The notes below the pieces were generated by a model, which was given only the letters and a program-made list of their open reading frames with translations, made no database searches and was not told the DNA's origin. Shown here in pieces: positions 1-64,000 of a stretch of 64,000 nt of DNA; the first letter of the stretch is position 1; each line of letters begins with the position of its first letter. Position numbers and translations under genes: made by a program. The stretch lies in contig NZ_JADEXR010000007.1 in assembly GCF_015206995.1 (NCBI RefSeq), positions 1 to 64,000 of the forward strand, given 5' to 3'. Source of the stretch: an aff. Roholtiella sp. LEGE 12411 (lineage in GTDB: Bacteria; Cyanobacteriota; Cyanobacteriia; Cyanobacteriales; Nostocaceae).

Positions 1-118
1 GGATGGGGCATTGGGGATGGGGCATTGGGCATTGGGCACTTGTACTGAGCGTATCGCTAAAGCGAAAGCTCCGCTAACGCGTAGCGTCTCGTAGAGAAGT
101 ATTGGGTATTGGGTATGG
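1..118. repeat. heptamer-rich spacer with interspersed repeat copy
   Basis: Positions 1-40 and 100-118 are tandem variants of GGGCATT/GGGGATG, the short tandemly repeated heptamers common in Nostoc spacers. Positions 71-100 hold a copy of an interspersed repeat (core GCGTCTCGTAGAGAAGT) that recurs near 12041, 15731, 29621 and 31351. No coding potential was seen in the first 195 bases, so the second transhydrogenase alpha gene and pntB, often next to pntA, are not within reach. Confidence 0.7.
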
Positions 119-195
119 ATGGATCTCAAGGCTCCTGTGTGTGCCCATCTGCTCCTCTGCCCGTCTGCTCATCCTGCTCCCCTGCTCGCTATTCC

Positions 196-1368
196 CTAAT
201 TAACCGCTGGTTGTTGAGTACTCAAAGCTTGTAGCGCATCCCGCACTCGTTGATTGCGAATTTCACCAGCATGGGTAACGCAAGCCGCATCAACAATATC
301 GTCGGCAAAATTCACCTGCAAAGCTTTATCTTTGATCAGCAGTTGAATCAACGATGTCACGTTCTTGGAATACAGTTGGCTAGCGTGGATTGGCATCGAT
401 GAAGGGAGATTAATGGGCCCAATAATTGTTACGCCATTCCACACAATGTCTTTGCCGGGTTCGGTGCAGGCACAGTTACCACCCTGTTCAGCAGCCAAAT
501 CCACAATCACCGAACCTGGTTTCATTTGTGCCACCATTTCTTCTGTAACGAGCCGTGGTGCTTGTCTACCAGGTACTTGGGCGGTGGTTATTACAACGTC
601 AGAGTTTTTGATATGTTCGGCGACAACTTCTTGGGTGCGCTGTTTACTAGCTTCGGAAATTTCTTTAGCGTAGCCGCCAGCTGCGACGGTTTCTTCTTCT
701 AATTTGACTTCAACAAATTTAGCCCCTAAGCTTTGTACTTCTTCTTTGACGGCGGGACGAATATCGAAGGCTTCTACTACTGCTCCCAAGCGTCTGGCGG
801 TAGCGATCGCTTGCAATCCTGCCACACCAGCACCCATAATAAATACTTTCGCTGGGGCGATCGTCCCTGCGGCTGTAGTCAACATTGGGAAATATTTCGG
901 TAATGCCGCTGCGGCAATCAATACTGCTTTGTAACCTGCCAATGAAGCTTGCGAGGACAAAGCATCCATACTTTGCGCCCTGGTAGTACGGGGAATCATT
1001 TCCATACTTAGGGCTGTGATTTGGCGATTTGCCAGTTGCTGCGCCACTACCGGATTTCCCAAAGGATTGAGGAAGCTGACTAAAACAGATCCTTCTTTGA
1101 GCAAGTCAATTTCTGAGCGCCCATCTTCTCGCTCTTGGGGAGGGCTAACTTTTAGTAAAATATCTGCTTCGCCCCATAATGTGACAGGATCATCAATAAT
1201 CTTGGCTCCTGCTGCTTGATATGCAGCATCGCTAAAAAATGCTCGCTCTCCTGCACCCGTCTCTACCCATACTTCCAAACCTTGTTTTACCAATCGGGCA
1301 ACTATATCAGGAATCAATGCCACACGACGTTCACAAACTTCTATTTCTTTAGCAACTGCTATTCTCAT
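196..1368 (-). CDS. pntA: NAD(P) transhydrogenase subunit alpha, NAD-binding part (PntA-1)
   Basis: Soluble NAD(H)-binding domain I of the proton-translocating transhydrogenase, which passes hydride between NAD(H) and NADP(H) at the cytoplasmic face of the membrane. The 390-residue product starts MRIAVAKE, carries the family signature RTTRAQSMDALSSQA at about 127-141 and the Rossmann motif GAGVAG at 179-184. It has no membrane segments, as expected when the alpha subunit is split into two genes. The start is supported by AGGAGA about 4 nt upstream of ATG. The small membrane alpha-2 gene and pntB are not seen downstream within the window. Family assignment is firm; the symbol follows the usual split-alpha naming. 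Confidence 0.93.
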   Translation of the reverse strand: MRIAVAKEIEVCERRVALIPDIVARLVKQGLEVWVETGAGERAFFSDAAYQAAGAKIIDDPVTLWGEADILLKVSPPQEREDGRSEIDLLKEGSVLVSFLNPLGNPVVAQQLANRQITALSMEMIPRTTRAQSMDALSSQASLAGYKAVLIAAAALPKYFPMLTTAAGTIAPAKVFIMGAGVAGLQAIATARRLGAVVEAFDIRPAVKEEVQSLGAKFVEVKLEEETVAAGGYAKEISEASKQRTQEVVAEHIKNSDVVITTAQVPGRQAPRLVTEEMVAQMKPGSVIVDLAAEQGGNCACTEPGKDIVWNGVTIIGPINLPSSMPIHASQLYSKNVTSLIQLLIKDKALQVNFADDIVDAACVTHAGEIRNQRVRDALQALSTQQPAVN

Positions 1369-2225
1369 GAAATCTCCTGGAGATAAATACCTAATCTCTG
1401 CCTACGCGATTGTCCAGATGAAGGACGTCCCACACCTTTCATAGTGCCTGGGCGGGAACTATCAGCCATGACTTTTACTAATAAATTGAATGAACTTTTC
1501 CTCTCCCACTCTTAACTCTTCAGGCAAGGCCTCACTTTCTTGTAAACTTCTGATGGACACCGAACTTCTAAGCGTCGGCTTCCGGCGATGATCTATCAGA
1601 TTGATCGCAAACCTCAGCTGAGACTTTCCGCTTACCGCTTGCAGATGTCACAGTTTCAGATAGTTGCAAACAGGATTATATATTGCACATCCTAAGTGAT
1701 TCCCAAATTTTGCATCTTTGTCTTCAGCTTCTTTTAGGGATTGGAAAATTTTGGTATACCTTTGTTGATATAGTGCAATATTCATCAAATTTTTTAAGCT
1801 TGATGATTTCCAAACTAAATTTTAATGATTACTACTTTGGTTCAAGCTTATTTTAACAATTTACCTCAATTTAACTGGCGATCGCTGATCGCATGGTTCA
1901 AGTTTTATCACAAAATTATTAAATTTAGATACACTTATACATATTCAGAAACACAATCTAATCTCAATTGTGTTTCTAGCTAGTTCAAATTTGACCGAAC
2001 TGCCAATATAATTAGCACACCGCAAGGATAATGCGGTAAGTAAATATTATATTAGTAATATAAGTTACTAAGTAGTTTATCTTACCTAATCCTCTAAGAC
2101 AAATGGCACTTTTTCTTGTCATTGAGCGTCCCTTGTCAGGGAGTCAGTAGTAAAGTTTAGTTACGAATACTAACGCATAGCTATTTTAGATAACAGATTT
2201 ATATTTTGGTTGAGGAAGCCCCATT
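1369..2225. other. intergenic region, 857 bp
   Basis: This AT-rich spacer separates divergent pntA and the DUF2808 gene. It must hold both promoters, but I could not pick a convincing -35/-10 pair. A small hairpin, TCCCT-TGTC-AGGGA, lies at about 2128-2141, and a run of AT palindromes lies at 2043-2080. No gene-like reading frame was seen. Confidence 0.5.
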
Positions 2226-2738
2226 ATGCGACGTTTACTTTCCGCTTTAGCTGTTACTAGCTGTTTAGTGACTGGATTTCCCGTGATCACCTGGGCGCAA
2301 AGCTTACCTGGATTTACGCTGTTTAGCGGCATCAAAAGCGAAAACCAGCTACCCTTCCGGTTAGATTTTGGTGGACAAACCAATAGCACAGATCGTTACA
2401 TACTAAGAATTCCAGAACAAAAGATGAAGTTGGCAGTGGCTCAATTTGCCATTACCTACCCTAATTATTACAAAGGAAATTTTGATCCCAAAGAAATTGA
2501 GGTACGCGTCAAAGGCAAAAAAGTTCCGCTTTCTGAAGTGAAGTGGGACAAAGAAGCTAAACTTATCAACATTTATCCTCAAGAGCCAGTGCCAGCAGGT
2601 AACAAGGTTGAGTTAGTCTTATCTAACGTGCGAAACCCAGCCTTTGGAGGAGTTTACTATTTTAACTGCCAGATTCTCTCGCCTGGCGATGTGCCACTTT
2701 TACGTTACCTCGGAACCTGGATTATTAGCGTCAGTTAA
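2226..2738 (+). CDS. DUF2808 family secreted protein
   Basis: A 170-residue exported protein of the cyanobacterial DUF2808 family, function unknown. Residues 1-25 form a signal peptide (MRRLL, hydrophobic core, ending TWA before QSLPG). The mature part is rich in beta-prone segments. The LRIPEQKMKLAVAQFAITYP stretch, the KEIEVRVKGKKVPLSEVKWD stretch and the late NVRNPAFGGVYYFNCQ segment are typical of the family. It stands alone between long spacers, so context gives no functional clue. It is probably periplasmic or outer-envelope located. Confidence 0.8.
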   Translation: MRRLLSALAVTSCLVTGFPVITWAQSLPGFTLFSGIKSENQLPFRLDFGGQTNSTDRYILRIPEQKMKLAVAQFAITYPNYYKGNFDPKEIEVRVKGKKVPLSEVKWDKEAKLINIYPQEPVPAGNKVELVLSNVRNPAFGGVYYFNCQILSPGDVPLLRYLGTWIISVS

Positions 2739-2810
2739 GTACAGACGCAATTAATGGCCTCTGTACAAGGGCTAAGGGTACAGACGCAATTAATCACGTC
2801 TGTTATGGGG
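2739..2810. repeat. direct repeat of ACAGACGCAATTAAT with palindromic half
   Basis: GTACAGACGCAATTAAT occurs at 2739-2755 and again at 2778-2794. The second copy continues as ACGTCTGT, making an imperfect palindrome. The same theme (GACGCGATTAATCGCGTC) occurs inside recJ near 39943, so this is a dispersed palindromic repeat. Confidence 0.5.
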
Positions 2811-2881
2811 TATATTTATTTGACCTTTAACTTTGGACTGTTGACTTTTTAAGCTCAATCTCTAATTCTTCACGATTAAAG

Positions 2882-2890
2882 TGATACAAT
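2882..2890 (+). promoter_or_regulatory. possible extended -10 promoter of rpmH operon
   Basis: TGATACAAT reads as an extended -10 (TG-N-TACAAT) 45 nt upstream of the rpmH start. No good -35 box lies 17 bp before it. A TTGACT at 2841-2846 is too far away to pair with it. Placement is by eye only. Confidence 0.35.
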
Positions 2891-2935
2891 AGGAGATTGT
2901 GGCTTTTTATGAAAATCACCTAAGAGGAGAATAGT

Positions 2936-3070
2936 ATGCAGAGAACTTTGGGCGGCACTAACCGTAAAAGAAAAAGAACCTCTGGTTTTCGCGCTCGAAT
3001 GCGGACACCAGACGGGAGAAACGTGATCAACGCTAGGAGAAAGAAGGGACGTCATCGTCTGAGCGTTTAG
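2936..3070 (+). CDS. rpmH: 50S ribosomal protein L34
   Basis: A 44-residue, very basic large-subunit ribosomal protein. The reading frame starts [14 protein letters not shown] and ends GRHRLSV, with the family-typical central [16 protein letters not shown] stretch. It is preceded by a strong ribosome binding site (AGAGGAGA at 2923-2930, 5 nt before ATG). It heads the conserved rpmH-rnpA-yidC-jag cluster, with rnpA starting 25 nt downstream. Length and sequence are normal for the family. Confidence 0.97.
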
Positions 3071-3095
3071 GGCACTTGAAGCTAAAAGAGCAACT

Positions 3096-3518
3096 GTGGC
3101 TTTGCCCAAAGCAAATCGATTAAAATCTCGAAAAGATTTCCAGGCAGTTTTCCGGGAAGGAACTCGGCGTCATGGCTTTTACTTAACATTGAGAGCCTTA
3201 AAACCGCCATACGTAAAACAACCTTCTTTGGATACTGCCACCAAGACTACACAACCAACAGACTCAACACATCTTGCCAGTACACAAATTGGCATTTCAA
3301 TTAGTACAAAAGTTAGTAAGAGAGCAGTGATCCGCAACCGGATCAAGCGGCAGATCACAGCTGCTTTGCATAATCTACTACCCAAATTATCATCAGGATG
3401 GCGGCTAGTAGTTGTTGTGAAACCCACAGCAGCAGAATCTAAGTGCGTAAGCCCACAATTTCTGCAAGAATTAGAGCAGTTGTTGGCACAAGCCGAGGTG
3501 TTCGATGGGCATTCGTGA
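3096..3518 (+). CDS. rnpA: ribonuclease P protein component
   Basis: Protein subunit of RNase P, which matures tRNA 5' ends together with the rnpB RNA (not in this window). The 140-residue product starts MALPKANRLKSRKDFQAVF. It has the conserved basic RNR signature region, SKRAVIRNRIKRQI, at about 72-85, preceded by GISIS. Translation starts at GTG. The end overlaps the next gene by 14 nt. A segment rich in T, S and Q at about 44-60 is a little longer than in many RnpA proteins, as seen in cyanobacteria. Expected to be cotranscribed with rpmH. Confidence 0.95.
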   Translation: MALPKANRLKSRKDFQAVFREGTRRHGFYLTLRALKPPYVKQPSLDTATKTTQPTDSTHLASTQIGISISTKVSKRAVIRNRIKRQITAALHNLLPKLSSGWRLVVVVKPTAAESKCVSPQFLQELEQLLAQAEVFDGHS

Positions 3519-3894
3519 AGATATTTATTATGAGGGTGGCCCTCACATTGGGGATTTAATTCTAAACCTGCTGATTGGACTAACTGTGGTTGGGATACCG
3601 TTGGCAGTCGGTGCAATTGTCAGGGCATTGTGGCTGCGTTTCCGGATCACAGATCGCCGAATTACTTTGATCGGAGGTTGGAGGGGACGCGATCGCACTG
3701 ACGTAATTTACTCAGAAATTGTCAAAATCGTCAAAGTCCCTCGTGGCCTTGGCTTTTGGGGAGATATGGTGCTAACCCTCAAAAATGGTAGTCGTCTAGA
3801 ATTGCGGGCTATTCCCAACTTTCGTGAAGTCTATGACTACATCAACGAAAAAGTAGCTGCGAAAAATCCCCAATATAGTAGTGCTGCTAATTAA
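3505..3894 (+). CDS. PH domain-containing membrane protein
   Basis: A 129-residue protein with a bacterial PH-like (bPH2/YdbT-type) domain. Two adjacent hydrophobic segments at about 15-45 (LILNLLIGLTVVGIPLAVGA) are followed by FRITDRRITLIGGWRGRDRTDV and IVKIVKVPRGLGFWGDMVLT. The start overlaps rnpA by 14 nt, so the two are translationally coupled. A PH-domain gene between rnpA and yidC is a usual cyanobacterial arrangement. Its function is not established; a link to membrane protein insertion is suggested only by the neighbourhood. Confidence 0.8.
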   Translation: MGIREDIYYEGGPHIGDLILNLLIGLTVVGIPLAVGAIVRALWLRFRITDRRITLIGGWRGRDRTDVIYSEIVKIVKVPRGLGFWGDMVLTLKNGSRLELRAIPNFREVYDYINEKVAAKNPQYSSAAN

Positions 3895-4205
3895 GTGATG
3901 GATAGTAGGGACAGCAGAGGGAGTGGGGGAGTGGAAGAGTGGGGGAGTCGGAGCAAGGGGAAGTTACAGTAAGTCTTTCCCCTGTGCCCCTGTGCATCGC
4001 TCGTTGAGCGCTAGCGCTGAGCGGAGTCGAAGCGTAGTCGAAACACTGCCACTCTGCCTCCTAGCTCTTGACCCTTGACTTTTGACCCTTGACTCAGCAC
4101 TTTGAATGTGCGGCTATCCGTAGCGAAAGATAGTCGCCGACAAACTACGATTTAGATAAATTAGATCTCAGTCAGTTTACAGTACCTCAGGTTGAATTCA
4201 GAATA
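3895..4205. repeat. low-complexity and interspersed repeats between PH gene and yidC
   Basis: The 311 bp hold purine-rich short repeats (GGGGGAGTGG type at 3920-3945). There is a palindrome-rich repeat around GAGCGCTAGCGCTGAGCGGA near 4015-4034 and a GACCCTTGACTTTT tandem at 4070-4095. No gene was seen. yidC may have its own promoter in the final AT-rich 80 bp. Confidence 0.5.
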
Positions 4206-5357
4206 ATGGATTTTGGTATCGGGTTTCTCTCGAACAACGTAATGTTGCCAATCATAGACTTTTTCTATGGCATTGTGCCTAGCTATGGATTGGCGATCGT
4301 TGCCTTAACATTGATAGTCCGCTTCGCGCTCTATCCCCTGAGTGCTGGCTCAATTCGCAATATGCGGCGGATGCGAGTTGTGCAACCTTTGATGCAAAAG
4401 CGGATGGCAGAAATTAAAGAGCGCTATAAGGATGATCCGCAAAAGCAGCAAGAGGAAATGGTCAATGTCCAAAAAGAATTTGGCAACCCATTAGCAGGCT
4501 GTTTTCCATTGCTAGTGCAAATGCCAGTTTTATTAGCACTGTTCGCCACTTTGCGAGGTTCACCTTTTGCTGGGGTTAACTATTCTGTTAATCTACAAAT
4601 CCTTCCCGGTGAACAAATCGAACAAATTCAACCCCAAGCCTTCGCTACTTCTCCTCAAAACATCTATATTGCTGATGGAGAACACGTTAAGGTAACTGCT
4701 ATTCTTCCCAGTGGCAACAAATTAGCGGTGGGAGAACAAACCAAGATACAGTATCAGACTATTGAAGGCAAACCATTTCAGGTACTCTTAGCAGAACATC
4801 CAGAAAATAAGTTGATTCCTGAATGGAAAGTTACCAAAGGTGAAGACAGGATCAAAATCGATGCTGATGGCAATATAGAAGCTTTACAACCAGGAGATGT
4901 TACGATTCAAGGCTCGATTCCTGGACTTGCAGCAGATAAAGGCTTTCTATTCATTGATGCCCTAGGCAGAGTTGGCGCGACTGATCCAGATGGTACAATC
5001 CACTGGGATATCGTCGCTATGATTGTCTTCTTTGGGATCAGCCTCTACGTTAGCCAATTACTTTCTGGGCAAAATTCTAGTGGTGGCAATCCACAGCAAG
5101 ATACAGTTAACAAAATTACCCCAGTTATCTTTTCTGGGATGTTTTTGTTCTTCCCCTTGCCAGCTGGGGTACTGATGTATATGGTAATTGGTAATATTTT
5201 CCAGACGCTGCAAACCTACATTCTCTCCCGCGAACCCTTACCAGAAGAACTGCAAAAAATTGTAGAGACTCAGGAGAAAGAAACAGCAATCGCAGAACAA
5301 AAGGCATTGCCGTTTGAGCCAAAAAGTTCTAAGAAAAAAGCCACAGGGGGATCATGA
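4206..5357 (+). CDS. yidC: membrane protein insertase YidC/Oxa1/Alb3
   Basis: Inserts membrane proteins into the plasma and thylakoid membranes, alone or with SecYEG. The 383-residue product has the Oxa1 core. The first membrane segment contains the conserved Arg39 ([12 protein letters not shown]), and a cytoplasmic basic coiled region follows ([15 protein letters not shown]). Further segments are [20 protein letters not shown], about 265-287, and about 304-340. A polar, beta-rich insertion at about 120-255 between membrane segments is typical of cyanobacterial YidC. The tail is basic ([11 protein letters not shown]). The stop overlaps the jag start by 4 nt. Confidence 0.96.
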
Positions 5358-5875
5358 GCAACAATCCCATGCAGCGAGGTCAGCAGTGGTTAAAATCGCT
5401 GCTCGAACTCACTGGTATATCTACTGAAATTCAAGGCAATTTAGAAACTGCCCAGTCTCAAGACAGTGATTCCCCAGAACCAGATAACTACTGGTTGACG
5501 ATTGATAAAACAAATTTGACGCCAGAACAAGTCCAAGTTTTAATTGGTGTCGATGGTTCTGTGCTTGATGCAATACAGTATTTAGCTAATTCGGTTTTAA
5601 ATCTGAGCCAACCACAAGAGGAACAAGCCTCTTACACCATTGAATTAAATGGATATCGTGTTAAAAGACAAGCCGAAATTCAGGCCTTAGCCGAAGCAGC
5701 AGCTGACGAAGTACGCTTTTCTGGTCAAGAAGTCGAAATAAAATCCCTCAGTTCGGCTGAACGGCGTCAAGTTCATACCTTCTTGAAAGACTTTGAAGAT
5801 TTGGAAACCTTCAGTCGCGGTAAAGAGCCACATCGTCATCTGGTTGTCCGACCATCTGTAGCGGTTGAATCATGA
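5354..5875 (+). CDS. Jag/KhpB-like KH-R3H RNA-binding protein
   Basis: A 173-residue single-stranded nucleic-acid binding protein of the Jag (SpoIIIJ-associated, KhpB) family. The KH-like middle part reads [20 protein letters not shown], followed by [12 protein letters not shown]. The C-terminal R3H domain holds [13 protein letters not shown] and ends [13 protein letters not shown], where the R-x3-H pattern is visible. It overlaps yidC by 4 nt, so the pair is cotranslated, as in most bacteria. The long N-terminal Jag domain of Firmicutes is absent, as usual in cyanobacteria. Confidence 0.9.
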
Positions 5876-5962
5876 AAAGCTAGCCCAGTACTGAATATCT
5901 GCTGTCGCTCAAAGCTAAAATAAAGATATAGTGTCAGCATAATTGCTGATAATCACCATAAA

Positions 5963-5990
5963 TTTTCGTGAGGATGTCTCACAAATCCTA
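5963..5990 (+). repeat. leader hairpin repeat, copy 1 (before DUF177 gene)
   Basis: This 28-nt block contains the hairpin GTGAG-GATGT-CTCAC and ends at the A of the DUF177 start codon. A second copy with 24 of 28 matches lies at 47942-47969. The hairpin sits where the ribosome binding site would be, so it might affect translation of the downstream gene; that is inference. Confidence 0.4.
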
Positions 5991-6496
5991 TGGACGCAAT
6001 TTATATTCCGCAGCTAACTAGAGCATCGGAGCGAACAGAGGAAGTTCAAATTAAGGAGTTTCTACCTGGTCTGGAAACATTGACTCCAGTTCGTGGTCAC
6101 GTCCGCGTGCAGCATCAAGGCAATTACTTGGAAGTATCTGGCCAAGCAGAAACAATTATTACTTGTACCTGTAACCGCTGCTTACAGCAATACAATCAAC
6201 GTTTAGGGATTGATACTAAGGAAGTCATCTGGTTAGATGAAACCGCTAATCAAGCCCAAGACTTGCCCCTAGAGCGGGAAGTAGCTATGGAAGATTTGGT
6301 AGAAACCATATCACCTGATAGTTATTTTTATCCTAGCGAATGGTTGTATGAGCAGATGTGCTTAGCAATGCCTCAGCGCCAACTATGTGCTCGCAATTGT
6401 CCAGGTATCATTAACAATACTGCCGATAGTTCAGAAAATCCAATTGACAATCGTTGGGCCTCTCTAGAAGCACTGAAAAAGCAACTTCCGGGATAG
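5990..6496 (+). CDS. YceD/DUF177 family protein
   Basis: A 168-residue protein of the DUF177 (YceD) family, linked in other bacteria and plastids to 23S rRNA accumulation and usually found beside rpmF. Visible features are the Cys pair TCTCNRCLQQYNQ at about 60-72 and a second Cys group QRQLCARNC at about 130-138, which could bind metal. The C-terminal WASLEALKKQL motif is characteristic. It follows jag by 114 nt and closes the rpmH-yidC cluster. A stable hairpin terminator follows within 45 nt. Confidence 0.85.
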   Translation: MDAIYIPQLTRASERTEEVQIKEFLPGLETLTPVRGHVRVQHQGNYLEVSGQAETIITCTCNRCLQQYNQRLGIDTKEVIWLDETANQAQDLPLEREVAMEDLVETISPDSYFYPSEWLYEQMCLAMPQRQLCARNCPGIINNTADSSENPIDNRWASLEALKKQLPG

Positions 6497-6518
6497 ACAG
6501 GTTACTTTCAGCTTGGTT

Positions 6519-6540
6519 AACGCGCTACTAATAGCGCGTT
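6519..6540 (+). terminator. intrinsic terminator after DUF177 gene
   Basis: Perfect 9-bp stem AACGCGCTA / TAGCGCGTT with tetraloop CTAA, followed by TATTA. It lies 22 nt after the stop codon and fits the end of the rpmH-yidC-DUF177 transcript. Confidence 0.75.
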
Positions 6541-6963
6541 TATTACAAGTAATCAATTATTATATAGCAATGCTATTTTATTTGTAAGAATTGCAACCCG
6601 CATAACCCTGACTTCTTTGAGAAGTCGGGGTTCTTGTTTCTTACGAATTATTCAGGATTGCTATAGCTGTAGGGTACACAGTAAAGTCAGCAAGTGAAAA
6701 CAGTACAGCACTTCCGGCAGCTATGAGGTACATCCTAAAAGCTGAAAGCAATGATAGGAGAGGGGCAAGGAGAAAACTATATTGCATAATAGCCGGAAGC
6801 GCTGTAATACTGATTACTTGTGAGATTTATCCCCAACAAAGGGCTTAACCCGAATTTCTCACCAAGCTTAATTTTGTGCAGTTTCACAAAGAATTGGTAT
6901 TAGCCATAATAATAAACACAAACTGGCAAATAATGTTCTTTATTTATTATGACTATGCTTAAT
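6541..6963. other. intergenic region with two repeat hairpins
   Basis: Between the DUF177 terminator and the end of the NACHT gene. It holds a hairpin at 6606-6630 (CCCTGACTTCT / AGAAGTCGGGG, one G-U pair), a sequence type repeated in many Nostoc-like spacers, and a MITE-like element at 6704-6806 listed separately. No gene was seen. Confidence 0.5.
6704..6806. mobile_element. MITE-like element, TIR TACAGCRCTTCCGGC
   Basis: Terminal inverted repeats TACAGCACTTCCGGC (6704-6718) and GCCGGAAGCGCTGTA (6792-6806) match at 14 of 15 positions and enclose 73 bp without coding capacity. No transposase gene was seen nearby. The size and structure suggest a non-autonomous element. Confidence 0.5.
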
Positions 6964-8928
6964 TTATTCTCGGCTAACTGGCTCCATTTGGGCAAAATGC
7001 TCCAGCAGCATTCGATGAATAAAAATGTAACTACCTCCAACCTTTTGCAAAAATATGTGTTCAGTCGCATATTCAAGAAAGTGGGCATAGTTTCGAGGTA
7101 TGTAATTCTGGCTGTAGAGAATGAGGCGTAAAGTGAAATGTTGTAGACAAGCTTTACCACCCCCAAATACTAGCCCAAAAACTAATCCAAACACTATCCC
7201 CAGTTGCAGCCATGAAGGATGTGGGGGACGTAAAAGTTTTAAACCAATTAATGCTCCAAAAAATCCACCAATTAATCCGCCAATCAATCCCATTAGTATG
7301 GCATTCCTGACTGAGTTCCGTATCCCTTGGTTAGGAATCGTTTTTGTCTCTATTTCTGGGCCTCTCAACCCACCTAATAACCCTAAAATTAGTCCACCAG
7401 TTAGCCCATGTATTAACCCTAATTCTAGACCATCGATGATATTTGGTTGAGGTTCCGTTAGCTTAAAACACACTCCTACCATTAGCCCCACAAATAATCC
7501 ACCTATTAGTCCATTTTTCAGAGATTTTTTGGCTTCTTGCCAAGACCATTTCAAAGTTTCAACTGGTTTTATTTTTGTAATACTCAAAGAACCAGTTAAT
7601 ACAACACTTATTACAACAATATATACCAGATTGATTGATTGTGATTTACTTATTAAATTGCAAACAATGCTGATTAACGCACAAATTATGACTCCAAATA
7701 GAAAAACTCCCAATTGATAAAATATTTTTGGCACTCGATTGGACAACCAAGTAGGCTGTATTCTTTCAATAAGAAAGACTGTTTGAGATTTTTGATACAT
7801 CTGCTGTGCTAACCAAATTAGCCAGCGCCTTGCTTGCACTTTTGAGTATCTTTGCTGAGATTGACGACGCTGAAACATCCGTTCAATATAAGCATCAAAC
7901 AGGTGTTTGCGGCGTTCTTCTTTTGAGCCTGTATTGGGTAAATCTTCGAGTTTCTTACCTTTATAAGCCAGGGTCATGACGCTTAAAGTCAGGGGAGACT
8001 TGGCTAACTCTTGTAGCGTAGTGTCTTCTTGAAGCAATGTTTTTACTGCTTCGAGTTGTTCACCAGCCCGGTCTAAATATTGGTTAACTTGCTGAAATGT
8101 CAAAGATTGGATGCAGATAGCACCTTGCAATTGCAAACGAGTAGACAGAGCTTCATAATCTCGGATACGGCTTGTCACTACAATCTCAATCAGCCCATGT
8201 TCTTGCATGAATTTGTTGATGGCTTGGATGCAGGTTTCCCGACGCTCAATTTTAACCTCATCTAGACCATCTAGTAGTAGTAATAATTGTTGATCTTCAA
8301 TCCAGACTTTACCAAGCGCCTGAAAAATTTGATAAGTACTATGCAATTCTTCAATCAGCCAATCAGCAATTGTTTGCTGTTTATTCCCCCAAGAAGATAA
8401 GTTTAGTACTACTGGAATAGGTTGACTCAAATCTTGTTCGGTACGAGCAATTAATTCTTGTGCCAGCTTTAGGATAGTGATTGTTTTACCCGCTCCGGGT
8501 TCTCCTAAAATTAGTAAGGTTCGCCCTTTTCCCATCTGATTGAAGATATCAGAGACACTTTTACCTTCAAGTAAGGTTTGTCCAGACTCATTAGGAATTT
8601 CTTGGATAACGCTAGACGGGCGCTTTACTGCGTCTAATCGTTCTTCAAGTCCGAGATCAATTAGACCTTTGGTGTACAAAGATTTTTCTAGTACGCCTTT
8701 AATCCAATACTGTTTGACTTTATTAAGTAAAACTTCTCGGAAACGGTACTCCTCTTTTCCTGAAGGAGCTTTTACTTGCCTGTGACTTATTAGTTTAGCT
8801 AAGCTGAAGCTTTCATTTACAGTTAGGTACTGAATTTGGTGCAAGTCGCGTCCAGCCTGTCCGATTTGAGCTTCCCGAATCAAAGCACCATCAATATTCA
8901 AATTTTGAAGGGGCTGTTCTTGATTCAT
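6964..8928 (-). CDS. NACHT NTPase with RHIM-like N-terminal motif and glycine-zipper membrane tail
   Basis: A 654-residue STAND-class NTPase, a bacterial NLR-like protein. From the N-terminus: a motif at 10-33 (core AQIGQAGRD at 20-28) shared with the neighbouring small protein; a linker with YWIKGVLEKSL; a NACHT domain with Walker A GEPGAGKT at 142-149 and Walker B LLLLLDGLDEV at 215-225; a winged-helix-like part; then about 390-610 with several membrane-prone segments, four of them Gly-zipper runs such as GLIGGLFVGLMVG and LIGGLIGGFFGALIG. It ends FIHRMLLEHFAQM, like other cyanobacterial NACHT-membrane proteins. It follows the small gene by 9 bp, so the two form an operon. Role inferred: oligomerising sensor in a defence or programmed-death system, with the membrane tail possibly an effector or anchor. 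Confidence 0.88.
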   Translation of the reverse strand: MNQEQPLQNLNIDGALIREAQIGQAGRDLHQIQYLTVNESFSLAKLISHRQVKAPSGKEEYRFREVLLNKVKQYWIKGVLEKSLYTKGLIDLGLEERLDAVKRPSSVIQEIPNESGQTLLEGKSVSDIFNQMGKGRTLLILGEPGAGKTITILKLAQELIARTEQDLSQPIPVVLNLSSWGNKQQTIADWLIEELHSTYQIFQALGKVWIEDQQLLLLLDGLDEVKIERRETCIQAINKFMQEHGLIEIVVTSRIRDYEALSTRLQLQGAICIQSLTFQQVNQYLDRAGEQLEAVKTLLQEDTTLQELAKSPLTLSVMTLAYKGKKLEDLPNTGSKEERRKHLFDAYIERMFQRRQSQQRYSKVQARRWLIWLAQQMYQKSQTVFLIERIQPTWLSNRVPKIFYQLGVFLFGVIICALISIVCNLISKSQSINLVYIVVISVVLTGSLSITKIKPVETLKWSWQEAKKSLKNGLIGGLFVGLMVGVCFKLTEPQPNIIDGLELGLIHGLTGGLILGLLGGLRGPEIETKTIPNQGIRNSVRNAILMGLIGGLIGGFFGALIGLKLLRPPHPSWLQLGIVFGLVFGLVFGGGKACLQHFTLRLILYSQNYIPRNYAHFLEYATEHIFLQKVGGSYIFIHRMLLEHFAQMEPVSRE

Positions 8929-8937
8929 AATCTTTTT

Positions 8938-9390
8938 TTATGTAATTAGTAAAATACTTTTAACTGCAACTCCTAACCAAGGAGCTAATTGTTTGGCAAT
9001 TGGCTCTAACTTTTGCCAAATTCCTTGGCCTGCATTAAAGGTTTCGTTTGCTTCTTTAAGGACTTTACTAGCTTTTTGCAAACTTGTCGCCGCAGTGTTT
9101 TTGTCTGGTTCTTTTTCTTTAACTGCGTCGTTTGCATAATCCAGATGTTTCAGTGCTTGTTTCTTTTGGTCTTCTGGTAAATCTGAATTACGAAATATGG
9201 ATTCAATTTGTGCCATTAATTCCGCAACCTCTGGTAAGGTCAATTGTTTCTCAGCCTCACCCTGAGTAATTTGCTGATTTTGGGTCATGTCGCCAGCAGC
9301 TTGTCCAACTTGAACACCTGAAAATTGACCACCGCCAATGTTGAGGGACATTCCGCCAGTATTTTTGGGCTGTGAGTTATTTTCTTCCAT
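8938..9390 (-). CDS. small helical protein with RHIM-like motif, putative effector/partner of NACHT protein
   Basis: A 150-residue protein of no family I recognise. Residues 16-39 (LNIGGG...GVQVGQAAGDMTQ) align without gaps to residues 10-33 of the NACHT protein, 11 of 24 identical. The core SGVQVG at 24-29 matches the RHIM tetrad (V/I)Q(V/I)G. The first 15 residues are polar. From about 47 onward it looks all-helical: charged helices at about 51-66, 73-93 and 97-118, then an amphipathic to hydrophobic C-terminus, KQLAPWLGVAVKSILLIT, that could meet a membrane. It is the first gene of a two-gene operon. An effector role is inference from gene pairing and the shared motif. Confidence 0.75.
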   Translation of the reverse strand: MEENNSQPKNTGGMSLNIGGGQFSGVQVGQAAGDMTQNQQITQGEAEKQLTLPEVAELMAQIESIFRNSDLPEDQKKQALKHLDYANDAVKEKEPDKNTAATSLQKASKVLKEANETFNAGQGIWQKLEPIAKQLAPWLGVAVKSILLIT

Positions 9391-9733
9391 TTTATTTACT
9401 TTGGAAAAATATAATTTAATTTAAGCTCTAATCCAGATTGAGCAGACGACTTTCCTGAATATTAAAAAAAATTACGTATATAGTAAGCTAATTATTACAT
9501 CATGAATATTAGCCAATACTGTTTGGTTAAGTTACCAGATAGGGTTTATCGCTGCCTCGACAAAGTACTAATTATTGTAAGGACGGCGATAAACCGCGTC
9601 TTTGTGATCTATTAAAAAATCTGATCCGATCCGTATTGAGAGCCAGATAACGAGAAATATTCGTTTTTAGTTGTGAGACACAATACAAACCTGAACAATG
9701 GGATAAGAACGAATAAACACTAACAGCTATTTT
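9391..9733. other. divergent intergenic region with dispersed hairpin repeat
   Basis: This 343-bp spacer lies between the NACHT operon and ycf46 and should contain both promoters. An inverted repeat GGTTTATCGC (9543-9552) / GCGATAAACC (9586-9595) encloses 33 nt and resembles dispersed Nostoc repeats. No gene was seen. Confidence 0.45.
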
Positions 9734-11248
9734 ATGAACTTTCGTGAAGAGTTTAAACTACTCCTACGTGCCCGTTATCCTTTAATTTATATTCCTACCT
9801 ATGAGGAAGAACGGGTAGAAGCAGCTATCCGGGAAGAAGCAACCAACCAAGGCAATCGCCCAGTGTATACCTGGGATTTTGTTGATGGTTATCAGGGAAA
9901 CCCAAATGATGCTGGGTTTGGGCGACGTAACCCGCTGCAAGCTTTGGAATTCATTGAAAAATTACCAGCAGCTGCACCTGCGGTATTGATTTTACGAGAT
10001 TATCATCGTTTTTTAGATGATGTGGCGATCGCTCGCAAACTCCGCAACCTAGCGCGACTTCTCAAGTCTCAACCCAAAAATATTGTATTATTATCGCCGC
10101 GCATCGCCATCCCTGACGACTTAAGCGAAGTTTTGACGGTCGTCGAGTTTCCCTTACCCGCCGCTCCAGAAATTAAACTAGAGGTGGAGCGCTTGCTACA
10201 AAGCACTGGTAATTCCTCACTTTCTGCCAAAGTCCTAGATGATCTTGTGCGCTCTTGTCAAGGACTTTCTATGGAACGTATTCGCCGAGTTTTGGCAAAG
10301 GCGATCGCTACCCACGGAGAATTGCAACCAGAAGACGTGGATCTAGTTTTGGAGGAAAAACGCCAAACTATCCGCCAAACCCAAATCCTGGACTTTCACC
10401 CTGCCACTGAGCAAATTTCTGACATTGGCGGACTGGATAACCTGAAAGATTGGCTGATTCGTCGGGGAGGTTCATTTACTGATAGGGCGCGACAGTACGG
10501 ATTACCGCACCCCCGTGGTTTAATGTTGGTGGGTATTCAGGGCACTGGTAAATCTCTAACAGCAAAAGCGATCGCTCATCACTGGCATTTACCTCTACTA
10601 CGTTTGGATGTGGGGCGGTTATTTGGTGGTTTGGTGGGTGAGTCAGAATCTCGCACTCGCCAAATGATCCAGGTAGCTGAAGCCCTCGCTCCCTGCATTT
10701 TATGGATTGATGAAATAGATAAAGCCTTCTCTGGACTTGGTAGCAAAGGGGATGCTGGCACAACCAGCCGTGTCTTTGGCACTTTTATTACCTGGTTAGC
10801 CGAAAAAACCTCACCTGTGTTTGTCGTCGCCACTGCCAACGATATCCAAGCCCTACCGCCAGAAATGCTTCGCAAAGGACGGTTTGATGAAATTTTCTTT
10901 GTGGGTTTGCCCACCCAAGAAGAGAGAAAAGCAATTTTTAATGTTCATTTATCCCGATTGCGTCCCCATAACTTGAGAAGCTATGACATCGACAGGCTAG
11001 CTTATGAAACGCCCGATTTTTCCGGAGCCGAGATTGAGCAAACTTTGATTGAAGCAATGCATATTGGCTTTAGCCAAAACCGAGACTTTGCTACCGACGA
11101 CATATTAGAAGCAGCCAGTCAGATAATACCTTTAGCACGAACCGCTGTAGAGCAAATTCAGCAACTACAAGAATGGGCGGCGGCGGGGAGAGCGCGTTTA
11201 GCATCGAAACATAGTCCTTTAAGCGATGCCTTCGGCAAGCTACGCTAA
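9734..11248 (+). CDS. ycf46: AAA ATPase Ycf46
   Basis: A 504-residue AAA protein conserved in cyanobacteria and some plastids; its cyanobacterial homologue has been linked to inorganic carbon use. The N-terminal half (start [16 protein letters not shown]) is the Ycf46-specific domain. The AAA module has Walker A GIQGTGKS at 267-274, Walker B ILWIDEID at 322-329, and a following [15 protein letters not shown] segment with the arginine region (RKGRFDE) typical of AAA unfoldases. It is monocistronic, with its own spacer upstream and a hairpin at 11341-11367 downstream. Confidence 0.92.
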
Positions 11249-11340
11249 CATATTCAGTGGCAGCTACAATAATGGGTTAGTCCAGAGTCAATAGTCCAAA
11301 TAAACGCCTTTGAACCTTGAATTTTGACTCTTGAGAGAAG

Positions 11341-11367
11341 TCAGAGCAGAGGAAGCTTCCGCTCTGA
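11341..11367. repeat. hairpin between ycf46 and SH3 gene
   Basis: TCAGAGC-AGA-GGAAG / CTTCC-GCTCTGA forms a 7+5 bp stem with a 3-nt bulge. No T-tract follows, so a terminator role is uncertain. It could be a dispersed repeat. Confidence 0.4.
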
Positions 11368-11413
11368 ACTTCGGTATCATTGACTATTTACCAGTGGTGA
11401 TCAGGTTTTAAAT

Positions 11414-11932
11414 ATGTTATCTGGCTTACTAAAGTTTACCCTTGGATTTTTCTTAGCGATCGCTGTGTTAATAGGTGGCGGCGTTGCCACTGCTCTCTAT
11501 TTCATTAATCGAACCGCTATACCCCCTGCTAAGCCCATTTTTGCCAATGATAGCCCGCAGGTGAAGGCCCAGGCGGGAGCAAGCAGTTCTACCCCTACAC
11601 CCGGAGCTGCGACTCAATCCTCTGTTGACTCAACCTCTACTCCTAATCCTACTGAATCACCCAAGATCCAATCACCAAAGCCATTACCACCAGGAACTTA
11701 CCGAGGGCGTGTTAGTTGGTCTCAAGGCTTGAGCTTGCGAGCAGAACCCAATCAGGAAGCCCAACGTATTGGTGGGGTTGGTTTTAATCAAAAAATCATC
11801 ATCTTGGAAGAAAGCGAGGATAAAACCTGGCAAAAGATTCGTGTAGAAGCTAACGAACAAGAAGGGTGGGTGAAAGCAGGTAATACTAAAAAAGTTGACG
11901 AACAACAGCCTGAACAATCAGGACAACAATAA
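11414..11932 (+). CDS. SH3 domain protein with N-terminal membrane anchor
   Basis: A 172-residue protein. Residues 6-30 form a membrane segment (LKFTLGFFLAIAVLIGGG). A Ser/Thr/Pro-rich linker follows at about 40-95. The C-terminal SH3b-type domain at about 97-160 reads RGRVSWSQGLSLRAEP, then QRIGGVGFNQKIIILEE and WQKIRVEANEQEGWVKAGN. Bacterial SH3 domains of this sort often bind cell-wall peptides in the periplasm, so the likely topology is an anchored periplasmic domain. The tail is rich in Gln and Glu. Confidence 0.8.
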   Translation: MLSGLLKFTLGFFLAIAVLIGGGVATALYFINRTAIPPAKPIFANDSPQVKAQAGASSSTPTPGAATQSSVDSTSTPNPTESPKIQSPKPLPPGTYRGRVSWSQGLSLRAEPNQEAQRIGGVGFNQKIIILEESEDKTWQKIRVEANEQEGWVKAGNTKKVDEQQPEQSGQQ

Positions 11933-12207
11933 TGAAAAACTCCACCCCCTTGTGGATGGAGTTTTTGGGCATAGGGAACTCGGGGCCCCTCTGAAGATAA
12001 GGGACAATAGGGAACTTGTACTGAGCAAAGCCCAGGTAAGCCGTTGGCGCAGCCTCTCGTAGAGAAGTATGGGGCATGGTAAAGAAGCTACCAATGCCCA
12101 ATGCCCAATACCCAATGCCCCATGCCCCATGCCCCATGCCCAATCCGGCGGAGCGACTATCCCTCTACAGACACCTGGGGATGGAGTTTTCCGTCGCTTT
12201 CAATGAA
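11931..12207. repeat. composite repeat region; intergenic copy of the element inserted in recJ
   Basis: It starts AATGAAAAACTCCA right at the SH3 stop codon and ends GCTTTCAATGAA. Both ends, the GATGGAGTTTTTGGGCAT block and the GAGCGACTATCC block match the insert at 38460-38603 inside recJ. The intergenic copy is longer because other repeats are nested in it: an interspersed repeat at 12041-12069 (GCAGCCTCTCGTAGAGAAGT) and CCCAATG/CCCCATG heptamers at about 12090-12141. Confidence 0.65.
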
Positions 12208-12229
12208 GAATCTGTCTTGTAGCTGAGGA

Positions 12230-15200
12230 TTAAATCAACAAATGCAATTGCGAACCTTGCTGGGTTTTACTGACTTCAATCCGAGCTTGGAAAGCTTCTT
12301 TGAGGTGGGGCATGTGGGTGACGGTGAGGATGCAGGCAAAATCAGCAGCGATCGCATTAATCGCCGCAATCAGGCGATCGCATCCTTCTGCATCCTGTGT
12401 ACCAAATCCTTCATCCACAATCAATAATTGCAACGCCGCCCCTGCCCGCTGCGCCAATAATTTCGCTAGAGCCAAACGGATGGAAAAGTTAATTCTAAAA
12501 GCTTCACCACCAGAGTAAGTTTCATAAGCTCGCGTTCCTCTAGCATCGGCAATTAAAATCTCCAAGGTGTCTATCAGCTTGGCATTTTTCTTCGTTGATC
12601 TACCACTGCGTCCAGCTTTTTGTGTAATAAATTGTACGTGTAACTGATTGGCACTCAGCCGTGAAAGTAGTTGATTAGTTTCAGCTTCCAGTTGAGGTAA
12701 CACATTCTCAATCATTAGTGCTTGGATACCATTTTTACCAAATGCTTGCGCTAATTCCTGATAAACACGATATTGCTGTTTGCAAGATTGCAGTTGCTGC
12801 TGCTGTTGTTCGTACTGAATTTGCAGCGTTTCTAGTTGATGAGCCAGCTGTTCCAAACGCCCTAACTTCGCTATTTGCTCATCAAGTTGTCGTCTGCGGT
12901 TTGCTAACTGCTGCTCTAAAGCTTGAATTTGAGCAGATGGATTGGCTGTTGCTTCTAACTGCTGGATAATGCTTTCAATTTGGTTAGCGAGGTTTTGTCG
13001 CTCGGTGAATCTGGCGCTTCTGGATGCTTCTAGCTCTTGTAATCTCGTCTGGAATTGAGGATGCTGTTGCTCGGCTGATAACAGTTGTTGATAACGCAAA
13101 TGCCAAGATTGAGCTTGGCGTACAGCCATGCGTAAGTTGTTATGCTGCTCTGAACTGTAGCCAATTTCGACAATTTGACGCTCAAGAGCCGCGATCTGTT
13201 GAGCACAGTCAGAATCAGTTTGATCCTGCTGAATTCTAGTTTGTAATTGAGCAATAGTGGCTTGTAGTTCTGGTTTTCTGGCTGCTAGTTGGGCTTGTCG
13301 CTTAGTAGCATCTTTAATCTGTCCTTGTTTAATTTCTGCCCACCGCCACCGCTCAACTTCGCTCCGGGCCAGGGCGTGGTCTTGTTCATTGTAATTAACT
13401 TGTTGCAGATACTGATCTAGCTGTTGGAGTTCGGCTTGTTTATCGGGAGCGTAATCACCTGCTTGGAGCGATCGCTCTAGATGTTGCTTTTCGGCAGCAA
13501 TTTGTTGTAGCTGTTGTTGGACATCAGTTGTAGCTTCCAATTGTGCTGCTAACTGTCCTCGTTGTTCGTGTAAACCATCGTAGCTTGCCAACTGTTGAGA
13601 TATTTCCCGATATTCTTGCCTCAGTACCTGAATTTCTCTATCTGATACAGCCATTTGTTCCCGAACTACCCAAAACTGCCCTTGAGTGTCCTGTAACTCA
13701 GTTTGGGTTTTTTCTACCACACGGCTCCAGTGATGTTCATCTAGAGGACGCTCGCACAAAGGACAAAGAGCATTGGGATTTTGGAGCATTTGTAGTTTTT
13801 GCTCTAGTTCTCCCAGTAGTTTTTCGTAGTCACGTTGATGAGCTTGCAGACGTTCAATAAAGTGACGCCTCTCCTGTCCTTTTTCCTGCACTCTTTGCAG
13901 ATAAACCCGTTTTTTCTCCAACTCCTCAATCTGTACTGCTACATCCATTACCGCTTGTTGGAGTTGTGGTTGGCGTTGTGAGGAGCGTTGGAGTTGGTTT
14001 TCTGTACTTTGCAGTTGTTCGAGTCGTGCTATTAAACCAGCATGAGTGCGATCCAGTTGACTTTTTAAAGTGGCTCGTTGTTGCAACAAAGGAGTTACCT
14101 GCATTTGCAGTTGATCAAGACGAGCAACATGGTGACGCGCTGCTGTTAGTTGTGCTAAAGCTGCTTCTACTTCACCTGATTTAGTGAGAGTTTGCTGAAT
14201 ATCTCGCTCTTGCTGCTGTAAAGCTTCTAGTTGGGCTTGGGCTTGTTGCAGTTGCCGTTCAATTTCGTGAAGTTGTTTGGTAAGCTGTTGTTGCTTTTGT
14301 TGGCGAGTCTGTTGGGCGCGGGTGTATTCTTCAAATTTGGTGGCAAAAGCTTCTTCTTGAGATTGCAGACTTTGGTACTGAGCGTATCCAGCTTTAATCT
14401 CAGCTTGCTGATTTAATATTTTTTCTATATCTGACAACTGGCTGCCAATAGTTGACCGCTCTTGTTGGAGGCGATCGCAGTCTTGTGTAAGATTCTGGTA
14501 TTGCTGCTTGACAAAGCTGAGTTGTTGTTCCCAATTTTGTCGCTGGTGCTGGACAACTTGCAAACTTTGTAATTGAATATTGTCAAACGCTTGCACTTGT
14601 TGCAATTGGTTCAGTTCAGCTTCTAACTCGGCTCTTTGTGTCTCGGTTATTTCACGTTGTTGCAACTGAGTTTTAATCGAATCCAAAGAACGTTCTAGCT
14701 CCTCCACCCGTGCTTTGAACTGACGGGAAGATTCTTTTGCTCGTTCTTCCAAATCATCGTACTGATTGAGTTTCAACAACTCCGCTAAGATTTCTTTGCG
14801 TTCGGTGGGGCGCTTGAGCATGAATTCATCTGCACGACCTTGACGTAGGTAGGCAGAATTAATAAAAGTATCATAATCTAGCTTGATGTGTTCTAGAATC
14901 AAATCCTGTGTCGCCCTTACTCCTTTGCCAGTAAGTGGACGAAACCCAGAGGCTGTTTCGATTTGAAATTCAAGAGCGCTAGTTCCACCTCGAATTCGGG
15001 TACGAATCACCCGATATTTTTGCTGGTTATTTTGGAAAGTAAAATCAACCCGAACTTCTTTCGCGCCAGAATGAATAACATCATCTTCAGTTGTGGCGCG
15101 GCTTTCGCCCCAAATTGCCCAAGTAATCGCTTCCAGAAGGGAAGATTTACCCGCACCATTGGAACCAGAAATACAAGCCGTATGCAAACCACGAAAATCT

Positions 15201-15256
15201 AAAGTGGCATCACGGTAACTGAGAAAGTTTTTGAGGATAAGTTGTACTGGGATCAT
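12230..15256 (-). CDS. sbcC: SbcC-type exonuclease subunit (Rad50-like)
   Basis: ATPase subunit of the SbcCD nuclease, which trims hairpins and processes DNA ends with SbcD (not in this window). The 1008-residue product has Walker A GSNGAGKSS at 31-39 and very long Gln-rich coiled coils on both sides of a zinc hook, CPLC, at about 498-501 (NALCPLCERPLDEHHW). The C-terminal ABC half holds the signature YSGGEAFRINFSIRLALAKL and Walker B LLIVDEGFGTQD, then a late His-switch region (LTVTHMPHLKE). Length fits the family. It starts at ATG with no gene close upstream. Confidence 0.95.
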   Translation of the reverse strand: MIPVQLILKNFLSYRDATLDFRGLHTACISGSNGAGKSSLLEAITWAIWGESRATTEDDVIHSGAKEVRVDFTFQNNQQKYRVIRTRIRGGTSALEFQIETASGFRPLTGKGVRATQDLILEHIKLDYDTFINSAYLRQGRADEFMLKRPTERKEILAELLKLNQYDDLEERAKESSRQFKARVEELERSLDSIKTQLQQREITETQRAELEAELNQLQQVQAFDNIQLQSLQVVQHQRQNWEQQLSFVKQQYQNLTQDCDRLQQERSTIGSQLSDIEKILNQQAEIKAGYAQYQSLQSQEEAFATKFEEYTRAQQTRQQKQQQLTKQLHEIERQLQQAQAQLEALQQQERDIQQTLTKSGEVEAALAQLTAARHHVARLDQLQMQVTPLLQQRATLKSQLDRTHAGLIARLEQLQSTENQLQRSSQRQPQLQQAVMDVAVQIEELEKKRVYLQRVQEKGQERRHFIERLQAHQRDYEKLLGELEQKLQMLQNPNALCPLCERPLDEHHWSRVVEKTQTELQDTQGQFWVVREQMAVSDREIQVLRQEYREISQQLASYDGLHEQRGQLAAQLEATTDVQQQLQQIAAEKQHLERSLQAGDYAPDKQAELQQLDQYLQQVNYNEQDHALARSEVERWRWAEIKQGQIKDATKRQAQLAARKPELQATIAQLQTRIQQDQTDSDCAQQIAALERQIVEIGYSSEQHNNLRMAVRQAQSWHLRYQQLLSAEQQHPQFQTRLQELEASRSARFTERQNLANQIESIIQQLEATANPSAQIQALEQQLANRRRQLDEQIAKLGRLEQLAHQLETLQIQYEQQQQQLQSCKQQYRVYQELAQAFGKNGIQALMIENVLPQLEAETNQLLSRLSANQLHVQFITQKAGRSGRSTKKNAKLIDTLEILIADARGTRAYETYSGGEAFRINFSIRLALAKLLAQRAGAALQLLIVDEGFGTQDAEGCDRLIAAINAIAADFACILTVTHMPHLKEAFQARIEVSKTQQGSQLHLLI

Positions 15257-15442
15257 TCAGGCTATAGCGCCACATCTACTTTTAATAATTAAGAGTACAG
15301 ATGCACTGTTTGTTAGTTTAGCTATCTAAATATCAGGTTTCTAGTCTTGAAGACTTCAATTTTACAAAAATTAACAATAAGATGAGTGCTTTTTTCTTTC
15401 TGTGTGAATAATTTTTGCTACCGCCAGAGAAAAATTAAACTC
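15257..15442. other. AT-rich spacer upstream of candidate RNA
   Basis: Between the sbcC start and the candidate structured RNA. It should contain the sbcC promoter on the minus strand and, if the RNA is real, its promoter on the plus strand. No clear boxes were picked and no open frame of note was seen. Confidence 0.4.
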
Positions 15443-15666
15443 ACCTGGAGGCTTTCTTTTATTTACCCCTGTTGAGCGAGAAGAAAACAAGCTAAGAAGA
15501 GTTGTTCTCAGGGTTGAAGGAGATGATTTTTACTTGACTTCTCCAGGTTCCGCTACTTTCAAAAACAGGGGTAGCCAGAAATTCTCTTCACTATGACTAT
15601 CTAATGAGATCAGACATCGCCTTTTATGGATAGTCGTAAAACATCAAAACCCGCGCTGGCGGGTTT
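15443..15666 (+). ncRNA. candidate structured RNA with pseudoknot and terminator, identity unknown
   Basis: Two perfect helices cross each other: ACCTGGAG (15443-15450) with CTCCAGGT (15541-15548), and TACCCCTGTT (15464-15473) with AACAGGGGTA (15564-15573). That order is a pseudoknot. Inside lies a weaker hairpin, GAGA/TCTC plus ACAA/TTGT, at 15478-15509. Downstream are a hairpin GACTATC/GATAGTC (15595-15601 with 15629-15635) and a terminator. No open frame explains the region. Motifs of RNase P RNA, tmRNA, SRP RNA and the common riboswitches were not seen. It could be an unlisted small RNA or a relic of a mobile element. Confidence 0.4.
15647..15666 (+). terminator. intrinsic terminator
   Basis: 8-bp perfect stem AAACCCGC / GCGGGTTT with loop GCTG, followed by CGTTTATTT. 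It ends the candidate structured RNA. No protein gene lies upstream on this strand to explain it. Confidence 0.7.
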
Positions 15667-15730
15667 CGTTTATTTGGTTCTCCGACTTCTAGCCACCAAG
15701 ACATCATTTTAGTTTGATTAATTGCGATCG

Positions 15731-15757
15731 CGTTGGCGCAGCCTTTCGTAGAGAAGT
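15731..15757. repeat. interspersed repeat copy (GCAGCCTTTCGTAGAGAAG)
   Basis: This copy of the dispersed repeat, adjoining a HIP1 site, sits between the terminator and the NACHT remnant. Related copies lie at 71-100, 12041-12069, 29621-29656 and 31351-31386. Confidence 0.55.
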
Positions 15758-15859
15758 GACTCTTATGGAGTATTGCGATCGTTTGACTCTGACCGAGGTA
15801 TCAAAAGTCCACTATATGTACTTACAGTAAATTTTGTTAAATCCATGCGAAGCCTTAAT

Positions 15860-16063
15860 TTTACTCTCGATGGGTTAGATGAGGTTAGAGAAGAGGATAG
15901 CGATCGCATCTTAAATGAAATTCGTGAGTTTTCTGACCGTTTCCCAAACATCAGTTTGTCATGACCTGCCGCAGCACGTGAGTATACCTTCGATAAATTC
16001 ACAATAGAATATACTTTGCTATTACCCATCGCAGAGATTGATCAGTGTCAATATAAATTTTAA
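15860..16063 (+). pseudogene. decayed fragment of a NACHT NTPase
   Basis: One frame reads FTLDGLDEVREEDSDRILNE and then IREFSDRFPN, a typical cyanobacterial NACHT Walker B region. After N the coding sense moves to a second frame (QFVMTCR), hits a stop, and resumes in a third as EYTFDKFT, the usual continuation of the family (TCR...EYTFDKF). Walker A and everything upstream of the Walker B strand are missing, and the frame closes at 16061-16063. At least two frameshifts within 200 bp show it is dead. It resembles other NACHT families more than the intact gene at 6964-8928. Confidence 0.7.
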
Positions 16064-16194
16064 ATACTCATATAGCTGATATATAACTGATAGTTTATTT
16101 TTTACTATTACAGGTAACTCAATCGTGATATCTGTTACCTATCTTTTACCCAACTACTAACTTAAAATTCAGCTTATATTTACTCTTTATCTAA

Positions 16195-16449
16195 TCACGA
16201 ATGATCAGGTAACTGCCAAGAACGCCCTTGACAATAAACATAACCATTTGTAATAGAAATACCAAACATTTGTCGCATGATTCTAGTTGCTTCTTTCCTC
16301 TCTTCATCCGTCAAGTAATCCTGACCCTTGAAACCTGCTCGATAACCTCCGGGATTACCACCAGCATCTATATAACGCTGTTTACCAATTTCTAAAATTT
16401 CTTGGAACCTAGCATACTTTTGTTTTTGTTCTTCAGTCCAATTTGCCAT
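16195..16449 (-). CDS. small protein of unknown function (84 aa)
   Basis: Starts MANWTEEQKQKYARFQEI and ends QGRSWQLPDHS. The N-terminal half is a charged helix. The middle reads AGGNPGGYRAGFKGQDYLTD, and the end has a Cys in YVYCQGRSW. I chose ATG at 16447-16449 because it lies 2 nt after the stop of the upstream small gene. An in-frame start at 16464 would overlap that gene. No family recognised. The two genes look like an operon, which could suit a toxin-antitoxin or a small accessory pair, but nothing in the sequences proves that. Confidence 0.6.
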   Translation of the reverse strand: MANWTEEQKQKYARFQEILEIGKQRYIDAGGNPGGYRAGFKGQDYLTDEERKEATRIMRQMFGISITNGYVYCQGRSWQLPDHS

Positions 16450-16451
16450 AA

Positions 16452-16631
16452 TTACAAGTCCCAAGTAGTCGGAACAATATCACCATTCTGCAAAATCATC
16501 GCAATTGGCAAGATTGGGCTGGGGCTATTTATGTACCAATTGCCACTTTCTTCATCATAGAACGTATTACCGAGTAAATCTAGGGTAGTAAATGCGTTGA
16601 TAATCAGATATTGTGCTTCACTCGGTTCCAT
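16452..16631 (-). CDS. tiny protein of unknown function (59 aa)
   Basis: An ATG frame of 59 codons, MEPSEAQYLIINAFTTLDLL to DIVPTTWDL, acidic, with a YDEESGNWYINSPSP middle. It stops 2 nt before the start of the 84-residue gene, so the two are probably cotranslated. The composition (balanced, no low complexity) looks protein-like. No family recognised. Confidence 0.5.
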   Translation of the reverse strand: MEPSEAQYLIINAFTTLDLLGNTFYDEESGNWYINSPSPILPIAMILQNGDIVPTTWDL

Positions 16632-17019
16632 TAATGGTTATTCTATAAATTAGCTTTAGCAATTCTAAAGGAAAACGAAAGTATTTCCCAAGTCATAGCA
16701 AATAAACCTAAAATATAAGTTAAGAGTTCACAGTCAGCCCATTCACCTCTATATCAGTGGCTATCAATATGTGGACGTAAGCATTGAAACAACATTCAAT
16801 AAAAGTTACAGTAATTCTGCGTTATCTAAGCGTCTTGCTTCTTATTGATTGACGCACATTAGCAAGACGAAAATCTTTAGGAACGAGCGCATATATTTCA
16901 CGTCATATAATCACCTTTACTTTCGGAATATGCCTATAGATAGGTTTAAAAACAGTCAGAAACAATCTCAGTGAATCATCGTCATTACACACATCACTCA
17001 CACAAATGGAAAGCCTCTT
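16632..17019. other. AT-rich divergent spacer
   Basis: This 388-bp region between the tiny-gene operon (minus) and the repeat-containing secreted protein (plus) must hold both promoters. No convincing elements and no extra gene were seen. Confidence 0.4.
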
Positions 17020-17808
17020 ATGACACACCTTCTTCGCTGGAAATCTGGAACCGTTGCATTCATGACAATGGCAATTGCCACAAGTACTATTACCCCTATG
17101 ATTGCTTTTGCTCCTGCTAATGCACAGTACAATATTGGGCAATCTAGAACAGTTACTATTCCTGCTAACGTGTCTTTTCCTGTTACCTACGAAAAAGATA
17201 AAGTTGTTGTTACTCCTGGGGAAAGTTTGTCCATAACGCTGAAAATAGCAAATGATATTATCGATAGGAACAGAAATGTATTAATTCCCGCTGGGACTGA
17301 AGTTGTGGGACGGCTAGAACCTGTCAACCTGGACAGTTATTCCAGAGATAGGGATTACAACAACAGAGATAGGGACTATAACAACAGAGATAGAGATTAT
17401 AACAACAGAGATAGGGACTATAACAACAGAGATAGAGATTATAACAACGATAACAATAGAAAAGGTGTAAGGTTTGTAGCCCAAGAATTAGTATTCTCCT
17501 CTGGTCAGCGTCAGCAAATTAATGCAACTTCTAGGACATATACCAGAACGGAAAAAATTTCCAAGGGTTCGGATACTGGTAGTATATTAACTGATGCAGC
17601 TATTGGTGCAGGTGCTGCTAGTGTCATTTCCCTAATTACAGGCAACCGCAGAATTGAGGTATTAGAACCTATTATTGGTGGTGCTGCGGGTGCAGCAGCA
17701 AGTGTGCTGTTGCGGAAAAAAGAAGCAACTGTTTTCGTCCTTAGACCAGAACAAGATTTGAGGCTCACACTCAATTCTAACTTGAACTTAGTACCGTACC
17801 GTTACTAA
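17020..17808 (+). CDS. secreted protein with RDRDYNN tandem repeat
   Basis: A 262-residue exported protein of a cyanobacterial family I cannot name. The signal peptide at about 1-36 (MTHLLRWKSGT, hydrophobic, ending ANA before QYNIG) is followed by a beta-rich domain with PGESLSITLKIAND and NVLIPAGTEVVGRLEP. Five exact 7-residue repeats, RDRDYNN, follow at about 109-143. The C-terminal domain has a Gly/Ala-rich hydrophobic helix pair (AAIGAGAASVISLI and GGAAGAAASVLL) and ends NLVPYRY. The hydrophobic pair could insert in or span a membrane. Confidence 0.75.
   Translation: MTHLLRWKSGTVAFMTMAIATSTITPMIAFAPANAQYNIGQSRTVTIPANVSFPVTYEKDKVVVTPGESLSITLKIANDIIDRNRNVLIPAGTEVVGRLEPVNLDSYSRDRDYNNRDRDYNNRDRDYNNRDRDYNNRDRDYNNDNNRKGVRFVAQELVFSSGQRQQINATSRTYTRTEKISKGSDTGSILTDAAIGAGAASVISLITGNRRIEVLEPIIGGAAGAAASVLLRKKEATVFVLRPEQDLRLTLNSNLNLVPYRY
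17344..17448 (+). repeat. five 21-bp tandem repeats (RDRDYNN)
   Basis: Five copies of a 21-bp unit, AGAGATAGGGATTACAACAA plus C and its variants, lie in frame inside the secreted-protein gene. Differences are mostly silent (GGG/AGA, TAC/TAT), so the peptide repeat is conserved while the DNA has drifted. It is a candidate for copy-number variation. Confidence 0.9.
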
Positions 17809-18067
17809 ACGAAACTCCTTTTAAGTCGTGAATTTAATTATCTCCGAATAGCGATCGCCACTTGAAGCATAGTGTGCGATCGCTTCATTTTTGCTGGCAT
17901 CCAGTGCAATTCAGCAGCCTTATACTATCGGTTTCTTATCAGCTTATTCTGGAAATCTCTTCAGACTTAATGAGGCTATTCCCCGCCAGCAAGTTTTGAT
18001 TTCCCTCGCCAACACTTTGGTTGCTGTATATCCTAATTATCTGATAAAAAACTGCATTAATTTTGGA

Positions 18068-19420
18068 CTACATTTTAACTTTTGGTAACCAAATAATAAA
18101 TGTAGTTCCTGGTGCATCGAGTGAAGTGATTGATGAGTTGATTGCAGGGCTGAAAATTTCAATTTCGCCTTGCATTTGTTCTATTAATTGTTTAGCGATC
18201 GCTAGCCCTAAACCTGTACCAGGAATTTCTGTTTGCGCTTGTACACCCCGGTAATGTCGCTCCCCAAGATGCTTTAAATCTTCAGGTGGAATGCCAGGCC
18301 CGTTATCACTGATAACAATTCCTTGGAAATTAGCTTTTTCTTGCCCCGCTTGAATCAAAATTTTACCACCAGCGGGAGTGTATTTCAATGCATTATCAAT
18401 GATATTGTTCAATACCTCTTGTAACGCTTTGACATTGGCGCGTACTAGTGGCATCTGCTTAATTTCAGCTATTAGTTTTAGGTTTCGCTCCTGCGCTATT
18501 GCTTTGGCTGATACTAATAATGGCTTTAATATCTCTGATAACGAGCAATCAGTTTCTTTGTCTCCCGTTCCCGGTAATAACAGCGCTGGTTTGGCATCTT
18601 TTTGGACAGTTGCTTCTACAAATACTTCATGTTCAGGGAGCGAAAGCGGTACTAAATCTGCATCTGCCATGTCAATTACTTTATCGAATTGTTGCAGCAA
18701 TTCTTTGAGGCGATCGCTCTCCCGCACTATACTATTTGCCACATCACGGTTAACGTCTGCTGGTCGTAGTCGCTTTAATAGTAGTTTGCCAAAAGTCCGC
18801 AATGCTGTTAAGGGGTTACGAAACTGGTGCAATAGGTTATCGAGCAAATCCCGCTGTTTTTCTTGTAAAATTTGTTGTTCATGCAACTGCTCTTGCAACC
18901 ATGCTCGTCGCTGATCTAAAATACAGGCGATCGCCAGTGTTTGGGCTATACGTTGAATTTCACTCTGCTCGTGTTCATTCCATACACGGTCTTCCCTACC
19001 TGTCACCAGTAACCCCATCATCACACCCTCATAGATCAGAGGTAAAACAATTTGGTTGCCACTAAGCAGGTATTCTTCTCTGGAGTGAGGTTGGGACGCA
19101 TTTGGTATCTCATACTCCCGTGATGAGGTGGGAGATTCCGATCCCGCTGACAATAACCTTCCTTGATGATTGGGTAAGACCAACACATTTCCTACTTTCA
19201 GTTGCTTACGTAGTGTTAACTCAGCAGTTTCCTCTTTTTGCAGTAACACCGCTGTCTCCGGGTAAACCATTACAGGAACTAGTTTCGCCTCACCTGAACT
19301 TGACTCTACCAATTCTTGTGTCAAGTACACAACACTCAAAGATGCTCCCAGCCCTTGGGTGAGCAGTGCTATTTGCTCTCGACACAGAGCAAGAAAATCA
19401 GAACTGGCAGACATTAACAT
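18068..19420 (-). CDS. hik2: GAF-type sensor histidine kinase, Hik2/CSK-like
   Basis: A soluble 450-residue histidine kinase. Residues 1-170 form a GAF-like sensor domain starting SSDFLALCREQIALLTQ. The H-box is LLHQFRNPLTALRTFGKLLL with His198 as the predicted phosphorylation site. The ATP-binding domain has EVLNNIIDNALKYTP (N box), ISDNGPGIPPEDL (G1) and GTGLGLAIAKQLIE (G2). There are no membrane segments. The H-box and the short start resemble Hik2 of cyanobacteria and the chloroplast sensor kinase, redox sensors that signal to Rre1. The symbol is inferred from this resemblance. No response regulator is adjacent; an Rre1-like gene lies at 44971-45666. Confidence 0.8.
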   Translation of the reverse strand: MLMSASSDFLALCREQIALLTQGLGASLSVVYLTQELVESSSGEAKLVPVMVYPETAVLLQKEETAELTLRKQLKVGNVLVLPNHQGRLLSAGSESPTSSREYEIPNASQPHSREEYLLSGNQIVLPLIYEGVMMGLLVTGREDRVWNEHEQSEIQRIAQTLAIACILDQRRAWLQEQLHEQQILQEKQRDLLDNLLHQFRNPLTALRTFGKLLLKRLRPADVNRDVANSIVRESDRLKELLQQFDKVIDMADADLVPLSLPEHEVFVEATVQKDAKPALLLPGTGDKETDCSLSEILKPLLVSAKAIAQERNLKLIAEIKQMPLVRANVKALQEVLNNIIDNALKYTPAGGKILIQAGQEKANFQGIVISDNGPGIPPEDLKHLGERHYRGVQAQTEIPGTGLGLAIAKQLIEQMQGEIEIFSPAINSSITSLDAPGTTFIIWLPKVKM

Positions 19421-19704
19421 TTTTTAGCTTTTGCTCAGAATTACAGACTTTGAGGGATGATTAAAAAGGATACTTATTTTTCGCTCACTTAATTTAATAA
19501 AGCTTAACTGAATTTTTTTAGTAATGCTTTGTACCAGGGGATTATATCCTTAGTTACTTTTAATTTAAATATTTTAAAATGATATTATTTTTTCTTGTAT
19601 CAAAAGGTTAACAACTATTGATATTTTGAACTAGAACTTATATAATGACGACGGATTTTGTAGCTATCACTACAATCTATAGCTTGAAAGAGGAGGACAA
19701 TAGG

Positions 19705-20022
19705 TTGGCAAGGAGACGCAAAAGGAAAAGTCGTCGTCGCCAAGAAGGACGGCGAATTCTAGAGCATGTGCCTCAATATAGCATCGAAAGCGGCGAAGAA
19801 AAACCTGTGACAGCAGCGAGAAAATTCATTCAAGCTGAAGGTATTTTGCCACCGGCGTTGCTACTCGTAAAGCGGAACGAACACACCACAGACCGTTATT
19901 TCTGGGCAGAAAAGGGACTGTTTGGTGCTCAATACGTAGAGGAAAACCATTTCTTGTTTCCTAGCTTGAGGGTGTTAGAACCTTCACCAGGTCAAGAACC
20001 CCTTGCTTTAGCTAGTCGGTGA
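19705..20022 (+). CDS. DUF3155 family protein
   Basis: A short basic cyanobacterial protein of the DUF3155 type, function unknown. Product from the chosen start: (M)ARRRKRKSRRRQEGRRILEH, then SIESGEEKPVTAARKFI and ALLLVKRNEHTTDRYFWAEK. I chose TTG at 19705-19707 because AGGAGG at 19691-19696 sits 8 nt before it and the family begins at this basic stretch. An upstream in-frame ATG at 19645 would add 20 unrelated residues and lacks such a site. The Arg/Lys-rich N-terminus suggests nucleic-acid binding, which is inference. Confidence 0.8.
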   Translation: MARRRKRKSRRRQEGRRILEHVPQYSIESGEEKPVTAARKFIQAEGILPPALLLVKRNEHTTDRYFWAEKGLFGAQYVEENHFLFPSLRVLEPSPGQEPLALASR

Positions 20023-20458
20023 ACCATAAATGGTCATCAGATACATTGAATGTTGCTTCTGACTATCATTTAACTGGCAAAATTGCTCAGTTTATGCGAA
20101 AGTTTCTTTTTTTTTTAGTTTGTAACTGATTTGCCAGTGAGGCTAGTCCAGGTATTTGGAAAATCAACTTGTGTTAAACCACACCAAATTGGTTGCACGA
20201 GTTGATTGCTAGTCAGATGATACAGAAGGGAGTGAGAATATCAAGTGCTTCTAGAAGCGCAGGTAAAGTTGTACTTACATCCAGGTAGATTGTTAAGTAC
20301 GCTCTGTCAACAAATTTAAATTTTTCCCCACAACACGAGTCGTGGGGAAAATTGACAAAGCGCTAGTTGTGATTTACTCCTCTATGCTGTCCACTAGTGA
20401 AGAAATAGGTCAGAAGTCTGCATATCTATAAATAGGGGATGGTGAAGAAAACCAGCAA
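20023..20458. other. intergenic region with several hairpins, possible small RNA
   Basis: Contains a palindrome GCTTCTAGAAGC near 20250, an inverted repeat GTACTTA/TAAGTAC near 20270-20300, and a strong hairpin at 20322-20351. It could be a long 3' UTR of the DUF3155 gene or an independent small RNA. No open frame was seen. Confidence 0.4.
20322..20351. terminator. strong hairpin, possible bidirectional terminator
   Basis: 10-bp stem TTTTCCCCAC / GTGGGGAAAA with loop AACACGAGTC. The outer flanks TGTCAA / TTGACA can pair as well. It lies between the convergent DUF3155 and ccb genes, where a shared terminator is expected. Confidence 0.55.
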
Positions 20459-20989
20459 TTATTCACCAGCCTTTAACTGTAAGTTACTCTGTAACTCAAT
20501 GAGTTCATCTCGATGGGCAACTACAGTTATTTTACTTGGGGAGTGTTGTTCGCTGTGGGTTGCTTCCACCTTTAGGGACACCTTCTCAAGTCTTCCAGCT
20601 TTTTTCCAATAAAATATACCACTCAAAGGTGACAATAGTACTATAACGAGAGAAAAGTTACTAAGCCCGGGAAAAAGCAGGGATAGAACTAGCGATAGGC
20701 AAACAAAACCAATAGATGCCAGCAGAGTTAAAAATATAGCTAAAAACCAGCTGGGTCTAACAAACCCTTCAAAAGTTACTTGGTTTTGTTCTCGGTCTAC
20801 CGCTGCCACTCGGTAAGACCGTGAGCGGAAATACTCCTTTAATTGAGACATTAAAGCAGCTTCGTCTTGCTCAGATACCAGTTCCACTGTTTGTGTACGG
20901 TCTTTAGTCGAGGCACGAATAAAGAAAAACAGCCCAACCGATAACAACAAGGTTAGCAGCAACGTAGATGGCAGAATAGCAGTATCCAT
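20459..20989 (-). CDS. cofactor assembly of complex C subunit B (CCB-type, cytochrome b6f haem attachment)
   Basis: A 176-residue membrane protein resembling the CCB2/CCB4 family, which helps attach the extra c-type haem (c-i) to cytochrome b6 of the b6f complex. An N-terminal membrane segment at 5-25 is followed by a soluble part with DEAALMSQLKEYFRSRSYRV, then two more membrane segments at about 78-130 (WFLAIFLTLLASIGFVCL and a second starting FSLVIVLLSPLSGIFYW). The tail is soluble (ITVVAHRDELIELQSNLQ). It follows a PadR-type gene by 53 bp on the same strand, so they are probably cotranscribed. Family assignment is from overall resemblance. Confidence 0.7.
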   Translation of the reverse strand: MDTAILPSTLLLTLLLSVGLFFFIRASTKDRTQTVELVSEQDEAALMSQLKEYFRSRSYRVAAVDREQNQVTFEGFVRPSWFLAIFLTLLASIGFVCLSLVLSLLFPGLSNFSLVIVLLSPLSGIFYWKKAGRLEKVSLKVEATHSEQHSPSKITVVAHRDELIELQSNLQLKAGE

Positions 20990-21042
20990 AACTATTTGTT
21001 ACTGTGCGACTGGAGGAGACTTATTCATTATCAATATATTCC

Positions 21043-21390
21043 TTAATTTGTCCTCCCGTTTATGTAATCTTGCCAAAGAAAAGCCAAATCCTGCGCTTTA
21101 ACTTGCCATTCGGAAGGAACTTGGTACATTCGCCTAGGGCGGCCTCGCCCTTCGAGTTTCTTCCAATACCCAGTAATTGCCCTTTGATCTTCAAGAAATT
21201 TGATCGCACTGTAAAGCACTGTGTCTGAAAGTCTGTAGGTGGGATATTCAGTTTCTAGTAGCTGGATCAACTCGGTTCCGTAGGATTCACCTTGTAGCAA
21301 AACAGACAGTAGGTAACAAACTGCTAGTTCCTGACAGAGGTAAGTTGGCGGAGGATTCTCAAAGAATTGATATATATCCTCAAGTTTCAT
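21043..21390 (-). CDS. PadR-like winged-helix transcriptional regulator
   Basis: A 115-residue regulator. The sequence LAVCYLLSVLLQGESYGTEL, then YPTYRLSDTVLYSAIKFLED and GRPRRMYQV, shows the PadR winged helix: SYG motif, recognition helix with LYSAIKFLE, and wing with GRGRPRRMY. It lacks the long C-terminal dimerisation region, as in short cyanobacterial members. It lies upstream of and close to the ccb-type gene on the same strand. The target is unknown; autoregulation would be usual for the family. Confidence 0.82.
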   Translation of the reverse strand: MKLEDIYQFFENPPPTYLCQELAVCYLLSVLLQGESYGTELIQLLETEYPTYRLSDTVLYSAIKFLEDQRAITGYWKKLEGRGRPRRMYQVPSEWQVKAQDLAFLWQDYINGRTN

Positions 21391-21948
21391 GGTTGGTGAA
21401 TGGCTAAAAAAAATGCCTTAGGGTAAGGTCTACTATCCCTGTAGTCAGTATATAGTTCTACTCTAAAAAAAGTAAGTATATAATGCTACTGGGGCTGAAG
21501 TATAAGTGTAAACGTCAAATGATTACCCACGCCTCTATAAAGTTGTGGGAAGAGTTTGCGAGTTTTAGGAATGCAAAATATTGCACCCCTACCCAAGCTC
21601 GATACGGTATTGTGAGGAGCGATTTAGACAATGGTAAAGCCAGAGTCTTAGTGTTAAGTGATGCCGAGCGGGTTAGAACAGCTTAAGCATAAGATGCTAC
21701 CGAAGAAATTTTACAGGTAAAATGGCGTTTTGTCTGTAAAACTTAATAAACACTTTGTTTTACGGTGATTTTCCTAATGTAGATTCTAAAAGATTAAGCT
21801 AAACCCAGGTCTTAGTTACAACCGTTATGCCAACAGATACACGCAAGCAAGTATTCAGTACTGACTTTCTGGACTTGAGATCCTTTCGTTTCATCTGGTA
21901 AGTGTGATAGTAAACTTATCAAGCGCCTAGTATCTTGGTGATTCAGTT

Positions 21949-22527
21949 ATGTCACAAACCCCCGACGCTCCATCATCTTCTTCTACTCTTCGGGCAATTG
22001 CCCAAACTTTTCGCCTTACAGGTTGGATTAGCTTTTGGATTCAGTTAGTACTAGGCGTTGTTTCGGGCATAATTGTGCTACTATATGCCATCTTCAGTCA
22101 AAGATCTGGCAGTCCTAGTAATAATCCTGGTACTGGCTTTGGTGTCTTTTTAGCCGTTTGTGGGCTGATTATTTTAGGAGGGGGTATTTATTTAGCTTAC
22201 CGTTACACCAGAATCGGCAGGCAACTACAATCCTCTAATCCCAGCAACCGACCTCGTAAAAGCGAGACTGTGCAAATATTGCGTTTGGGACTGTGGGTGA
22301 ATTTAGCGGGAACGCTAGTGACTCTTTTAGGAGCGCAAGCGATCGTTGGGACGTTGGTAGCAAGGTCTATATCTCCTCAAGCTATAACTACCCAATTTTT
22401 TGACCCTACTCGGATTATTAGCGGCCTAGATATGCTTGTGGTACAGGCTAACACTAATACTGTCTCAGCACACTTTGCAGGGCTTGTGGCATCGCTTTGG
22501 CTACTCAATCGCGTCAACCGACCTTAG
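21949..22527 (+). CDS. DUF3611 family membrane protein
   Basis: A 192-residue integral membrane protein of the cyanobacterial and plastid DUF3611 family. A short Ser/Pro-rich N-terminus is followed by TFRLTGWISFWIQLVLGVVS and three further hydrophobic segments: FGVFLAVCGLIILGGGIYLA, LRLGLWVNLAGTLVTLLGAQ, and a C-terminal one near AHFAGLVASLWLLNRV. The family's function is not established. It stands alone, about 260 bp after a probably non-coding stretch. Confidence 0.8.
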   Translation: MSQTPDAPSSSSTLRAIAQTFRLTGWISFWIQLVLGVVSGIIVLLYAIFSQRSGSPSNNPGTGFGVFLAVCGLIILGGGIYLAYRYTRIGRQLQSSNPSNRPRKSETVQILRLGLWVNLAGTLVTLLGAQAIVGTLVARSISPQAITTQFFDPTRIISGLDMLVVQANTNTVSAHFAGLVASLWLLNRVNRP

Positions 22528-22740
22528 CAAAAAAAGTGGGAGAGTGGGAGGAGTTTTAACTTGCTCATTTTTCCTTTCGTTGTTCCTTAAAAATTCAAAA
22601 GTTTTATCTTAAACTTTTCCGAAACAATCATTTATTTGTGTGGAGACTAAATATAACAATTCCTGAAAAAACATCCTTCTAAGGGATAATGCCACACCTG
22701 GCACAGGGATGAGATTAACGTTTATTAGAAGTCTTATACC

Positions 22741-23040
22741 GTGAAAAATCAACAAGCATGGAAATTTGGTATTCAGGTTTTCTTTAGCACCATAGTGCTT
22801 GGGCTGTGTGTTTTCCAGATTAGCTCAGCACGGGACAAGGAGAATCTTGCGCTTTACTGGGGTGGGTTATCAAGTGTACTTGCATACTGGTTACCTTCAC
22901 CTGCTGGACAAAGTAAAGACGATAAGGAACAAATGACTTTCAACCAAAGGACGTTTGCAGCTGCTGATGACAGTAATGGTAGGGGTCAGAGTCTTGCTCA
23001 GGTTACTAATACAACAGTGACCACAAAACCTCAAAGCTGA
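22741..23040 (+). CDS. small membrane protein, unknown function (99 aa)
   Basis: Starts at GTG, MKNQQAWKFGIQVFFSTIVL. One membrane segment lies at about 9-29 and a second weak one at about 38-52 (LYWGGLSSVLAYWLPSP). The C-terminal half is polar (AADDSNGRGQSLAQVTNTT). Two segments with a short linker suggest a hairpin in the membrane. No family recognised. It sits between DUF3611 and serS in the same direction, with spacers of about 200 bp on each side. Confidence 0.55.
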   Translation: MKNQQAWKFGIQVFFSTIVLGLCVFQISSARDKENLALYWGGLSSVLAYWLPSPAGQSKDDKEQMTFNQRTFAAADDSNGRGQSLAQVTNTTVTTKPQS

Positions 23041-23219
23041 TTGATTTGGTGAATTATCTATTTTTGTGGCCCTGGTAATGATGCTAGGGCCAAATTTTTT
23101 ATTAAACCGAGACTGATTCTTCCAACAAATTTTGTTTTTCCAGTCACAGCAAGGCAAAATTACTATATGCTGCTCATGTGTTGGCAGGAAGACAATAGGC
23201 GAAAGACTGAGAAAAATCT

Positions 23220-24500
23220 GTGCTGGATATTAAGCAAATACGGGAAAATCCACAACTAATTCAGGAACGGTTGGATAATCGCAGTGGTAAGTATGACATT
23301 CAACCGATATTACGGCTAGATCGGCAACAACGGGAACTGGAAGTTACGCGCAGCCAACTCCAAGCTCGTAGTAACGAAATTGGTAAAATAGTCGGACAAA
23401 AGATCAAATCTGGTATTGATTCTCAAGCATCAGAAATTCAAGCCTTGCGCGAGGAAGGTAACTCCATTAGAGCTACATTGAGTGAACTGGAACCGCAAGA
23501 AAAAGCCCTGAAAGCTGAAATTGAACAACTTGTGTTGGCGCTTCCCAATTTACCAAGCGACTCCACACCCGTTGGTAAGAGCGAAGAAGAGAACGTAGAA
23601 GTGCGGCGTTGGGGTGATGAGTACATTCCCCAAAACCTGAGTATTGTCCCCCACTGGGAAATTGGTGAAAAGCTAGGTATTCTCAATGTTGAGCGAGCTG
23701 TAAAAGTAGCCCAGAGTCGCTTTATTACTCTGATAGGCGCTGGTGCAGCGCTGGAGAGGGCATTAATTCAATTTATGCTCTCTGTCCAGACTCTGGCTGG
23801 GTATGTGGAAGTTAGTCCGCCGCTGTTAGTTAATACCGCGTCTTTGACGGCCACCGGTCAGCTACCCAAGTTTGCTGAAGAAAGTTTTAAATGCGCTGAC
23901 GATGACTTATGGTTGATTCCTACAGCGGAAGTCCCACTTACTAACCTCTACCGGGGTGAAATACTCGCTGCTGAAAACTTGCCTATCTACTACTGTGCTT
24001 ATACTCCTTGTTTTCGCCGCGAGGCTGGTAGTTATGGGCGTGATATGCGGGGATTAATTCGCCTGCATCAATTTAACAAGGTGGAATTGGTGAAATTCGT
24101 CCATCCCAGCACTTCCTTTGATGAACTGGAAAAATTAGTGGGGAATGCAGAAGCGATTTTACAGGCGTTGCAACTGCCTTATCGAGTAGTAAGTTTATGC
24201 AGTGGGGATTTAGGATTTTCCTCAACCAAAACCTATGATTTAGAAGTTTGGCTACCATCGTCTGGCAAATACCGCGAAATTTCCAGCTGTTCTAATACTG
24301 TAGACTTCCAAGCACGACGGGCTGATATTCGGTTCAAAGAGGCGGGGAAAAAAGGTACGCAATTTGTACATACCCTTAACGGTTCTGGTTTGGCGGTGGG
24401 ACGGACAATGGCAGCAATTCTGGAGAATTATCAGCAATCAGATGGGACTGTGCGGATACCAGAAGCGTTGCAACCTTACTTAGGACGTGAGGTATTGTAA
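23220..24500 (+). CDS. serS: serine-tRNA ligase
   Basis: Charges tRNA-Ser with serine. The 426-residue product starts at GTG with [20 protein letters not shown]. An N-terminal antiparallel coiled-coil arm at about 30-100 binds the tRNA long arm. The class II core shows motif 2 at [20 protein letters not shown], the Ser-binding TAEVPLTN segment, and motif 3 at [17 protein letters not shown]. Length is standard. An inverted repeat 8 nt after the stop may terminate transcription. Confidence 0.96.
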
Positions 24501-24507
24501 TTCAGTT

Positions 24508-24544
24508 GTCATTAGTCATTTGTCCTTTACCAATGACTAATGAC
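24508..24544. terminator. inverted repeat after serS
   Basis: 13-bp perfect stem GTCATTAGTCATT / AATGACTAATGAC with an 11-nt loop, 8 nt after the serS stop codon. The same sequence type recurs after rpsN at 26960-27004, so this is a dispersed repeat that may act as a terminator. Confidence 0.5.
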
Positions 24545-24644
24545 CATTAAACGATGGAAATATCCCATTGAGAGAAGTCCTATCTTGTGACACATCTTAA
24601 AATGGAGATAAGTATATAGCTTAATATCTTCACTAATTTGCTCT

Positions 24645-25742
24645 ATGTCAGTTTTAGCAGCGATCGCAGTCTTGGCTGTTCTGATCTTGATACACGAGTT
24701 GGGACATTTTGTTGCAGCACGTTCTCAAGGTATTTACGTTAACCGCTTTTCTTTGGGTTTTGGCCCAGTTCTTTGGAAGTATCAAGGATCGCAAACCGAA
24801 TATGCCATCCGCGCTTTTCCTTTGGGTGGCTTTGTTGGCTTTCCCGACGACGATCCCGATAGCGATATTCCACCCAATGACCCGAATCTGCTGCGTAACC
24901 GTCCAATTTTAGACCGGGCGATCGTTATCAGTGCCGGAGTGATCGCAAATTTAATATTTGCCTACATGTTGCTGGTGGCCCAGGTTAGTTTTGTCGGCAT
25001 AGGACAAGCCAGCCAAAACGGGGTATTAATCCAACAGCTAGCGCCAGAGGTTAGTTCTGTAGCAGCCAAAGCAGGTATTCAGGCAGGAGACGTTATCTTA
25101 GCAGCTAATCAAAGAGAATTTGGAAAATCGCTGCAAGAGATAGAGACTTTAAGAGACATCATTAAAACTAGTCCAGGTAAGCCCGTTCAATTAGAAATTG
25201 CCCGTGGCGATCAAAAGCTAGCTGTGAATGTGATTCCTGAAGCTAAGTCCAGTGGAGGTAGTATTGGTATCGGACTTGCTCCCAACGGGAAAGTTGTGCG
25301 TCGTCGTATTACTAATCCAGTAGCAGCTTTGAATTTTGGTGCTACAGAATTTCAGCGACTTGTGACAAGTACTTTTAAAGGTTTTGGGCAACTGATTACC
25401 AACTTTGGCGAAACAGCTAGTCAAGTAGCTGGGCCCATTAAAATTGTGGAAATTGGTGCTAACATTGCCCAAAATGATACAGGTAGTTTGTTCTTCTTTG
25501 CCGCACTAATCAGTATTAACTTAGCGATTATTAACATTTTGCCGCTACCAGCTTTGGATGGGGGACAACTCGCTTTTCTGCTGATTGAAGGTTTGCGCGG
25601 TAAGCCCTTGCCCAATCGCATTCAAGAAGGTGTCATGCAAACTGGTTTGGTGCTACTGTTAGGGCTAGGAATTTTTCTGATAGTCAAAGAAACCACTCAA
25701 TTAACTACGCAGTTGGAATGGGTGCAAAAATTGCTCCAGTAA
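24645..25742 (+). CDS. rseP: site-2 zinc metalloprotease RseP
   Basis: Intramembrane protease that cuts transmembrane anchors during envelope signalling. The 365-residue product has the zinc motif HELGH at 17-21 in the first membrane segment and the FSLGFGP stretch shortly after. One PDZ domain lies at about 125-205 (GVLIQQLAPEVSSVAAKAGI, AGDVILAANQ). The third zinc ligand region is NILPLPALDGGQLAF near 300, and a final membrane segment lies near the C-terminus. The single PDZ and the length match cyanobacterial RseP. Confidence 0.95.
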   Translation: MSVLAAIAVLAVLILIHELGHFVAARSQGIYVNRFSLGFGPVLWKYQGSQTEYAIRAFPLGGFVGFPDDDPDSDIPPNDPNLLRNRPILDRAIVISAGVIANLIFAYMLLVAQVSFVGIGQASQNGVLIQQLAPEVSSVAAKAGIQAGDVILAANQREFGKSLQEIETLRDIIKTSPGKPVQLEIARGDQKLAVNVIPEAKSSGGSIGIGLAPNGKVVRRRITNPVAALNFGATEFQRLVTSTFKGFGQLITNFGETASQVAGPIKIVEIGANIAQNDTGSLFFFAALISINLAIINILPLPALDGGQLAFLLIEGLRGKPLPNRIQEGVMQTGLVLLLGLGIFLIVKETTQLTTQLEWVQKLLQ

Positions 25743-25792
25743 GTTGCCAGATTCGCTTAATGCTTTCAGACTGAATAGGGCTAACTGAACAA

Positions 25793-25810
25793 AGCCTGCC
25801 TACGCAGGCT
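25793..25810 (+). terminator. hairpin after rseP
   Basis: 7-bp stem AGCCTGC / GCAGGCT with loop CTAC, about 50 nt after the rseP stop, followed by an AT-rich stretch. A close relative (AAAGCCTG-TAGG-CAGGCTTT) occurs at 60848-60867, so it may belong to a repeat family. Confidence 0.5.
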
Positions 25811-25904
25811 GAATCTATTTATTAATCCTATTGCCATACGTAGGTGTGGCTCTAGTTTGTGAAGCGGCGAATAGAATTCGCCAGGCATTTTAACTAAAAA
25901 TCCA

Positions 25905-26573
25905 GTGAGTGTTACCCGGAAATCTCCATCTAAAAAGCAACAGGCCCGAGAAATTTTAGCTCGCTTGCAGCGTCTTTATCCAGACGCTACTTGCTCTTTA
26001 AACTATTCAACGCCGGTGCAGCTGCTGGTAGCGACAATTCTCTCCGCTCAGTGTACTGATGAACGGGTAAATAAAGTGACACCAGCTTTATTTAGTCGGT
26101 TTCCCGATGCAGCCAGTTTGGCGATCGCTGATTTGGTAGAGTTAGAAAACTTGGTACGTTCGACAGGATTTTATCGCAATAAAGCCAAGAATATTCAAGC
26201 CGCCTGTCGGATGATTGTCACCGAGTTTAACTGTGTTGTTCCCAATCAAATGGAGCAATTGTTAAAGCTTCCAGGTGTAGCACGCAAAACAGCAAATGTC
26301 GTTTTGGCTCATGCTTATGGCATTAATGCCGGGGTGACAGTAGATACTCACGTTAAGCGTCTGAGCGATCGCTTGGGTTTAACTAAGCATACAGACCCCG
26401 TTCGGATTGAGCAAGATTTAATGGAGTTATTGCCGCAACCAGATTGGGAAAATTGGTCAATTTCCCTGATATATCATGGTCGTGCTATTTGTAAAGCCCG
26501 CTCTCCGGCTTGTGTTGCTTGTGAACTTGCCGATTTATGCCCTACTGCTAGTAAGTCAGTGGTGACAGGGTAG
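25905..26573 (+). CDS. nth: endonuclease III
   Basis: Bifunctional DNA glycosylase/AP lyase that removes oxidised pyrimidines. The 222-residue product starts at GTG. It has the helix-hairpin-helix LPGVARKTANVVLAHAYG with the catalytic Lys in ARKTAN, the catalytic Asp in VDTHVKRLSDRLGL, and the C-terminal [4Fe-4S] cluster pattern C-x6-C-x2-C-x5-C in CKARSPACVACELADLC. All key residues are present. It is followed by rpsN after about 75 bp. Confidence 0.96.
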   Translation: MSVTRKSPSKKQQAREILARLQRLYPDATCSLNYSTPVQLLVATILSAQCTDERVNKVTPALFSRFPDAASLAIADLVELENLVRSTGFYRNKAKNIQAACRMIVTEFNCVVPNQMEQLLKLPGVARKTANVVLAHAYGINAGVTVDTHVKRLSDRLGLTKHTDPVRIEQDLMELLPQPDWENWSISLIYHGRAICKARSPACVACELADLCPTASKSVVTG

Positions 26574-26650
26574 AGAACACAAGTATCCACTAGAATTGAT
26601 GGGGAGACTGTAGAATGGAAAATGCTGTCTTTAAATAAATTAGAAAATGT

Positions 26651-26953
26651 ATGGCGAAAAAGAGCATGATTGAGCGCGAGAAAAAACGCGCCAAGTTGGT
26701 AGAAAAGTATGCTGACAAGCGGGAAGCTCTGCTGGATGATTTCAAAAGTGCAGAATCTCCTTTAGATAAACTGGAAATTCACAGACAAATTCAACAGCTA
26801 CCCCGGAATAGTGCGCCCACCCGCCGCCGCAACCGTTGCTGGGTAACTGGTCGTTCTAGAGGTGTTTACCGCGATTTTGGGCTATCTCGGAATGTCCTGC
26901 GGGAATGGGCACATGAAGGTCTTTTGCCTGGAGTGGTTAAGTCTAGCTGGTAG
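26651..26953 (+). CDS. rpsN: 30S ribosomal protein S14
   Basis: Small-subunit protein of 100 residues, [20 protein letters not shown] to [15 protein letters not shown]. The conserved [20 protein letters not shown] segment is present. The zinc-binding Cys set of short S14 proteins is absent, so this is the standard long, zinc-independent form. It is isolated from the main ribosomal protein operon, as usual in cyanobacteria. Confidence 0.97.
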
Positions 26954-26959
26954 TCAGCA

Positions 26960-27004
26960 GTCATTAGTCATTGGTCATTGGTAACTTGGCAACTGACTAA
27001 TGAC
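26960..27004. terminator. inverted repeat between convergent rpsN and hypothetical gene
   Basis: 11-bp stem GTCATTAGTCA / TGACTAATGAC, 6 nt after the rpsN stop and 20 nt before the end of the convergent gene. It is related to the repeat after serS. A shared bidirectional terminator is plausible. Confidence 0.5.
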
Positions 27005-27023
27005 AAAAGACAAAGGACAAAAA

Positions 27024-27353
27024 CTATTGACCACAACACTTATCAATTCCCAGACTTTCTAAGAGTAGATCGCTGACGGCGTTGGCGATCGCAAACTCTC
27101 CATAAAAGCTATTGGAAAAATCATACGACTGCATCTCTGTGACAATGGCAATTACCAGAGAACCAAGGTCATTTTCTCCTTCCATCCGTTGACGCACAAA
27201 AATCTGTGCGGCTCGTTGGGCAATATTTTGGTTTACGGCTTCGGGGATAAATTCTTTATCTAGCCACCGTTGTAAGCGTTCTCGTAACCATTCACCTTCG
27301 AGCAGCGGATTTTCTGGCGGTGGTAGGGTAATGGGTGGGATTGGTTGAGTCAT
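27024..27353 (-). CDS. conserved small protein, unknown function (109 aa)
   Basis: MTQPIPPITLPPPENPLLEG, then WLRERLQRWLDKEFIPEAVN. A Pro-rich start is followed by an all-helical body with VRQRMEGENDLGSLVIAIVTEM and a C-terminus with two adjacent Cys (GIDKCCGQ). The protein-like composition and the ATG just before a spacer support it as real. I cannot name a family. It is convergent with rpsN and divergent from aat. Confidence 0.7.
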   Translation of the reverse strand: MTQPIPPITLPPPENPLLEGEWLRERLQRWLDKEFIPEAVNQNIAQRAAQIFVRQRMEGENDLGSLVIAIVTEMQSYDFSNSFYGEFAIANAVSDLLLESLGIDKCCGQ

Positions 27354-27449
27354 GTTTTTAAACGCAAAGGAACGCTAAGGAAATCGCAGAGAAACGCAGA
27401 GAATGATTAAGTAGTATTAAATTGCGTTCCTCTGGTATTTTTTAGATTT

Positions 27450-28025
27450 ATGCAATATGATACTGCCGCTATTGTTGAGGGCTATGCACAAGGCTATTTT
27501 CTCATGGCTGATGAGCGCGATCGCCTGAGTTGGTATGGAAGTCGCGATCGCACTTTCATTCCTTTGGATGAACGGTTTCGCTACCCCAAGTCTTTGCAGC
27601 GTGTCCTCAATCAACAGCGGTTTACTGTGGCAATTAACCGTGACTTCCAAGCTGTGGTGGCTGGGTGTGCTAACCGCGAAACAACTTGGATTTCACCAGA
27701 ATTACAAGAGATTTATTGGTTACTTTACCAGACAGGATATGCTTATAGTTTTGAAACTTGGCAGGGTGACGAACTCGCTGGGGGAATTTTAGGGATTGTC
27801 ATTGGCGGTGCTTTTATTGGCGAATCGATGTTTTACCGCATTCGCGAAGGTTCCAAGGTAGCGATGGTGAAGTTAGTGGAAAGATTGCGCCAGAGGCAAT
27901 TTGTATTTTTTGATGCCCAAATGATGAATCCCCATTTAGAAAGATTTGGCGCTTATCGGGTTAAGGATGAAGAATATCAAGCTCTACTTAACAAAGCATT
28001 GCAGCGTCAATGTTCTTTAATATAG
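27450..28025 (+). CDS. aat: leucyl/phenylalanyl-tRNA-protein transferase
   Basis: N-end rule enzyme that adds Leu or Phe from aminoacyl-tRNA to proteins starting with Arg or Lys, marking them for ClpS/ClpAP. The 191-residue product begins [20 protein letters not shown] and has the family stretches SYSFE-like ([19 protein letters not shown]), [20 protein letters not shown] and [19 protein letters not shown]. It is slightly short at the N-terminus compared with the E. coli enzyme, as usual in cyanobacteria. Confidence 0.94.
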
Positions 28026-28223
28026 GCGATGTCTGTCTTGAAAAGTTTGGATCGCCGCAAGCCAGTCCTCCAACTTTTCGCTACGACAGGCTACGCCTAC
28101 GCAGCCTTTGAATTAGCAAAGGAAATATTGACTGCTTATGCAATATGATCCTGCTCATTGTGTCAAAGATTAACCAAGATCTAAATCCTCGTGAGAAAAT
28201 AGGTAGAGAAGCAGACAAATCCA

Positions 28224-28448
28224 ATGCCCAGGAAAATTCGGGAGTTTAAAGCCCAGATTACGCGTGAAGGGTTTGTTTATCTGCCCAAGCGCGGCAAAGG
28301 TAGCCATGAGCGTTGGCGGCATTCTTTGCTTAGAAAAACATTGACAATTCCTGGCAAGGATGGGGATGATGTGCCACTCTACCTAGAAAAGCAGTTAGAA
28401 AAGTTATTAACTGAATTGGAAGAGTTAAGGGAGGACGAGGTTCTATGA
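28224..28448 (+). CDS. hicA: HicA-like toxin
   Basis: A 74-residue HicA-type mRNA interferase. It reads MPRKIREFKAQITREGFVYL, then KRGKGSHERWRH with the conserved Gly-Ser-His catalytic motif, then LTIPGKDGDDVP, fitting the double-stranded RNA-binding-like HicA fold. The stop overlaps the next gene by 4 nt. It is slightly longer at the C-terminus than classical HicA (acidic ELEELREDEVL). With HicB it forms a type II toxin-antitoxin pair. Confidence 0.85.
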   Translation: MPRKIREFKAQITREGFVYLPKRGKGSHERWRHSLLRKTLTIPGKDGDDVPLYLEKQLEKLLTELEELREDEVL

Positions 28449-28663
28449 GCCGATACAGTATGGTTGTTCAGTGGTCTAATGAAGATCAGCTTTTCCTAGT
28501 CACGATTCCAGAGTTTGCTGATCGCGTTGTTATGCCTTGCACTCACGGCAGAACTCGTGAGGAAGCTATTCGTAATGGCGAAGAAGTAATTGAAATGTAC
28601 TTGGAAGCTTGGCAAGTAGAAGGTGAATCTATCCCTGAACCCAGCACACTGCAAATTGCTTGA
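28445..28663 (+). CDS. hicB: HicB-like antitoxin
   Basis: A 72-residue protein with the HicB partial RNase H fold: YSMVVQWSNEDQLFLVTIPE, then a small loop and GRTREEAIRNGEEVIEMYLE. No DNA-binding tail (HTH or RHH) follows, so it is a minimal HicB. It overlaps hicA by 4 nt. It should neutralise the HicA toxin by direct binding. Confidence 0.85.
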   Translation: MSRYSMVVQWSNEDQLFLVTIPEFADRVVMPCTHGRTREEAIRNGEEVIEMYLEAWQVEGESIPEPSTLQIA

Positions 28664-28784
28664 TTAGCATTCTTAAACCCTTTGTCAAAACCAACTCTAC
28701 TTCCATGCTGTTCTTTGGGATAGATGTGTAGGAGCACGCACCTTACATATACTGGGTTAAGCACTCATCTGGGAGTTAAACCGT

Positions 28785-29009
28785 ATGTCAGACTTACTTG
28801 GAAGAATTACAGTTAATCCCAAACAGTGCGGTGGTCGTCCCTGTATCCGGGGTATGAGAATTCGGGTATCAGATGTACTCGACTTATTTGCAGCTGGACT
28901 TAGTGCCGAACAAATCCTAGAAGAAATGCCCGATCTGGAAGCGGATGATCTTAAAGCAGCACTTATGTACGCTTCACGTAAGCTCAATCATCCGATTTTG
29001 GTTGCATGA
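28785..29009 (+). CDS. DUF433 family antitoxin
   Basis: A 74-residue protein of the DUF433 (VapB45-like) group: GRITVNPKQCGGRPCIRGMR, then VSDVLDLFAAGLSAEQILEE and DLEADDLKAALMYA. The GRPCIRG motif and the short helix-turn-helix are characteristic. The stop overlaps the next gene by 4 nt. It is paired with a PIN-like toxin, and likely both represses the operon and blocks the toxin. Confidence 0.88.
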   Translation: MSDLLGRITVNPKQCGGRPCIRGMRIRVSDVLDLFAAGLSAEQILEEMPDLEADDLKAALMYASRKLNHPILVA

Positions 29010-29344
29010 CGATCTGGGTAGATGCACATCTATCACCTGCAATTGCTACTTGGATCACCATCACATTCGGTATAACGGCATTATCTTTACGTGATGTTGG
29101 GCTGAGAGATGCCGAAGATCTAGAGATTTTCGAGGCTGCGAGAGCTAGAGGAGTCATCTTCATGACCAAAGACAGTGATTTTGCTGACTTAGTTGATCGT
29201 TTTGGAGTACCGCCACAAGTTATCTGGTTGACGTGTGGCAATACGTCAAATGACCGATTGAAAGAGATTTTGAGTTCAACATTGCTAGAAGCACTAGAGT
29301 TTTTGCGAGCAGGCGAAGCGTTAGTCGAAATCAGCGGAGATTAG
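29006..29344 (+). CDS. DUF5615 PIN-like toxin
   Basis: A 112-residue protein of the DUF5615 (Mut7-C/PIN-like) type: MTIWVDAHLSPAIATWI with an early Asp, RDVGLRDAEDLEIFEAAR, and GVIFMTKDSDFADLVDRFG with the acidic cluster typical of PIN nucleases. It is partner of the DUF433 gene, with a 4-nt overlap. Predicted metal-dependent ribonuclease; the usual acidic residues (D7, and D in TKDSDF) are present, so it looks intact. Confidence 0.87.
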   Translation: MTIWVDAHLSPAIATWITITFGITALSLRDVGLRDAEDLEIFEAARARGVIFMTKDSDFADLVDRFGVPPQVIWLTCGNTSNDRLKEILSSTLLEALEFLRAGEALVEISGD

Positions 29345-29364
29345 CAGCGCAAGCTAACCAATTT

Positions 29365-30222
29365 TTACACCCTTTCTTCAGTAACTAATGTCAGGCTTAC
29401 CCATTCGCCTTTGTCGTTGTAGCTGCGAATCATCCGCTGGCGTCGGTTTGGCTGGATTAACCAACCCACTTCCAAGAATAAAGGTTGACGTAGTTGCACC
29501 TTGAGAGGAGAAGTTGCAGAAGCGCCATCAGGTAACAGCAATACTTGTACTTGCTTTTGCGGATCTTGATCAAAGAGGATGAGCGAATCTTTGATGGTAG
29601 CAGTTGAGGTAATTGTGCGTAGACGCGTTCGCGCAGCGTCTCGAAGAGAAGCGGCTTGCCGTGAGACATCGCCAAAAGAGGTACTTTGAATTAATCGCCC
29701 AACCTCATCAAGTTGTAATTGCACAGTTGTAGAGTAAGTATCAGGCGATCGCCAATCTGGATATATTGTTACTGCTTTACCTTGCCATTCTCCCAACAAG
29801 TCATCCAGCTGTAAAGGTGGACGTTCTGTTACTGGGGTTCCAGCTAAATATTCTCGAATTAGGGTTAGTCCATTTAGATGACCGTTTTTATCAAACAGTT
29901 GCACTAAACGTAAGCGGCGATTTTCATGAATCAAAGCCAGTTCGGCCCCGAATTCCGAAAATGCGCCTAGCTGAATTAAACCTTCAGAAAATGCCCCATT
30001 TTCAAAAAACAAGATACTTCGCCCCAGAGAACTATACTCTAAAACCAAATCATCTCGTCCCGAACGACACAGAGTGAGGCGTACTGTCTGGTTATTGTTC
30101 AAACCTTCTAAAGATAGACGGCTAGGAACATCTTTCAAAAGAGTACCTTCGGGAGAAAAATTAGTGAATGAACCTTCCCATACACCGAGATTTTGCAGAA
30201 AACATTCCCATTGTGATTTCAT
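29365..30222 (-). CDS. DUF3598 family protein
   Basis: A cyanobacterial DUF3598 protein, calycin-like, function unknown. The start chosen is ATG at 30220-30222 (MKSQWECFLQNLGVWEGSFT). The open frame continues 34 residues upstream, but that part is translated heptamer repeat (WGIGHGAWDMGHG) and is not protein-like. Family-like segments include LGVWEGSFTNFSPEGTLLKD and DDLLGEWQGKAVTIYPDWRS. An in-frame insertion (QAASLRDAARTRLRTI) at 29621-29656 comes from a dispersed DNA repeat. It ends close to ftsX sequences upstream, separated by repeats. Confidence 0.8.
   Translation of the reverse strand: MKSQWECFLQNLGVWEGSFTNFSPEGTLLKDVPSRLSLEGLNNNQTVRLTLCRSGRDDLVLEYSSLGRSILFFENGAFSEGLIQLGAFSEFGAELALIHENRRLRLVQLFDKNGHLNGLTLIREYLAGTPVTERPPLQLDDLLGEWQGKAVTIYPDWRSPDTYSTTVQLQLDEVGRLIQSTSFGDVSRQAASLRDAARTRLRTITSTATIKDSLILFDQDPQKQVQVLLLPDGASATSPLKVQLRQPLFLEVGWLIQPNRRQRMIRSYNDKGEWVSLTLVTEERV
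29621..29656. repeat. interspersed repeat inserted in DUF3598 gene
   Basis: AGACGCGTTCGCGCAGCGTC followed by TCGAAGAGAAG is a copy of the dispersed repeat also found at 71, 12041, 15731 and 31351. Here it is translated in frame as part of the DUF3598 protein. Confidence 0.65.
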
Positions 30223-30237
30223 GGCGATTTTGTCCTT

Positions 30238-30295
30238 TGTCATTTCCCCATGCCCCATGTCCCATGCCCCATGCCCAATCCCCCATACCCAATAA
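30238..30295. repeat. CCCCATG/CCCAATC heptamer tandem
   Basis: A run of seven-base units (CCCCATG, TCCCATG, CCCCATG, CCCAATC, CCCCATA) separates ftsX from the DUF3598 gene. It creates the spurious N-terminal extension of the latter. Confidence 0.75.
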
Positions 30296-31198
30296 CTAAC
30301 CTTTAGCAAAACGCTGGACAGCAAATAAGCTCCCCATTAATCCTACCGTTGCACCGAAACTTAAAAGAATTAGAGGCAGTAGTAAAGTTTGTACCGCAGT
30401 AAGTTGCACCCCGTTGGAAATAACTTGGATAAACTCAGGTTGGTTGGCTAGCAACTTGCCAAAAAATTGTTGAATCACAGAAATGAAACTCCAAGCGATC
30501 GCACCACCAACTAAGCCAAAAGCAATTCCTTGTAAAATAAATGGCAGGTAAATCCAAACGGAAGTTGCTCCCACCAGTTGCATAATTTCAATTTCCCGGC
30601 GTCGTGCCATGACGATCAGGCGTATTGTGGTGGTAGTAACTGCGATCGCTGTTAAGGTCAAGATGATCGTAATTGTCAAAGTAATCTTGTTCAGACCTTG
30701 ATGCAACTGGGCAATGCGTTTGACTGCTTCATCTACATACTGCACTGTATCAACGCCATGCAACTTGGCCAAGTGCGTCGCTAAAGTTGGTACAACTTGA
30801 GAATTACGCGCTTTCACCTTCATCTCATCAACCAAAGGATTCTCCTCTAACTGCTGGGTAGCACCTTCAATATCCGAAATGCCCATTTCTTTGACTAATT
30901 TAGTCCAAGCTTGCTCTTTGGTAATAGTTTGCATCGCCGCTACCTCTGGCATTTTTGCCACCAGTGGTTCAATAGTTTGTGCCCGCATACCCGGCTCAAG
31001 ATAAACTGATACTTCCACCTGGCTACCGAACTGGTAGAGGAGTTTTTCTACTTGCCAAGAGGTTTGCAGACTCAAGCCAAATAAAAATAGCAACACTGTA
31101 ACAGTACTTACAGCTGCCCAATTCATCCACCCTCCCCGCAGTAAACCGAGGACAGTTTCTTTAAGCAAGTAGTCAAGTTTCGTGAGCAATTTAAACAC
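30296..31198 (-). CDS. ftsX: cell division protein FtsX
   Basis: A permease-like 300-residue protein that with FtsE regulates peptidoglycan hydrolases at the septum. Topology: a first membrane segment at about 28-48 (WMNWAAVSTVTVLLFLFGLS), then an extracytoplasmic domain with QVEVSVYLEPG, EEN PLVDEMKVK and VDTVQYVDEAV. Three C-terminal segments follow at about 178-205, 225-250 and 270-295. A cytoplasmic RRREIEIMQLVGAT motif, typical of FtsX, lies between the second and third. ftsE is not adjacent. Confidence 0.93.
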   Translation of the reverse strand: MFKLLTKLDYLLKETVLGLLRGGWMNWAAVSTVTVLLFLFGLSLQTSWQVEKLLYQFGSQVEVSVYLEPGMRAQTIEPLVAKMPEVAAMQTITKEQAWTKLVKEMGISDIEGATQQLEENPLVDEMKVKARNSQVVPTLATHLAKLHGVDTVQYVDEAVKRIAQLHQGLNKITLTITIILTLTAIAVTTTTIRLIVMARRREIEIMQLVGATSVWIYLPFILQGIAFGLVGGAIAWSFISVIQQFFGKLLANQPEFIQVISNGVQLTAVQTLLLPLILLSFGATVGLMGSLFAVQRFAKG

Positions 31199-31267
31199 GT
31201 ATCACCCCCAAATTTGAACTTAACGCCAAGGCGCTAAGTTTAGCTTTTGCGTCTTGGCGTAGATAAT

Positions 31268-31476
31268 AGGACTTACGCAACTGGCACACAAGGCTTCTGG
31301 TATAAGAGTCAAGGGTCAAGGGGAGCCACTGCGCCCTTGCGGCTCTGCCGACTTGTTCGCGCAGCGTCTCCGAATAGGAGAAGCAAGTGGCGTTCAAGGG
31401 TCAAGGTTTTTTGGACTTTTGACCTTTGACTCTGGACAACCTCTGGCGTTAAAAATATGACACTTGCGTAAGTCCT
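31268..31476. mobile_element. MITE-like element, TIR AGGACTTACGCAA, copy 1
   Basis: Terminal inverted repeats AGGACTTACGCAA (31268-31280) and TTGCGTAAGTCCT (31464-31476) are a perfect 13-bp match. Near the ends are CTGGCAC and GACAC sub-terminal blocks. The interior (209 bp in total) is non-coding and includes AAGGGTCAAGG repeats. A second element with the same ends lies at 60603-60724. Confidence 0.7.
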
Positions 31477-31607
31477 GGATAACACTACTATTTATACTCG
31501 ATGGTGCAAATACCAATACATCAGCTTTTATGCGTTTCTAGTTCCTTCTTTAAATTGAAAATAATTATTTCTGTTTCATCTGTTCCCTATCTCCTGTCAC
31601 CTATAGG

Positions 31608-31731
31608 ATTCCTATTTGATTTTTGAAAGAACTGCGTACAACTCTAACTCCCTTTTTTCCCACTTCCCATTCCCTATCCCCTATCCCCCATTCGGTGTCT
31701 CTACAAGTCAGTTCACGAATCAAATCGGATT
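31608..31731. mobile_element. MITE-like element with ATTTGATT/AATCAAAT ends, copy 1
   Basis: Ends ATTCCTATTTGATT (31608-31621) and AATCAAATCGGATT (31718-31731) are imperfect inverted repeats. The inner block TTTTGAAAGAA and the TCAGTTCACG just before the right end recur in the element at 56961-57060. A left-end half copy lies near 56252-56300. Confidence 0.5.
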
Positions 31732-31800
31732 ACCTGGGGTCTGGCTGAGATTGATAGAATTAGAGTAATAGGAATTTTCACAATCTAGCCATCGAGACTC

Positions 31801-32364
31801 ATGCCCTCTGAAATTGCTGTAGAGAAAAAAAAGTTAAAAAGTCCGCCTTTGGAGCTACATTATTTAGGCGATCGCGTGCTACGTCAAGCTGCTAAGCGGA
31901 TTCCTAAAGTGGATGACGAACTCCGCCAACTAGTGCGTGAAATGCTGCAAACTATGTACAGCAAAGATGGCATTGGTTTGGCTGCACCCCAAGTGGGAAT
32001 TCATAAACAACTAATTGTCATCGACCTTGAACCAGATAACGCAGTTAACCAGCCCTTGGTACTAATTAACCCCACAATTAAACAAGTTAGCCGTGACATC
32101 TGCGTTGCTCAAGAAGGGTGTTTGAGCATTCCCAATGTTTACCTGGATGTGAAACGCCCCGAAGTCGTGGAAATTGCTTATAAAGACGAGTATGGTCGTC
32201 CGCGGACATTGAAGGCGAATGACCTACTTGGCCGCTGCATTCAACATGAGATGGATCACCTCAACGGGGTAGTATTTGTAGACCGTGTGGAAAACTCCTT
32301 GACTTTGGCACAGGAGTTATCGAAGAATGGCTTCTCGTATCAAGCGGTGAAACCAGTAGCATAG
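31801..32364 (+). CDS. def: peptide deformylase
   Basis: Removes the formyl group from the N-terminal Met of new proteins. The 187-residue product has all three motifs: GIGLAAPQVG, EGCLSIP with the metal-binding Cys, and QHEMDHLNG with the HExxH metal ligands. A short Lys-rich N-terminal extension precedes LELHYLGDRVLRQAAK. The next small gene starts 12 nt after the stop and may be cotranscribed. Confidence 0.96.
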   Translation: MPSEIAVEKKKLKSPPLELHYLGDRVLRQAAKRIPKVDDELRQLVREMLQTMYSKDGIGLAAPQVGIHKQLIVIDLEPDNAVNQPLVLINPTIKQVSRDICVAQEGCLSIPNVYLDVKRPEVVEIAYKDEYGRPRTLKANDLLGRCIQHEMDHLNGVVFVDRVENSLTLAQELSKNGFSYQAVKPVA

Positions 32365-32376
32365 GGTAATTTAGTC

Positions 32377-32580
32377 GTGTATTTAACTCCAAAAAGCGGT
32401 TTATTTCTAGGTGGTTCTTGCATAACAGCGATCGCAGCCGTAGGTTCCATCTTTGAACTCAGTTACGGACAACCAGATTTGGGTGTCCAAGTCACTGCGA
32501 TTATCCTGGGATTGAGCATTCCACTCACAGGATTATTTTTCTTTGCCGCAGTGAGGGACGCAAGGGCTAACATTAAGTAA
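32377..32580 (+). CDS. small two-helix membrane protein (67 aa)
   Basis: Starts at GTG, MYLTPKSGLFLGGSCITAIA. Two hydrophobic segments at about 9-28 and 38-58 (VQVTAIILGLSIPLTGLFFF) are joined by a short polar loop, and the tail is basic (RDARANIK). It lies 12 nt after def and before a strong terminator, so it is probably in the def transcript. No function is known to me. Confidence 0.72.
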   Translation: MYLTPKSGLFLGGSCITAIAAVGSIFELSYGQPDLGVQVTAIILGLSIPLTGLFFFAAVRDARANIK

Positions 32581-32595
32581 GCATCAGGTACATAA

Positions 32596-32645
32596 AAAAG
32601 GTAAAGGGATGAATCAAGAATACAAAATTCATCCTTTTACCTTTT
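32596..32645. terminator. strong bidirectional terminator
   Basis: A 19-bp stem (AAAAGGTAAAGGGATGAAT with its complement at 32627-32645, one G-U pair) with an A-rich upstream arm and T-rich downstream arm. It separates the def transcript from the convergent glycosyltransferase gene. Confidence 0.8.
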
Positions 32646-32735
32646 ATTTTTGGTTTTCATCTTCCACTGCCTCTAGAGTTTTCAACAAAAGTACCCTGAA
32701 GTCGCGGCTAGAAAAACCTAACCCGCGAAGACGGA

Positions 32736-33980
32736 CTATTTCACGTCGGTCACTCGCCAGCTTAATTTCAAATTAACCCAGAAATTCCAAATAGTAGCAA
32801 CTGCGATCGCAATGAAGTTAGCTATGTAGCGGTTAGGAATCAGGAAATTGAATATTAAATTCAACACCAGTACATTCAACACAAGTCCAGCAAGGCAAAC
32901 GATGTTGAATTTGAAAAAGCGCTTCAGGCGATGACGCCATTCCTGCTGGTTTATGCTGACATCAGCAAAAGTCCAGGCGTCATTCCACAAGAAATTATTG
33001 CAAATCGCAATTTCACCAGCAATAATTTTACTGCGTGTCAAGGGCCAGGCTAGGGTTGTTGGATCACTAAGCAAGTAAAGTACTGTCATATCTACAAATA
33101 CTCCACTTAGTCCCACTAAACCAAAACGGAGGAACCGACCAATGGGAAAATTGGTTTTTCGACTCAATTTTCCTAGTCGTCCTGTAGAAATCCGCAACCG
33201 CAATAAGTGGTGTATGTAATCTATATATTGCTTCCATGTCACTTTGCTTTCACCCTCTTTGCGCTCGCAAAAAACATAACCTACCTCGGCAATTTCGCCT
33301 ACTCTTCCTCGCCCAATTACCTCAAGGAGAATTTTATATCCTACTGGATTAAGTGTTATGGCTGCGATCGCATTCCGACGCACCATAAAATAACCACTCA
33401 TGGGATCAGAAACTCTGCCCAGCACACCTGGTAAAATAGTCAATCCCAACACCTGTGCGCCACGGGATAAAAAACGCCTAACAACACTCCAACTACTTAC
33501 ACCACCTCCTTCTACATGACGACTGGCTACTGCCAAATCTGCTCCCTGTTCAATTGCACTGAACAGTTGCGTCAAAACTTCTGGTGGATGCTGCAAATCC
33601 CCATCAATTACCCCTAGCACACGCCCTCTAGCTACTTGCCACCCACGAATCACCGCAGAGGATAGCCCCCGCTCGTGCTGGCGTCGCATCACCTGTAACT
33701 GCGGGTATATTTCCATCAAAGATTGCGCTACTTCCCAAGTGCGGTCTGGGCTATCATCATCTACTACAATCAATTCGTAGTTTCCTGGGATAGCTTCATC
33801 CAGCAACTGGCTCAATACGCTGACAACATTCTTAATATTGTCTCGCTCTTTATACGTGGGAATTACTAGAGAAAGATGGATAGATTTGCTACCTACACCC
33901 ATGCTAATAGGAGTAAGTTCAGAAATCTGCAAAGGCCCAGATGGTATTGGTAACAATGAAGTAAGTTGGTTGTTACTCAT
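32736..33980 (-). CDS. GT2 glycosyltransferase fused to GtrA-like membrane domain
   Basis: A 414-residue polyprenyl-phosphate sugar transferase of the dolichol-phosphate mannose synthase type. The GT2 domain at about 35-260 has LVIPTYKERDNIKNVV, VVDDDSPDRTWE (nucleotide and metal binding) and VIDGDLQHPPE (DxD). The C-terminal GtrA domain at about 285-405 has four membrane segments, starting LRFGLVGLSGVFVDMTVLYL. It probably makes a lipid-linked sugar at the membrane. It follows, on the same strand, a DUF2079 membrane protein gene, and the two could act in the same glycosylation pathway. Confidence 0.9.
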   Translation of the reverse strand: MSNNQLTSLLPIPSGPLQISELTPISMGVGSKSIHLSLVIPTYKERDNIKNVVSVLSQLLDEAIPGNYELIVVDDDSPDRTWEVAQSLMEIYPQLQVMRRQHERGLSSAVIRGWQVARGRVLGVIDGDLQHPPEVLTQLFSAIEQGADLAVASRHVEGGGVSSWSVVRRFLSRGAQVLGLTILPGVLGRVSDPMSGYFMVRRNAIAAITLNPVGYKILLEVIGRGRVGEIAEVGYVFCERKEGESKVTWKQYIDYIHHLLRLRISTGRLGKLSRKTNFPIGRFLRFGLVGLSGVFVDMTVLYLLSDPTTLAWPLTRSKIIAGEIAICNNFLWNDAWTFADVSINQQEWRHRLKRFFKFNIVCLAGLVLNVLVLNLIFNFLIPNRYIANFIAIAVATIWNFWVNLKLSWRVTDVK

Positions 33981-34084
33981 AAAGCATAATCAAAGTTGTA
34001 AAAGAGTAGTTTTCCGTCAATATTGCGTTAATAGTTTTAGAAATTATAGATGTTTTTACTCAAATTAAAGACTTGGTTTTATTT

Positions 34085-35539
34085 TTAGTATTTCCTCTCG
34101 AATAAGTAAACCTGATGCTGCTCATAGTTCAATTCCAAGCGTGGATTATCTTTAAGTTGATTGATAAAGTTAGTTGCAGAATTATTAGTTTTAAAATTAT
34201 TCCTAAAACTCGAATATTGTAAATTTAGTAATATATACTCAAAACTATCGAAGTTAGGAGAAACAGAAGGATTACTATGCCAAGAACCATAATAATTAAC
34301 TAAGGGACGGTGGGTTACATGAGGTACAATCTCATGAGTTGTTAAAACACTTCCCTGAGTACGAATTCGTGTAATTGCAGTTTGAGTTGCTTGCAAATTT
34401 GACCAGTCAAAAAAAGAGTTTTGAAAATCTATTCGGGATAACCTGGTTGTCACACCTAATAACAAAACAATTAACATGAACAAGATAATTTTCCGTCCCT
34501 GTTTCAGCCATCCTCTATTTGCAGCAAGGGTAGAAATTATGGGTAAGAACATAAAGGGGATGATGAGTAAGGAATAGTGATTATCTATTTGTCGCTGAGA
34601 AGAATAGCTAGAGAGGATATTTAATCCCAATATGGGAAGTGCCCCAATTAACGGAGATAGATGCCGAGGTGACAATCCCCAGATTAATGGCAGTACCAAC
34701 AAAGCTAAATATTTGAGTGTATCCAGAGAGATAATTTTACTCAAGATTATATTAGGTTTGAGGAACAAATTCTTGACAAATTCTAAAGGAGTTTCACCTA
34801 GATATTTATACCTGTTTACTCCATTTAGATAACCTATGGTGACATCCCCGGTTGCATTAGCACTAAAGAATGGAATGATTACTTGAGTAGCAATTAAATA
34901 CCAACTTACACCAGCAAATAATGCGATCGCACCATATAAACGCCTCTTCTCAAAAAAGAAAAGCCAGATACCCATAGCGAATACAGTCAGTGACAATACA
35001 CTTTTGCAACTTAAGGCAAGAATAATAGCTAATCCAAACCACACTATTTTACCCAGACGTGCAGCCCAAACTGCTCCCAACAGTGCGGGAACTGCTAGAA
35101 CTTCTGGATGAAAATCAAACAGATTACTGATCAGAACCACTGGATACATTAGATAGGCTACTGCTAAACCGATCGATTGTTCCTGCTTTAACCCAGCTTG
35201 GCGAGCTAAACCCCAGATTGGCCAAGCCCCCAAAGCTAGAGCTAGTGCTTGCACAGCTAACAACCAATGAACATCTGGATAAATTTTGTACAGCAAACTC
35301 AGTGGATAGAGGATCAATGCTGCGTGATCACCCAAAATATGAACATTTAAGATAGAGGAAATAGGTGTTTGACCCTGGCTAATTAAGTAAACTGCTTGGT
35401 CAAAAATTCCTAAGTCCCAAGCGCCAGAACGGAAAAGCGCGTGCCTCAAACTGCTGAAAGCGAATAATATTAAAGCGCTGACGCCAATTATCCAACCCAT
35501 AGTATTAGGTTTTAGTTGTTGAGGAATTAAGCTACGCAT
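34085..35539 (-). CDS. DUF2079 family polytopic membrane protein
   Basis: A 484-residue membrane protein of the DUF2079 family, which resembles GT-C type glycosyltransferases. It has about ten hydrophobic segments. An early extracytoplasmic loop with SGAWDLGIFDQAVYLIS is the family hallmark, with acidic residues where GT-C enzymes have catalytic ones. Another marker is VHILGDHAALILYPLSLLY. The C-terminal 100 residues are soluble and basic. It precedes the GT2-GtrA gene with a 104-bp gap. Predicted to transfer a sugar from a lipid carrier outside the membrane; this is inference. Confidence 0.8.
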   Translation of the reverse strand: MRSLIPQQLKPNTMGWIIGVSALILFAFSSLRHALFRSGAWDLGIFDQAVYLISQGQTPISSILNVHILGDHAALILYPLSLLYKIYPDVHWLLAVQALALALGAWPIWGLARQAGLKQEQSIGLAVAYLMYPVVLISNLFDFHPEVLAVPALLGAVWAARLGKIVWFGLAIILALSCKSVLSLTVFAMGIWLFFFEKRRLYGAIALFAGVSWYLIATQVIIPFFSANATGDVTIGYLNGVNRYKYLGETPLEFVKNLFLKPNIILSKIISLDTLKYLALLVLPLIWGLSPRHLSPLIGALPILGLNILSSYSSQRQIDNHYSLLIIPFMFLPIISTLAANRGWLKQGRKIILFMLIVLLLGVTTRLSRIDFQNSFFDWSNLQATQTAITRIRTQGSVLTTHEIVPHVTHRPLVNYYGSWHSNPSVSPNFDSFEYILLNLQYSSFRNNFKTNNSATNFINQLKDNPRLELNYEQHQVYLFERKY

Positions 35540-36220
35540 AGTCTTGCAGTATCCTTTGATTCGCTTAAGGAATTTCTTCTAATTCAAAAGTCATGCTCAC
35601 CTTGTCTATGCATTTGTCATCATAATTTGGATATTTCATTGGAGTTATCAAAAATCTGAGCAGTTACTTGAATGATGGCGACTATGTTATGTGTACCAAG
35701 TCTGCAATTTTATGTCTAAGTCAGGTTACTCTTAACCCATAAAGACTACTGGAGATGAGTAGATCGAGTAAAAAGTTTGTATGTAGCAAATCACTTTAAT
35801 AACTGAGTGTCACTAATGATTTATTAATGAAAATATTGTATAACATAACACAGTATATTAATATGCCTGTAACATCCGCGAAAAGCAACTATTATTACGA
35901 ATTCTTCATCAGAAAAATATAATGATTTTTGTTTTACTTATAAAAAGTTTGTACTGTAAGGTTGATGATTTTTTAGCTATTTCGTTTGTATAAAATTTAA
36001 ATTAAAGCCTAGCATTCATAACTTACGCATTAGCAAATAAAATCAGATATAAATTAAAACAAAAGCAAAATTAACACACGTAAACTACTCTCCAAATGGG
36101 CGCTATACATGATTTTGATACAGATTCTCGCTTTGAGTACTTATTTACTAAGCCATAGAGACTATTTAGTCTAGTGGCTTAATTTGCCTAGATTTTTGAC
36201 CGCGTTTCTAAAATATAAGA
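35540..36220. other. AT-rich intergenic region, 681 bp
   Basis: Divergent spacer between the DUF2079 gene and the PD-(D/E)XK nuclease gene. It is very AT-rich with no repeat, hairpin or open frame that I trust. It should contain promoters in both directions. Confidence 0.5.
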
Positions 36221-37048
36221 ATGCTATCAACTACAACTCAACTATTGCGACTGTCTCAAGGACAGCTAAACTTGTTAGAAGCTTGTCCGCGTAAATTCCA
36301 ACACACTTACTTAGAAAAACTCAGTTCTCCCTCAGATCCCGAACACGAGGAACGACAGACTTTGGGTAGTCGTTTTCACTTGCTGATGCAGCAGCGAGAA
36401 ATGGGTTTGCCAATTGATAGTTTCCTACAAGTAGATGTCCAACTACAAAGATGGATGTCATCTTTTGCCAATGCAGCCCCAGAAATTTTAACGCCTGCAA
36501 TAAATGACCAAACCTTCCGTGAAAGCGAACACTACCGGACTCTACAAGTTCAAGACTATTTGCTAACCGTTGTCTATGACTTATTGATTGCAGATAACCA
36601 GCAAGCGCAAATTCTCGATTGGAAAACTTATCCTAAGCCACTAAACAAAAGCAAGTTAGCACATAACTGGCAAACACGTCTTTATACGTACGTGTTAGCT
36701 GAAACTAGCGAATACTTACCAGAAAACATTTCAATGACTTACTGGTTTGTCCAGTCTGAAGGCAATCCACAAAGTATTAAATTTAATTACAATGCTGTCC
36801 AGCATGAGCAAACTGCTAGGAAACTTAATCAACTATTAAGCAAGTTGACAAATTGGCTACAACGTTATCAAAATAACGAGCAATTTCCACAAGTAGTGGA
36901 GGGTAGCAAAGCTTGTAATTATTGTCAGTTTGCCACACGATGCGAACGGGAACAATCTACTGCACAAGAATCGGATGACAATCAGCTAAGTGTAAACGGC
37001 ACAACCTTGCTGTCCAATCTGGCTAATATTCAAGAAGTATCAATTTAA
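36221..37048 (+). CDS. PD-(D/E)XK nuclease with iron-sulfur cysteines (RecB/AddB/Cas4-like)
   Basis: A 275-residue RecB-family nuclease. The catalytic region reads LGSRFHLLMQ (conserved His), then ILDWKTYPKP (D-x-K). Cys22 in LLEACPRKFQHTYLEKL plus three C-terminal cysteines in CNYCQFATRC form the pattern of a [4Fe-4S] cluster, as in AddB and Cas4. It is stand-alone: no cas1/cas2 or helicase nearby, so a CRISPR role is not supported. Probably DNA end processing or repair. It precedes a GNAT gene and recJ on the same strand. Confidence 0.85.
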   Translation: MLSTTTQLLRLSQGQLNLLEACPRKFQHTYLEKLSSPSDPEHEERQTLGSRFHLLMQQREMGLPIDSFLQVDVQLQRWMSSFANAAPEILTPAINDQTFRESEHYRTLQVQDYLLTVVYDLLIADNQQAQILDWKTYPKPLNKSKLAHNWQTRLYTYVLAETSEYLPENISMTYWFVQSEGNPQSIKFNYNAVQHEQTARKLNQLLSKLTNWLQRYQNNEQFPQVVEGSKACNYCQFATRCEREQSTAQESDDNQLSVNGTTLLSNLANIQEVSI

Positions 37049-37109
37049 TTGCAAAAAGCCTATTCCCTACTATGGATTTTTATATCAAAAAATTAAAACT
37101 TCCACAGCT

Positions 37110-37751
37110 ATGACAAACTATGATGAAACTGACACAATTTACGTGCGTGAGTTAGGAATTGATGATATTGCTCCCATTTACCATTTGGGAGAAGAACTAT
37201 TTACTAGCGACTTATATCCTTATTTGTACCGTACCTGGGATGAATGGGAGGTAATTGGACTTTACAATACAGATCCAGAATACTGCCTCGTTGCTGAAAC
37301 GGATGGGGAACTAGCAGGATTTATTTTAGGAACAATTATTACCAAAGCATCCTGGACTTATGGATACATTTTATGGCTTGGAGTTAGTCCTAAGTTTCAG
37401 CGTCGAGGAGTAGCAGATAAGTTGGTTGATAAAGTTATTGCTCGCATGATTGAAGATGGAGCGAGGTTTATGCTGGTAGATACTGACCCTACCAACACTT
37501 CAGCATTAAAGTTTTTTAACCGCAAAGGTTTTGGTAATATTCGCCAGCATATTTTCTTGTCGATGAATTTAAGCAAGCATGAACATTATGGCAGATTGAT
37601 TGATTATGAACACCAAAAAGCTGAAAGAGCAGGTTATAGGCGATCGCGCCCAGCAATTCGCGCCCGGAAACCCGATAGCGCGGCGAATGAAATAGTTCTC
37701 AATCCTCTTGTGAGTCAACCTCAAACGACTCAAGAAGAATCTCCAATTTGA
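37110..37751 (+). CDS. GNAT family N-acetyltransferase
   Basis: A 213-residue acetyltransferase. The acetyl-CoA pocket is LGVSPKFQRRGVADKLVDKV with the RRGVA turn at about 101-110. Neighbouring motifs are FILGTIITKASWTYGYILW and LVDTDPTNTSALKFFNRKGF, close to RimI-like GNAT proteins. A tail of about 45 residues with RRSRPAIRARKPDS is extra and probably disordered. The substrate is unknown. It lies 61 bp after the nuclease gene and about 130 bp before recJ, all in the same direction. Confidence 0.87.
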   Translation: MTNYDETDTIYVRELGIDDIAPIYHLGEELFTSDLYPYLYRTWDEWEVIGLYNTDPEYCLVAETDGELAGFILGTIITKASWTYGYILWLGVSPKFQRRGVADKLVDKVIARMIEDGARFMLVDTDPTNTSALKFFNRKGFGNIRQHIFLSMNLSKHEHYGRLIDYEHQKAERAGYRRSRPAIRARKPDSAANEIVLNPLVSQPQTTQEESPI

Positions 37752-37880
37752 CCGTTGCCCAATTTAGGGCTGAGTCTATTTCAAAACAATGCATTTAAAA
37801 GATTCAATTTGATGGTGACATTTCTATATAGTAAACACAGCACTATCTAGCTTATTGCAGGGATTCAAGTATAAAACCAA

Positions 37881-40418
37881 ATGCAGTGGATTCTATCAGC
37901 AACTGAACGACCACCGGAGTCGTTCATCCAAGCAGTAAAACAACATACACCCGCATCAAATGGATTATATGCGGCGCAATTGTTGTGGCAACGGGGAATT
38001 AAAAATCAGAAACAATTGGCAGCTTTTATCAACCATAAAGCTTATCAACCAGCAAGTCCGTTTGAGTTTGGTCAAGAAATGTATTTGGCGATCGCCCGGT
38101 TGCAACAAGCACGCAATAATAAAGAAAAAATTGCCATTTGGGGAGACTTCGACGCTGATGGTATCACCGCCACCGCTGTGCTGTGGGATGGTTTAGGAGA
38201 GTTTTTTGCCCAAAATACTCAATTAATTTACTACATTCCCAATCGCCTCACAGAATCTCACGGACTCAATGAACAAGGAATTAATAACTTAGATAAACAA
38301 GGTTGTAAGTTAATTGTCACTTGCGACACAGGCAGTACAAATATTAGTGAAATTATTTATGCCAAACAGCTAGGCATAGATGTAATAGTTACAGATCACC
38401 ACACCTTACCCGCAGAACGCCCACCAGTCATAGCGATTATCAACCCCCGCTATTTGCCAAATGAAAAACTACAGACACCTGGAGATGGAGTTTTTGGGCA
38501 TGGGAAAGAAGCTACCAATGCCCAATACCCTATGCCCAAAGCGGCGGGGCGACTATCCATCTCCACCCACCTGGAGATGGAGTTTCCCGTCGTTTTCAAT
38601 GAACATCCACTATTTCATCTTTCTGGGGTGGCGGTAGCTTATAAGTTGGTGGAAGCACTTTATCAAACCCTACCTGATGTGCCCCAACATCCGTTAGAGG
38701 ATTTATTAGACTTAGTAGCAGTAGGGCTAATTGCCGACTTAGTACAGCTAAGCGGCGATTGTCGCTATTTGGCGCAGTTGGGAATTCAACGCCTCCAAGA
38801 AGATTTTAAACACTCACCCACAGCGCGACGGCGGCCAGGGGTAGGGCGATTATTGGAATTGTGCCAGAAAAGTGGCGATCGCCCTACAGATATTTCCTTT
38901 GGTTTGGGGCCGCGCATCAACGCCGTCAGCCGTATCCAAGGCGATGCTAGTTTCTGCGTAGAATTATTAACTAGCCGCGATGCCAAACATTGTAACCAAC
39001 TAGCTGAAGTTACAGAATTAGCAAACGCCCGCCGCAAGTCTTTACAGAAAGATCTACAAAAGCAAGTAGCGCAAAAACTTACCCAATTAGACCTATCAAC
39101 CACTAGCGTGATTGTGCTAGAAGATGCCCAATGGCCTACAGGTGTGTTGGGCTTAGTCGCTGGACAAGTAGCACAAGAAACAGGACGCCCGACAATTTTG
39201 TTGAGTACCGAGGGACTGGGTACTGAGGAAAAGAAGGAAAGCAGAGGAGCAGGCGAAGAATTTCTAACTCAGCACTCAGCACTCTCATTAGCTCGTGGTT
39301 CCGCTCGTTCAGTGAACTCTGTCGATTTATACCAATTGGTAAAAGACCAAGCACATTTGTTGCATCGCTTTGGAGGACATCCCTTTGCAGCGGGTTTGAG
39401 TTTGTTGGTGGAGAATATTCCTTTATTTACAGAGGCGATTAATCAGCAGTTGCGGCAATCTTTGGGTGGTACAACCCTAAAGCCAACGGTACAAGCAGAC
39501 TTAACAGTAACAGTAGCAGACTTGGGCAAAGAGTTATTTTTAGAACTGAAACTGCTAGAACCCTGTGGAATGGGCAACCCCGTTCCGAAATTGCTGATTC
39601 AAAACTGCTGGTTTGAAAATTCTTGGAATCGCAATCAGCAGGATTGGCAGGGTAAAAAGGTACAGTACATTAAAACCGAGTTTGATATTCGGGATGACTC
39701 CAGTAGAAGCGCCTTTCCTGGTATATGGTGGGGACACTATAAAGATGAATTGCCAATGGTAAGGTGTGATTGCATAGCAGAACTGGACTACAACACCTTT
39801 AAAAAACGCTACGAAATTAGATTAATTGCTGTACGTCCTGCTGCTAACTCAGAACTCACAACTCAACACGGGCTACGTCCCGCTACGCTAACATCATTCA
39901 TTCTTGACTGGCGCAACCTAACCACTTCCGACTCCCTAGAGACGCGATTAATCGCGTCACTACCCACTTCCCCACTCCTGCTTGAAGATTGTCCTACGAA
40001 CTGGGATGATTTACGCGCGTGGTTCCGGCGATCGCAATACAATCAACAACAACTAGCGATCGCTTGGTCTAAACCTAATCTGCAACCACCCAATCAAATT
40101 TGGCTAACTCTTGTCGGAATTGCCAAATATCTCAGTCGCACAAATCAACTAGTTACCCGCGTACAGCTTTTAGAGAAACTCGGCATACGCGATCAAACCT
40201 TACTTTTGGGAATTAAAGCTTTAAAATATTGGGGATTTACAGTCAAAACACAAGACCGTTATTTGCAAATCAGCTGGCATCCAACCGATAGCACCGAAAA
40301 CTTTGCTGATGCAGTTGTTGCCCAATTTTTAGCTGCTGTCCGAGAAGAACAATTTCAGCAAAAATACTTTGCTGAAGTGCCCTTGTCTATTATCGTTGCA
40401 ATGATTAATAGTCAGTAA
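37881..40418 (+). CDS. recJ: single-stranded-DNA exonuclease RecJ with repeat insertions
   Basis: 5'-3' exonuclease of recombination and mismatch repair. The DHH core has WGDFDADGITATAVLW at about 87-102 (metal Asp), CDTGSTN and VTDHHTLPAERPP; the DHHA1 part has LARGSARSVNSVDLYQLV and HRFGGHPFAAGLSL. The 845 residues exceed the usual size because of repeat-derived inserts. One covers about residues 194-241 (DNA 38460-38603), one about 446-470 (TEEKKESRGAGEEF), and one or two lie at about 655-700 (NSELTTQHGLRPAT, SLETRLIASLPT). The frame is open throughout and catalytic motifs are intact, so the enzyme may still work. Confidence 0.92.
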   Translation: MQWILSATERPPESFIQAVKQHTPASNGLYAAQLLWQRGIKNQKQLAAFINHKAYQPASPFEFGQEMYLAIARLQQARNNKEKIAIWGDFDADGITATAVLWDGLGEFFAQNTQLIYYIPNRLTESHGLNEQGINNLDKQGCKLIVTCDTGSTNISEIIYAKQLGIDVIVTDHHTLPAERPPVIAIINPRYLPNEKLQTPGDGVFGHGKEATNAQYPMPKAAGRLSISTHLEMEFPVVFNEHPLFHLSGVAVAYKLVEALYQTLPDVPQHPLEDLLDLVAVGLIADLVQLSGDCRYLAQLGIQRLQEDFKHSPTARRRPGVGRLLELCQKSGDRPTDISFGLGPRINAVSRIQGDASFCVELLTSRDAKHCNQLAEVTELANARRKSLQKDLQKQVAQKLTQLDLSTTSVIVLEDAQWPTGVLGLVAGQVAQETGRPTILLSTEGLGTEEKKESRGAGEEFLTQHSALSLARGSARSVNSVDLYQLVKDQAHLLHRFGGHPFAAGLSLLVENIPLFTEAINQQLRQSLGGTTLKPTVQADLTVTVADLGKELFLELKLLEPCGMGNPVPKLLIQNCWFENSWNRNQQDWQGKKVQYIKTEFDIRDDSSRSAFPGIWWGHYKDELPMVRCDCIAELDYNTFKKRYEIRLIAVRPAANSELTTQHGLRPATLTSFILDWRNLTTSDSLETRLIASLPTSPLLLEDCPTNWDDLRAWFRRSQYNQQQLAIAWSKPNLQPPNQIWLTLVGIAKYLSRTNQLVTRVQLLEKLGIRDQTLLLGIKALKYWGFTVKTQDRYLQISWHPTDSTENFADAVVAQFLAAVREEQFQQKYFAEVPLSIIVAMINSQ
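38460..38603. repeat. 144-bp repeat element inserted in frame in recJ
   Basis: Begins AATGAAAAACT and ends GTTTTCAATGAA, as does the intergenic copy at 11931-12207. The block ACCTGGAGATGGAGTTT occurs twice inside. The length is 48 codons, keeping the frame. The neighbouring protein sequence (INPRYLPNE then HPLFHLSGVAVAYKL) joins naturally when the element is removed. Confidence 0.75.
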
Positions 40419-40542
40419 TCAGTTATCAGTTTTAAAGATTTATTGCTTTTGAAAGGACAAAAGTGTTTGCTACATACACGAGGCAATTCAGCCTGTGTAA
40501 GCAACACTATGATCAGAGTATTAGATCAATGGCAATCAACTC

Positions 40543-41199
40543 ATGCTACAGTACGATCCGCTAGACTGCTTACCCTCCGCCGAGGATTTGCCCGACTCAG
40601 ACGATACCCCTGTGGATAACGAGTTACAAAATTTGGTTTCCGGTTTACTCCAAGCCATACTAGCTATGGCATGGGCAGACCGTATGGACTGGTTTTTTGG
40701 CGTTGATATGGGGATTTATCACGATCCCAATCAGCCGGCGATTGTACCAGATGGGTTTTTGAGTCTGGGAGTTGAACGGATTTTTGATGAGAATCTGCGT
40801 TTAAGTTATGTTCTTTGGGAAGAACAGCGCGTACCAATTATGGCATTAGAGGTGGTTTCTCAGAAGCGGCGCGGAGAATACAGCACCAAGAAAGAATTTT
40901 ATGCCCAGTTAGAAGTTTTATATTATGTCGTTTATAATCCCCAGCGGCGAAGAAAAACGACTTTAGAAGTGTATCGTCTAGTAAATGGTAAGTATCAATT
41001 GCAGCGAGGAAATCCAGTTTGGCTACCAGAAATCGGTTTAGGAATTGGTAGCGATCGCGGCACATATCAAGGCATTACACGCGAGTGGCTTTACTGGTAT
41101 AACAAGCAAGGAAAGCGTTTATTAACACCAGAAGAACGGGTTCAAATCCTAGCAGAACGTCTCAGATCGCTCGGTGAAGATCCAGATTCTTTGGTTTAA
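40543..41199 (+). CDS. Uma2 family endonuclease-like protein
   Basis: A 218-residue protein of the Uma2 (DUF820) PD-(D/E)XK-like family, greatly expanded in cyanobacteria. It reads IVPDGFLSLGV, IMALEVVSQKRRGEYSTKKE (E-x-K-like core with VVS) and FYAQLEVLYYVVYNP, then the C-terminal TPEERVQILAERLRSLGED coil. Its biological role is not established. It stands alone after recJ. Confidence 0.85.
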   Translation: MLQYDPLDCLPSAEDLPDSDDTPVDNELQNLVSGLLQAILAMAWADRMDWFFGVDMGIYHDPNQPAIVPDGFLSLGVERIFDENLRLSYVLWEEQRVPIMALEVVSQKRRGEYSTKKEFYAQLEVLYYVVYNPQRRRKTTLEVYRLVNGKYQLQRGNPVWLPEIGLGIGSDRGTYQGITREWLYWYNKQGKRLLTPEERVQILAERLRSLGEDPDSLV

Positions 41200-41384
41200 A
41201 ATGTGCTTCGATCTGAATTATAGCGATCGCAATCTCCAACAACCAAAGCATAAGCCGAAAAAACTGGTGAACGAGTATCAAAGACTCGTAGATAAATCAA
41301 CTTAACGCAAAATAGGCGATCGCTATTAAGCAATACCCGACATAAATCAACTAATTTTGTTAACTGTAATATTCTTCATCACCT

Positions 41385-42080
41385 TTATCTCCCCAACTTG
41401 CCTTGATGTTCACACTTAAAACCTTGATGCTGCCATGACATATCTACATCCGTAAGTGCGATCGCATTTGCACATTGCGGCTGAATAATTTGACTTGCAA
41501 TTGCCCAAAATAAGCTGCGCGTTAAATCTAATACTGTTTTTTGCCAATACTCACGATTACCAGGAATACCTTGCTCCTGAACAATCTCGAAATCCACCCA
41601 AATACCATGAGCGCCCAAGAGAATTTGTGCCATCCATTTGGCTCTTGGTAAGTGAGTTTGAGAAGTAATCAATCTTATATTATGTACCCCCCAATGGTGC
41701 AAAATCGGAATACCATAATAAAAATTTTCAAAAGTGGAATTAGCGCACTTTTCTAACCAAACTTGTTGTAAACTAACTGCTTCTCGCTGAAAAATTAACC
41801 ACAAACATTGGTCTGGTGAACCATGAGAAATTAAAATTGGGATTTGCGGGTATTGTCTTGCTTGTTGAGCAACATAGATTTCTCGGCTAATACTGCCACC
41901 AAGCACAAAAAAGGCATCTATTGGCCGAGAAGATGCAAAAACCAAAGTTATGGTGGTAAAAATCAGCCAACTGAAGAAGATCAGGCATAATCCACAAGCT
42001 AATTTTTGTAACAATTGCCACAGTTTACCGAATTTACCCCTACTTGGGATTGATGATTTGATGGTAAATTTGCGTTTCAT
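41385..42080 (-). CDS. YdcF/DUF218 family protein
   Basis: A 231-residue protein with one membrane segment at about 20-48 (LWQLLQKLACGLCLIFFSWL) and a DUF218 domain: DAFFVLGGSISREIYVAQQA, IPILISHGSP, then ENFYYGIPILHHWGVHNIRL and ITSQTHLPRAKWMAQILLG. The family (SanA/YdcF) is linked to envelope integrity and cell-wall precursor handling. Here the domain faces the periplasm. It is divergent from ctpA across a 309-bp spacer. Confidence 0.85.
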   Translation of the reverse strand: MKRKFTIKSSIPSRGKFGKLWQLLQKLACGLCLIFFSWLIFTTITLVFASSRPIDAFFVLGGSISREIYVAQQARQYPQIPILISHGSPDQCLWLIFQREAVSLQQVWLEKCANSTFENFYYGIPILHHWGVHNIRLITSQTHLPRAKWMAQILLGAHGIWVDFEIVQEQGIPGNREYWQKTVLDLTRSLFWAIASQIIQPQCANAIALTDVDMSWQHQGFKCEHQGKLGR

Positions 42081-42389
42081 GACTTATGTAAAAAAAGCTT
42101 ATTTAGTAGCTGTCTGACAGTACTGCAATTAAGCGATCAAAGTGCTATCTTATAAAAGTAATCTAGACTGCAAAGATGACGCTGATTAAAGTGTCACATG
42201 GTCAGTATAGCCTTCCGGAAAAGGCCAGCAAACTGAGAAATGATTGTTAACAACTAATACAGTATTTTTAACATCATTGAAACAAAATGATGCAGAGAGT
42301 ATAACTGACTTTGGAGTATAAAAACTTAAAATTTTCTGAAAAGCCTGATTGCTAAACTGTCAACAATACAATTATTCCATCTGATATAC
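42081..42389. other. divergent spacer between YdcF-like gene and ctpA
   Basis: 309 bp, AT-rich, with promoters for both genes expected. A short inverted repeat, GCCTTCCGGAAAAGGC, lies near 42210-42226. Nothing else was seen. Confidence 0.4.
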
Positions 42390-43739
42390 ATGAACCAATC
42401 TGCAAAAAGTTACTCGCCGCTCCAAGTAGCCTTGATTGGTGGAGCGATCGCCACGACTGCTGCTATCTCCGTGTTTGGCCCTGCTTGGACTCGCTGCGTT
42501 CGTGCCGCTCTAGCTCTACAAGATAGCCCCAAAGCACTTGTTGACCAAGCCTGGCAAGTGGTGAATCGTGAATATGTTGATAGTAAATTTAATCAACAAG
42601 ATTGGCAAGCAACCAGGCAGAGCTTGTTAAATAAAGACTATTCTTCTCGTGAAGAAGCTTACACTGCCATCCGCGAAGCTCTACAAAAGTTGGGAGATCC
42701 TTACACTCGGTTTATGGATCCCAAACAGTATGAAGCCCTGACTAACCAAACATCTGGGGAAGTCTCCGGGATTGGTATTCGGATGGAAGTAAACGAAAAA
42801 ACTAAGCGACTCACCGTTGTTGAAGCCATAGAGAATTCTCCGGCGCTGAAAGCTGGGATCAAAGCAGGCGATGAAATTTTGGCAATTGATGGCAAACCCA
42901 CTCTCAAAATGAAAGTGGATGACGCCTCCAAGTTGATTCGCGGTAAAGCCGGTACTCCCATAAGCTTGCGACTGGGACGGACGGGGCAGAATATTTTTAA
43001 TGTCAAGTTGACCAGAGCAACTATTGAAGTGCCAACAGTACGTTATACCCTCAAGCAAGAAGGAAATCGACGCGTTGGTTACATTCGTTTGCGAGAGTTT
43101 AGTGCCCACGCCGCAGAGCAAATGCAACGAGCCATCCGTGACTTGAACACTAAAAAAGCTGATGCTTATGTGCTCGATTTACGGGGAAATCCTGGCGGTT
43201 TGTTGCAGGCAAGCATTGAAATTGCCCGAATGTGGCTGGATAATGGTGGAATTGTCAAGACCGTAGACCGACAGGGAGGAAGTGAAGAAACTAAAGCTAA
43301 TCGTACTGCCCTGACCAATCAACCTTTGGCAGTATTGGTAGATGGCAATTCAGCTAGTGCTAGCGAGATCCTCACAGGAGCACTCAAGGATAATAGACGG
43401 GCGGTAGTTGTTGGTGGTCAAACCTTTGGCAAAGCCTTAGTGCAGTCGGTTCACGAACTTGCAGATGGTTCCGGTTTAGCAGTGACCATTGCTCACTACT
43501 ACACCCCCAAGGGAACGGACATTAACCACAAGGGAATTGCACCAGATATCAAGGTAGACTTGACAGAACCACAAGAACGCCAGTTGGCTTCTAATCCAGA
43601 TTTAATCGGAACTAAGAGTGATCCGCAATATTCCCGCGCGATCGCAGTTCTATCTGGCAGTAATTTTGCTCAACCCCCAGTAAATCGTCCTTCCTCTTCC
43701 CTACCCCTGAGCGATCGCGCCAACGACTTGAAATTTTAA
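42390..43739 (+). CDS. ctpA: carboxyl-terminal processing protease (S41)
   Basis: Serine protease of the tail-specific family, which includes the enzyme maturing photosystem II D1 protein. The 449-residue product has a signal anchor at about 10-45, a PDZ domain at about 115-200 (GIGIRMEVNEKTKRLTVVEA, AGIKAGDEILAIDGKP) and the S41 core: LDLRGNPGGLLQASIEIARM, NSASASEILTGALKDN with the catalytic Ser, and GGQTFGKALVQSV with the catalytic Lys. It ends SDRANDLKF after a Pro/Ser-rich stretch. Which Ctp paralogue it is (CtpA, B or C) I cannot decide, so the symbol is approximate. Confidence 0.9.
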   Translation: MNQSAKSYSPLQVALIGGAIATTAAISVFGPAWTRCVRAALALQDSPKALVDQAWQVVNREYVDSKFNQQDWQATRQSLLNKDYSSREEAYTAIREALQKLGDPYTRFMDPKQYEALTNQTSGEVSGIGIRMEVNEKTKRLTVVEAIENSPALKAGIKAGDEILAIDGKPTLKMKVDDASKLIRGKAGTPISLRLGRTGQNIFNVKLTRATIEVPTVRYTLKQEGNRRVGYIRLREFSAHAAEQMQRAIRDLNTKKADAYVLDLRGNPGGLLQASIEIARMWLDNGGIVKTVDRQGGSEETKANRTALTNQPLAVLVDGNSASASEILTGALKDNRRAVVVGGQTFGKALVQSVHELADGSGLAVTIAHYYTPKGTDINHKGIAPDIKVDLTEPQERQLASNPDLIGTKSDPQYSRAIAVLSGSNFAQPPVNRPSSSLPLSDRANDLKF

Positions 43740-43756
43740 ATTTACTAAACCTTGGA

Positions 43757-43782
43757 TTGGGAATACTACATAGTAATCCCAA
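43757..43782. terminator. near-perfect palindromic hairpin after ctpA
   Basis: TTGGGA-A-TACTA then CA then TAGTA-A-TCCCAA, symmetric over 26 nt, 18 nt after the ctpA stop. No T-run follows. It may be a terminator, an operator for the next gene, or a small repeat. Confidence 0.4.
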
Positions 43783-43800
43783 CTCCCAAATCTCAGGATT

Positions 43801-44769
43801 ATGAATCATCAGCCAGTTGATACAACCACCGCTAACAGCTTCTTGCCACAAGTGTCGGTGGTTGTACCTATTTATAATGGTGAAGCAGATTTACCAGATT
43901 TACTTTGCTGTCTGTTGTCTCAAACTTATCCAAAAGACCGGGTAGAGTATTTGCTGGTAGACAATAATAGTAGCGATCGCACTCTCACCTTCCTAAAAAC
44001 ATCTGCCGAAAACTGCCCAATTAAAATTTACCCGTTGAGCGAAAACCAAATACAAAGCTCCTACGCTGCGCGTAACACTGGTATTCGCGCTGCAACTGGC
44101 AAAATTGTAGTTTTTACTGATGCTGATTGCCGACCACAACCGCAATGGCTAAATGCATTAATTCAGCCATTTGTCAACTCTGAAGTAGTAATTGTCGCTG
44201 GTGAAATTGTGGCATTACCAGGCAAAACCCTCTTAGAACAACACGCAGACCGTCAAGAAACCCTGTCACAAAAGCATACTCTTGGCCATTCCTTTCATCC
44301 CTACGGTCAAACCGCTAATTTGGCAATTCGACGGATCGCCTTAGAAAAAGCGGGTTTATTTCGTCCCTATCTTACGAGTGGTGGTGACGCAGACATCTGC
44401 TGGCGGATTCTCTTGGGAAACATCGGGCGTTTAGAATTTGCCCCAGAAGCGATTGTCCAGCACCGCCACCGCGCCACACTCAAGGAACTGCAAAGTCAAT
44501 GGCGGCGCTATGGACGCTCAAATCATTATCTGCACGAACTGCACGGTGTAGAGTTGATGCGACAGATTACACTTCAAGAATGCAGTTATCGTTTGGCACG
44601 TTGGTTATTAAAGGAAGTACCAAGGGAAAGTGTAAAGGCGATCGCAGGTAAAGCCACCCTTGTAGATATATTAAATACTCCCATTGGTTTATTCAGTGCT
44701 AGAGCACGTTCTGCTGGACAACAAGATGCTAAGCTCCCAGAAAATGCCAAGATAATTGAGTGGCTGTAA
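43801..44769 (+). CDS. family 2 glycosyltransferase
   Basis: A 322-residue cytoplasmic or peripheral glycosyltransferase with a GT-A fold: VSVVVPIYNGEADLPDLLCC, LLVDNNSSDRT, VVFTDADCRPQPQW (DxD), and GDADICWRILLG. The His-rich VQHRHRATLKELQSQWRRYG lies near the acceptor region. There are no membrane segments. It starts 61 bp after ctpA on the same strand. Substrate unknown; candidates are polysaccharide or glycolipid assembly. Confidence 0.87.
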   Translation: MNHQPVDTTTANSFLPQVSVVVPIYNGEADLPDLLCCLLSQTYPKDRVEYLLVDNNSSDRTLTFLKTSAENCPIKIYPLSENQIQSSYAARNTGIRAATGKIVVFTDADCRPQPQWLNALIQPFVNSEVVIVAGEIVALPGKTLLEQHADRQETLSQKHTLGHSFHPYGQTANLAIRRIALEKAGLFRPYLTSGGDADICWRILLGNIGRLEFAPEAIVQHRHRATLKELQSQWRRYGRSNHYLHELHGVELMRQITLQECSYRLARWLLKEVPRESVKAIAGKATLVDILNTPIGLFSARARSAGQQDAKLPENAKIIEWL

Positions 44770-44970
44770 CAATGTGCTCCAGTTTAACACCGGGGTTTAC
44801 TCAAAAGACGCTGATAAAGCGGCTCACAAGTAAGATAGATTATTGATTCTAGGGTGAGTGTTATGGCAGTAATATCACAGCCTTTCCCATCTTGAGTATT
44901 ACTATATTGATATTCCAATGACCCTCAACTTTCGCTAAATTGGAAAAAGGTAAACTCAAGGAAACTTTAA

Positions 44971-45666
44971 ATGTCAGCACAATTGTTACTGGTAGATGAT
45001 GAACCAGGGTTGCGGGAAGCCGTGAAAGATTATTTGCAAGAAAGCGGTTTCAGTGTTCAAGTCGCCAGTAACGCCCGTGAGGGTTGGGACTTGATGCAGC
45101 AAAATACACCTGATTTAGTGATTTCTGACGTCATGATGCCCCAAGTAGATGGCTATCAGTTCCTCAAACAACTGCGAGAAGACCCCCGCTTCCAAGCGCT
45201 CCCAGTAGTATTCTTAACTGCTAAAGGCATGACAGGCGATCGCATCCAAGGCTATCAAGCTGGTGTTGATGCTTATCTACCCAAACCGTTTGATCCGGAT
45301 GAGTTAGTAGCAATAGTCGAAAACTTACTGACTCGCCGCACCGCCGCGCCTCCGGGTACGGGTGAAGAAGTTGAAACTCCTGATCTTGCTGAACTGGCTA
45401 ATCAGATTGCTCAAATTAAGGCTTTGTTAACTCAAAGAAGTGCAATTTCTCAATCCCCAGCCCCCTTCAAAATTGATTTAACCCCCAGAGAACAAAGTGT
45501 TTTAAATTTGGTAGCTGAAGGGTTGATGAATAAAGAAATCGCTCGTCGCTTGGAAACTAGTGTCCGCAATGTAGAAAAGTATGTCAGCCGTTTGTTTAGT
45601 AAAACTGGCACCAATAGCCGTACGGAGTTAGTTCGTTTTGCCCTAGAACACGGTCTTGCTAAATAG
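44971..45666 (+). CDS. rre1: LuxR/NarL-type response regulator, Rre1/Ycf29-like
   Basis: A 231-residue response regulator. Receiver domain at 1-125: VDDEPGLREAV (acidic pair), phosphoacceptor Asp53 in LVISDVMMPQVDGYQFL, Thr in FLTAKGM, and Lys105 in YLPKPFDPDEL. A linker follows, then a LuxR helix-turn-helix at about 165-228 (LTPREQSVLNLVAEGLMNKE, KTGTNSRTELVRFALEHG). The architecture and receiver resemble cyanobacterial Rre1 and plastid Ycf29, which act downstream of Hik2 in stress and redox signalling. The symbol is inferred. No kinase is adjacent. Confidence 0.8.
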   Translation: MSAQLLLVDDEPGLREAVKDYLQESGFSVQVASNAREGWDLMQQNTPDLVISDVMMPQVDGYQFLKQLREDPRFQALPVVFLTAKGMTGDRIQGYQAGVDAYLPKPFDPDELVAIVENLLTRRTAAPPGTGEEVETPDLAELANQIAQIKALLTQRSAISQSPAPFKIDLTPREQSVLNLVAEGLMNKEIARRLETSVRNVEKYVSRLFSKTGTNSRTELVRFALEHGLAK

Positions 45667-46182
45667 ACAGCCTGTAAAATTCTCTTTTGATTGGGGCTGA
45701 TAGGTAACTGGCTGCTAATCTATTACCTATTGCCAGTAATAAATAAAACATAAATATTTTAGCCAAGATGATATTAGCTATATTTTTCAGGCACTTGGTT
45801 AAAACAAAAAATAATTTTATCTCAAATGCTTTGATTTGTTCAGAATATTTAACGGAATCGGTTACTAGCTAATATTTGTTCAAATTTAAGCACAACAATA
45901 GTTTGAGGATTTTACTAGAACATAAATCTAGAAAAATTGCAACCAACCTTGGAAGCAATATATGACTGCATTAAAAGCCACCTAAGTATATTCGTAGTGT
46001 AAAGGTAAAAGACTATTGTAAGTGCTTTTTTAGGTTCCCTTGGGGTAAGCTCTAGCTCGTAGCCGTAGAGTTAATTTGTACAAGCCAACTCATAATGGGA
46101 GCAAATAGGCAAATAGACAAATTTAACACCAATTCCATATTTGATGCTCAATTCACGATTTGCCACTACTCAAACTACACTT
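45667..46182. other. intergenic region, 516 bp
   Basis: AT-rich spacer between the Rre1-like gene and the small heterocyst-type gene (convergent). No hairpin with a T-tract and no open frame was found. Confidence 0.4.
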
Positions 46183-46467
46183 TTAAGCTTGTGTATTATC
46201 AACAGCGTTACGCAAGCGCATTAGCTGGCGTCGCATTTGAGGTGAGGCTTTGAACTCGGATACTTCCTGGGCTTTAACAGACGCTTGTAGCGTCTCTAGG
46301 AAGTCGTCAGAACCCTCAGTCAAAGCATCAAGCAGCACCTGCAACAGTTGCTCGCGATCGCCTAATAGACTCTTTTCCTCAATCAACCTGAACTTGAGAT
46401 GTATTTCGCACTCATAAACACCTACTTCGAGATTATTTATTTGGCGTGGTAATGCTTTGGAGTTCAT
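46183..46467 (-). CDS. small conserved protein, Asr1734/Npun_R1517-like, heterocyst-related
   Basis: A 94-residue protein, MNSKALPRQINNLEVGVYEC, then LIEEKSLLGDREQLLQVLLD, ALTEGSDDFLETLQASVKAQ and ASPQMRRQLMRLRNA. It is all-helical after a short beta start. It closely resembles, from memory, a small family found in heterocyst-forming cyanobacteria that affects heterocyst differentiation. If right, this supports the Nostocales assignment. The upstream spacer of 880 bp on the minus-strand side is long, as for regulated developmental genes. The identification is by recall and is only moderately sure. Confidence 0.6.
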   Translation of the reverse strand: MNSKALPRQINNLEVGVYECEIHLKFRLIEEKSLLGDREQLLQVLLDALTEGSDDFLETLQASVKAQEVSEFKASPQMRRQLMRLRNAVDNTQA

Positions 46468-47348
46468 AATTTTTAGGATTCCTTTACTTGGGGGCTATGA
46501 GGGTGAGAAAGTAGATCTCCAGCAAAAATTCTTTATAGTTTTTTTGAATCCAAAGTGTTTGAATCAAGAATTTTTCTTCATCCATCACATTTGTATTCCA
46601 TTTCACTCTCCTGTGGTTTTTTGTCAACCTAGATTTTTATGGTCTAGGTTTTGCTGTGCCTGCGCCAGATGTAGATCAAGGTAAGCCATAACTATTATTC
46701 AGTTTTTAAGATTCCATACAATAAAGTTTCTGTAAGAAGTTGTTCTGGCTTTTTAAAGGTTTTTACATCAACTTTATTTTTACGTCAATAACAGTTTGAG
46801 TTGTTACTGTATTTTTGGTGTTTATACGTAAGTAAAAACGCTGATCTTTTTTCATTTGATTAGACCCAGAGGTCGATGTACCGCAATTACGTAAAATTAC
46901 TTGATGTACGTTTTTTTCATCAGCAAATTCAGGAGACGTTAATGAGCAAAGTTATTCGAGAAAAACTTTTTTTGGAGGAAAAGATATGCACTGCTCAAAG
47001 TATTCCAGTTGAGTACTTTATCTTACTGTTTTCTGCTGTTAAGCTTTGGCAAGAAAGACTAGCAGACTACTAAGACTTATTTGTGGTTTTATCAAATCAA
47101 AACACTCTACTCAATAATTGTGGTAAGAGAACAATTAGGCGGCTTTAAATGCTAGTGATGATCCCCTGCTTCAACTCCTAACAGCAGTCAGAGCAGCAAG
47201 CAACCCAAGCGATATTTTGACTTAAGCCCCCTCAGATACTCTTCAGGAGTTGAGCCTGGGCTTAAAGCTTGTGAGTTGAGGACATTCAAGCTAAGGTATA
47301 GCGTCTACAATGATTTCAGTGTAATTCACCCAAATCTTACACCCTCTT
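46468..47348. other. sparse region upstream of ndhM
   Basis: 881 bp, AT-rich. It should contain the promoter of the small heterocyst-related gene (minus strand) and that of ndhM. The only candidate gene is a 43-codon frame at 46942-47073. No repeats of note. Confidence 0.4.
46942..47073 (+). CDS. possible small protein (43 aa)
   Basis: MSKVIREKLFLEEKICTAQS then a hydrophobic helix, VEYFILLFSAVKLW, and a tail QERLADY. The start is chosen because AGGAGA lies at 46931-46936, 5 nt before ATG. An upstream in-frame ATG at 46876 has no such site. The size and the hydrophobic segment suit a small membrane-associated peptide, but it may be chance. No family recognised. Confidence 0.35.
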   Translation: MSKVIREKLFLEEKICTAQSIPVEYFILLFSAVKLWQERLADY

Positions 47349-47708
47349 ATGGATAATCCGATGCTGCTCAAGTCCACAACCCGTCATATCCGCATTTTTG
47401 CGGCTGAAATGGATCAAGATGGCGAACTGCTTCCCAGTAATCAAGTCTTAACTTTAGATATTGACCCTGACAACGAATTCAACTGGAATGAAGATGCACT
47501 GCAAAAGATTTATCGGAAGTTTGATGAACTAGTAGAAGCATCAAGTGGCGCGGACTTAACGGACTATAACTTACGTCGTATTGGATCAGACTTGGAGCAT
47601 TATTTGCGATCGCTCCTGCAACAAGGCGAAGTCAGTTACAATCTTTCTGCCCGTGTTACTAACTACAGCATGGGAATCCCCCAAGTTGCAGCTCAGGCCA
47701 ATCAATAA
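47349..47708 (+). CDS. ndhM: NAD(P)H-quinone oxidoreductase subunit M
   Basis: A 119-residue subunit of the cyanobacterial NDH-1 complex, an oxygenic-phototroph-specific subunit of the membrane-peripheral part, used in respiration, cyclic electron flow and CO2 uptake. Characteristic stretches are MLLKSTTRHIRIFAAEMDQD, LTLDIDPDNEFNWNEDALQK and LTDYNLRRIGSDLEHYLRSL, then SYNLSARVTNYSMG. Length is normal. It is monocistronic. Confidence 0.95.
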   Translation: MDNPMLLKSTTRHIRIFAAEMDQDGELLPSNQVLTLDIDPDNEFNWNEDALQKIYRKFDELVEASSGADLTDYNLRRIGSDLEHYLRSLLQQGEVSYNLSARVTNYSMGIPQVAAQANQ

Positions 47709-47941
47709 GGCTAAGAGTTCTCAAATTATGAGTTATGAGTTTTGTAACTCTTGACTCATCGGGGCATGGTTTGTCCATGTCCCAATTAACTCTTAAATGA
47801 TGATTCTGAGTAAAACCCCGCTGTATCATAAAACTGCTCAAACAGTATATTTATAATTTTGTCTGTTCTATTTACAACTTGTTAATAGTAGAATCCCATC
47901 ACAATTTGCTCAGGTTTTTACCCTAGAACAGCCAAACTTAA

Positions 47942-47969
47942 TTTTTGTGAGAATGTCCCACGAATCCTA
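47942..47969 (+). repeat. leader hairpin repeat, copy 2
   Basis: Matches 24 of 28 positions of the leader at 5963-5990 (ending GAATCCTA). Here it is followed only by a 3-codon frame, so it is an orphan copy of the leader. Confidence 0.4.
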
Positions 47970-48107
47970 GCATGAAAATTTAATCTTTTAAATAATTTAG
48001 CGGCAGCAAATTAAATTTTCTAAGATCTCCCAATTTGAATTCGTTAACTTACCTAATAACCTAGTATCAGGTTTAGCGCCAGTTGTAATGTATTGTGCTC
48101 AGTACTA

Positions 48108-48263
48108 AGAGGATGTTTGAAAAGTCCTCTTATCGGTAGCAAAAAGTTCTAGGTTCCCCTTAAAAAAGGGGACTTTGATTCCCTCTAACACCTTTTTCAG
48201 AGGGGTTAGAGGGAATCAATAAGTGCCTAAAATCACAACCAACAACTTTTCAAACAACTTCTA
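48108..48263. mobile_element. MITE-like element, TIR AGAGGATGTTT, copy 1
   Basis: Left end AGAGGATGTTTGAAAAGTCC (48108-48127); right end CAACTTTTCAAACAACTTCT, an imperfect inverted match. The interior holds a 15-bp perfect hairpin, TTGATTCCCTCTAAC / GTTAGAGGGAATCAA, and a small CCCC/GGGG stem. It shares its end type with 60440-60584. Confidence 0.55.
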
Positions 48264-49167
48264 AGGACAAGAAGCTTGAGGTGATGTTAGCCAGAACATT
48301 GGTAGGCTAGCTCAAACAGCTTAGATGATTAATTCATGACATAGCTAATTTTTTACCTTTGTAGGAAATTAACTATGTAATTGCTGAGCTAACAGTCTTC
48401 AAAAACAATGAATTTCTTATAATTGAGCGCCAACCTCAATCAGACAATCCCAAAAACCTAGTTTTGCAGAAATCTGCTCAATGCAAACACCTGTAAAAAT
48501 TTAGATCAAAAATTTGGATAAACAGGGTTTTATCAATCAGAAATTTACATTAGATTTTTTCAAAATTTATACAAAATTCCTAGTTAAAAATTTTAACAAG
48601 GATGTTGGGATCAATAATGTATTTGCATTTATGCTCTTGATAATTATCAAGGTACTGATAATTAATTACGACAGCTATTCTCATACATTGCTTATATGGC
48701 AATCTGGAATAGAAATTTTTAATCTATAGCCCGAAAACTAGATAGAGCGACTGCTTTGGTTAATCACTAAAATACACTACTGTCGACTATGGCTTAATAC
48801 CTAGCTATTTACTTTATTTGTCAACGTGGGAAATACTAAGTTTAGATTAAAAATTTATTACTTTTAATTAACATTGTTTATAGTCACGATAAGTTTATAT
48901 ATTGACTATCTTAATTCTTAATTAAAGTTCATTGATGCTCTGCTACTTATAAACTAAATGAATACCAATATTGTCTGCCTTTTGATGATGGGGTAATCTA
49001 GCAAAAGTTAATAGCACAGTTGTGCTTGGGTTATGTTTTGGTGACAGGGTTGGCATTAGTTGCTCTGGCGATGCAGAGTCACAGAGCAATAGAAGCTATG
49101 ATTGAGGCTGTAGGGTTGACTTAGGAGCGTGTTCTTTGGATAAGTAGGTAAATAAGTATTAGCACCT

Positions 49168-49183
49168 GCTGGTATCTACCAGC
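49168..49183. promoter_or_regulatory. perfect palindrome upstream of PP2C gene
   Basis: GCTGGTA-TC-TACCAGC is a perfect inverted repeat with a 2-bp centre, about 110 bp upstream of the PP2C start. The tight spacing suits a dimeric regulator site rather than an RNA hairpin. No factor is known to me. Confidence 0.3.
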
Positions 49184-49295
49184 TAAAATCATCATCCAAA
49201 GTTTGGATATGTCAAATTCAAGAAACATGAGCGGTCTAGGTTGCCGCTGCCAATGCTGTTGAAGTAATTGCCAAGCGCTGATCGGTGCGACAACT

Positions 49296-51572
49296 ATGGA
49301 AAATGAAGCGGCAACGCTCTACTGCCCAAATGAAAACTGTCAGGCTCTCAACCCCCTGACTCACAAGTTTTGCCAGCGATGCTCCACACCCTTACCCAAA
49401 ATTTATCTCTGGGCTGTGGTAGATGGATTGAGTGTGGGTAGTCCTGGAGAAATATTAGCCGATCGCTATTTAGTTATCAATCAATCTGTGGTTTTAGATA
49501 CAAAACCAGGTTTATTACCTCAAACGCCTGAGTTAGATGATGTACAGGTAATCAAAGCTTATTTGAGGCTAATTCCTTACCGTTTAAATGTACCGCAGGT
49601 ATATGGAGTGCTACCCCTAACTGACGGGCACTCCCATCAAGAAATCTTACTTTTAGAAAAACCGCCACTGCTTGTAGATGACACAGACCAACAAATTTAT
49701 CTGTGCAGCGAGTTCACCACAGCTTGGCGTGATGCGACATCGATGCGTCAACTCAACTGGTTGTGGCAGTTAGCTCATCTGTGGGAGCCTCTTTTAAGCG
49801 AAGGCGTCGCCTCTAGCTTGCTCGATACTTATTTATTGCGGGTAGAAGGGCCGTTAGTGCGCTTGTTAGAATTGCGTTTTGACCCCGAAACAGCACCAGA
49901 ATTGCCCCAATTAGGTGAATTCTGGCAGCAACTGCTGAGCGAAACCAAACCAGTCATAGCTGAATTTGTCAGCGTTATTAGCCATTCTTTGATTCAAAGA
50001 GAGATCAACTCACCTGAGCAATTAATCGCAGTTTTAGATCGCGGACTAGCAGAATTAGGGCGATCGCAAACACCCACAATCACAATTACCACAAAAACTG
50101 ACACTGGGCCCAGCCGCCAACGCAACGAAGATGCCTGTTACCCTCCCAGCGGTACACTTTTGAGCAAACCACCACAACCGACAGCCTTAACAATTGTCTG
50201 TGATGGCATTGGAGGACATGAAGGAGGCAATCTTGCATCCAATTTAGCAATTGAAACAATCCAGCAGCAGGTACAGCAACTAACAAAAGTTCCCTACGAT
50301 CACATAGACCCTCCAATGCTGCTGGCTGACTTAGAATTGGCCGTAGCAGTTGCCAATGACAAAATTAGTCAGCGCAACGATGGGGAAAATCGCCAAGGGC
50401 GTCAACGCATGGGCACAACCTTAGTGATGGCATTACCCGTTGCTCATGAAATGTACATTACTCACGTTGGCGATAGTCGTGCATACTGGATTACACGCCA
50501 CGGCTGTTACCAAGTTACTCTTGATGATGATGTGGCTTCCCGCGAGGTACGGTTAGGCTATGCAGTCTACCGCGAGGCCGTGCAACAAAGTGCTTCTGGC
50601 TCTCTGGTGCAAGCTTTGGGGATGAGTCCCAGCACTTCATTACATCCCACTTCCCAACGGTTTATCCTCGATGAAGATACAGTTTTTCTGCTCACATCCG
50701 ATGGTTTGAGTGATTTTGATCGCGTGGAAGAGTCCTGGGAAACAGAAATTTTGCCGATTCTGGCTGGCGAAGCTAATTTAGCAACTGTTGCAGACAGATT
50801 AGTAGAAATTGCCAATACTAAGAATGGACACGATAATGTCACCATCGCTTTAGTACATTATCAAGTCCAATACTGGGAACCAGAAATTACTGTAAAAGCA
50901 GTTATTCCAGACAGTAACTCGATCCAAACTGCTGATGCGCCCAGAGGAACAGGTGGAACACTCTTAGGTAACTCCAATCAGAAAACTCAGGTAATTCCAG
51001 AAAGCAAGCCAGCCAAAACTCCCCAATTACCGCTACAGTTCCTAGTCCCGTTAATATTGGTTGTCGCTGCTGGTTCTCTGGGATACTTTGTAATGAAACT
51101 GCGATCGCCATCTGGATCAATTCCATTTTTGTCTAGTCCAAAAACTCAAAAACCAACTGACGAAGCAACACCTGAAGAACAGCGATCGCTCGCTAATCTC
51201 GCAGCCGGGTGGGTGATGCAAACTAAGCGTGAAATCCCCTTGAGAAACAACCAATCTCTTCCCCCAGGTACTTTTTTAGAAGTTCTTGATACAATACCAA
51301 GTCCCAAAACTACTTCTGGGGGTTTTGAAGTGCAACTGCGCCTCTGCTCAAATAAAAACACGTCAACTCCAGCAAATGCAAATAAGCCACCAATATCTTC
51401 CCCTGCGGCTCCAAATTCAACTCCTTTGCCGCAAGAGAAAACAGTATTAATTGATTTCTCTCAACTGAAGCGTTTTGGAGTATCTGTTTTGCAATCAGAC
51501 ACACCGAGTCCATGTAATACTGTCACGCAACCGCCAGTGAGTAATTCAACTGAATCAGTCCAACTGAATTAA
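49296..51572 (+). CDS. zinc-ribbon PP2C-type Ser/Thr protein phosphatase, membrane-anchored
   Basis: A 758-residue protein phosphatase. An N-terminal zinc ribbon has Cys10, Cys15, Cys26 and Cys29 (CPNENCQALN, FCQRCSTPLP). A region of about 230 residues without a named domain follows (kinase-like remnant or ligand domain). The PP2C core at about 261-520 has SRQRNEDAC, IVCDGIGGHEGGNLAS, THVGDSRAYWI, LTSDGLSDFD and GHDNVTIAL, so the metal-binding Asp residues are present. A single membrane segment at about 577-598 (LQFLVPLILVVAAGSLGYF) precedes an SH3-like or periplasmic tail with Pro/Ser linkers. It heads a cluster with a CHAT-FHA gene; their FHA domains may read phosphothreonines that this enzyme removes. 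Confidence 0.88.
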   Translation: MENEAATLYCPNENCQALNPLTHKFCQRCSTPLPKIYLWAVVDGLSVGSPGEILADRYLVINQSVVLDTKPGLLPQTPELDDVQVIKAYLRLIPYRLNVPQVYGVLPLTDGHSHQEILLLEKPPLLVDDTDQQIYLCSEFTTAWRDATSMRQLNWLWQLAHLWEPLLSEGVASSLLDTYLLRVEGPLVRLLELRFDPETAPELPQLGEFWQQLLSETKPVIAEFVSVISHSLIQREINSPEQLIAVLDRGLAELGRSQTPTITITTKTDTGPSRQRNEDACYPPSGTLLSKPPQPTALTIVCDGIGGHEGGNLASNLAIETIQQQVQQLTKVPYDHIDPPMLLADLELAVAVANDKISQRNDGENRQGRQRMGTTLVMALPVAHEMYITHVGDSRAYWITRHGCYQVTLDDDVASREVRLGYAVYREAVQQSASGSLVQALGMSPSTSLHPTSQRFILDEDTVFLLTSDGLSDFDRVEESWETEILPILAGEANLATVADRLVEIANTKNGHDNVTIALVHYQVQYWEPEITVKAVIPDSNSIQTADAPRGTGGTLLGNSNQKTQVIPESKPAKTPQLPLQFLVPLILVVAAGSLGYFVMKLRSPSGSIPFLSSPKTQKPTDEATPEEQRSLANLAAGWVMQTKREIPLRNNQSLPPGTFLEVLDTIPSPKTTSGGFEVQLRLCSNKNTSTPANANKPPISSPAAPNSTPLPQEKTVLIDFSQLKRFGVSVLQSDTPSPCNTVTQPPVSNSTESVQLN

Positions 51573-51705
51573 ATACTCGATAAACTGGTAAAAACCTGAA
51601 ATAATACAGGTAACAACTAAAATGAAAAATTTACAAGGTGAAGTTTTAACCTTGAAAAATTGTTATTTGAAATTATTTGTTTTTAGCTTTTAGTTTAATG
51701 AATCC

Positions 51706-53286
51706 ATGCCATCCCTGAATCTGGCGATCGCCCGTCTCCTAAACACTGGCACTGATAACTTCGCCATTTGGGTGGTCAAAGCTCCCTATCCCAGTGGCTA
51801 TGTTCTACGTGACTGTGTATGGCCTGTTGAACTAACTCAAGTCTGGCAAGAATGGCAGCAAATGTTTGCTGGTCATAGTCGCTTAGATATTTCCCCTTCA
51901 ACATCTGGGCGGGTAAACCCATTCCCCATTAACTTAATTTCACCCCCTTCATCTCAGACCACTGGGCCTTACAGTAGTCGTCTGATGCAATACTTGGGAA
52001 TAAGTTTATGGCGCTGGGTATTCGACGGATCAATTCTCGGCAGTCTGGAACGTAGTCGCGGCATTGCTATGGGTCAGCATACACAATTACGTTTTCGACT
52101 GGAAATTCGTGACCCGGATCTGATCGCTTTGCCTTGGGAAATTATGCAGCGTGAGCCTGGTCAATCTGCTATGTCCTTCTCCCAAGATTTACTATTTAGT
52201 CGCACCAGCAGTGAAGTTGACCCGTTACCATATTTGCGGACTGACCAGGCTTTAAGTATCCTGCTCGTTTTGGGTAATGATGATAACCTGCAACTAGAAC
52301 AAGAAGCCGCTATTTTACAGCAAACTCTTGCAGAAGCCGCGACCGTGGCCAGCAATTCCCAGAGATATGCACCCTGCATTGTAAATACACTTCTGCAACC
52401 AACCCCACACGAGTTGATTCAAGAGCTAGAAACTAAAGCATATAACGTCTTGTTTTATGCTGGACATGGTTTGCCTGGCCCAGACGGAGGGTTACTGTTT
52501 TTACGCTCAGAGATGACCCTTAATGGTATAGAATTAGCGCAAGTATTGACGCGTACGGGTGTGAAATTAGCGGTGTTCAACGCTTGTTGGGGAGCACAAC
52601 CCGCTGCCATCAATCACCAGGCTGTACCTGCTAGCAGTTTAGCCGAAGTATTAATTCGTCATGGTGTGCCCGCCGTTTTAGGGATGCGCGATAAAATTGC
52701 TGACCATGAAAGCCACAGTTTTATTCAAGCCTTTACCGAAGCTTTGCGATCGCGCAAGCCAATTGATGAAGCTGTAGCAATGGCTAGGCAAGAATTATTA
52801 ACCCTGTATAAATTTAATCAACCAGCTTGGACTTTGCCCGTTCTCTACCTGCATCCAGATTTTAATGGCGAACTGATCAAGAGTTTTGATGAAGGGATTA
52901 CGGAATTACCAGACACTGCTATCCCTGAGATCGGTTCCCCGCTTCCCACTGCTTGTTTGCGATCGCTTTCTCCAGGCGGTGCAACCTGGTCGTTGCGTTC
53001 TGGAGTAACTCGCATCGGTCGCACGAGAGATAATGATATCGTCATCCCAGAACCGTCGGTTTCTAAACGCCACGCTGAAATTTTATGCCGTAATACTCTC
53101 ACCGATGCTACACTTGTGCGAACTTATTACTTACAAGATTTATCCACCTACGGCACAACCTGGTTTTTAGCTCCTAATGGTTGGCAACAAATCCTCCGGG
53201 AGGAAGTCCCATTAAAATCGGGAACGCAGTTAAAGTTTGGTAGTGCGAGAGGCGAAACCTGGGAGTTTATTATTGAAGATTCTTAA
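51706..53286 (+). CDS. CHAT protease-like protein with C-terminal FHA domain
   Basis: A 526-residue protein. The CHAT (caspase-like) domain at about 170-395 has the predicted catalytic dyad His254 in FYAGHGLPGPDGG and Cys294 in VFNACWGAQPA. The FHA domain at about 415-522 has TRIGRTRDNDIVIPEPSVSK (Arg439, then Ser451 and His456 in SVSKRHAEI) and QDLSTYGTTW, so the phosphothreonine-binding residues are in place. It starts at ATG after an AT-rich spacer of 133 bp and is probably cotranscribed with the phosphatase. CHAT domains act as separase/caspase-like proteases or as scaffolds in bacterial conflict systems. Here its target is unknown. Confidence 0.9.
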   Translation: MPSLNLAIARLLNTGTDNFAIWVVKAPYPSGYVLRDCVWPVELTQVWQEWQQMFAGHSRLDISPSTSGRVNPFPINLISPPSSQTTGPYSSRLMQYLGISLWRWVFDGSILGSLERSRGIAMGQHTQLRFRLEIRDPDLIALPWEIMQREPGQSAMSFSQDLLFSRTSSEVDPLPYLRTDQALSILLVLGNDDNLQLEQEAAILQQTLAEAATVASNSQRYAPCIVNTLLQPTPHELIQELETKAYNVLFYAGHGLPGPDGGLLFLRSEMTLNGIELAQVLTRTGVKLAVFNACWGAQPAAINHQAVPASSLAEVLIRHGVPAVLGMRDKIADHESHSFIQAFTEALRSRKPIDEAVAMARQELLTLYKFNQPAWTLPVLYLHPDFNGELIKSFDEGITELPDTAIPEIGSPLPTACLRSLSPGGATWSLRSGVTRIGRTRDNDIVIPEPSVSKRHAEILCRNTLTDATLVRTYYLQDLSTYGTTWFLAPNGWQQILREEVPLKSGTQLKFGSARGETWEFIIEDS

Positions 53287-53426
53287 CTGAAGGTATTGCA
53301 GGAATTAAGATTTGAGCCATTAACATCAGTCTTTAAAACCTGCGTTTACTCTAGGGAAAAACAACTTTTTTTTGCGGAAATCTGATTCTTGCAGTTGTAG
53401 CTGTCAATACCGCTAATTAATCAATC

Positions 53427-54086
53427 GTGAGGCAAAAAATGAATAACAAAATCAATAGTTCCAACACTCCCGACTCTTTGCCATCTCAAGTAGATTTAGA
53501 GTTTCTAGAAGCGTTATTAGAACCAGAAGATGCTACTTACCCCTGGAATCCGGCTGATGAGGAGTCAGAAGCTTATTTTCACGAACTAGAACAGCAGTTC
53601 GTGACGCCAGATTGGCTGGAAGATGAACTGACGACAAGATCAGAAGGTTTTTACAGCAATCTAGACACACTTTGGTCTGGGATTTCAAATAATATATATT
53701 ACAAACGTAATACAGAGCAAGTGCTTGATATTAATCTTCAAGAAACTTTACATAATACTTTTGCTGGCTGTGTTCCGCAAGTTTGGCTCAACGCGATCGC
53801 CAAGAAAGCTACTGAGATATTTGCATCTCACCAATCAGTAGGCGAGCAGTTGATTACGTGTGTTCAGAGCGTACTACCAGCTTGGGGAGCAGATGATCTT
53901 TTGGTCTTAGCTCGTCCTTTTGCCTATTCCATGCGAAGTAGCGAACCGCAAGATGCAGCATCGGTAATTAGTAATCTTGACAATCGTGAGTGGACAACAT
54001 TGTCAGAAATAGAACAAGCAAAAATCAGCTTAGCGATCGCTTATTATGCTTTAAACCAACTAAATAGCTTTCAGTCTAAGCCATAA
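53427..54086 (+). CDS. unknown helical protein downstream of CHAT-FHA (219 aa)
   Basis: Starts at GTG (MRQKMNNKINSS) or at ATG 12 nt later. The N-terminal third is acidic (DLEFLEALLEPEDATYPWNP, EESEAYFHELEQQF). The rest is helical, with VPQVWLNAIAKKATEIFASH and a last LNQLNSFQSKP. No membrane segment and no known motif. It lies 140 bp after CHAT-FHA on the same strand, so it is a candidate substrate, inhibitor or adaptor of that protein. I cannot name a family. Confidence 0.7.
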   Translation: MRQKMNNKINSSNTPDSLPSQVDLEFLEALLEPEDATYPWNPADEESEAYFHELEQQFVTPDWLEDELTTRSEGFYSNLDTLWSGISNNIYYKRNTEQVLDINLQETLHNTFAGCVPQVWLNAIAKKATEIFASHQSVGEQLITCVQSVLPAWGADDLLVLARPFAYSMRSSEPQDAASVISNLDNREWTTLSEIEQAKISLAIAYYALNQLNSFQSKP

Positions 54087-54380
54087 CTTCAGTCTGCCAT
54101 CTATTCCTTTGTTACCACTTTATTTTGATTAAATTCGATGGGCAAGTATGTATGATGTCTGTAAGTGGAGTGGTGCTTGTATTGAAAGCATTGCAACTCT
54201 CTTATGATCAGTCTTAAGACATATTAATCCCAAGGTAATTTCACAATAAGTTAATTGCAACAATAGCACTATCTATCCCAAGACATAAATAGTCAGTCAA
54301 GAGTCAAGAGTCAAGAGTCAAAAGTCACTATTTATTGCCTCCTGCTCCCCTGCACAAGTGCTCCCTCATTTTCCCCTCTC
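54087..54380. other. spacer between convergent unknown gene and FHA-PrsW gene
   Basis: 294 bp with a tandem of the heptamer GAGTCAA near 54297-54325 (three units) and low-complexity pyrimidines. It may contain terminators for both genes, though no clear stem was seen. Confidence 0.4.
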
Positions 54381-55760
54381 TTACTTCGGCCCGAGAAAGC
54401 GAGTAGCGAAGTTTTGCGATCGCGTTGGTGACAGTGCCCGTGCTTTGAGAATTGCCGCCATCAAAAAGGCATAAGACAACACCCCAACAACTACTAACAG
54501 CAAAGCGTTGATAGATCCTGTAGCATTCCATAAAGCATGGAGTGCAGCGGCGCTCAGATAACCAACTAAGAGAATTTGCCAACTCCTACTAGGCTTGAGA
54601 ACAGCCAAACCAATAAAATAGCCCAGATACCCACTGTAAGCCATGTGTCCGGCTACAGAGCCTAAAATTCGGGGAATTAGTAGTTGTAAACCCACCAATT
54701 GACCAGTCCCTATGTCTACCTGTTGGGTAACATTTTGAGTGATATCTGGTACGTATTGTCCGAGAGTTTCTAATAAAGTAAAACCCACAGCAGAGGCTGT
54801 TCCCAGAAGAATGCCATCTAGAGGTTCCCAAACACCTATACGTTCCCGCCAAGGTGAGGATAATATTCTACCCAGGAAGAACGCCCCTAGTACAGGTAAT
54901 GCCTTGAGTAATTCCTCCATCAATCCAGCGCCAAAAAACATTCGCACCAGCAACTCTGTAAAGGTTGTGGAGTCTTGAGGCGAAGACAAGTTACCAGGTA
55001 AGATGCCGCGAAACACAAAGATAAAGAAACTCAACACAGGACTGAGCAAAATTAGCGTTGTGCTCAATGCTGTTGCCATTAGCACCCACCAAGGCTTCTG
55101 TTTACCGCAAAGTTGGTAAACAAAATAGTAGGCAGCAGAAGCTATGTAAGTTGCTACGATCACTTGATTAGCTTGAGGCTGACCTACCGTAGCAAACATC
55201 AATACCACGAATATTACAGTCAGTATTCCTGGTATGAGGTAAGCTTTGCGAGTTAAATCTTTGCCAGTGGAAATAATTGGAAACAGTTGAGTAAAGCTAA
55301 CTGAATCTGGCTGCTTTAATTGTGTGTGGTTGTGGTAATTCGTCGCCGAAGGCAATGGTGTAACTTGGTTCGCCGACATCACCGTTCCTTGGGAAATAGA
55401 ATCATACTCAAAAACGAATTGTGGCCCATCAGTACCCAGAGAAATGCGATCGCCAGAGTGCAATTCCTGACACCCGTACAAGCGTTGTCCATTTAAATAA
55501 GTGCCATTAGCACTATTCAAATCACAAACCAACCAGCTGAATTTGCTATCTGGTGATGAAGAGAGGGGACGAACCACTGCATGACGACGAGATACCATCC
55601 GGTGCATCATGGCATCCAAGACAACTTGGCAGCTAGGGTCACGTCCAATTACCATCTCTTTACTGGGAGGGAGCGAGTAGCGAGATTCTGATCCAGAAGC
55701 TGCTCCATTACCAGACACTAGCCGCAGAAATGCATTTTGTCTTGCGTTTTTGCCTGTCAT
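54381..55760 (-). CDS. FHA domain fused to PrsW-type intramembrane protease
   Basis: A 459-residue protein. The N-terminal FHA domain at about 26-118 has VIGRDPSCQVVL, MVSRRHAVVRPL and LNSANGTYLNGQRL, with the phosphopeptide-binding Arg, Ser and His in place. A linker of about 40 residues leads to a membrane domain with about eight segments. The PrsW motif MEELLKALPVLGAF (Glu282-Glu283) is followed by His372 (GSVAGHMAYSG) and His408 (AAALHALWNA), the metal-ligand pattern of PrsW/CAAX-like proteases. It is convergent with the CHAT-FHA cluster. Prediction: cuts membrane proteins, with the FHA domain recruiting phosphorylated partners. Confidence 0.88.
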   Translation of the reverse strand: MTGKNARQNAFLRLVSGNGAASGSESRYSLPPSKEMVIGRDPSCQVVLDAMMHRMVSRRHAVVRPLSSSPDSKFSWLVCDLNSANGTYLNGQRLYGCQELHSGDRISLGTDGPQFVFEYDSISQGTVMSANQVTPLPSATNYHNHTQLKQPDSVSFTQLFPIISTGKDLTRKAYLIPGILTVIFVVLMFATVGQPQANQVIVATYIASAAYYFVYQLCGKQKPWWVLMATALSTTLILLSPVLSFFIFVFRGILPGNLSSPQDSTTFTELLVRMFFGAGLMEELLKALPVLGAFFLGRILSSPWRERIGVWEPLDGILLGTASAVGFTLLETLGQYVPDITQNVTQQVDIGTGQLVGLQLLIPRILGSVAGHMAYSGYLGYFIGLAVLKPSRSWQILLVGYLSAAALHALWNATGSINALLLVVVGVLSYAFLMAAILKARALSPTRSQNFATRFLGPK

Positions 55761-56343
55761 CGAGTTGAGTACGTTTCTAAAATTATTCTTAAAATACTTT
55801 GGCAGGAGGACTTAACCTTAGCCACATCAACACAACATTGCTAAATACACTATAGCTTCACTCACTGCTAATAAATTTAAAATCATTGAAGTTCTGATTG
55901 ATGGAAGCCATCACTTACACTTGTGTCAAGATTTAAAATTTTTTCACCAATGTTAATAGTCATTCTAGCTGTTGTTAACGTTTCCTGAGTCTATGTCAGG
56001 TTTATTAATCATAGTCTATAGGTTATGTAATCCTGACACCCTACTGCAAATTAAACGCATGGCAATCTATCAACAAATAGTAGTTTTCACCACATTTATT
56101 CATATTCAAAAAAGATAAAATTATCAGCGGTCTATTGTCAGTTATTTTTAGATACTAACGATTGACCACTGAGTACTGAAAATTCTCAAATTTTATATAA
56201 TTTGGCAAGCTACCTGTGAGTTTACTTTTGCTAACACTTAATTGACTGTAGCTATAGGAATCATATTTGATTTTGGAAAAAACTCCGTACACCTCTAACT
56301 CACTTTTTTCCTATCCTCCATGCCCTATCCCCCTATTAACTAA
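55761..56343. other. intergenic region with truncated repeat
   Basis: 583 bp, AT-rich. The last 90 bp (from 56252, TATAGGAATCATATTTGATT) are a left-end half copy of the MITE-like family seen at 31608 and 56961. The rest shows nothing. Confidence 0.45.
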
Positions 56344-56802
56344 TTAAAGCAAATAAAACTCTGCCATTGCTCTGGGAAAGTTTTTGTTTTCATGCCCTGA
56401 GCGGCTAAGTTTAATTAGGGCAAAACGCTGTAAAGGAGTTAAATTTGCCCACTGATGTGGTGTGAGAGTAATATCCATTTCTTGAGCTTTTTCCTGAATA
56501 CTGACTGGTATATGGATAGAGTCCATCCATTCAGGATGAGGCTCTATAGGCAATTTTGCAGCTAGTGTGCCTGTGCGTTCTAAAACTAACTGTTGGAGAT
56601 ACTCTTGGTAAAATTGAATTTCCTCTTTTTTAGTGCAAGGTAATTCAACTAAAGCTTCACGCTCAGCGTGAGTCATTTGGTTCCAATCAGATAATTTTAG
56701 CTTGATACCACAGCTATCTAATTTGTAGCGTACCTGCATAGGGATACAACGCAGGGAATCAACAAAATCTCTTTCAAAATTAAAGAAAATTGCCATAATC
56801 AA
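56344..56802 (-). CDS. nitrate reductase-associated protein
   Basis: A 152-residue protein of the nitrate reductase-associated family (Nitr_red_assoc), often coded near narB in cyanobacteria. Visible blocks are IFFNFERDFVDSLRCIPMQV, the repeated LTPHQWANLTPLQRFALIKL and LSDWNQMTHAEREALVELP, a two-fold repeat-like pattern. Its role is not well defined; a function in maturation or regulation of nitrate reductase has been suggested for the family. narB lies 1.3 kb away on the same strand, upstream of this gene. Confidence 0.8.
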   Translation of the reverse strand: MIMAIFFNFERDFVDSLRCIPMQVRYKLDSCGIKLKLSDWNQMTHAEREALVELPCTKKEEIQFYQEYLQQLVLERTGTLAAKLPIEPHPEWMDSIHIPVSIQEKAQEMDITLTPHQWANLTPLQRFALIKLSRSGHENKNFPRAMAEFYLL

Positions 56803-57118
56803 TAGTTATAAATTGAATTTCAGATAAAACTTTTGTTTAGAGTCAGAGATTTATCGCTCTGTGTAAAGCTTAAAATGGTTAGAGCCGCTGACTACAAGCT
56901 TGTACTTAATTATAAGCTTTTCTACTTAATAGAATCTAGCAATAGAGCTAATATATAGGACTAATATTTGATTTTTGAAAGAAATTCACTACACCTTTAT
57001 TACTTCTTACCCATGCCCCATTCTCTGTCTCTACGAGTCAGTTCACGAATCAAATCGATTACTATACATGAATTACTTTAATAGTAGAGTATATACAAAA
57101 TCTTTCAATTACTATATT
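56803..57118. other. intergenic region with MITE-like element
   Basis: 316 bp with an inverted-repeat element at 56961-57060, listed separately. No gene was seen. Confidence 0.45.
56961..57060. mobile_element. MITE-like element with ATTTGATT/AATCAAAT ends, copy 2
   Basis: Ends CTAATATTTGATT (56961-56973) and AATCAAATCGATT (57048-57060). The inner TTTTGAAAGAA and TCAGTTCACG blocks match copy 1 at 31608-31731. The size is about 100 bp with no coding capacity. Confidence 0.5.
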
Positions 57119-57586
57119 TTAACGTGAATGACTAGAATTACTGGAGCGAATTATCAAGTAACTAATTGATAATGCGAGAATAGCGATTCCTAAACCGATA
57201 ATGTCAACACCTGTGACTTTTTCTAAGTCAAGAATAATAATTTTTCTGGCAACAGCAATCAAAGAAGTTACAATAACTAACTCTACGTGAAAAACGTGTT
57301 TTCGCAAATAAGCTGTAATATTTTCTAATATTTCTAAAGCAATTAAAACATTTAAAAATAAACCAAAAGTTTTAAAGATAGTTGTGTTAAATTTGGCGTA
57401 TGGAGCCGTAAATAACTCTTTGACAATAAAAATTGCGAGATCCGTGATCGCTACCAAAATTACTACCACCATGAAAATAGATAGCACTTTAGAAACTATC
57501 ACCTCTAAGTTTTCAATCATGTGCATGAAGTTTTCATCTTTGGTAGCTGCCCTAATTCTCTGTAGTAATTTCTTCATCTTTTGCAC
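57119..57586 (-). CDS. PsiE-like phosphate-starvation-inducible membrane protein
   Basis: A 155-residue membrane protein of the PsiE family. Four hydrophobic segments are seen: VIVSKVLSIFMVVVILVAIT, IFKTFGLFLNVLIALEIL, VELVIVTSLIAVARKIII, and IIGLGIAILALSISYLII. The polar stretch ENITAYLRKHVFHVELV between the second and third is characteristic. In E. coli PsiE is induced by phosphate limitation. Its role here is unknown. It starts with ATG after an AT-rich spacer. Confidence 0.82.
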   Translation of the reverse strand: MQKMKKLLQRIRAATKDENFMHMIENLEVIVSKVLSIFMVVVILVAITDLAIFIVKELFTAPYAKFNTTIFKTFGLFLNVLIALEILENITAYLRKHVFHVELVIVTSLIAVARKIIILDLEKVTGVDIIGLGIAILALSISYLIIRSSNSSHSR

Positions 57587-58071
57587 CCGATTTTAAAGTA
57601 AAAAATAAAAATCCCATAGATAAATCTAAAGGATTAAAAAAATGCTTTGGAAGTTTTATATTGGCTTTTTTTATTTTTCATCACTTCAGCTGGTACTAGG
57701 AAAACCTCTTTGTAATCAGGATTTTACCTTTTGCAAAATAGTAATAGCTTACAGGTAATGGTTAATAGTCAAGAGGGGAATGGCACTAAGAAAAGATACA
57801 GCCCTTGCTCTGACTGGTTAAGAGCCTGGGGGCTGGGAACCCATTCTGGGAGGCTCCGCCTCCACTAGCTTGACAAGAGGCAGAGCCTCTTTAAACACAT
57901 TCCCAGCCCCCAGGCTGGGAACGAGACGACACAAGCCTTTGGGCTTTTCTTAGTGCCATTCAGTCAAGAGGGTATAATCAAAAAACATAATAATTACTAT
58001 TGACTATTCCCTATGGATATTTGACTAAATTACCTATTACCAATTTACTATTGAAAGGCATACCTAGCAGC
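57587..58071. other. intergenic region containing a MITE-like element
   Basis: 485 bp between psiE-like and narB genes. The element at 57778-57962 takes up most of it. The rest is AT-rich with no gene. Confidence 0.5.
57778..57962. mobile_element. MITE-like element, 18-bp perfect TIR GAATGGCACTAAGAAAAG
   Basis: Ends GAATGGCACTAAGAAAAG (57778-57795) and CTTTTCTTAGTGCCATTC (57945-57962) are a perfect 18-bp inverted repeat. The interior has a nested hairpin of CTGGGGGCTGGGAA with its complement near 57900-57915 and GAGGCTCCGCCTC-like palindromes. No transposase gene. It is the clearest non-autonomous element in the window. Confidence 0.75.
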
Positions 58072-60303
58072 TTACCATTGTGAAGACTGGAGTTGATAAT
58101 TTTTGATTGTAACTTCCACAGCAATTGGTATTAGCTGCACTGCACAGGCTTTTAATTCTGGTTGGAGTGAATCGGGGCAAGATTCTGGATGGGTGAGGGC
58201 GTTGGCTTCGGCGTCGTTTGCCCACAATGCACCCCAATGCATGGGGACAAAAACTGTACCAGGTGCGATCGCCTTTGTGACTTTCGCCAGAAACTTAGCT
58301 TTTCCTCGGCGCGATCGCACCTCTACCAACTGATGATCTGCAATACCTAAAACACTAGCATCACGAGGATGAATTTCTATAAATGGTTCCGGGTGCATTT
58401 TGCAAATTTTTTCAATTCGGCCAGTACGTGTTTGGGTGTGCCAGTGTCCGTAAAGTCGCCCATTAGTCAGCACAAAAGGATAACTTGGATCAGGAGGTTC
58501 TGCCAGTCCGCGTGAGTAACATGCCGCAAATTGGGCGCGTCCATCAGGGGTATGAAAGCGCAAATCGGTGTACAGACGCTTGGAAGATGGGGATAAAGAA
58601 CAATTACTTTCTCCCCCACTTTCGCCCTCTTCCTCTCTGGTTCTCTCTTGCACGGGGTAAGGCCATTGAGTCGCTCCTTTTATCCGTAATTGCTCATGAC
58701 TGATACCCGTCATATCGCAAGGCCTCCCACGCGTTAGTTGAACAAACTCAGCATAAACTTCAGCTGAGTTAGCAAAGCCAAACTCTCCAGCAAAACCGAG
58801 TCGGCGCCCAACTTCGGCGAAGATTTCCCAATCTGCTTTAGCTTCTCTTGGCGGTTGGCGGAATGCTGAACATAGAGTTACCACGCGTTCAGAATTGGTC
58901 ATCACTCCAGTTTTCTCACCCCATTGTGCAGCTGGTAGTAGGACGTGAGCGTAAGCAGCGGTTTCTGTAGGGTAATAGGCGTCTTGGTAGATGGTAAAAG
59001 GCGATCGCAACAACGCCTTTTTCGTCCGCTCCAAATCTGGCATACTCACAGCTGGGTTAGTAGCAGCAATCCACAGTAATCCCACATCGCCAGTTTCCAA
59101 CCCAGTAATCATATCCCAAGCAGTTAAACCTGGATTGGGGGAAATTTGCCCGCGCTTGAATCCCCAAAAATCTTCAACTTCTGCACGGTGTTGGGGATTT
59201 TTTACCACCCGATAACCTGGTAATAAATGCGCCAAACCCCCAGCCTCCCTTCCCCCCATTGCATTCGGCTGACCCGTGAGTGAAAAAGGGCCTGCTCCTG
59301 GTTTGCCAATTTGTCCGGTCATCAGGTGCAGGTTAATGATCGTCCTTACCTTAGCCGTACCTTCTGACGATTGATTCACACCCATTGACCACAGAGACAG
59401 TACCCGCCCAGATTCACCCCAATAGCGAGCTGCTGTTTCTAAATCTTCGATGCTGATCCCACATTCACGCGCCACTACTTCTGGAGGATAATGACGAATC
59501 ACCTCAGCATAAGCGGGAAAGTTACTGGTACAATCGTCCATAAACATCGTATCGATGTAGTTCCAGCGCATCAACAAATGCGCGATCCCGTTCAACAAGT
59601 CGATATCTGTGCCAGGACGAATTGCTAAATGCAGGTCAGCCGCTTCTGCGGTTGGTGTGCGACGGGGATCGACCACAATCATTTTGACTTTGCGGTTCTT
59701 TTTGTGATACTTCTCCAGTCGATTGAAAACGATTGGGTGACATTCAGCCGTATTAGTACCAATTAAAAACGCACAGTCTGTTAATTCTAAATCTTCGTAA
59801 CAACAGGGCGGGCCATCTGAGCCAAAGCTTTGAATGTATCCAGCCACAGCACTAGACATACATAAGCGAGAGTTGGCATCAAAATTATTGGTTCCTAGAC
59901 ACCCTTTCATGAGTTTTTGGGCTATGTAGTAGTCCTCGGTTTGAAACTGACCCGAACCATACATACATAAGGCTTCTGACCCTTGAGAAAAGCGCACGGT
60001 TTGAATGCGCTTGGTGATCATATCAAAAGCTTCATCCCAGCTAACGCGCCGGAACTCCTGATCCAAGGAGTCTCGCACCATTGGGTAATGTAGTCTATTT
60101 TTATCTAAAGATTCAGCGATCGTTGCGCCTTTGACACAAACCATACCCTGGCTGGACGGGTGTGCTTTGTCGCCTCGCACTCGCCAAATCGGATTTCCTT
60201 GACTATCTCGATGAGTCGCTTTGCCATGTTGTGCTGGGGGCGAAACTTCTAACCCACAACCAACACCACAGTAAGGACAAAGGGTTTTGGTAAATTCACT
60301 CAT
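58072..60303 (-). CDS. narB: ferredoxin-nitrate reductase
   Basis: Assimilatory nitrate reductase reducing nitrate to nitrite with electrons from ferredoxin. It binds [4Fe-4S] and a molybdenum bis-MGD cofactor. The 743-residue product starts [20 protein letters not shown], with the cluster Cys at 9, 12 and 16 and a fourth near 56 (GMVCVKG). Molybdopterin-binding blocks are [27 protein letters not shown] and [20 protein letters not shown]. It is a little longer than usual owing to an insert at about 545-572 ([14 protein letters not shown]), derived from a low-complexity repeat. The frame is intact. It is in the nitrate gene cluster with an NrtP-type permease and nrtCD upstream. Confidence 0.95.
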
Positions 60304-60439
60304 GACAGTTGTACCCTGTTCGCAGATTTTTTAAATTTACATAATAAGGATTTACAAAAATTTTTCCGTTCTAAAAAGGTAAATATAAATGAATATGACT
60401 TAGGCATTGGCAAAAAAATACCAAAGATGAATCAAGCTG

Positions 60440-60584
60440 AGAGGATGTTTTAAAAGTCCCGGAAGGTATAATTTTGCAGTTCTGATTTGGGTTAACTGCG
60501 ACGAAAAATTAAGCTTTTCGCCATGTACTGAGATGCTTTGCTGTGTTAACTATGAGAGCAAAAGATCCTTTTAAAACATCCTCT
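60440..60584. mobile_element. MITE-like element, 17-bp perfect TIR AGAGGATGTTTTAAAAG
   Basis: Ends AGAGGATGTTTTAAAAG (60440-60456) and CTTTTAAAACATCCTCT (60568-60584), perfect 17-bp inverted repeats, total 145 bp. It shares the AGAGGATGTTT end type with 48108-48263. Confidence 0.7.
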
Positions 60585-60602
60585 GAAAAACCAGATATTT
60601 CC

Positions 60603-60724
60603 AGGACTTACGCAAGTGTCACAAAAATCTCAATTTTTTGTTTGTAGTGAGGACTTTAGTCCTCAAAATAAGGACTAAAGTCCTTACTACGAACTTAAAA
60701 TAATATGCCAGTTGCGTAAGTCCT
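60603..60724. mobile_element. MITE-like element, TIR AGGACTTACGCAA, copy 2
   Basis: Ends AGGACTTACGCAA (60603-60615) and TTGCGTAAGTCCT (60712-60724), identical to those at 31268-31476. Inside is a 20-bp hairpin, arms 60644-60663 and 60671-60690 (GTAGTGAGGACTTTAGTCCT with a single G-U pair). Total 122 bp. Confidence 0.7.
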
Positions 60725-60847
60725 GATTTCGTAAGGGCACAGCATGGTCTATTTACGAGCACAGGATAATTAATAAAATCCGGAAAAAACCTATTTTAGG
60801 TAATTCACATCACGATGCATTTGTACAGTGCGTAAGTCCTAATGAAT

Positions 60848-60867
60848 AAAGCCTGTAGGCAGGCTTT
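60848..60867 (-). terminator. hairpin after nrtP-like gene
   Basis: 8-bp stem AAAGCCTG / CAGGCTTT with loop TAGG. On the minus strand it is followed by ATTCATT and lies about 120 nt after the permease stop, so it can end that transcript before narB. It is similar to the hairpin at 25793-25810. Confidence 0.45.
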
Positions 60868-60985
60868 GAGATACTGTAGTCCGCTCCCAGGTTCCGATTA
60901 TCTGAAGCTAAATCTTGTGTTTATATCTACGCGGACTACATTTATATAACTGAAACTTCAACGAAGGAAGACTTTTACAATTAGC

Positions 60986-62488
60986 TTATTCTTCTACTAG
61001 TAAAGTAGAATTTTTAGTTGCCGTTTCTGGTAATTCACCTTCATTATCTGCCGCAAATGAGCCTTGGGGTTCTTTGAGGAAAAAAGCACACATAAAAGCA
61101 CAAATGAGAGCGGCTATACCCATTGTGGTAAACAGTGTTGGTGGGTCGGTTAAACTATAAATTGTCAGATAAACCACAGCACCGAAATTACCATAAGCCC
61201 CAACATTTCCGGCAATTTGTCCAGTAGCTTCTCTTTTAATTAAAGGTACGATACCGTAGGTTGCACCACAACCAGCTTGAGCAAAGTAAGCGGCAAACAT
61301 AGTAACTGCGATCGCTAGTGGAATCGGCCAACTGCTGCTAATAAAATGTGCCATCAAATAGCCGACACCAATACCAACGCTGATAATTGTTATTGTCCAT
61401 TTGCGAGAGCCGAACTTATCAGAAATTAAGCCACCACTGGGACGAGAAATTAAGTTAAGGAAGGGATAGGTAGCGGCAATCATCCCAGCTACTACATGCT
61501 CTAAAGCAAAAGTTTTTTCAAAAAATGCAGGCAGCATTGAAACGGCTGCCAGCTCGCTACCAAAGTTAGTTACATAAGTAAATTCTAGTAAAGCCACTTG
61601 ACCAAACTGAAAGCGTTCAGATGCTGCGTAAGTTTTCTTCCCAGTTAAAAGTTCCTGGTTTACCTTCCAAGCTTTGTAAGTTTGATAAGCAAATAATGCT
61701 GCTAATAGCATCCAAGTCAGATACATTTGGCTCAAAGTCAGGAAGTGAATATTCTTTTGTTCCAAACGCCAAGCTAATAAACCTAGAGCAAAAATCAAAC
61801 CAAAGTTCGAGATAATCATTGCCCAGAAACTTTTGACACTAGTCACTTCTAGAGAACCATTTTTCTTAGGTTTTCTATAAACTTTACCAGCGGGTGTATC
61901 TTGGACACTGTTGTAATAAATCACGCCATAAATAGCAGCAATGATCCCTGTAAGAGCGATCGCCAAACGCCAGTTAGAAGCGCCGCCAGCTAAAAAGCTA
62001 GTAGAAACTGCAAGTATCGGTAAGGCAAACTCTGCCCCAAAAGCCCCAAAGTTGCCCCAACCGCCATAAATACCTTGAGCAATTCCCATCTCCTTTGGGG
62101 GAAACCATTCCGACACCATGCGGATACCAACCACAAATCCAGATCCAACAATTCCCATCAATAAGCGGCTGATGACTAGTTGGTTAAAGTCTTGCGACAG
62201 CGCCGTAGCCAAACAAGGAACAGCCGCAAAAATTAGCAGCATTGAATAGGTGATTCTGGGGCCAAAACGATCGAGAAGCATCCCAATGATGATCCGCGCC
62301 GGAATAGTCAGAGCTAGGTTACATATACCCAAAGTTTTAATTTGTTCAGGTGCTAGCTGTAGCTCTCTACCAATCGTCGTCGCAAAAGGAGCAAAGTTAA
62401 ACCAACAGACAAAGGTGAGAAAGAAGGCAAACCAAGTCTTATGTAATATGCTGTAGCGTCCGGTAAATGAAAATAATCCTTTAAGCAT
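60986..62488 (-). CDS. nrtP: nitrate/nitrite permease of the NrtP/NarK family (MFS)
   Basis: A 500-residue major facilitator of about 12 membrane segments, importing nitrate (and nitrite). It carries the nitrate-signature motifs GGWGNFGAFGAEFALP in the first half and GNVGAYGNFGAVVYLTIYS in the second half, plus the MFS loop LDRFGPRITYSMLL. It starts MLKGLFSFTGRYSILHKTWF. It belongs to the NRT2-like group. It lies between nrtD and narB on the same strand, so it is part of the nitrate operon region, together with an ABC nitrate transporter. Confidence 0.92.
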   Translation of the reverse strand: MLKGLFSFTGRYSILHKTWFAFFLTFVCWFNFAPFATTIGRELQLAPEQIKTLGICNLALTIPARIIIGMLLDRFGPRITYSMLLIFAAVPCLATALSQDFNQLVISRLLMGIVGSGFVVGIRMVSEWFPPKEMGIAQGIYGGWGNFGAFGAEFALPILAVSTSFLAGGASNWRLAIALTGIIAAIYGVIYYNSVQDTPAGKVYRKPKKNGSLEVTSVKSFWAMIISNFGLIFALGLLAWRLEQKNIHFLTLSQMYLTWMLLAALFAYQTYKAWKVNQELLTGKKTYAASERFQFGQVALLEFTYVTNFGSELAAVSMLPAFFEKTFALEHVVAGMIAATYPFLNLISRPSGGLISDKFGSRKWTITIISVGIGVGYLMAHFISSSWPIPLAIAVTMFAAYFAQAGCGATYGIVPLIKREATGQIAGNVGAYGNFGAVVYLTIYSLTDPPTLFTTMGIAALICAFMCAFFLKEPQGSFAADNEGELPETATKNSTLLVEE

Positions 62489-62559
62489 TAAGCTTTCCTA
62501 ATTGAAAAGAACACGTAGATGAGATATGAGGGGAATGAGAAACACAGAAGAATAATTAA

Positions 62560-62589
62560 TAACCAATGCCCAATGCCCAATGCCCAATT
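62560..62589. repeat. CCCAATG heptamer tandem
   Basis: Three to four CCCAATG units (AATGCCCAATGCCCAATGCC) lie between nrtP and nrtD. A similar tandem is at 63540-63572. Confidence 0.7.
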
Positions 62590-62592
62590 TTG

Positions 62593-63441
62593 TTACTCGT
62601 CAGCGTGAGCAAATCGGCGAAAGAGGAAGTCTAGAGCGTAGTTTCGCAAGTCGTAGTACTCAGGGTCTTCCATGATTTGGCGACGATTGCGGGGACGGAA
62701 GAAAGGAATATTGAGGATTTCACCAATGTGAGCAGCTGGGCCGTTAGTCATCATCACAACTCTGTCGGCGAGGAAAAGCGCTTCATCAATGTCATGAGTA
62801 ATCATCAGTATGGTGACTTGATGTTCACGCCAGATTTGCAGCAGTTCTTCTTGTAATTCTTCTCTGGTGATGGCATCTAATGCACCAAAGGGTTCATCGA
62901 GAATCAATACTTGGGGACGAATGGAGAGGGCGCGGGCGATCGCAACTCGCTGTTTCATCCCTCCAGAAAGCTGATTGGGTTTCTTGTCAGCCGCTTCTGT
63001 AAGCCCCACCATTGCTAAATGTTCTCTGGCGATCGCCCGTTTTTCTGCTTGGGGTTTTTTAGGAAACACCGAATCAATCGCTAGGTAAACGTTATCAAAA
63101 ACACTCAGCCAAGGCAGTAAACAATAGTTTTGGAATACCATCATCCGGTCGGGGCCTGGTTCGGTGATGGGTTTGTCTTGCAGCAAAACAACACCGTCGG
63201 TGGGAGTGTTAAACCCGGAAACCATGTTGAGGAGAGTTGATTTACCACAGCCAGAATGACCAATGATGCAAACGAATTCGCCCTCACGCACTTTCAGGTC
63301 AACTCCATCCAGTACGGTGTGAGGGCCTTCGGAAGTTGGATAAATTTTGCTTACACCTTCAATTACCAAAAAATTTTCTGCTTTTTGCGTTTGCAGTTGA
63401 TTGATTTGAGTTTTGCTGCTAATTCCGTTTACTGTTTGCAT
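62593..63441 (-). CDS. nrtD: nitrate ABC transporter ATP-binding protein NrtD
   Basis: The 282-residue ATPase of the nitrate/nitrite ABC importer. It has Walker A GHSGCGKSTLLNMVSGF, Q-loop VFQNYCLLPW, signature LSGGMKQRVAIARALSIRP, Walker B VLILDEPFGALD and the H-loop ITHDIDEA. It ends RFAHADE. It is of the NrtD type, without the C-terminal substrate-binding fusion of NrtC. It follows nrtC on the same strand after a 130-bp spacer that carries heptamer repeats. Confidence 0.93.
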   Translation of the reverse strand: MQTVNGISSKTQINQLQTQKAENFLVIEGVSKIYPTSEGPHTVLDGVDLKVREGEFVCIIGHSGCGKSTLLNMVSGFNTPTDGVVLLQDKPITEPGPDRMMVFQNYCLLPWLSVFDNVYLAIDSVFPKKPQAEKRAIAREHLAMVGLTEAADKKPNQLSGGMKQRVAIARALSIRPQVLILDEPFGALDAITREELQEELLQIWREHQVTILMITHDIDEALFLADRVVMMTNGPAAHIGEILNIPFFRPRNRRQIMEDPEYYDLRNYALDFLFRRFAHADE

Positions 63442-63539
63442 GATGAATTTATACCAACCAAATTTTAATTACAACTGATGAAAATAGATTTTCAAGAATG
63501 AGCGATCGTTCAAAACAAATTTGAGAGTAATAGAGTTCA

Positions 63540-63572
63540 ATGCCCAATCCCCAATGCCCAATCCCCAATAAC
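63540..63572. repeat. CCCAATC/CCCAATG heptamer tandem
   Basis: A run of CCCAATC, CCCAATG, CCCAATC, CCCAATA units just downstream of nrtC. It separates nrtC from nrtD and probably arose by insertion. Confidence 0.65.
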
Positions 63573-64000
63573 TAAATAAATACTTCCTCAATACGTATTT
63601 GCCGTTTAATTTCCAAGTTTTTGAGATACTCTATCGGCTCTGATGGGTTAAAAACTTTACCATCAAATAAGTGAATCGGGTCATCCTCTCCGATATCGAG
63701 TAAGCCGAGTTCGCGTGCAGCAGTACCAAATATATCTGTACGACAGACTCTTTCAATCACCTCCACCCAGTTTTTTGGGAAGGGTGTTAAGCCCCAACGT
63801 GCCATTTGAGTGACCATCCACAAAATTTCAGTGCGGTTGGGATAGTTGGTTTTATTGAGATAAAACTGGTTGTATGCTGTGAAGTCTTGTGGTTGTTTAC
63901 CGTCGCCGCGATCGTAGGGATCGATGAACCCCGGACGAACGTACACAGGATCTATATCTAAATATTCAGAACGACAGAGTATTTTTAAAATTTCTTCGCG
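63572..64000 (-). CDS. nrtC: nitrate ABC transporter subunit NrtC, C-terminal end (partial)
   Basis: The last 142 residues of a protein that continues beyond the right edge (open frame runs to 64000, REEILKILCRSEYLDIDPVY). The visible part is the substrate-binding-protein-like domain: FTAYNQFYLNKTNYPNRTEI, MVTQMARWGLTPFPKNWVEV and RVCRTDIFGTAARELGL, ending IKRQIRIEEVFI. This domain fused to the ATPase is the mark of NrtC, so the gene is probably intact outside the window. An internal GTG at 63944-63946 is not the start. Confidence 0.85.
   Translation of the reverse strand, partial: REEILKILCRSEYLDIDPVYVRPGFIDPYDRGDGKQPQDFTAYNQFYLNKTNYPNRTEILWMVTQMARWGLTPFPKNWVEVIERVCRTDIFGTAARELGLLDIGEDDPIHLFDGKVFNPSEPIEYLKNLEIKRQIRIEEVFI

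Follow-up and report, generated by a model that had tools for sequence, protein, structure and literature searches.

A conserved PP2C, CHAT-FHA, PatU-like and FHA-PrsW gene cluster suggests a phosphorylation-controlled cousin of the HetF-PatU3 switch in cyanobacteria

Proteolysis is known to be tied to cell division and heterocyst formation through HetF and PatU3 and, as described in PMC12288457, PatU3 can be cleaved by HetF. Besides being a HetF substrate, PatU3 binds HetZ and ZipS (PMC12288457, PMC7377430), and PatU/PatU3 is encoded directly behind hetZ. Here, we analysed a cluster of four genes in the genome of an aff. Roholtiella sp. LEGE 12411, located within a stretch of 64,000 nucleotides (the window), which suggests a phosphorylation-controlled cousin of this cell division and heterocyst switch. 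An ORF check confirmed the four reading frames, on the strands given in the initial annotation, at 49296-55760, and literature searches found no published description of the four-part combination. The features are as follows:

49296..51572, + strand: PP2C-type Ser/Thr phosphatase, 758 aa (Pfam PP2C_2, E 9.5e-10; structure matches)
49323..49382, + strand: 4-Cys zinc ribbon (Cys10/15/26/29), invariant in 40/40 orthologues
50079..50870, + strand: PP2C catalytic domain (Pfam, structure matches, conserved residues)
50982..50996, + strand: KTQVI, a KTxx[IL]-type motif with Thr564, before the helix; candidate phosphothreonine docking (or cleavage) site
51033..51101, + strand: predicted membrane helix, residues 580-602 (prediction of modest confidence, hydrophobic sequence)
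51706..53286, + strand: CHAT-FHA protein, 526 aa, HetF-related caspase-like protease with C-terminal FHA (Pfam, tree, alignment)
52111..52812, + strand: CHAT protease domain; His254 codon 52465-52467, Cys294 codon 52585-52587 (Pfam, dyad conservation)
53008..53241, + strand: FHA domain of the CHAT protein (Pfam, conserved residues)
53427..54086, + strand: small PatU-like protein, ~215 aa, net charge -19 (hhalign to PatU)
53538..53546, + strand: YPW of the YPWNP motif, counterpart of PatU FPWET ([FY]PW conservation)
53766..54074, + strand: helical core common with PatU, residues 114-216 (hhalign, AF2 model)
54381..55760, - strand: FHA-PrsW, N-terminal FHA and glutamic-type intramembrane protease, convergent to the other three genes (Pfam)
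54450..55097, - strand: PrsW protease domain with Glu282-Glu283, Glu331, His372 and His408 (Pfam, conserved residues)
55434..55652, - strand: FHA domain of the PrsW protein (Pfam, conserved residues)

The initial annotation had read these genes as a four-gene cluster with intact catalytic and FHA residues, and the ORFs, Pfam domains and orthologue alignments agree with this. The CHAT-FHA protein matches CHAT (PF12770) with E 3.9e-22 and 79.5 bits (cut-off 24) and FHA (PF00498) with E 2.1e-14 and 54.1 bits (cut-off 20.7). Both the His254/Cys294 dyad and the FHA residues R439, S453 and H456 are invariant in 75/75 orthologues, an alignment of 74 of the 77 fetched loci plus the window from which L092, L105 and L110 (split or cut) were dropped. 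For FHA-PrsW, the matches to PrsW-protease (PF13367; E 3.1e-39, 135 bits, cut-off 23.5) and FHA (PF00498; E 2.2e-18, 66.9 bits, cut-off 20.7) are accompanied by retention of R40, S57 and H60 in 31/31 orthologues, and the Glu-Glu pair and 2 His reported as intact are indeed kept (E282, E283 and E331 in 31/31, H372 and H408 in 30/31). The protein thus resembles PrsW glutamic intramembrane proteases in its domain match and active-site Glu and His, but differs from them by its N-terminal FHA and by scoring just 18.7 bits against the PrsW equivalog NF033739 (cut-off 225).

In the CHAT tree, the CHAT-FHA protein groups with HetF (alr3546 in Anabaena sp. PCC 7120) and is taken as a paralogue from the same CHAT branch. 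The tree was built with 19 of the 75 CHAT-FHA rows and 20 HetF rows (L353, short, and L349, broken, were left out), and a 98/99 branch sets both groups apart from 11 of the 12 other CHATs, with the bootstrap not settled and the long-branch row L354 inside. The 2 groups have the His/Cys dyad and 59 positions conserved at 90% in common, and most of the genomes that carry either one also have a PatU-family partner for it. They differ in that CHAT-FHA has an FHA domain where HetF has a membrane segment and TPR (PMC8406250). The HetF model NF045509 matches CHAT-FHA over residues 96-394 only (E 9.5e-48, 163 bits) and misses the cut-off of 1200, and the window genome's own HetF is a separate gene scoring 1493 bits. 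With SAVED-CHAT and TPR-CHAT (Craspase), the likeness is confined to the CHAT domain; the PADLOC SAVED_CHAT match to CHAT-FHA has an E-value of just 0.054 and is the sole match of the cluster to the PADLOC anti-phage models, with none for the other 3 proteins, on which basis a defence system was rejected.

The third gene had been called unrecognised, and its kinship to the PatU family was overlooked. The start is probably ATG 53439 and not GTG 53427, because the profile match begins there. In hhalign with deep profiles, the protein aligns with PatU at a probability of 94.8% (P 5e-8, score 61.4, with none of 200 shuffles scoring above 23.7; L194, a repeat of PatU gene L159, was dropped from the PatU alignment), and a shallower profile gave P 5.5e-5. 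The [FY]PW motif lies beyond the aligned core and is present in 75/87 PatU-like and 60/60 PatU proteins, and the AF2 model has a mean pLDDT of 80 that is higher in the core. When 13 genomes were searched with the PatU-like profile, the second match was PatU in 8 of the 10 genomes giving one and something else in G001 and G121; G003, G120 and G122 gave none. The reverse search of the 13 genomes with the PatU profile (E <= 5) found PatU in 13/13 and the PatU-like gene in 0/13, and this failure was counted against PatU homology. Judged by profile and motif, the protein is a distant PatU relative with a homologous helical core.

The PatU-like protein differs from PatU/PatU3 in being shorter, without PatU's last approximately 90 residues, and in not being encoded behind hetZ; by position and C-terminal extent, it is not a PatU orthologue. 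PatU was identified by its preceding gene being HetZ (one tested, NF037963, 623 bits, cut-off 550), and a HetZ match adjoins PatU in 62/63 locus rows, some genomes being represented twice. The window genome's PatU is another gene with HetZ before it (L167, G000:C78:54509-55495), and 21 of the 88 genomes with the PatU-like gene have no PatU match. Since a Foldseek search of the PatU-like model against the PDB gave 157 matches at E <= 10 and zero at E <= 0.001, we assign no fold name. A PDS5 identity was rejected at 19 bits (cut-off 27). The best Thr column of the PatU-like proteins has Thr in 27/87, so the protein is not an obvious FHA ligand, and a role as phosphothreonine ligand is not favoured, even though Ser193 occurs in 86/87.

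The initial annotation had allowed for an accidental grouping, to be concluded if the genes did not stay together in other genomes; we reject it on synteny and co-occurrence. The CHAT-FHA gene lies within 1 kb of the PatU-like gene in 48/77 fetched loci from 16 families, and all 4 genes are together in 15/77 fetched loci from 8 families and in 72/80 loci from named records, the latter nearly throughout from Nostocales. The 77 loci are from genomes other than that of the window, and the CHAT-FHA matches of G044 and G112, both with a stop inside the match, were left unfetched. Synteny kept in 8 to 16 families is more than chance. Among 120 genomes, CHAT-FHA is present in 80, the PatU-like gene in 88, HetF in at least 63 and PatU in 70. 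In raw counts that ignore kinship, the PatU-like gene occurs in 78/80 genomes with CHAT-FHA and 10/40 without, and PatU in 61/63 genomes with HetF and 9/57 without; of the 2/80 with CHAT-FHA and no PatU-like gene, one is a genome 61% complete and the other has a CHAT frame that is broken. Scans of the DNA gave 13 promoter-like sites (12.4 expected) and 9 terminator-like sites (6.5 expected).

The PP2C protein is composed of a zinc ribbon, a conserved region of residues approximately 36-260, the PP2C domain, a disordered linker, a predicted helix, and a small C-terminal beta part. The earlier description as a zinc-ribbon, membrane-anchored phosphatase stands for the Cys residues and the metal site, with its motifs kept and D279, D303, D469 and D513 invariant in 40/40 orthologues (PF13672, 38.8 bits, cut-off 24), while the anchor at residues 580-602 is a prediction. 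A structure search ranks PP2C domains highest (Z 27, residues 262-522). PRK14559-type PP2Cs are alike in having the PP2C domain with all motifs, and NF011149 matches 40/40 orthologues at E <= 0.01. The window protein reaches 245 bits against a cut-off of 374, however, and is uncovered past residue 525, where it has the linker with the KTxx[IL] motif, the membrane helix, and a C-terminal part with a Cys pair. PrpJ1 and PrpJ2 of Anabaena are presumably similar.

The linker motif is the sole new support for phospho-steering, and it is suggestive only. [KRP]Txx[ILVM] is present in the linker of 35/40 cluster PP2Cs (37 beside CHAT-FHA and 3 beside PatU-like and PrsW only), versus a mean of 10.8 and a maximum of 19 in 1000 rounds of shuffling; Thr564 is conserved in 80% and Lys563 in 70%, and +3 mostly carries a hydrophobic residue. 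With a second linker definition, the motif was found in 33/40 cluster PP2Cs (2 of the 40 gave no linker and stay in the total), in 2/10 unlinked orthologues and in 2/20 PP2Cs from genomes without CHAT-FHA, the latter 2 sets being hand-picked and non-random. This definition left out 5/7 second-paralogue and 3/3 PrsW-only PP2Cs, which have no linker anchor. That the unlinked orthologues mostly lack the motif was counted against the explanation we prefer below.

As noted initially, there is no kinase in the window, and 0/40 of the genome's kinase matches are on its contig. The linked Ser/Thr kinase that had been proposed as a search target did not emerge elsewhere either: a kinase profile (E <= 1e-5) matched just 4/180 loci, a kinase is directly beside CHAT-FHA in 1/77 loci (L069, convergent), and 1/80 loci from named records has one. 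These counts rule out a linked kinase as a conserved part of the cluster.

With a third protein from the PatU family beside a CHAT protein paralogous to HetF, the locus most probably centres on a protease and its client and not on two parallel proteases. Together with the PatU3 cleavage by HetF reported in PMC12288457, these kinships point to a second HetF-like/PatU-like pair. We give roughly even chances to a second module of this type to which phosphate-sensing parts have been added, with CHAT-FHA cutting the PatU-like protein under phosphorylation control. Beside the homologies, intact active sites, conserved synteny, co-occurrence and linker motif read from the sequences, we infer a mechanism in which CHAT-FHA would act as a HetF-branch cysteine protease, its FHA replacing the membrane and TPR part of HetF, with the adjacent PatU-like protein, by analogy to PatU3, as its likeliest client. 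The FHA would recruit CHAT-FHA to, or activate it at, phosphothreonine sites, for which the linker motif of the membrane-anchored PP2C is the best candidate; docking there would make the PP2C both anchor and reset enzyme. In the membrane, FHA-PrsW would be a protease that reads marks of this type as well, and the kinase would be encoded elsewhere in the genome.

The arrangement of the cluster also allows for two side-by-side pairs, PP2C with CHAT-FHA and PatU-like with FHA-PrsW, in which PrsW and not CHAT-FHA controls the PatU-like protein. The cluster is indeed modular: four family f5 genomes (G034, G057, G076, G093) have PP2C-CHAT and PatU-like-PrsW at different places, five family f18 genomes lack CHAT-FHA and keep the other 3 genes together, and 35 genomes from 13 families have PatU-like and PrsW genes paired on opposite strands no more than 1.5 kb apart. 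However, just 2/80 genomes have CHAT-FHA without the PatU-like gene, whereas 24/88 have the PatU-like gene without PrsW, and a soluble helical protein would be no obvious substrate for an intramembrane protease, making this arrangement unlikely. We consider it similarly improbable that the PatU-like protein is bound and left uncut, either as an adaptor or inhibitor of CHAT-FHA or as partner of a HetZ-like regulator. The binding of HetZ and ZipS by PatU3 would fit this, as would the 10 genomes with the PatU-like gene and no CHAT-FHA, but the nearest precedent for the HetF protease branch is cleavage of the PatU partner. Given these 10 genomes and the four f5 genomes, CHAT-FHA is not the sole partner of the PatU-like protein, which counts against the preferred reading.

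A preference for basic P1 residues is common among bacterial caspase-like enzymes, and the conserved Lys563, in a motif located shortly before the membrane helix, could mark a cleavage site at which CHAT-FHA severs the PP2C linker and so detaches the phosphatase from its membrane anchor. This seems a good deal less probable still, as Thr564 is conserved above Lys563 and the mostly hydrophobic +3 position is that of known FHA ligands. Least credible of all is a conserved neighbourhood with no joint function: members do separate in many lineages, and the tight four-gene arrangement is limited to 15 fetched loci, but the same arrangement recurs in 8 families, co-occurrence tracks the pairing, and the client of HetF, the paralogue of the CHAT-FHA protein, is a relative of the PatU-like protein.

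The preferred reading, a second HetF-like/PatU-like module, can be extended to an older or parallel phosphothreonine-gated switch of the HetF-PatU3 type, in which a kinase marks the PP2C motif, both FHAs dock, CHAT-FHA destroys the PatU-like protein as an inhibitor, and the mark is removed again by the PP2C. We regard this extension as doubtful, though less so than any of the alternatives above. Since the CHAT-FHA/PatU-like pair is at least as frequent as HetF/PatU in the 120 genomes, heterocyst control could, if this extension is true, have arisen from a single copy of a general switch for division or differentiation. A pair paralogous to HetF/PatU, with FHA, PP2C and a candidate phospho-site, provides a concrete and testable input, threonine phosphorylation, and an unnamed conserved gene becomes a likely protease client. 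The large set of Ser/Thr kinases in cyanobacteria, with 40 kinase matches in this genome, could connect partly to regulated proteolysis.

We make no claim for a pseudokinase in the N-terminal part of the PP2C protein. The best 50 matches each of Foldseek and VIA-align are all to the PP2C domain, which does not speak against a kinase-like fold in that part, and a phmmer search of PDB sequences with residues 1-260 yielded a single match, at E 2.2. Residues 36-260 compared with 30 kinases of the genome by hhalign gave P 0.045 and a score of 19.8, with shuffles reaching 25.1. The zinc ribbon may resemble the 4-Cys prefix of cyanobacterial Ser/Thr kinases: the window's copy scores 13.5 bits against NF045510 (4-Cys prefix), under the cut-off of 24, and 17/40 orthologues match this model at E <= 0.01, the best at 1.6e-6.

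The four open reading frames are present in the window as the initial annotation had placed them:

49296-51572, forward strand: PP2C phosphatase gene
51706-53286, forward strand: CHAT-FHA gene, encoding a caspase-like protease with a C-terminal FHA domain
53427-54086, forward strand: PatU-like gene
54381-55760, reverse strand: FHA-PrsW gene

The first gene product has a 4-Cys ribbon at its N-terminus, a PP2C domain and a helix predicted to lie in the membrane, the second carries CHAT and FHA domains, and the fourth, encoded on the strand opposite to the other three, has FHA and PrsW domains; the third product (219 aa) gave no confident Pfam or NCBIfam match. The cluster is flanked upstream by ndhM and downstream by a nitrate-reductase-associated gene and by an open reading frame that resembles nitrate reductase. 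Between ndhM and the PP2C gene (47709-49295) lie approximately 1.6 kb without an open reading frame of at least 80 aa, partly AT-rich by eye. The genome (6.58 Mb in 338 contigs) has Nostoc as near kin, and records from Nostoc spp. reach 96% identity in CHAT-FHA. It holds 16 CHAT matches, 13 FHA matches, two of them within the cluster, and 40 kinase matches, none of which is on the window's contig, in agreement with the earlier statement that the window lacks a kinase.

Across a sample of 120 genomes of the order (33 families), CHAT-FHA orthologues were found in 80 genomes (E < 1e-80), the PatU-like gene in 88 (E <= 1e-3) and FHA-PrsW in 71 (E <= 1e-40). Neighbourhoods were read by phmmer in 77 fetched loci with CHAT-FHA, the window's genome excluded, and in three loci of family f18 without it. 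Within the 77 loci, CHAT-FHA and the PatU-like gene lie on the same strand and at most 1 kb apart in 48 genomes from 16 families. The same spacing and orientation hold for PP2C and CHAT-FHA in 36 genomes (12 families), and the PatU-like and PrsW genes lie on opposite strands within 1.5 kb in 35 genomes (13 families), convergently according to the listings. All four genes are tightly grouped in 15 genomes from 8 families. Among named-record loci, which are the best 80 of 364 relatives, nearly all from Nostocales and close kin of one another, 72 of 80 share one arrangement of the four genes, in the same sequence and on the same strands, and the CHAT-PatU-like pair is present in every one of the 80; contig ends truncate some of the eight loci that lack the full set. 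At the phylum level, CHAT-FHA was found in 68 of 292 genomes (E <= 1e-60), eight of them from other orders of the class. The initial annotation had allowed that the grouping might be accidental. Because the synteny recurs in several families, it is not, and the cluster is real and conserved.

Judged by its sequence, the CHAT-FHA protease is a paralogue of HetF, which can cleave PatU3 (excerpt of PMC12288457). The HetF model NF045509 matches CHAT-FHA over residues 96-394 (E 9.5e-48, far under the cut-off), and HetF proper of the window's genome is a separate gene scoring 1493 bits. In the tree built from 51 CHAT domains (19 CHAT-FHA, 20 HetF and 12 other CHATs of the genome), whose bootstrap had not settled, the CHAT-FHA rows form one group (99/97), and a 98/99 branch places CHAT-FHA and HetF on one side and 11 of the 12 other CHATs on the opposite side, with the long-branched L354 inside. 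This last sequence (G000:C113:39486-40166, from the window's own genome) is a very divergent CHAT that adjoins CHAT-FHA in the tree, and its placement is unsure. His254 and Cys294 of CHAT-FHA are invariant in 75 sequences, with counterparts in 19/20 and 20/20 HetF sequences, respectively. The architectures differ: TPRs and a membrane segment in HetF (excerpt of PMC8406250) contrast with an FHA domain in CHAT-FHA. The Anabaena CHAT gene all2170, which may or may not correspond to the CHAT-FHA gene, has been tied to a hetF-like phenotype in a double-mutation strain (PMC10811720, in excerpt).

Profile comparisons indicate that the third cluster protein, for which the initial annotation had recognised no family, is PatU-like. 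Run against 13 genomes, a profile built from 52 orthologues gave a second match, after itself, in 10; eight of these fall within one gene kind with open frames of 273-391 aa, and in G001 and G121 the second match is of a different kind. At locus L161, the second-match gene is preceded by HetZ (NF037963, 623 bits versus a cut-off of 550), and 62 of the 63 locus rows, which include certain genomes twice, show a HetZ match beside it; patU is the gene directly behind hetZ (excerpt of PMC7377430). Comparison of the PatU-like and PatU profiles (52 and 35 sequences) gave P 5.5e-5, with 0 of 200 column shuffles as high. A deeper comparison (87 and 60 sequences) gave P 5e-8, a probability of 94.8% and a score of 61.4, against at most 23.7 for 200 shuffles, 23.8 for the reversed profile and at most 19.1 for the PP2C, CHAT and PrsW profiles. 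The two profiles align over residues 114-216. Beyond this stretch, 75/87 PatU-like and 60/60 PatU sequences share an [FY]PW motif (mean 1.4/87 in shuffled PatU-like sequences). The reverse search counts against this kinship, since the PatU profile recovered the PatU-like gene in none of the 13 genomes at E <= 5. The AF2 model of the PatU-like protein is all-helical with a well-predicted core, and had no match in the PDB at E <= 0.001. Separately, the patU frames of L170 (G035) and G124:C24 contain internal stops, which recalls Anabaena 7120, where patU is split into patU5 and patU3 (PMC7377430, in excerpt).

Co-occurrence tracks the pairing of CHAT-FHA with the PatU-like gene and of HetF with PatU: over the 120 genomes, phi, uncorrected for phylogeny, is 0.77 and 0.82 for these pairs, and 0.69 (CHAT-FHA/PatU) and 0.52 (HetF/PatU-like) for the crossed ones, with PatU counted at E <= 1e-5 and HetF wherever the CHAT-FHA query hit it at E <= 1e-30, which gives a lower bound. 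By this count, nine genomes have a PatU match without HetF (five of f33, three of f32 with fragments only, and one of f5), and G026 and G058 contain HetF but gave no match for PatU; in these two and in the f33 genomes, the missing partner might be replaced by CHAT-FHA or the PatU-like protein. The cluster is also modular: in five f18 genomes CHAT-FHA gave no match, yet the PP2C, PatU-like and PrsW genes adjoin one another (L113, L114, L115, L233 and L234); G045, of the same family, retains CHAT-FHA. In four f5 genomes, PP2C-CHAT is at one place and PatU-like-PrsW at another. The PatU-like gene is present in 78 of 80 CHAT-FHA genomes and still in 10 of the 40 without CHAT-FHA; CHAT-FHA apparently depends on the PatU-like gene, but not vice versa. 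Of the two CHAT-FHA genomes that lack the PatU-like gene, one is 61% complete and the other has a broken CHAT frame.

We read the cluster as a variation on the HetF-PatU pair. Among the matches listed in open-licence PMC literature (titles and abstract starts), we found no description of the cluster, no PatU paralogue beside a HetF paralogue and no CHAT-FHA protein, and the term FHA is absent from the main text of a cyanobacterial orthocaspase survey (PMC8283722). A description outside the searched open-licence literature is possible.

FHA domains read phosphothreonine, and the +3 residue is often selected. Conservation is low in the linker that joins the PP2C domain to the membrane helix; the top columns are Thr564 (80%) and Lys563 (70%), followed by Leu/Ile567, Thr555 and Ser560 at 53%. 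The pattern [KRP]Txx[ILVM] occurs in 35 of 40 cluster PP2Cs (37 next to CHAT-FHA, counting that of the window, and three of f18 next to PatU-like and PrsW genes), against a mean of 10.8 and a maximum of 19 in 1000 shuffles; a second linker definition gave 33/40, with the KT form in 28. Unlinked orthologues with CHAT-FHA elsewhere in the genome have the motif in 2/10 (KT form in 1) and PP2Cs from genomes without CHAT-FHA in 2/20 (KT form in 0), a contrast that descent may partly explain, because the groups come from different families, the pattern was derived from the cluster set itself and we picked the comparison genomes. We regard the KTxx[IL]-type linker motif as a candidate phospho-site. 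By eye, the unlinked PP2Cs L395, L399, L401 and L404 carry PT[QK][LIV] in place of KTxx[IL] immediately ahead of the membrane helix.

The initial annotation had proposed two proteases steered by phosphothreonine and countered by the phosphatase. This idea is partly supported and is now testable. The sequences show the kinships, the intact sites, the synteny, the gene pairing and the linker motif; we infer the remainder, namely that phosphorylation would gate the protease, that its FHA domain would dock at the motif, that the PatU-like protein would be cleaved, that PrsW would take part, and that a kinase would act from elsewhere. A model of the kinase prefix (4-Cys ribbon) matches 17/40 PP2Cs, and by eye a ribbon like that of PP2C stands ahead of several of 30 kinases, so that a ribbon-bearing kinase is a reasonable, if unproven, partner. 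One genome, G052, has a Ser/Thr kinase gene (L069:5755-9117) immediately next to CHAT-FHA, in convergent orientation.

Two further regions of the phosphatase stand out. Residues 36-260 (49401-50075) are well conserved, include an RQLNWLWQIAxLW block and are modelled with mostly high confidence; they have no family match, and a faint kinase look by eye is not supported by profiles. Behind the membrane helix, residues 604-758 (51105-51569) contain exactly two Cys in 34 of 40 sequences and none in six; this part may be a small, disulfide-bonded sensor domain outside the cytoplasm.
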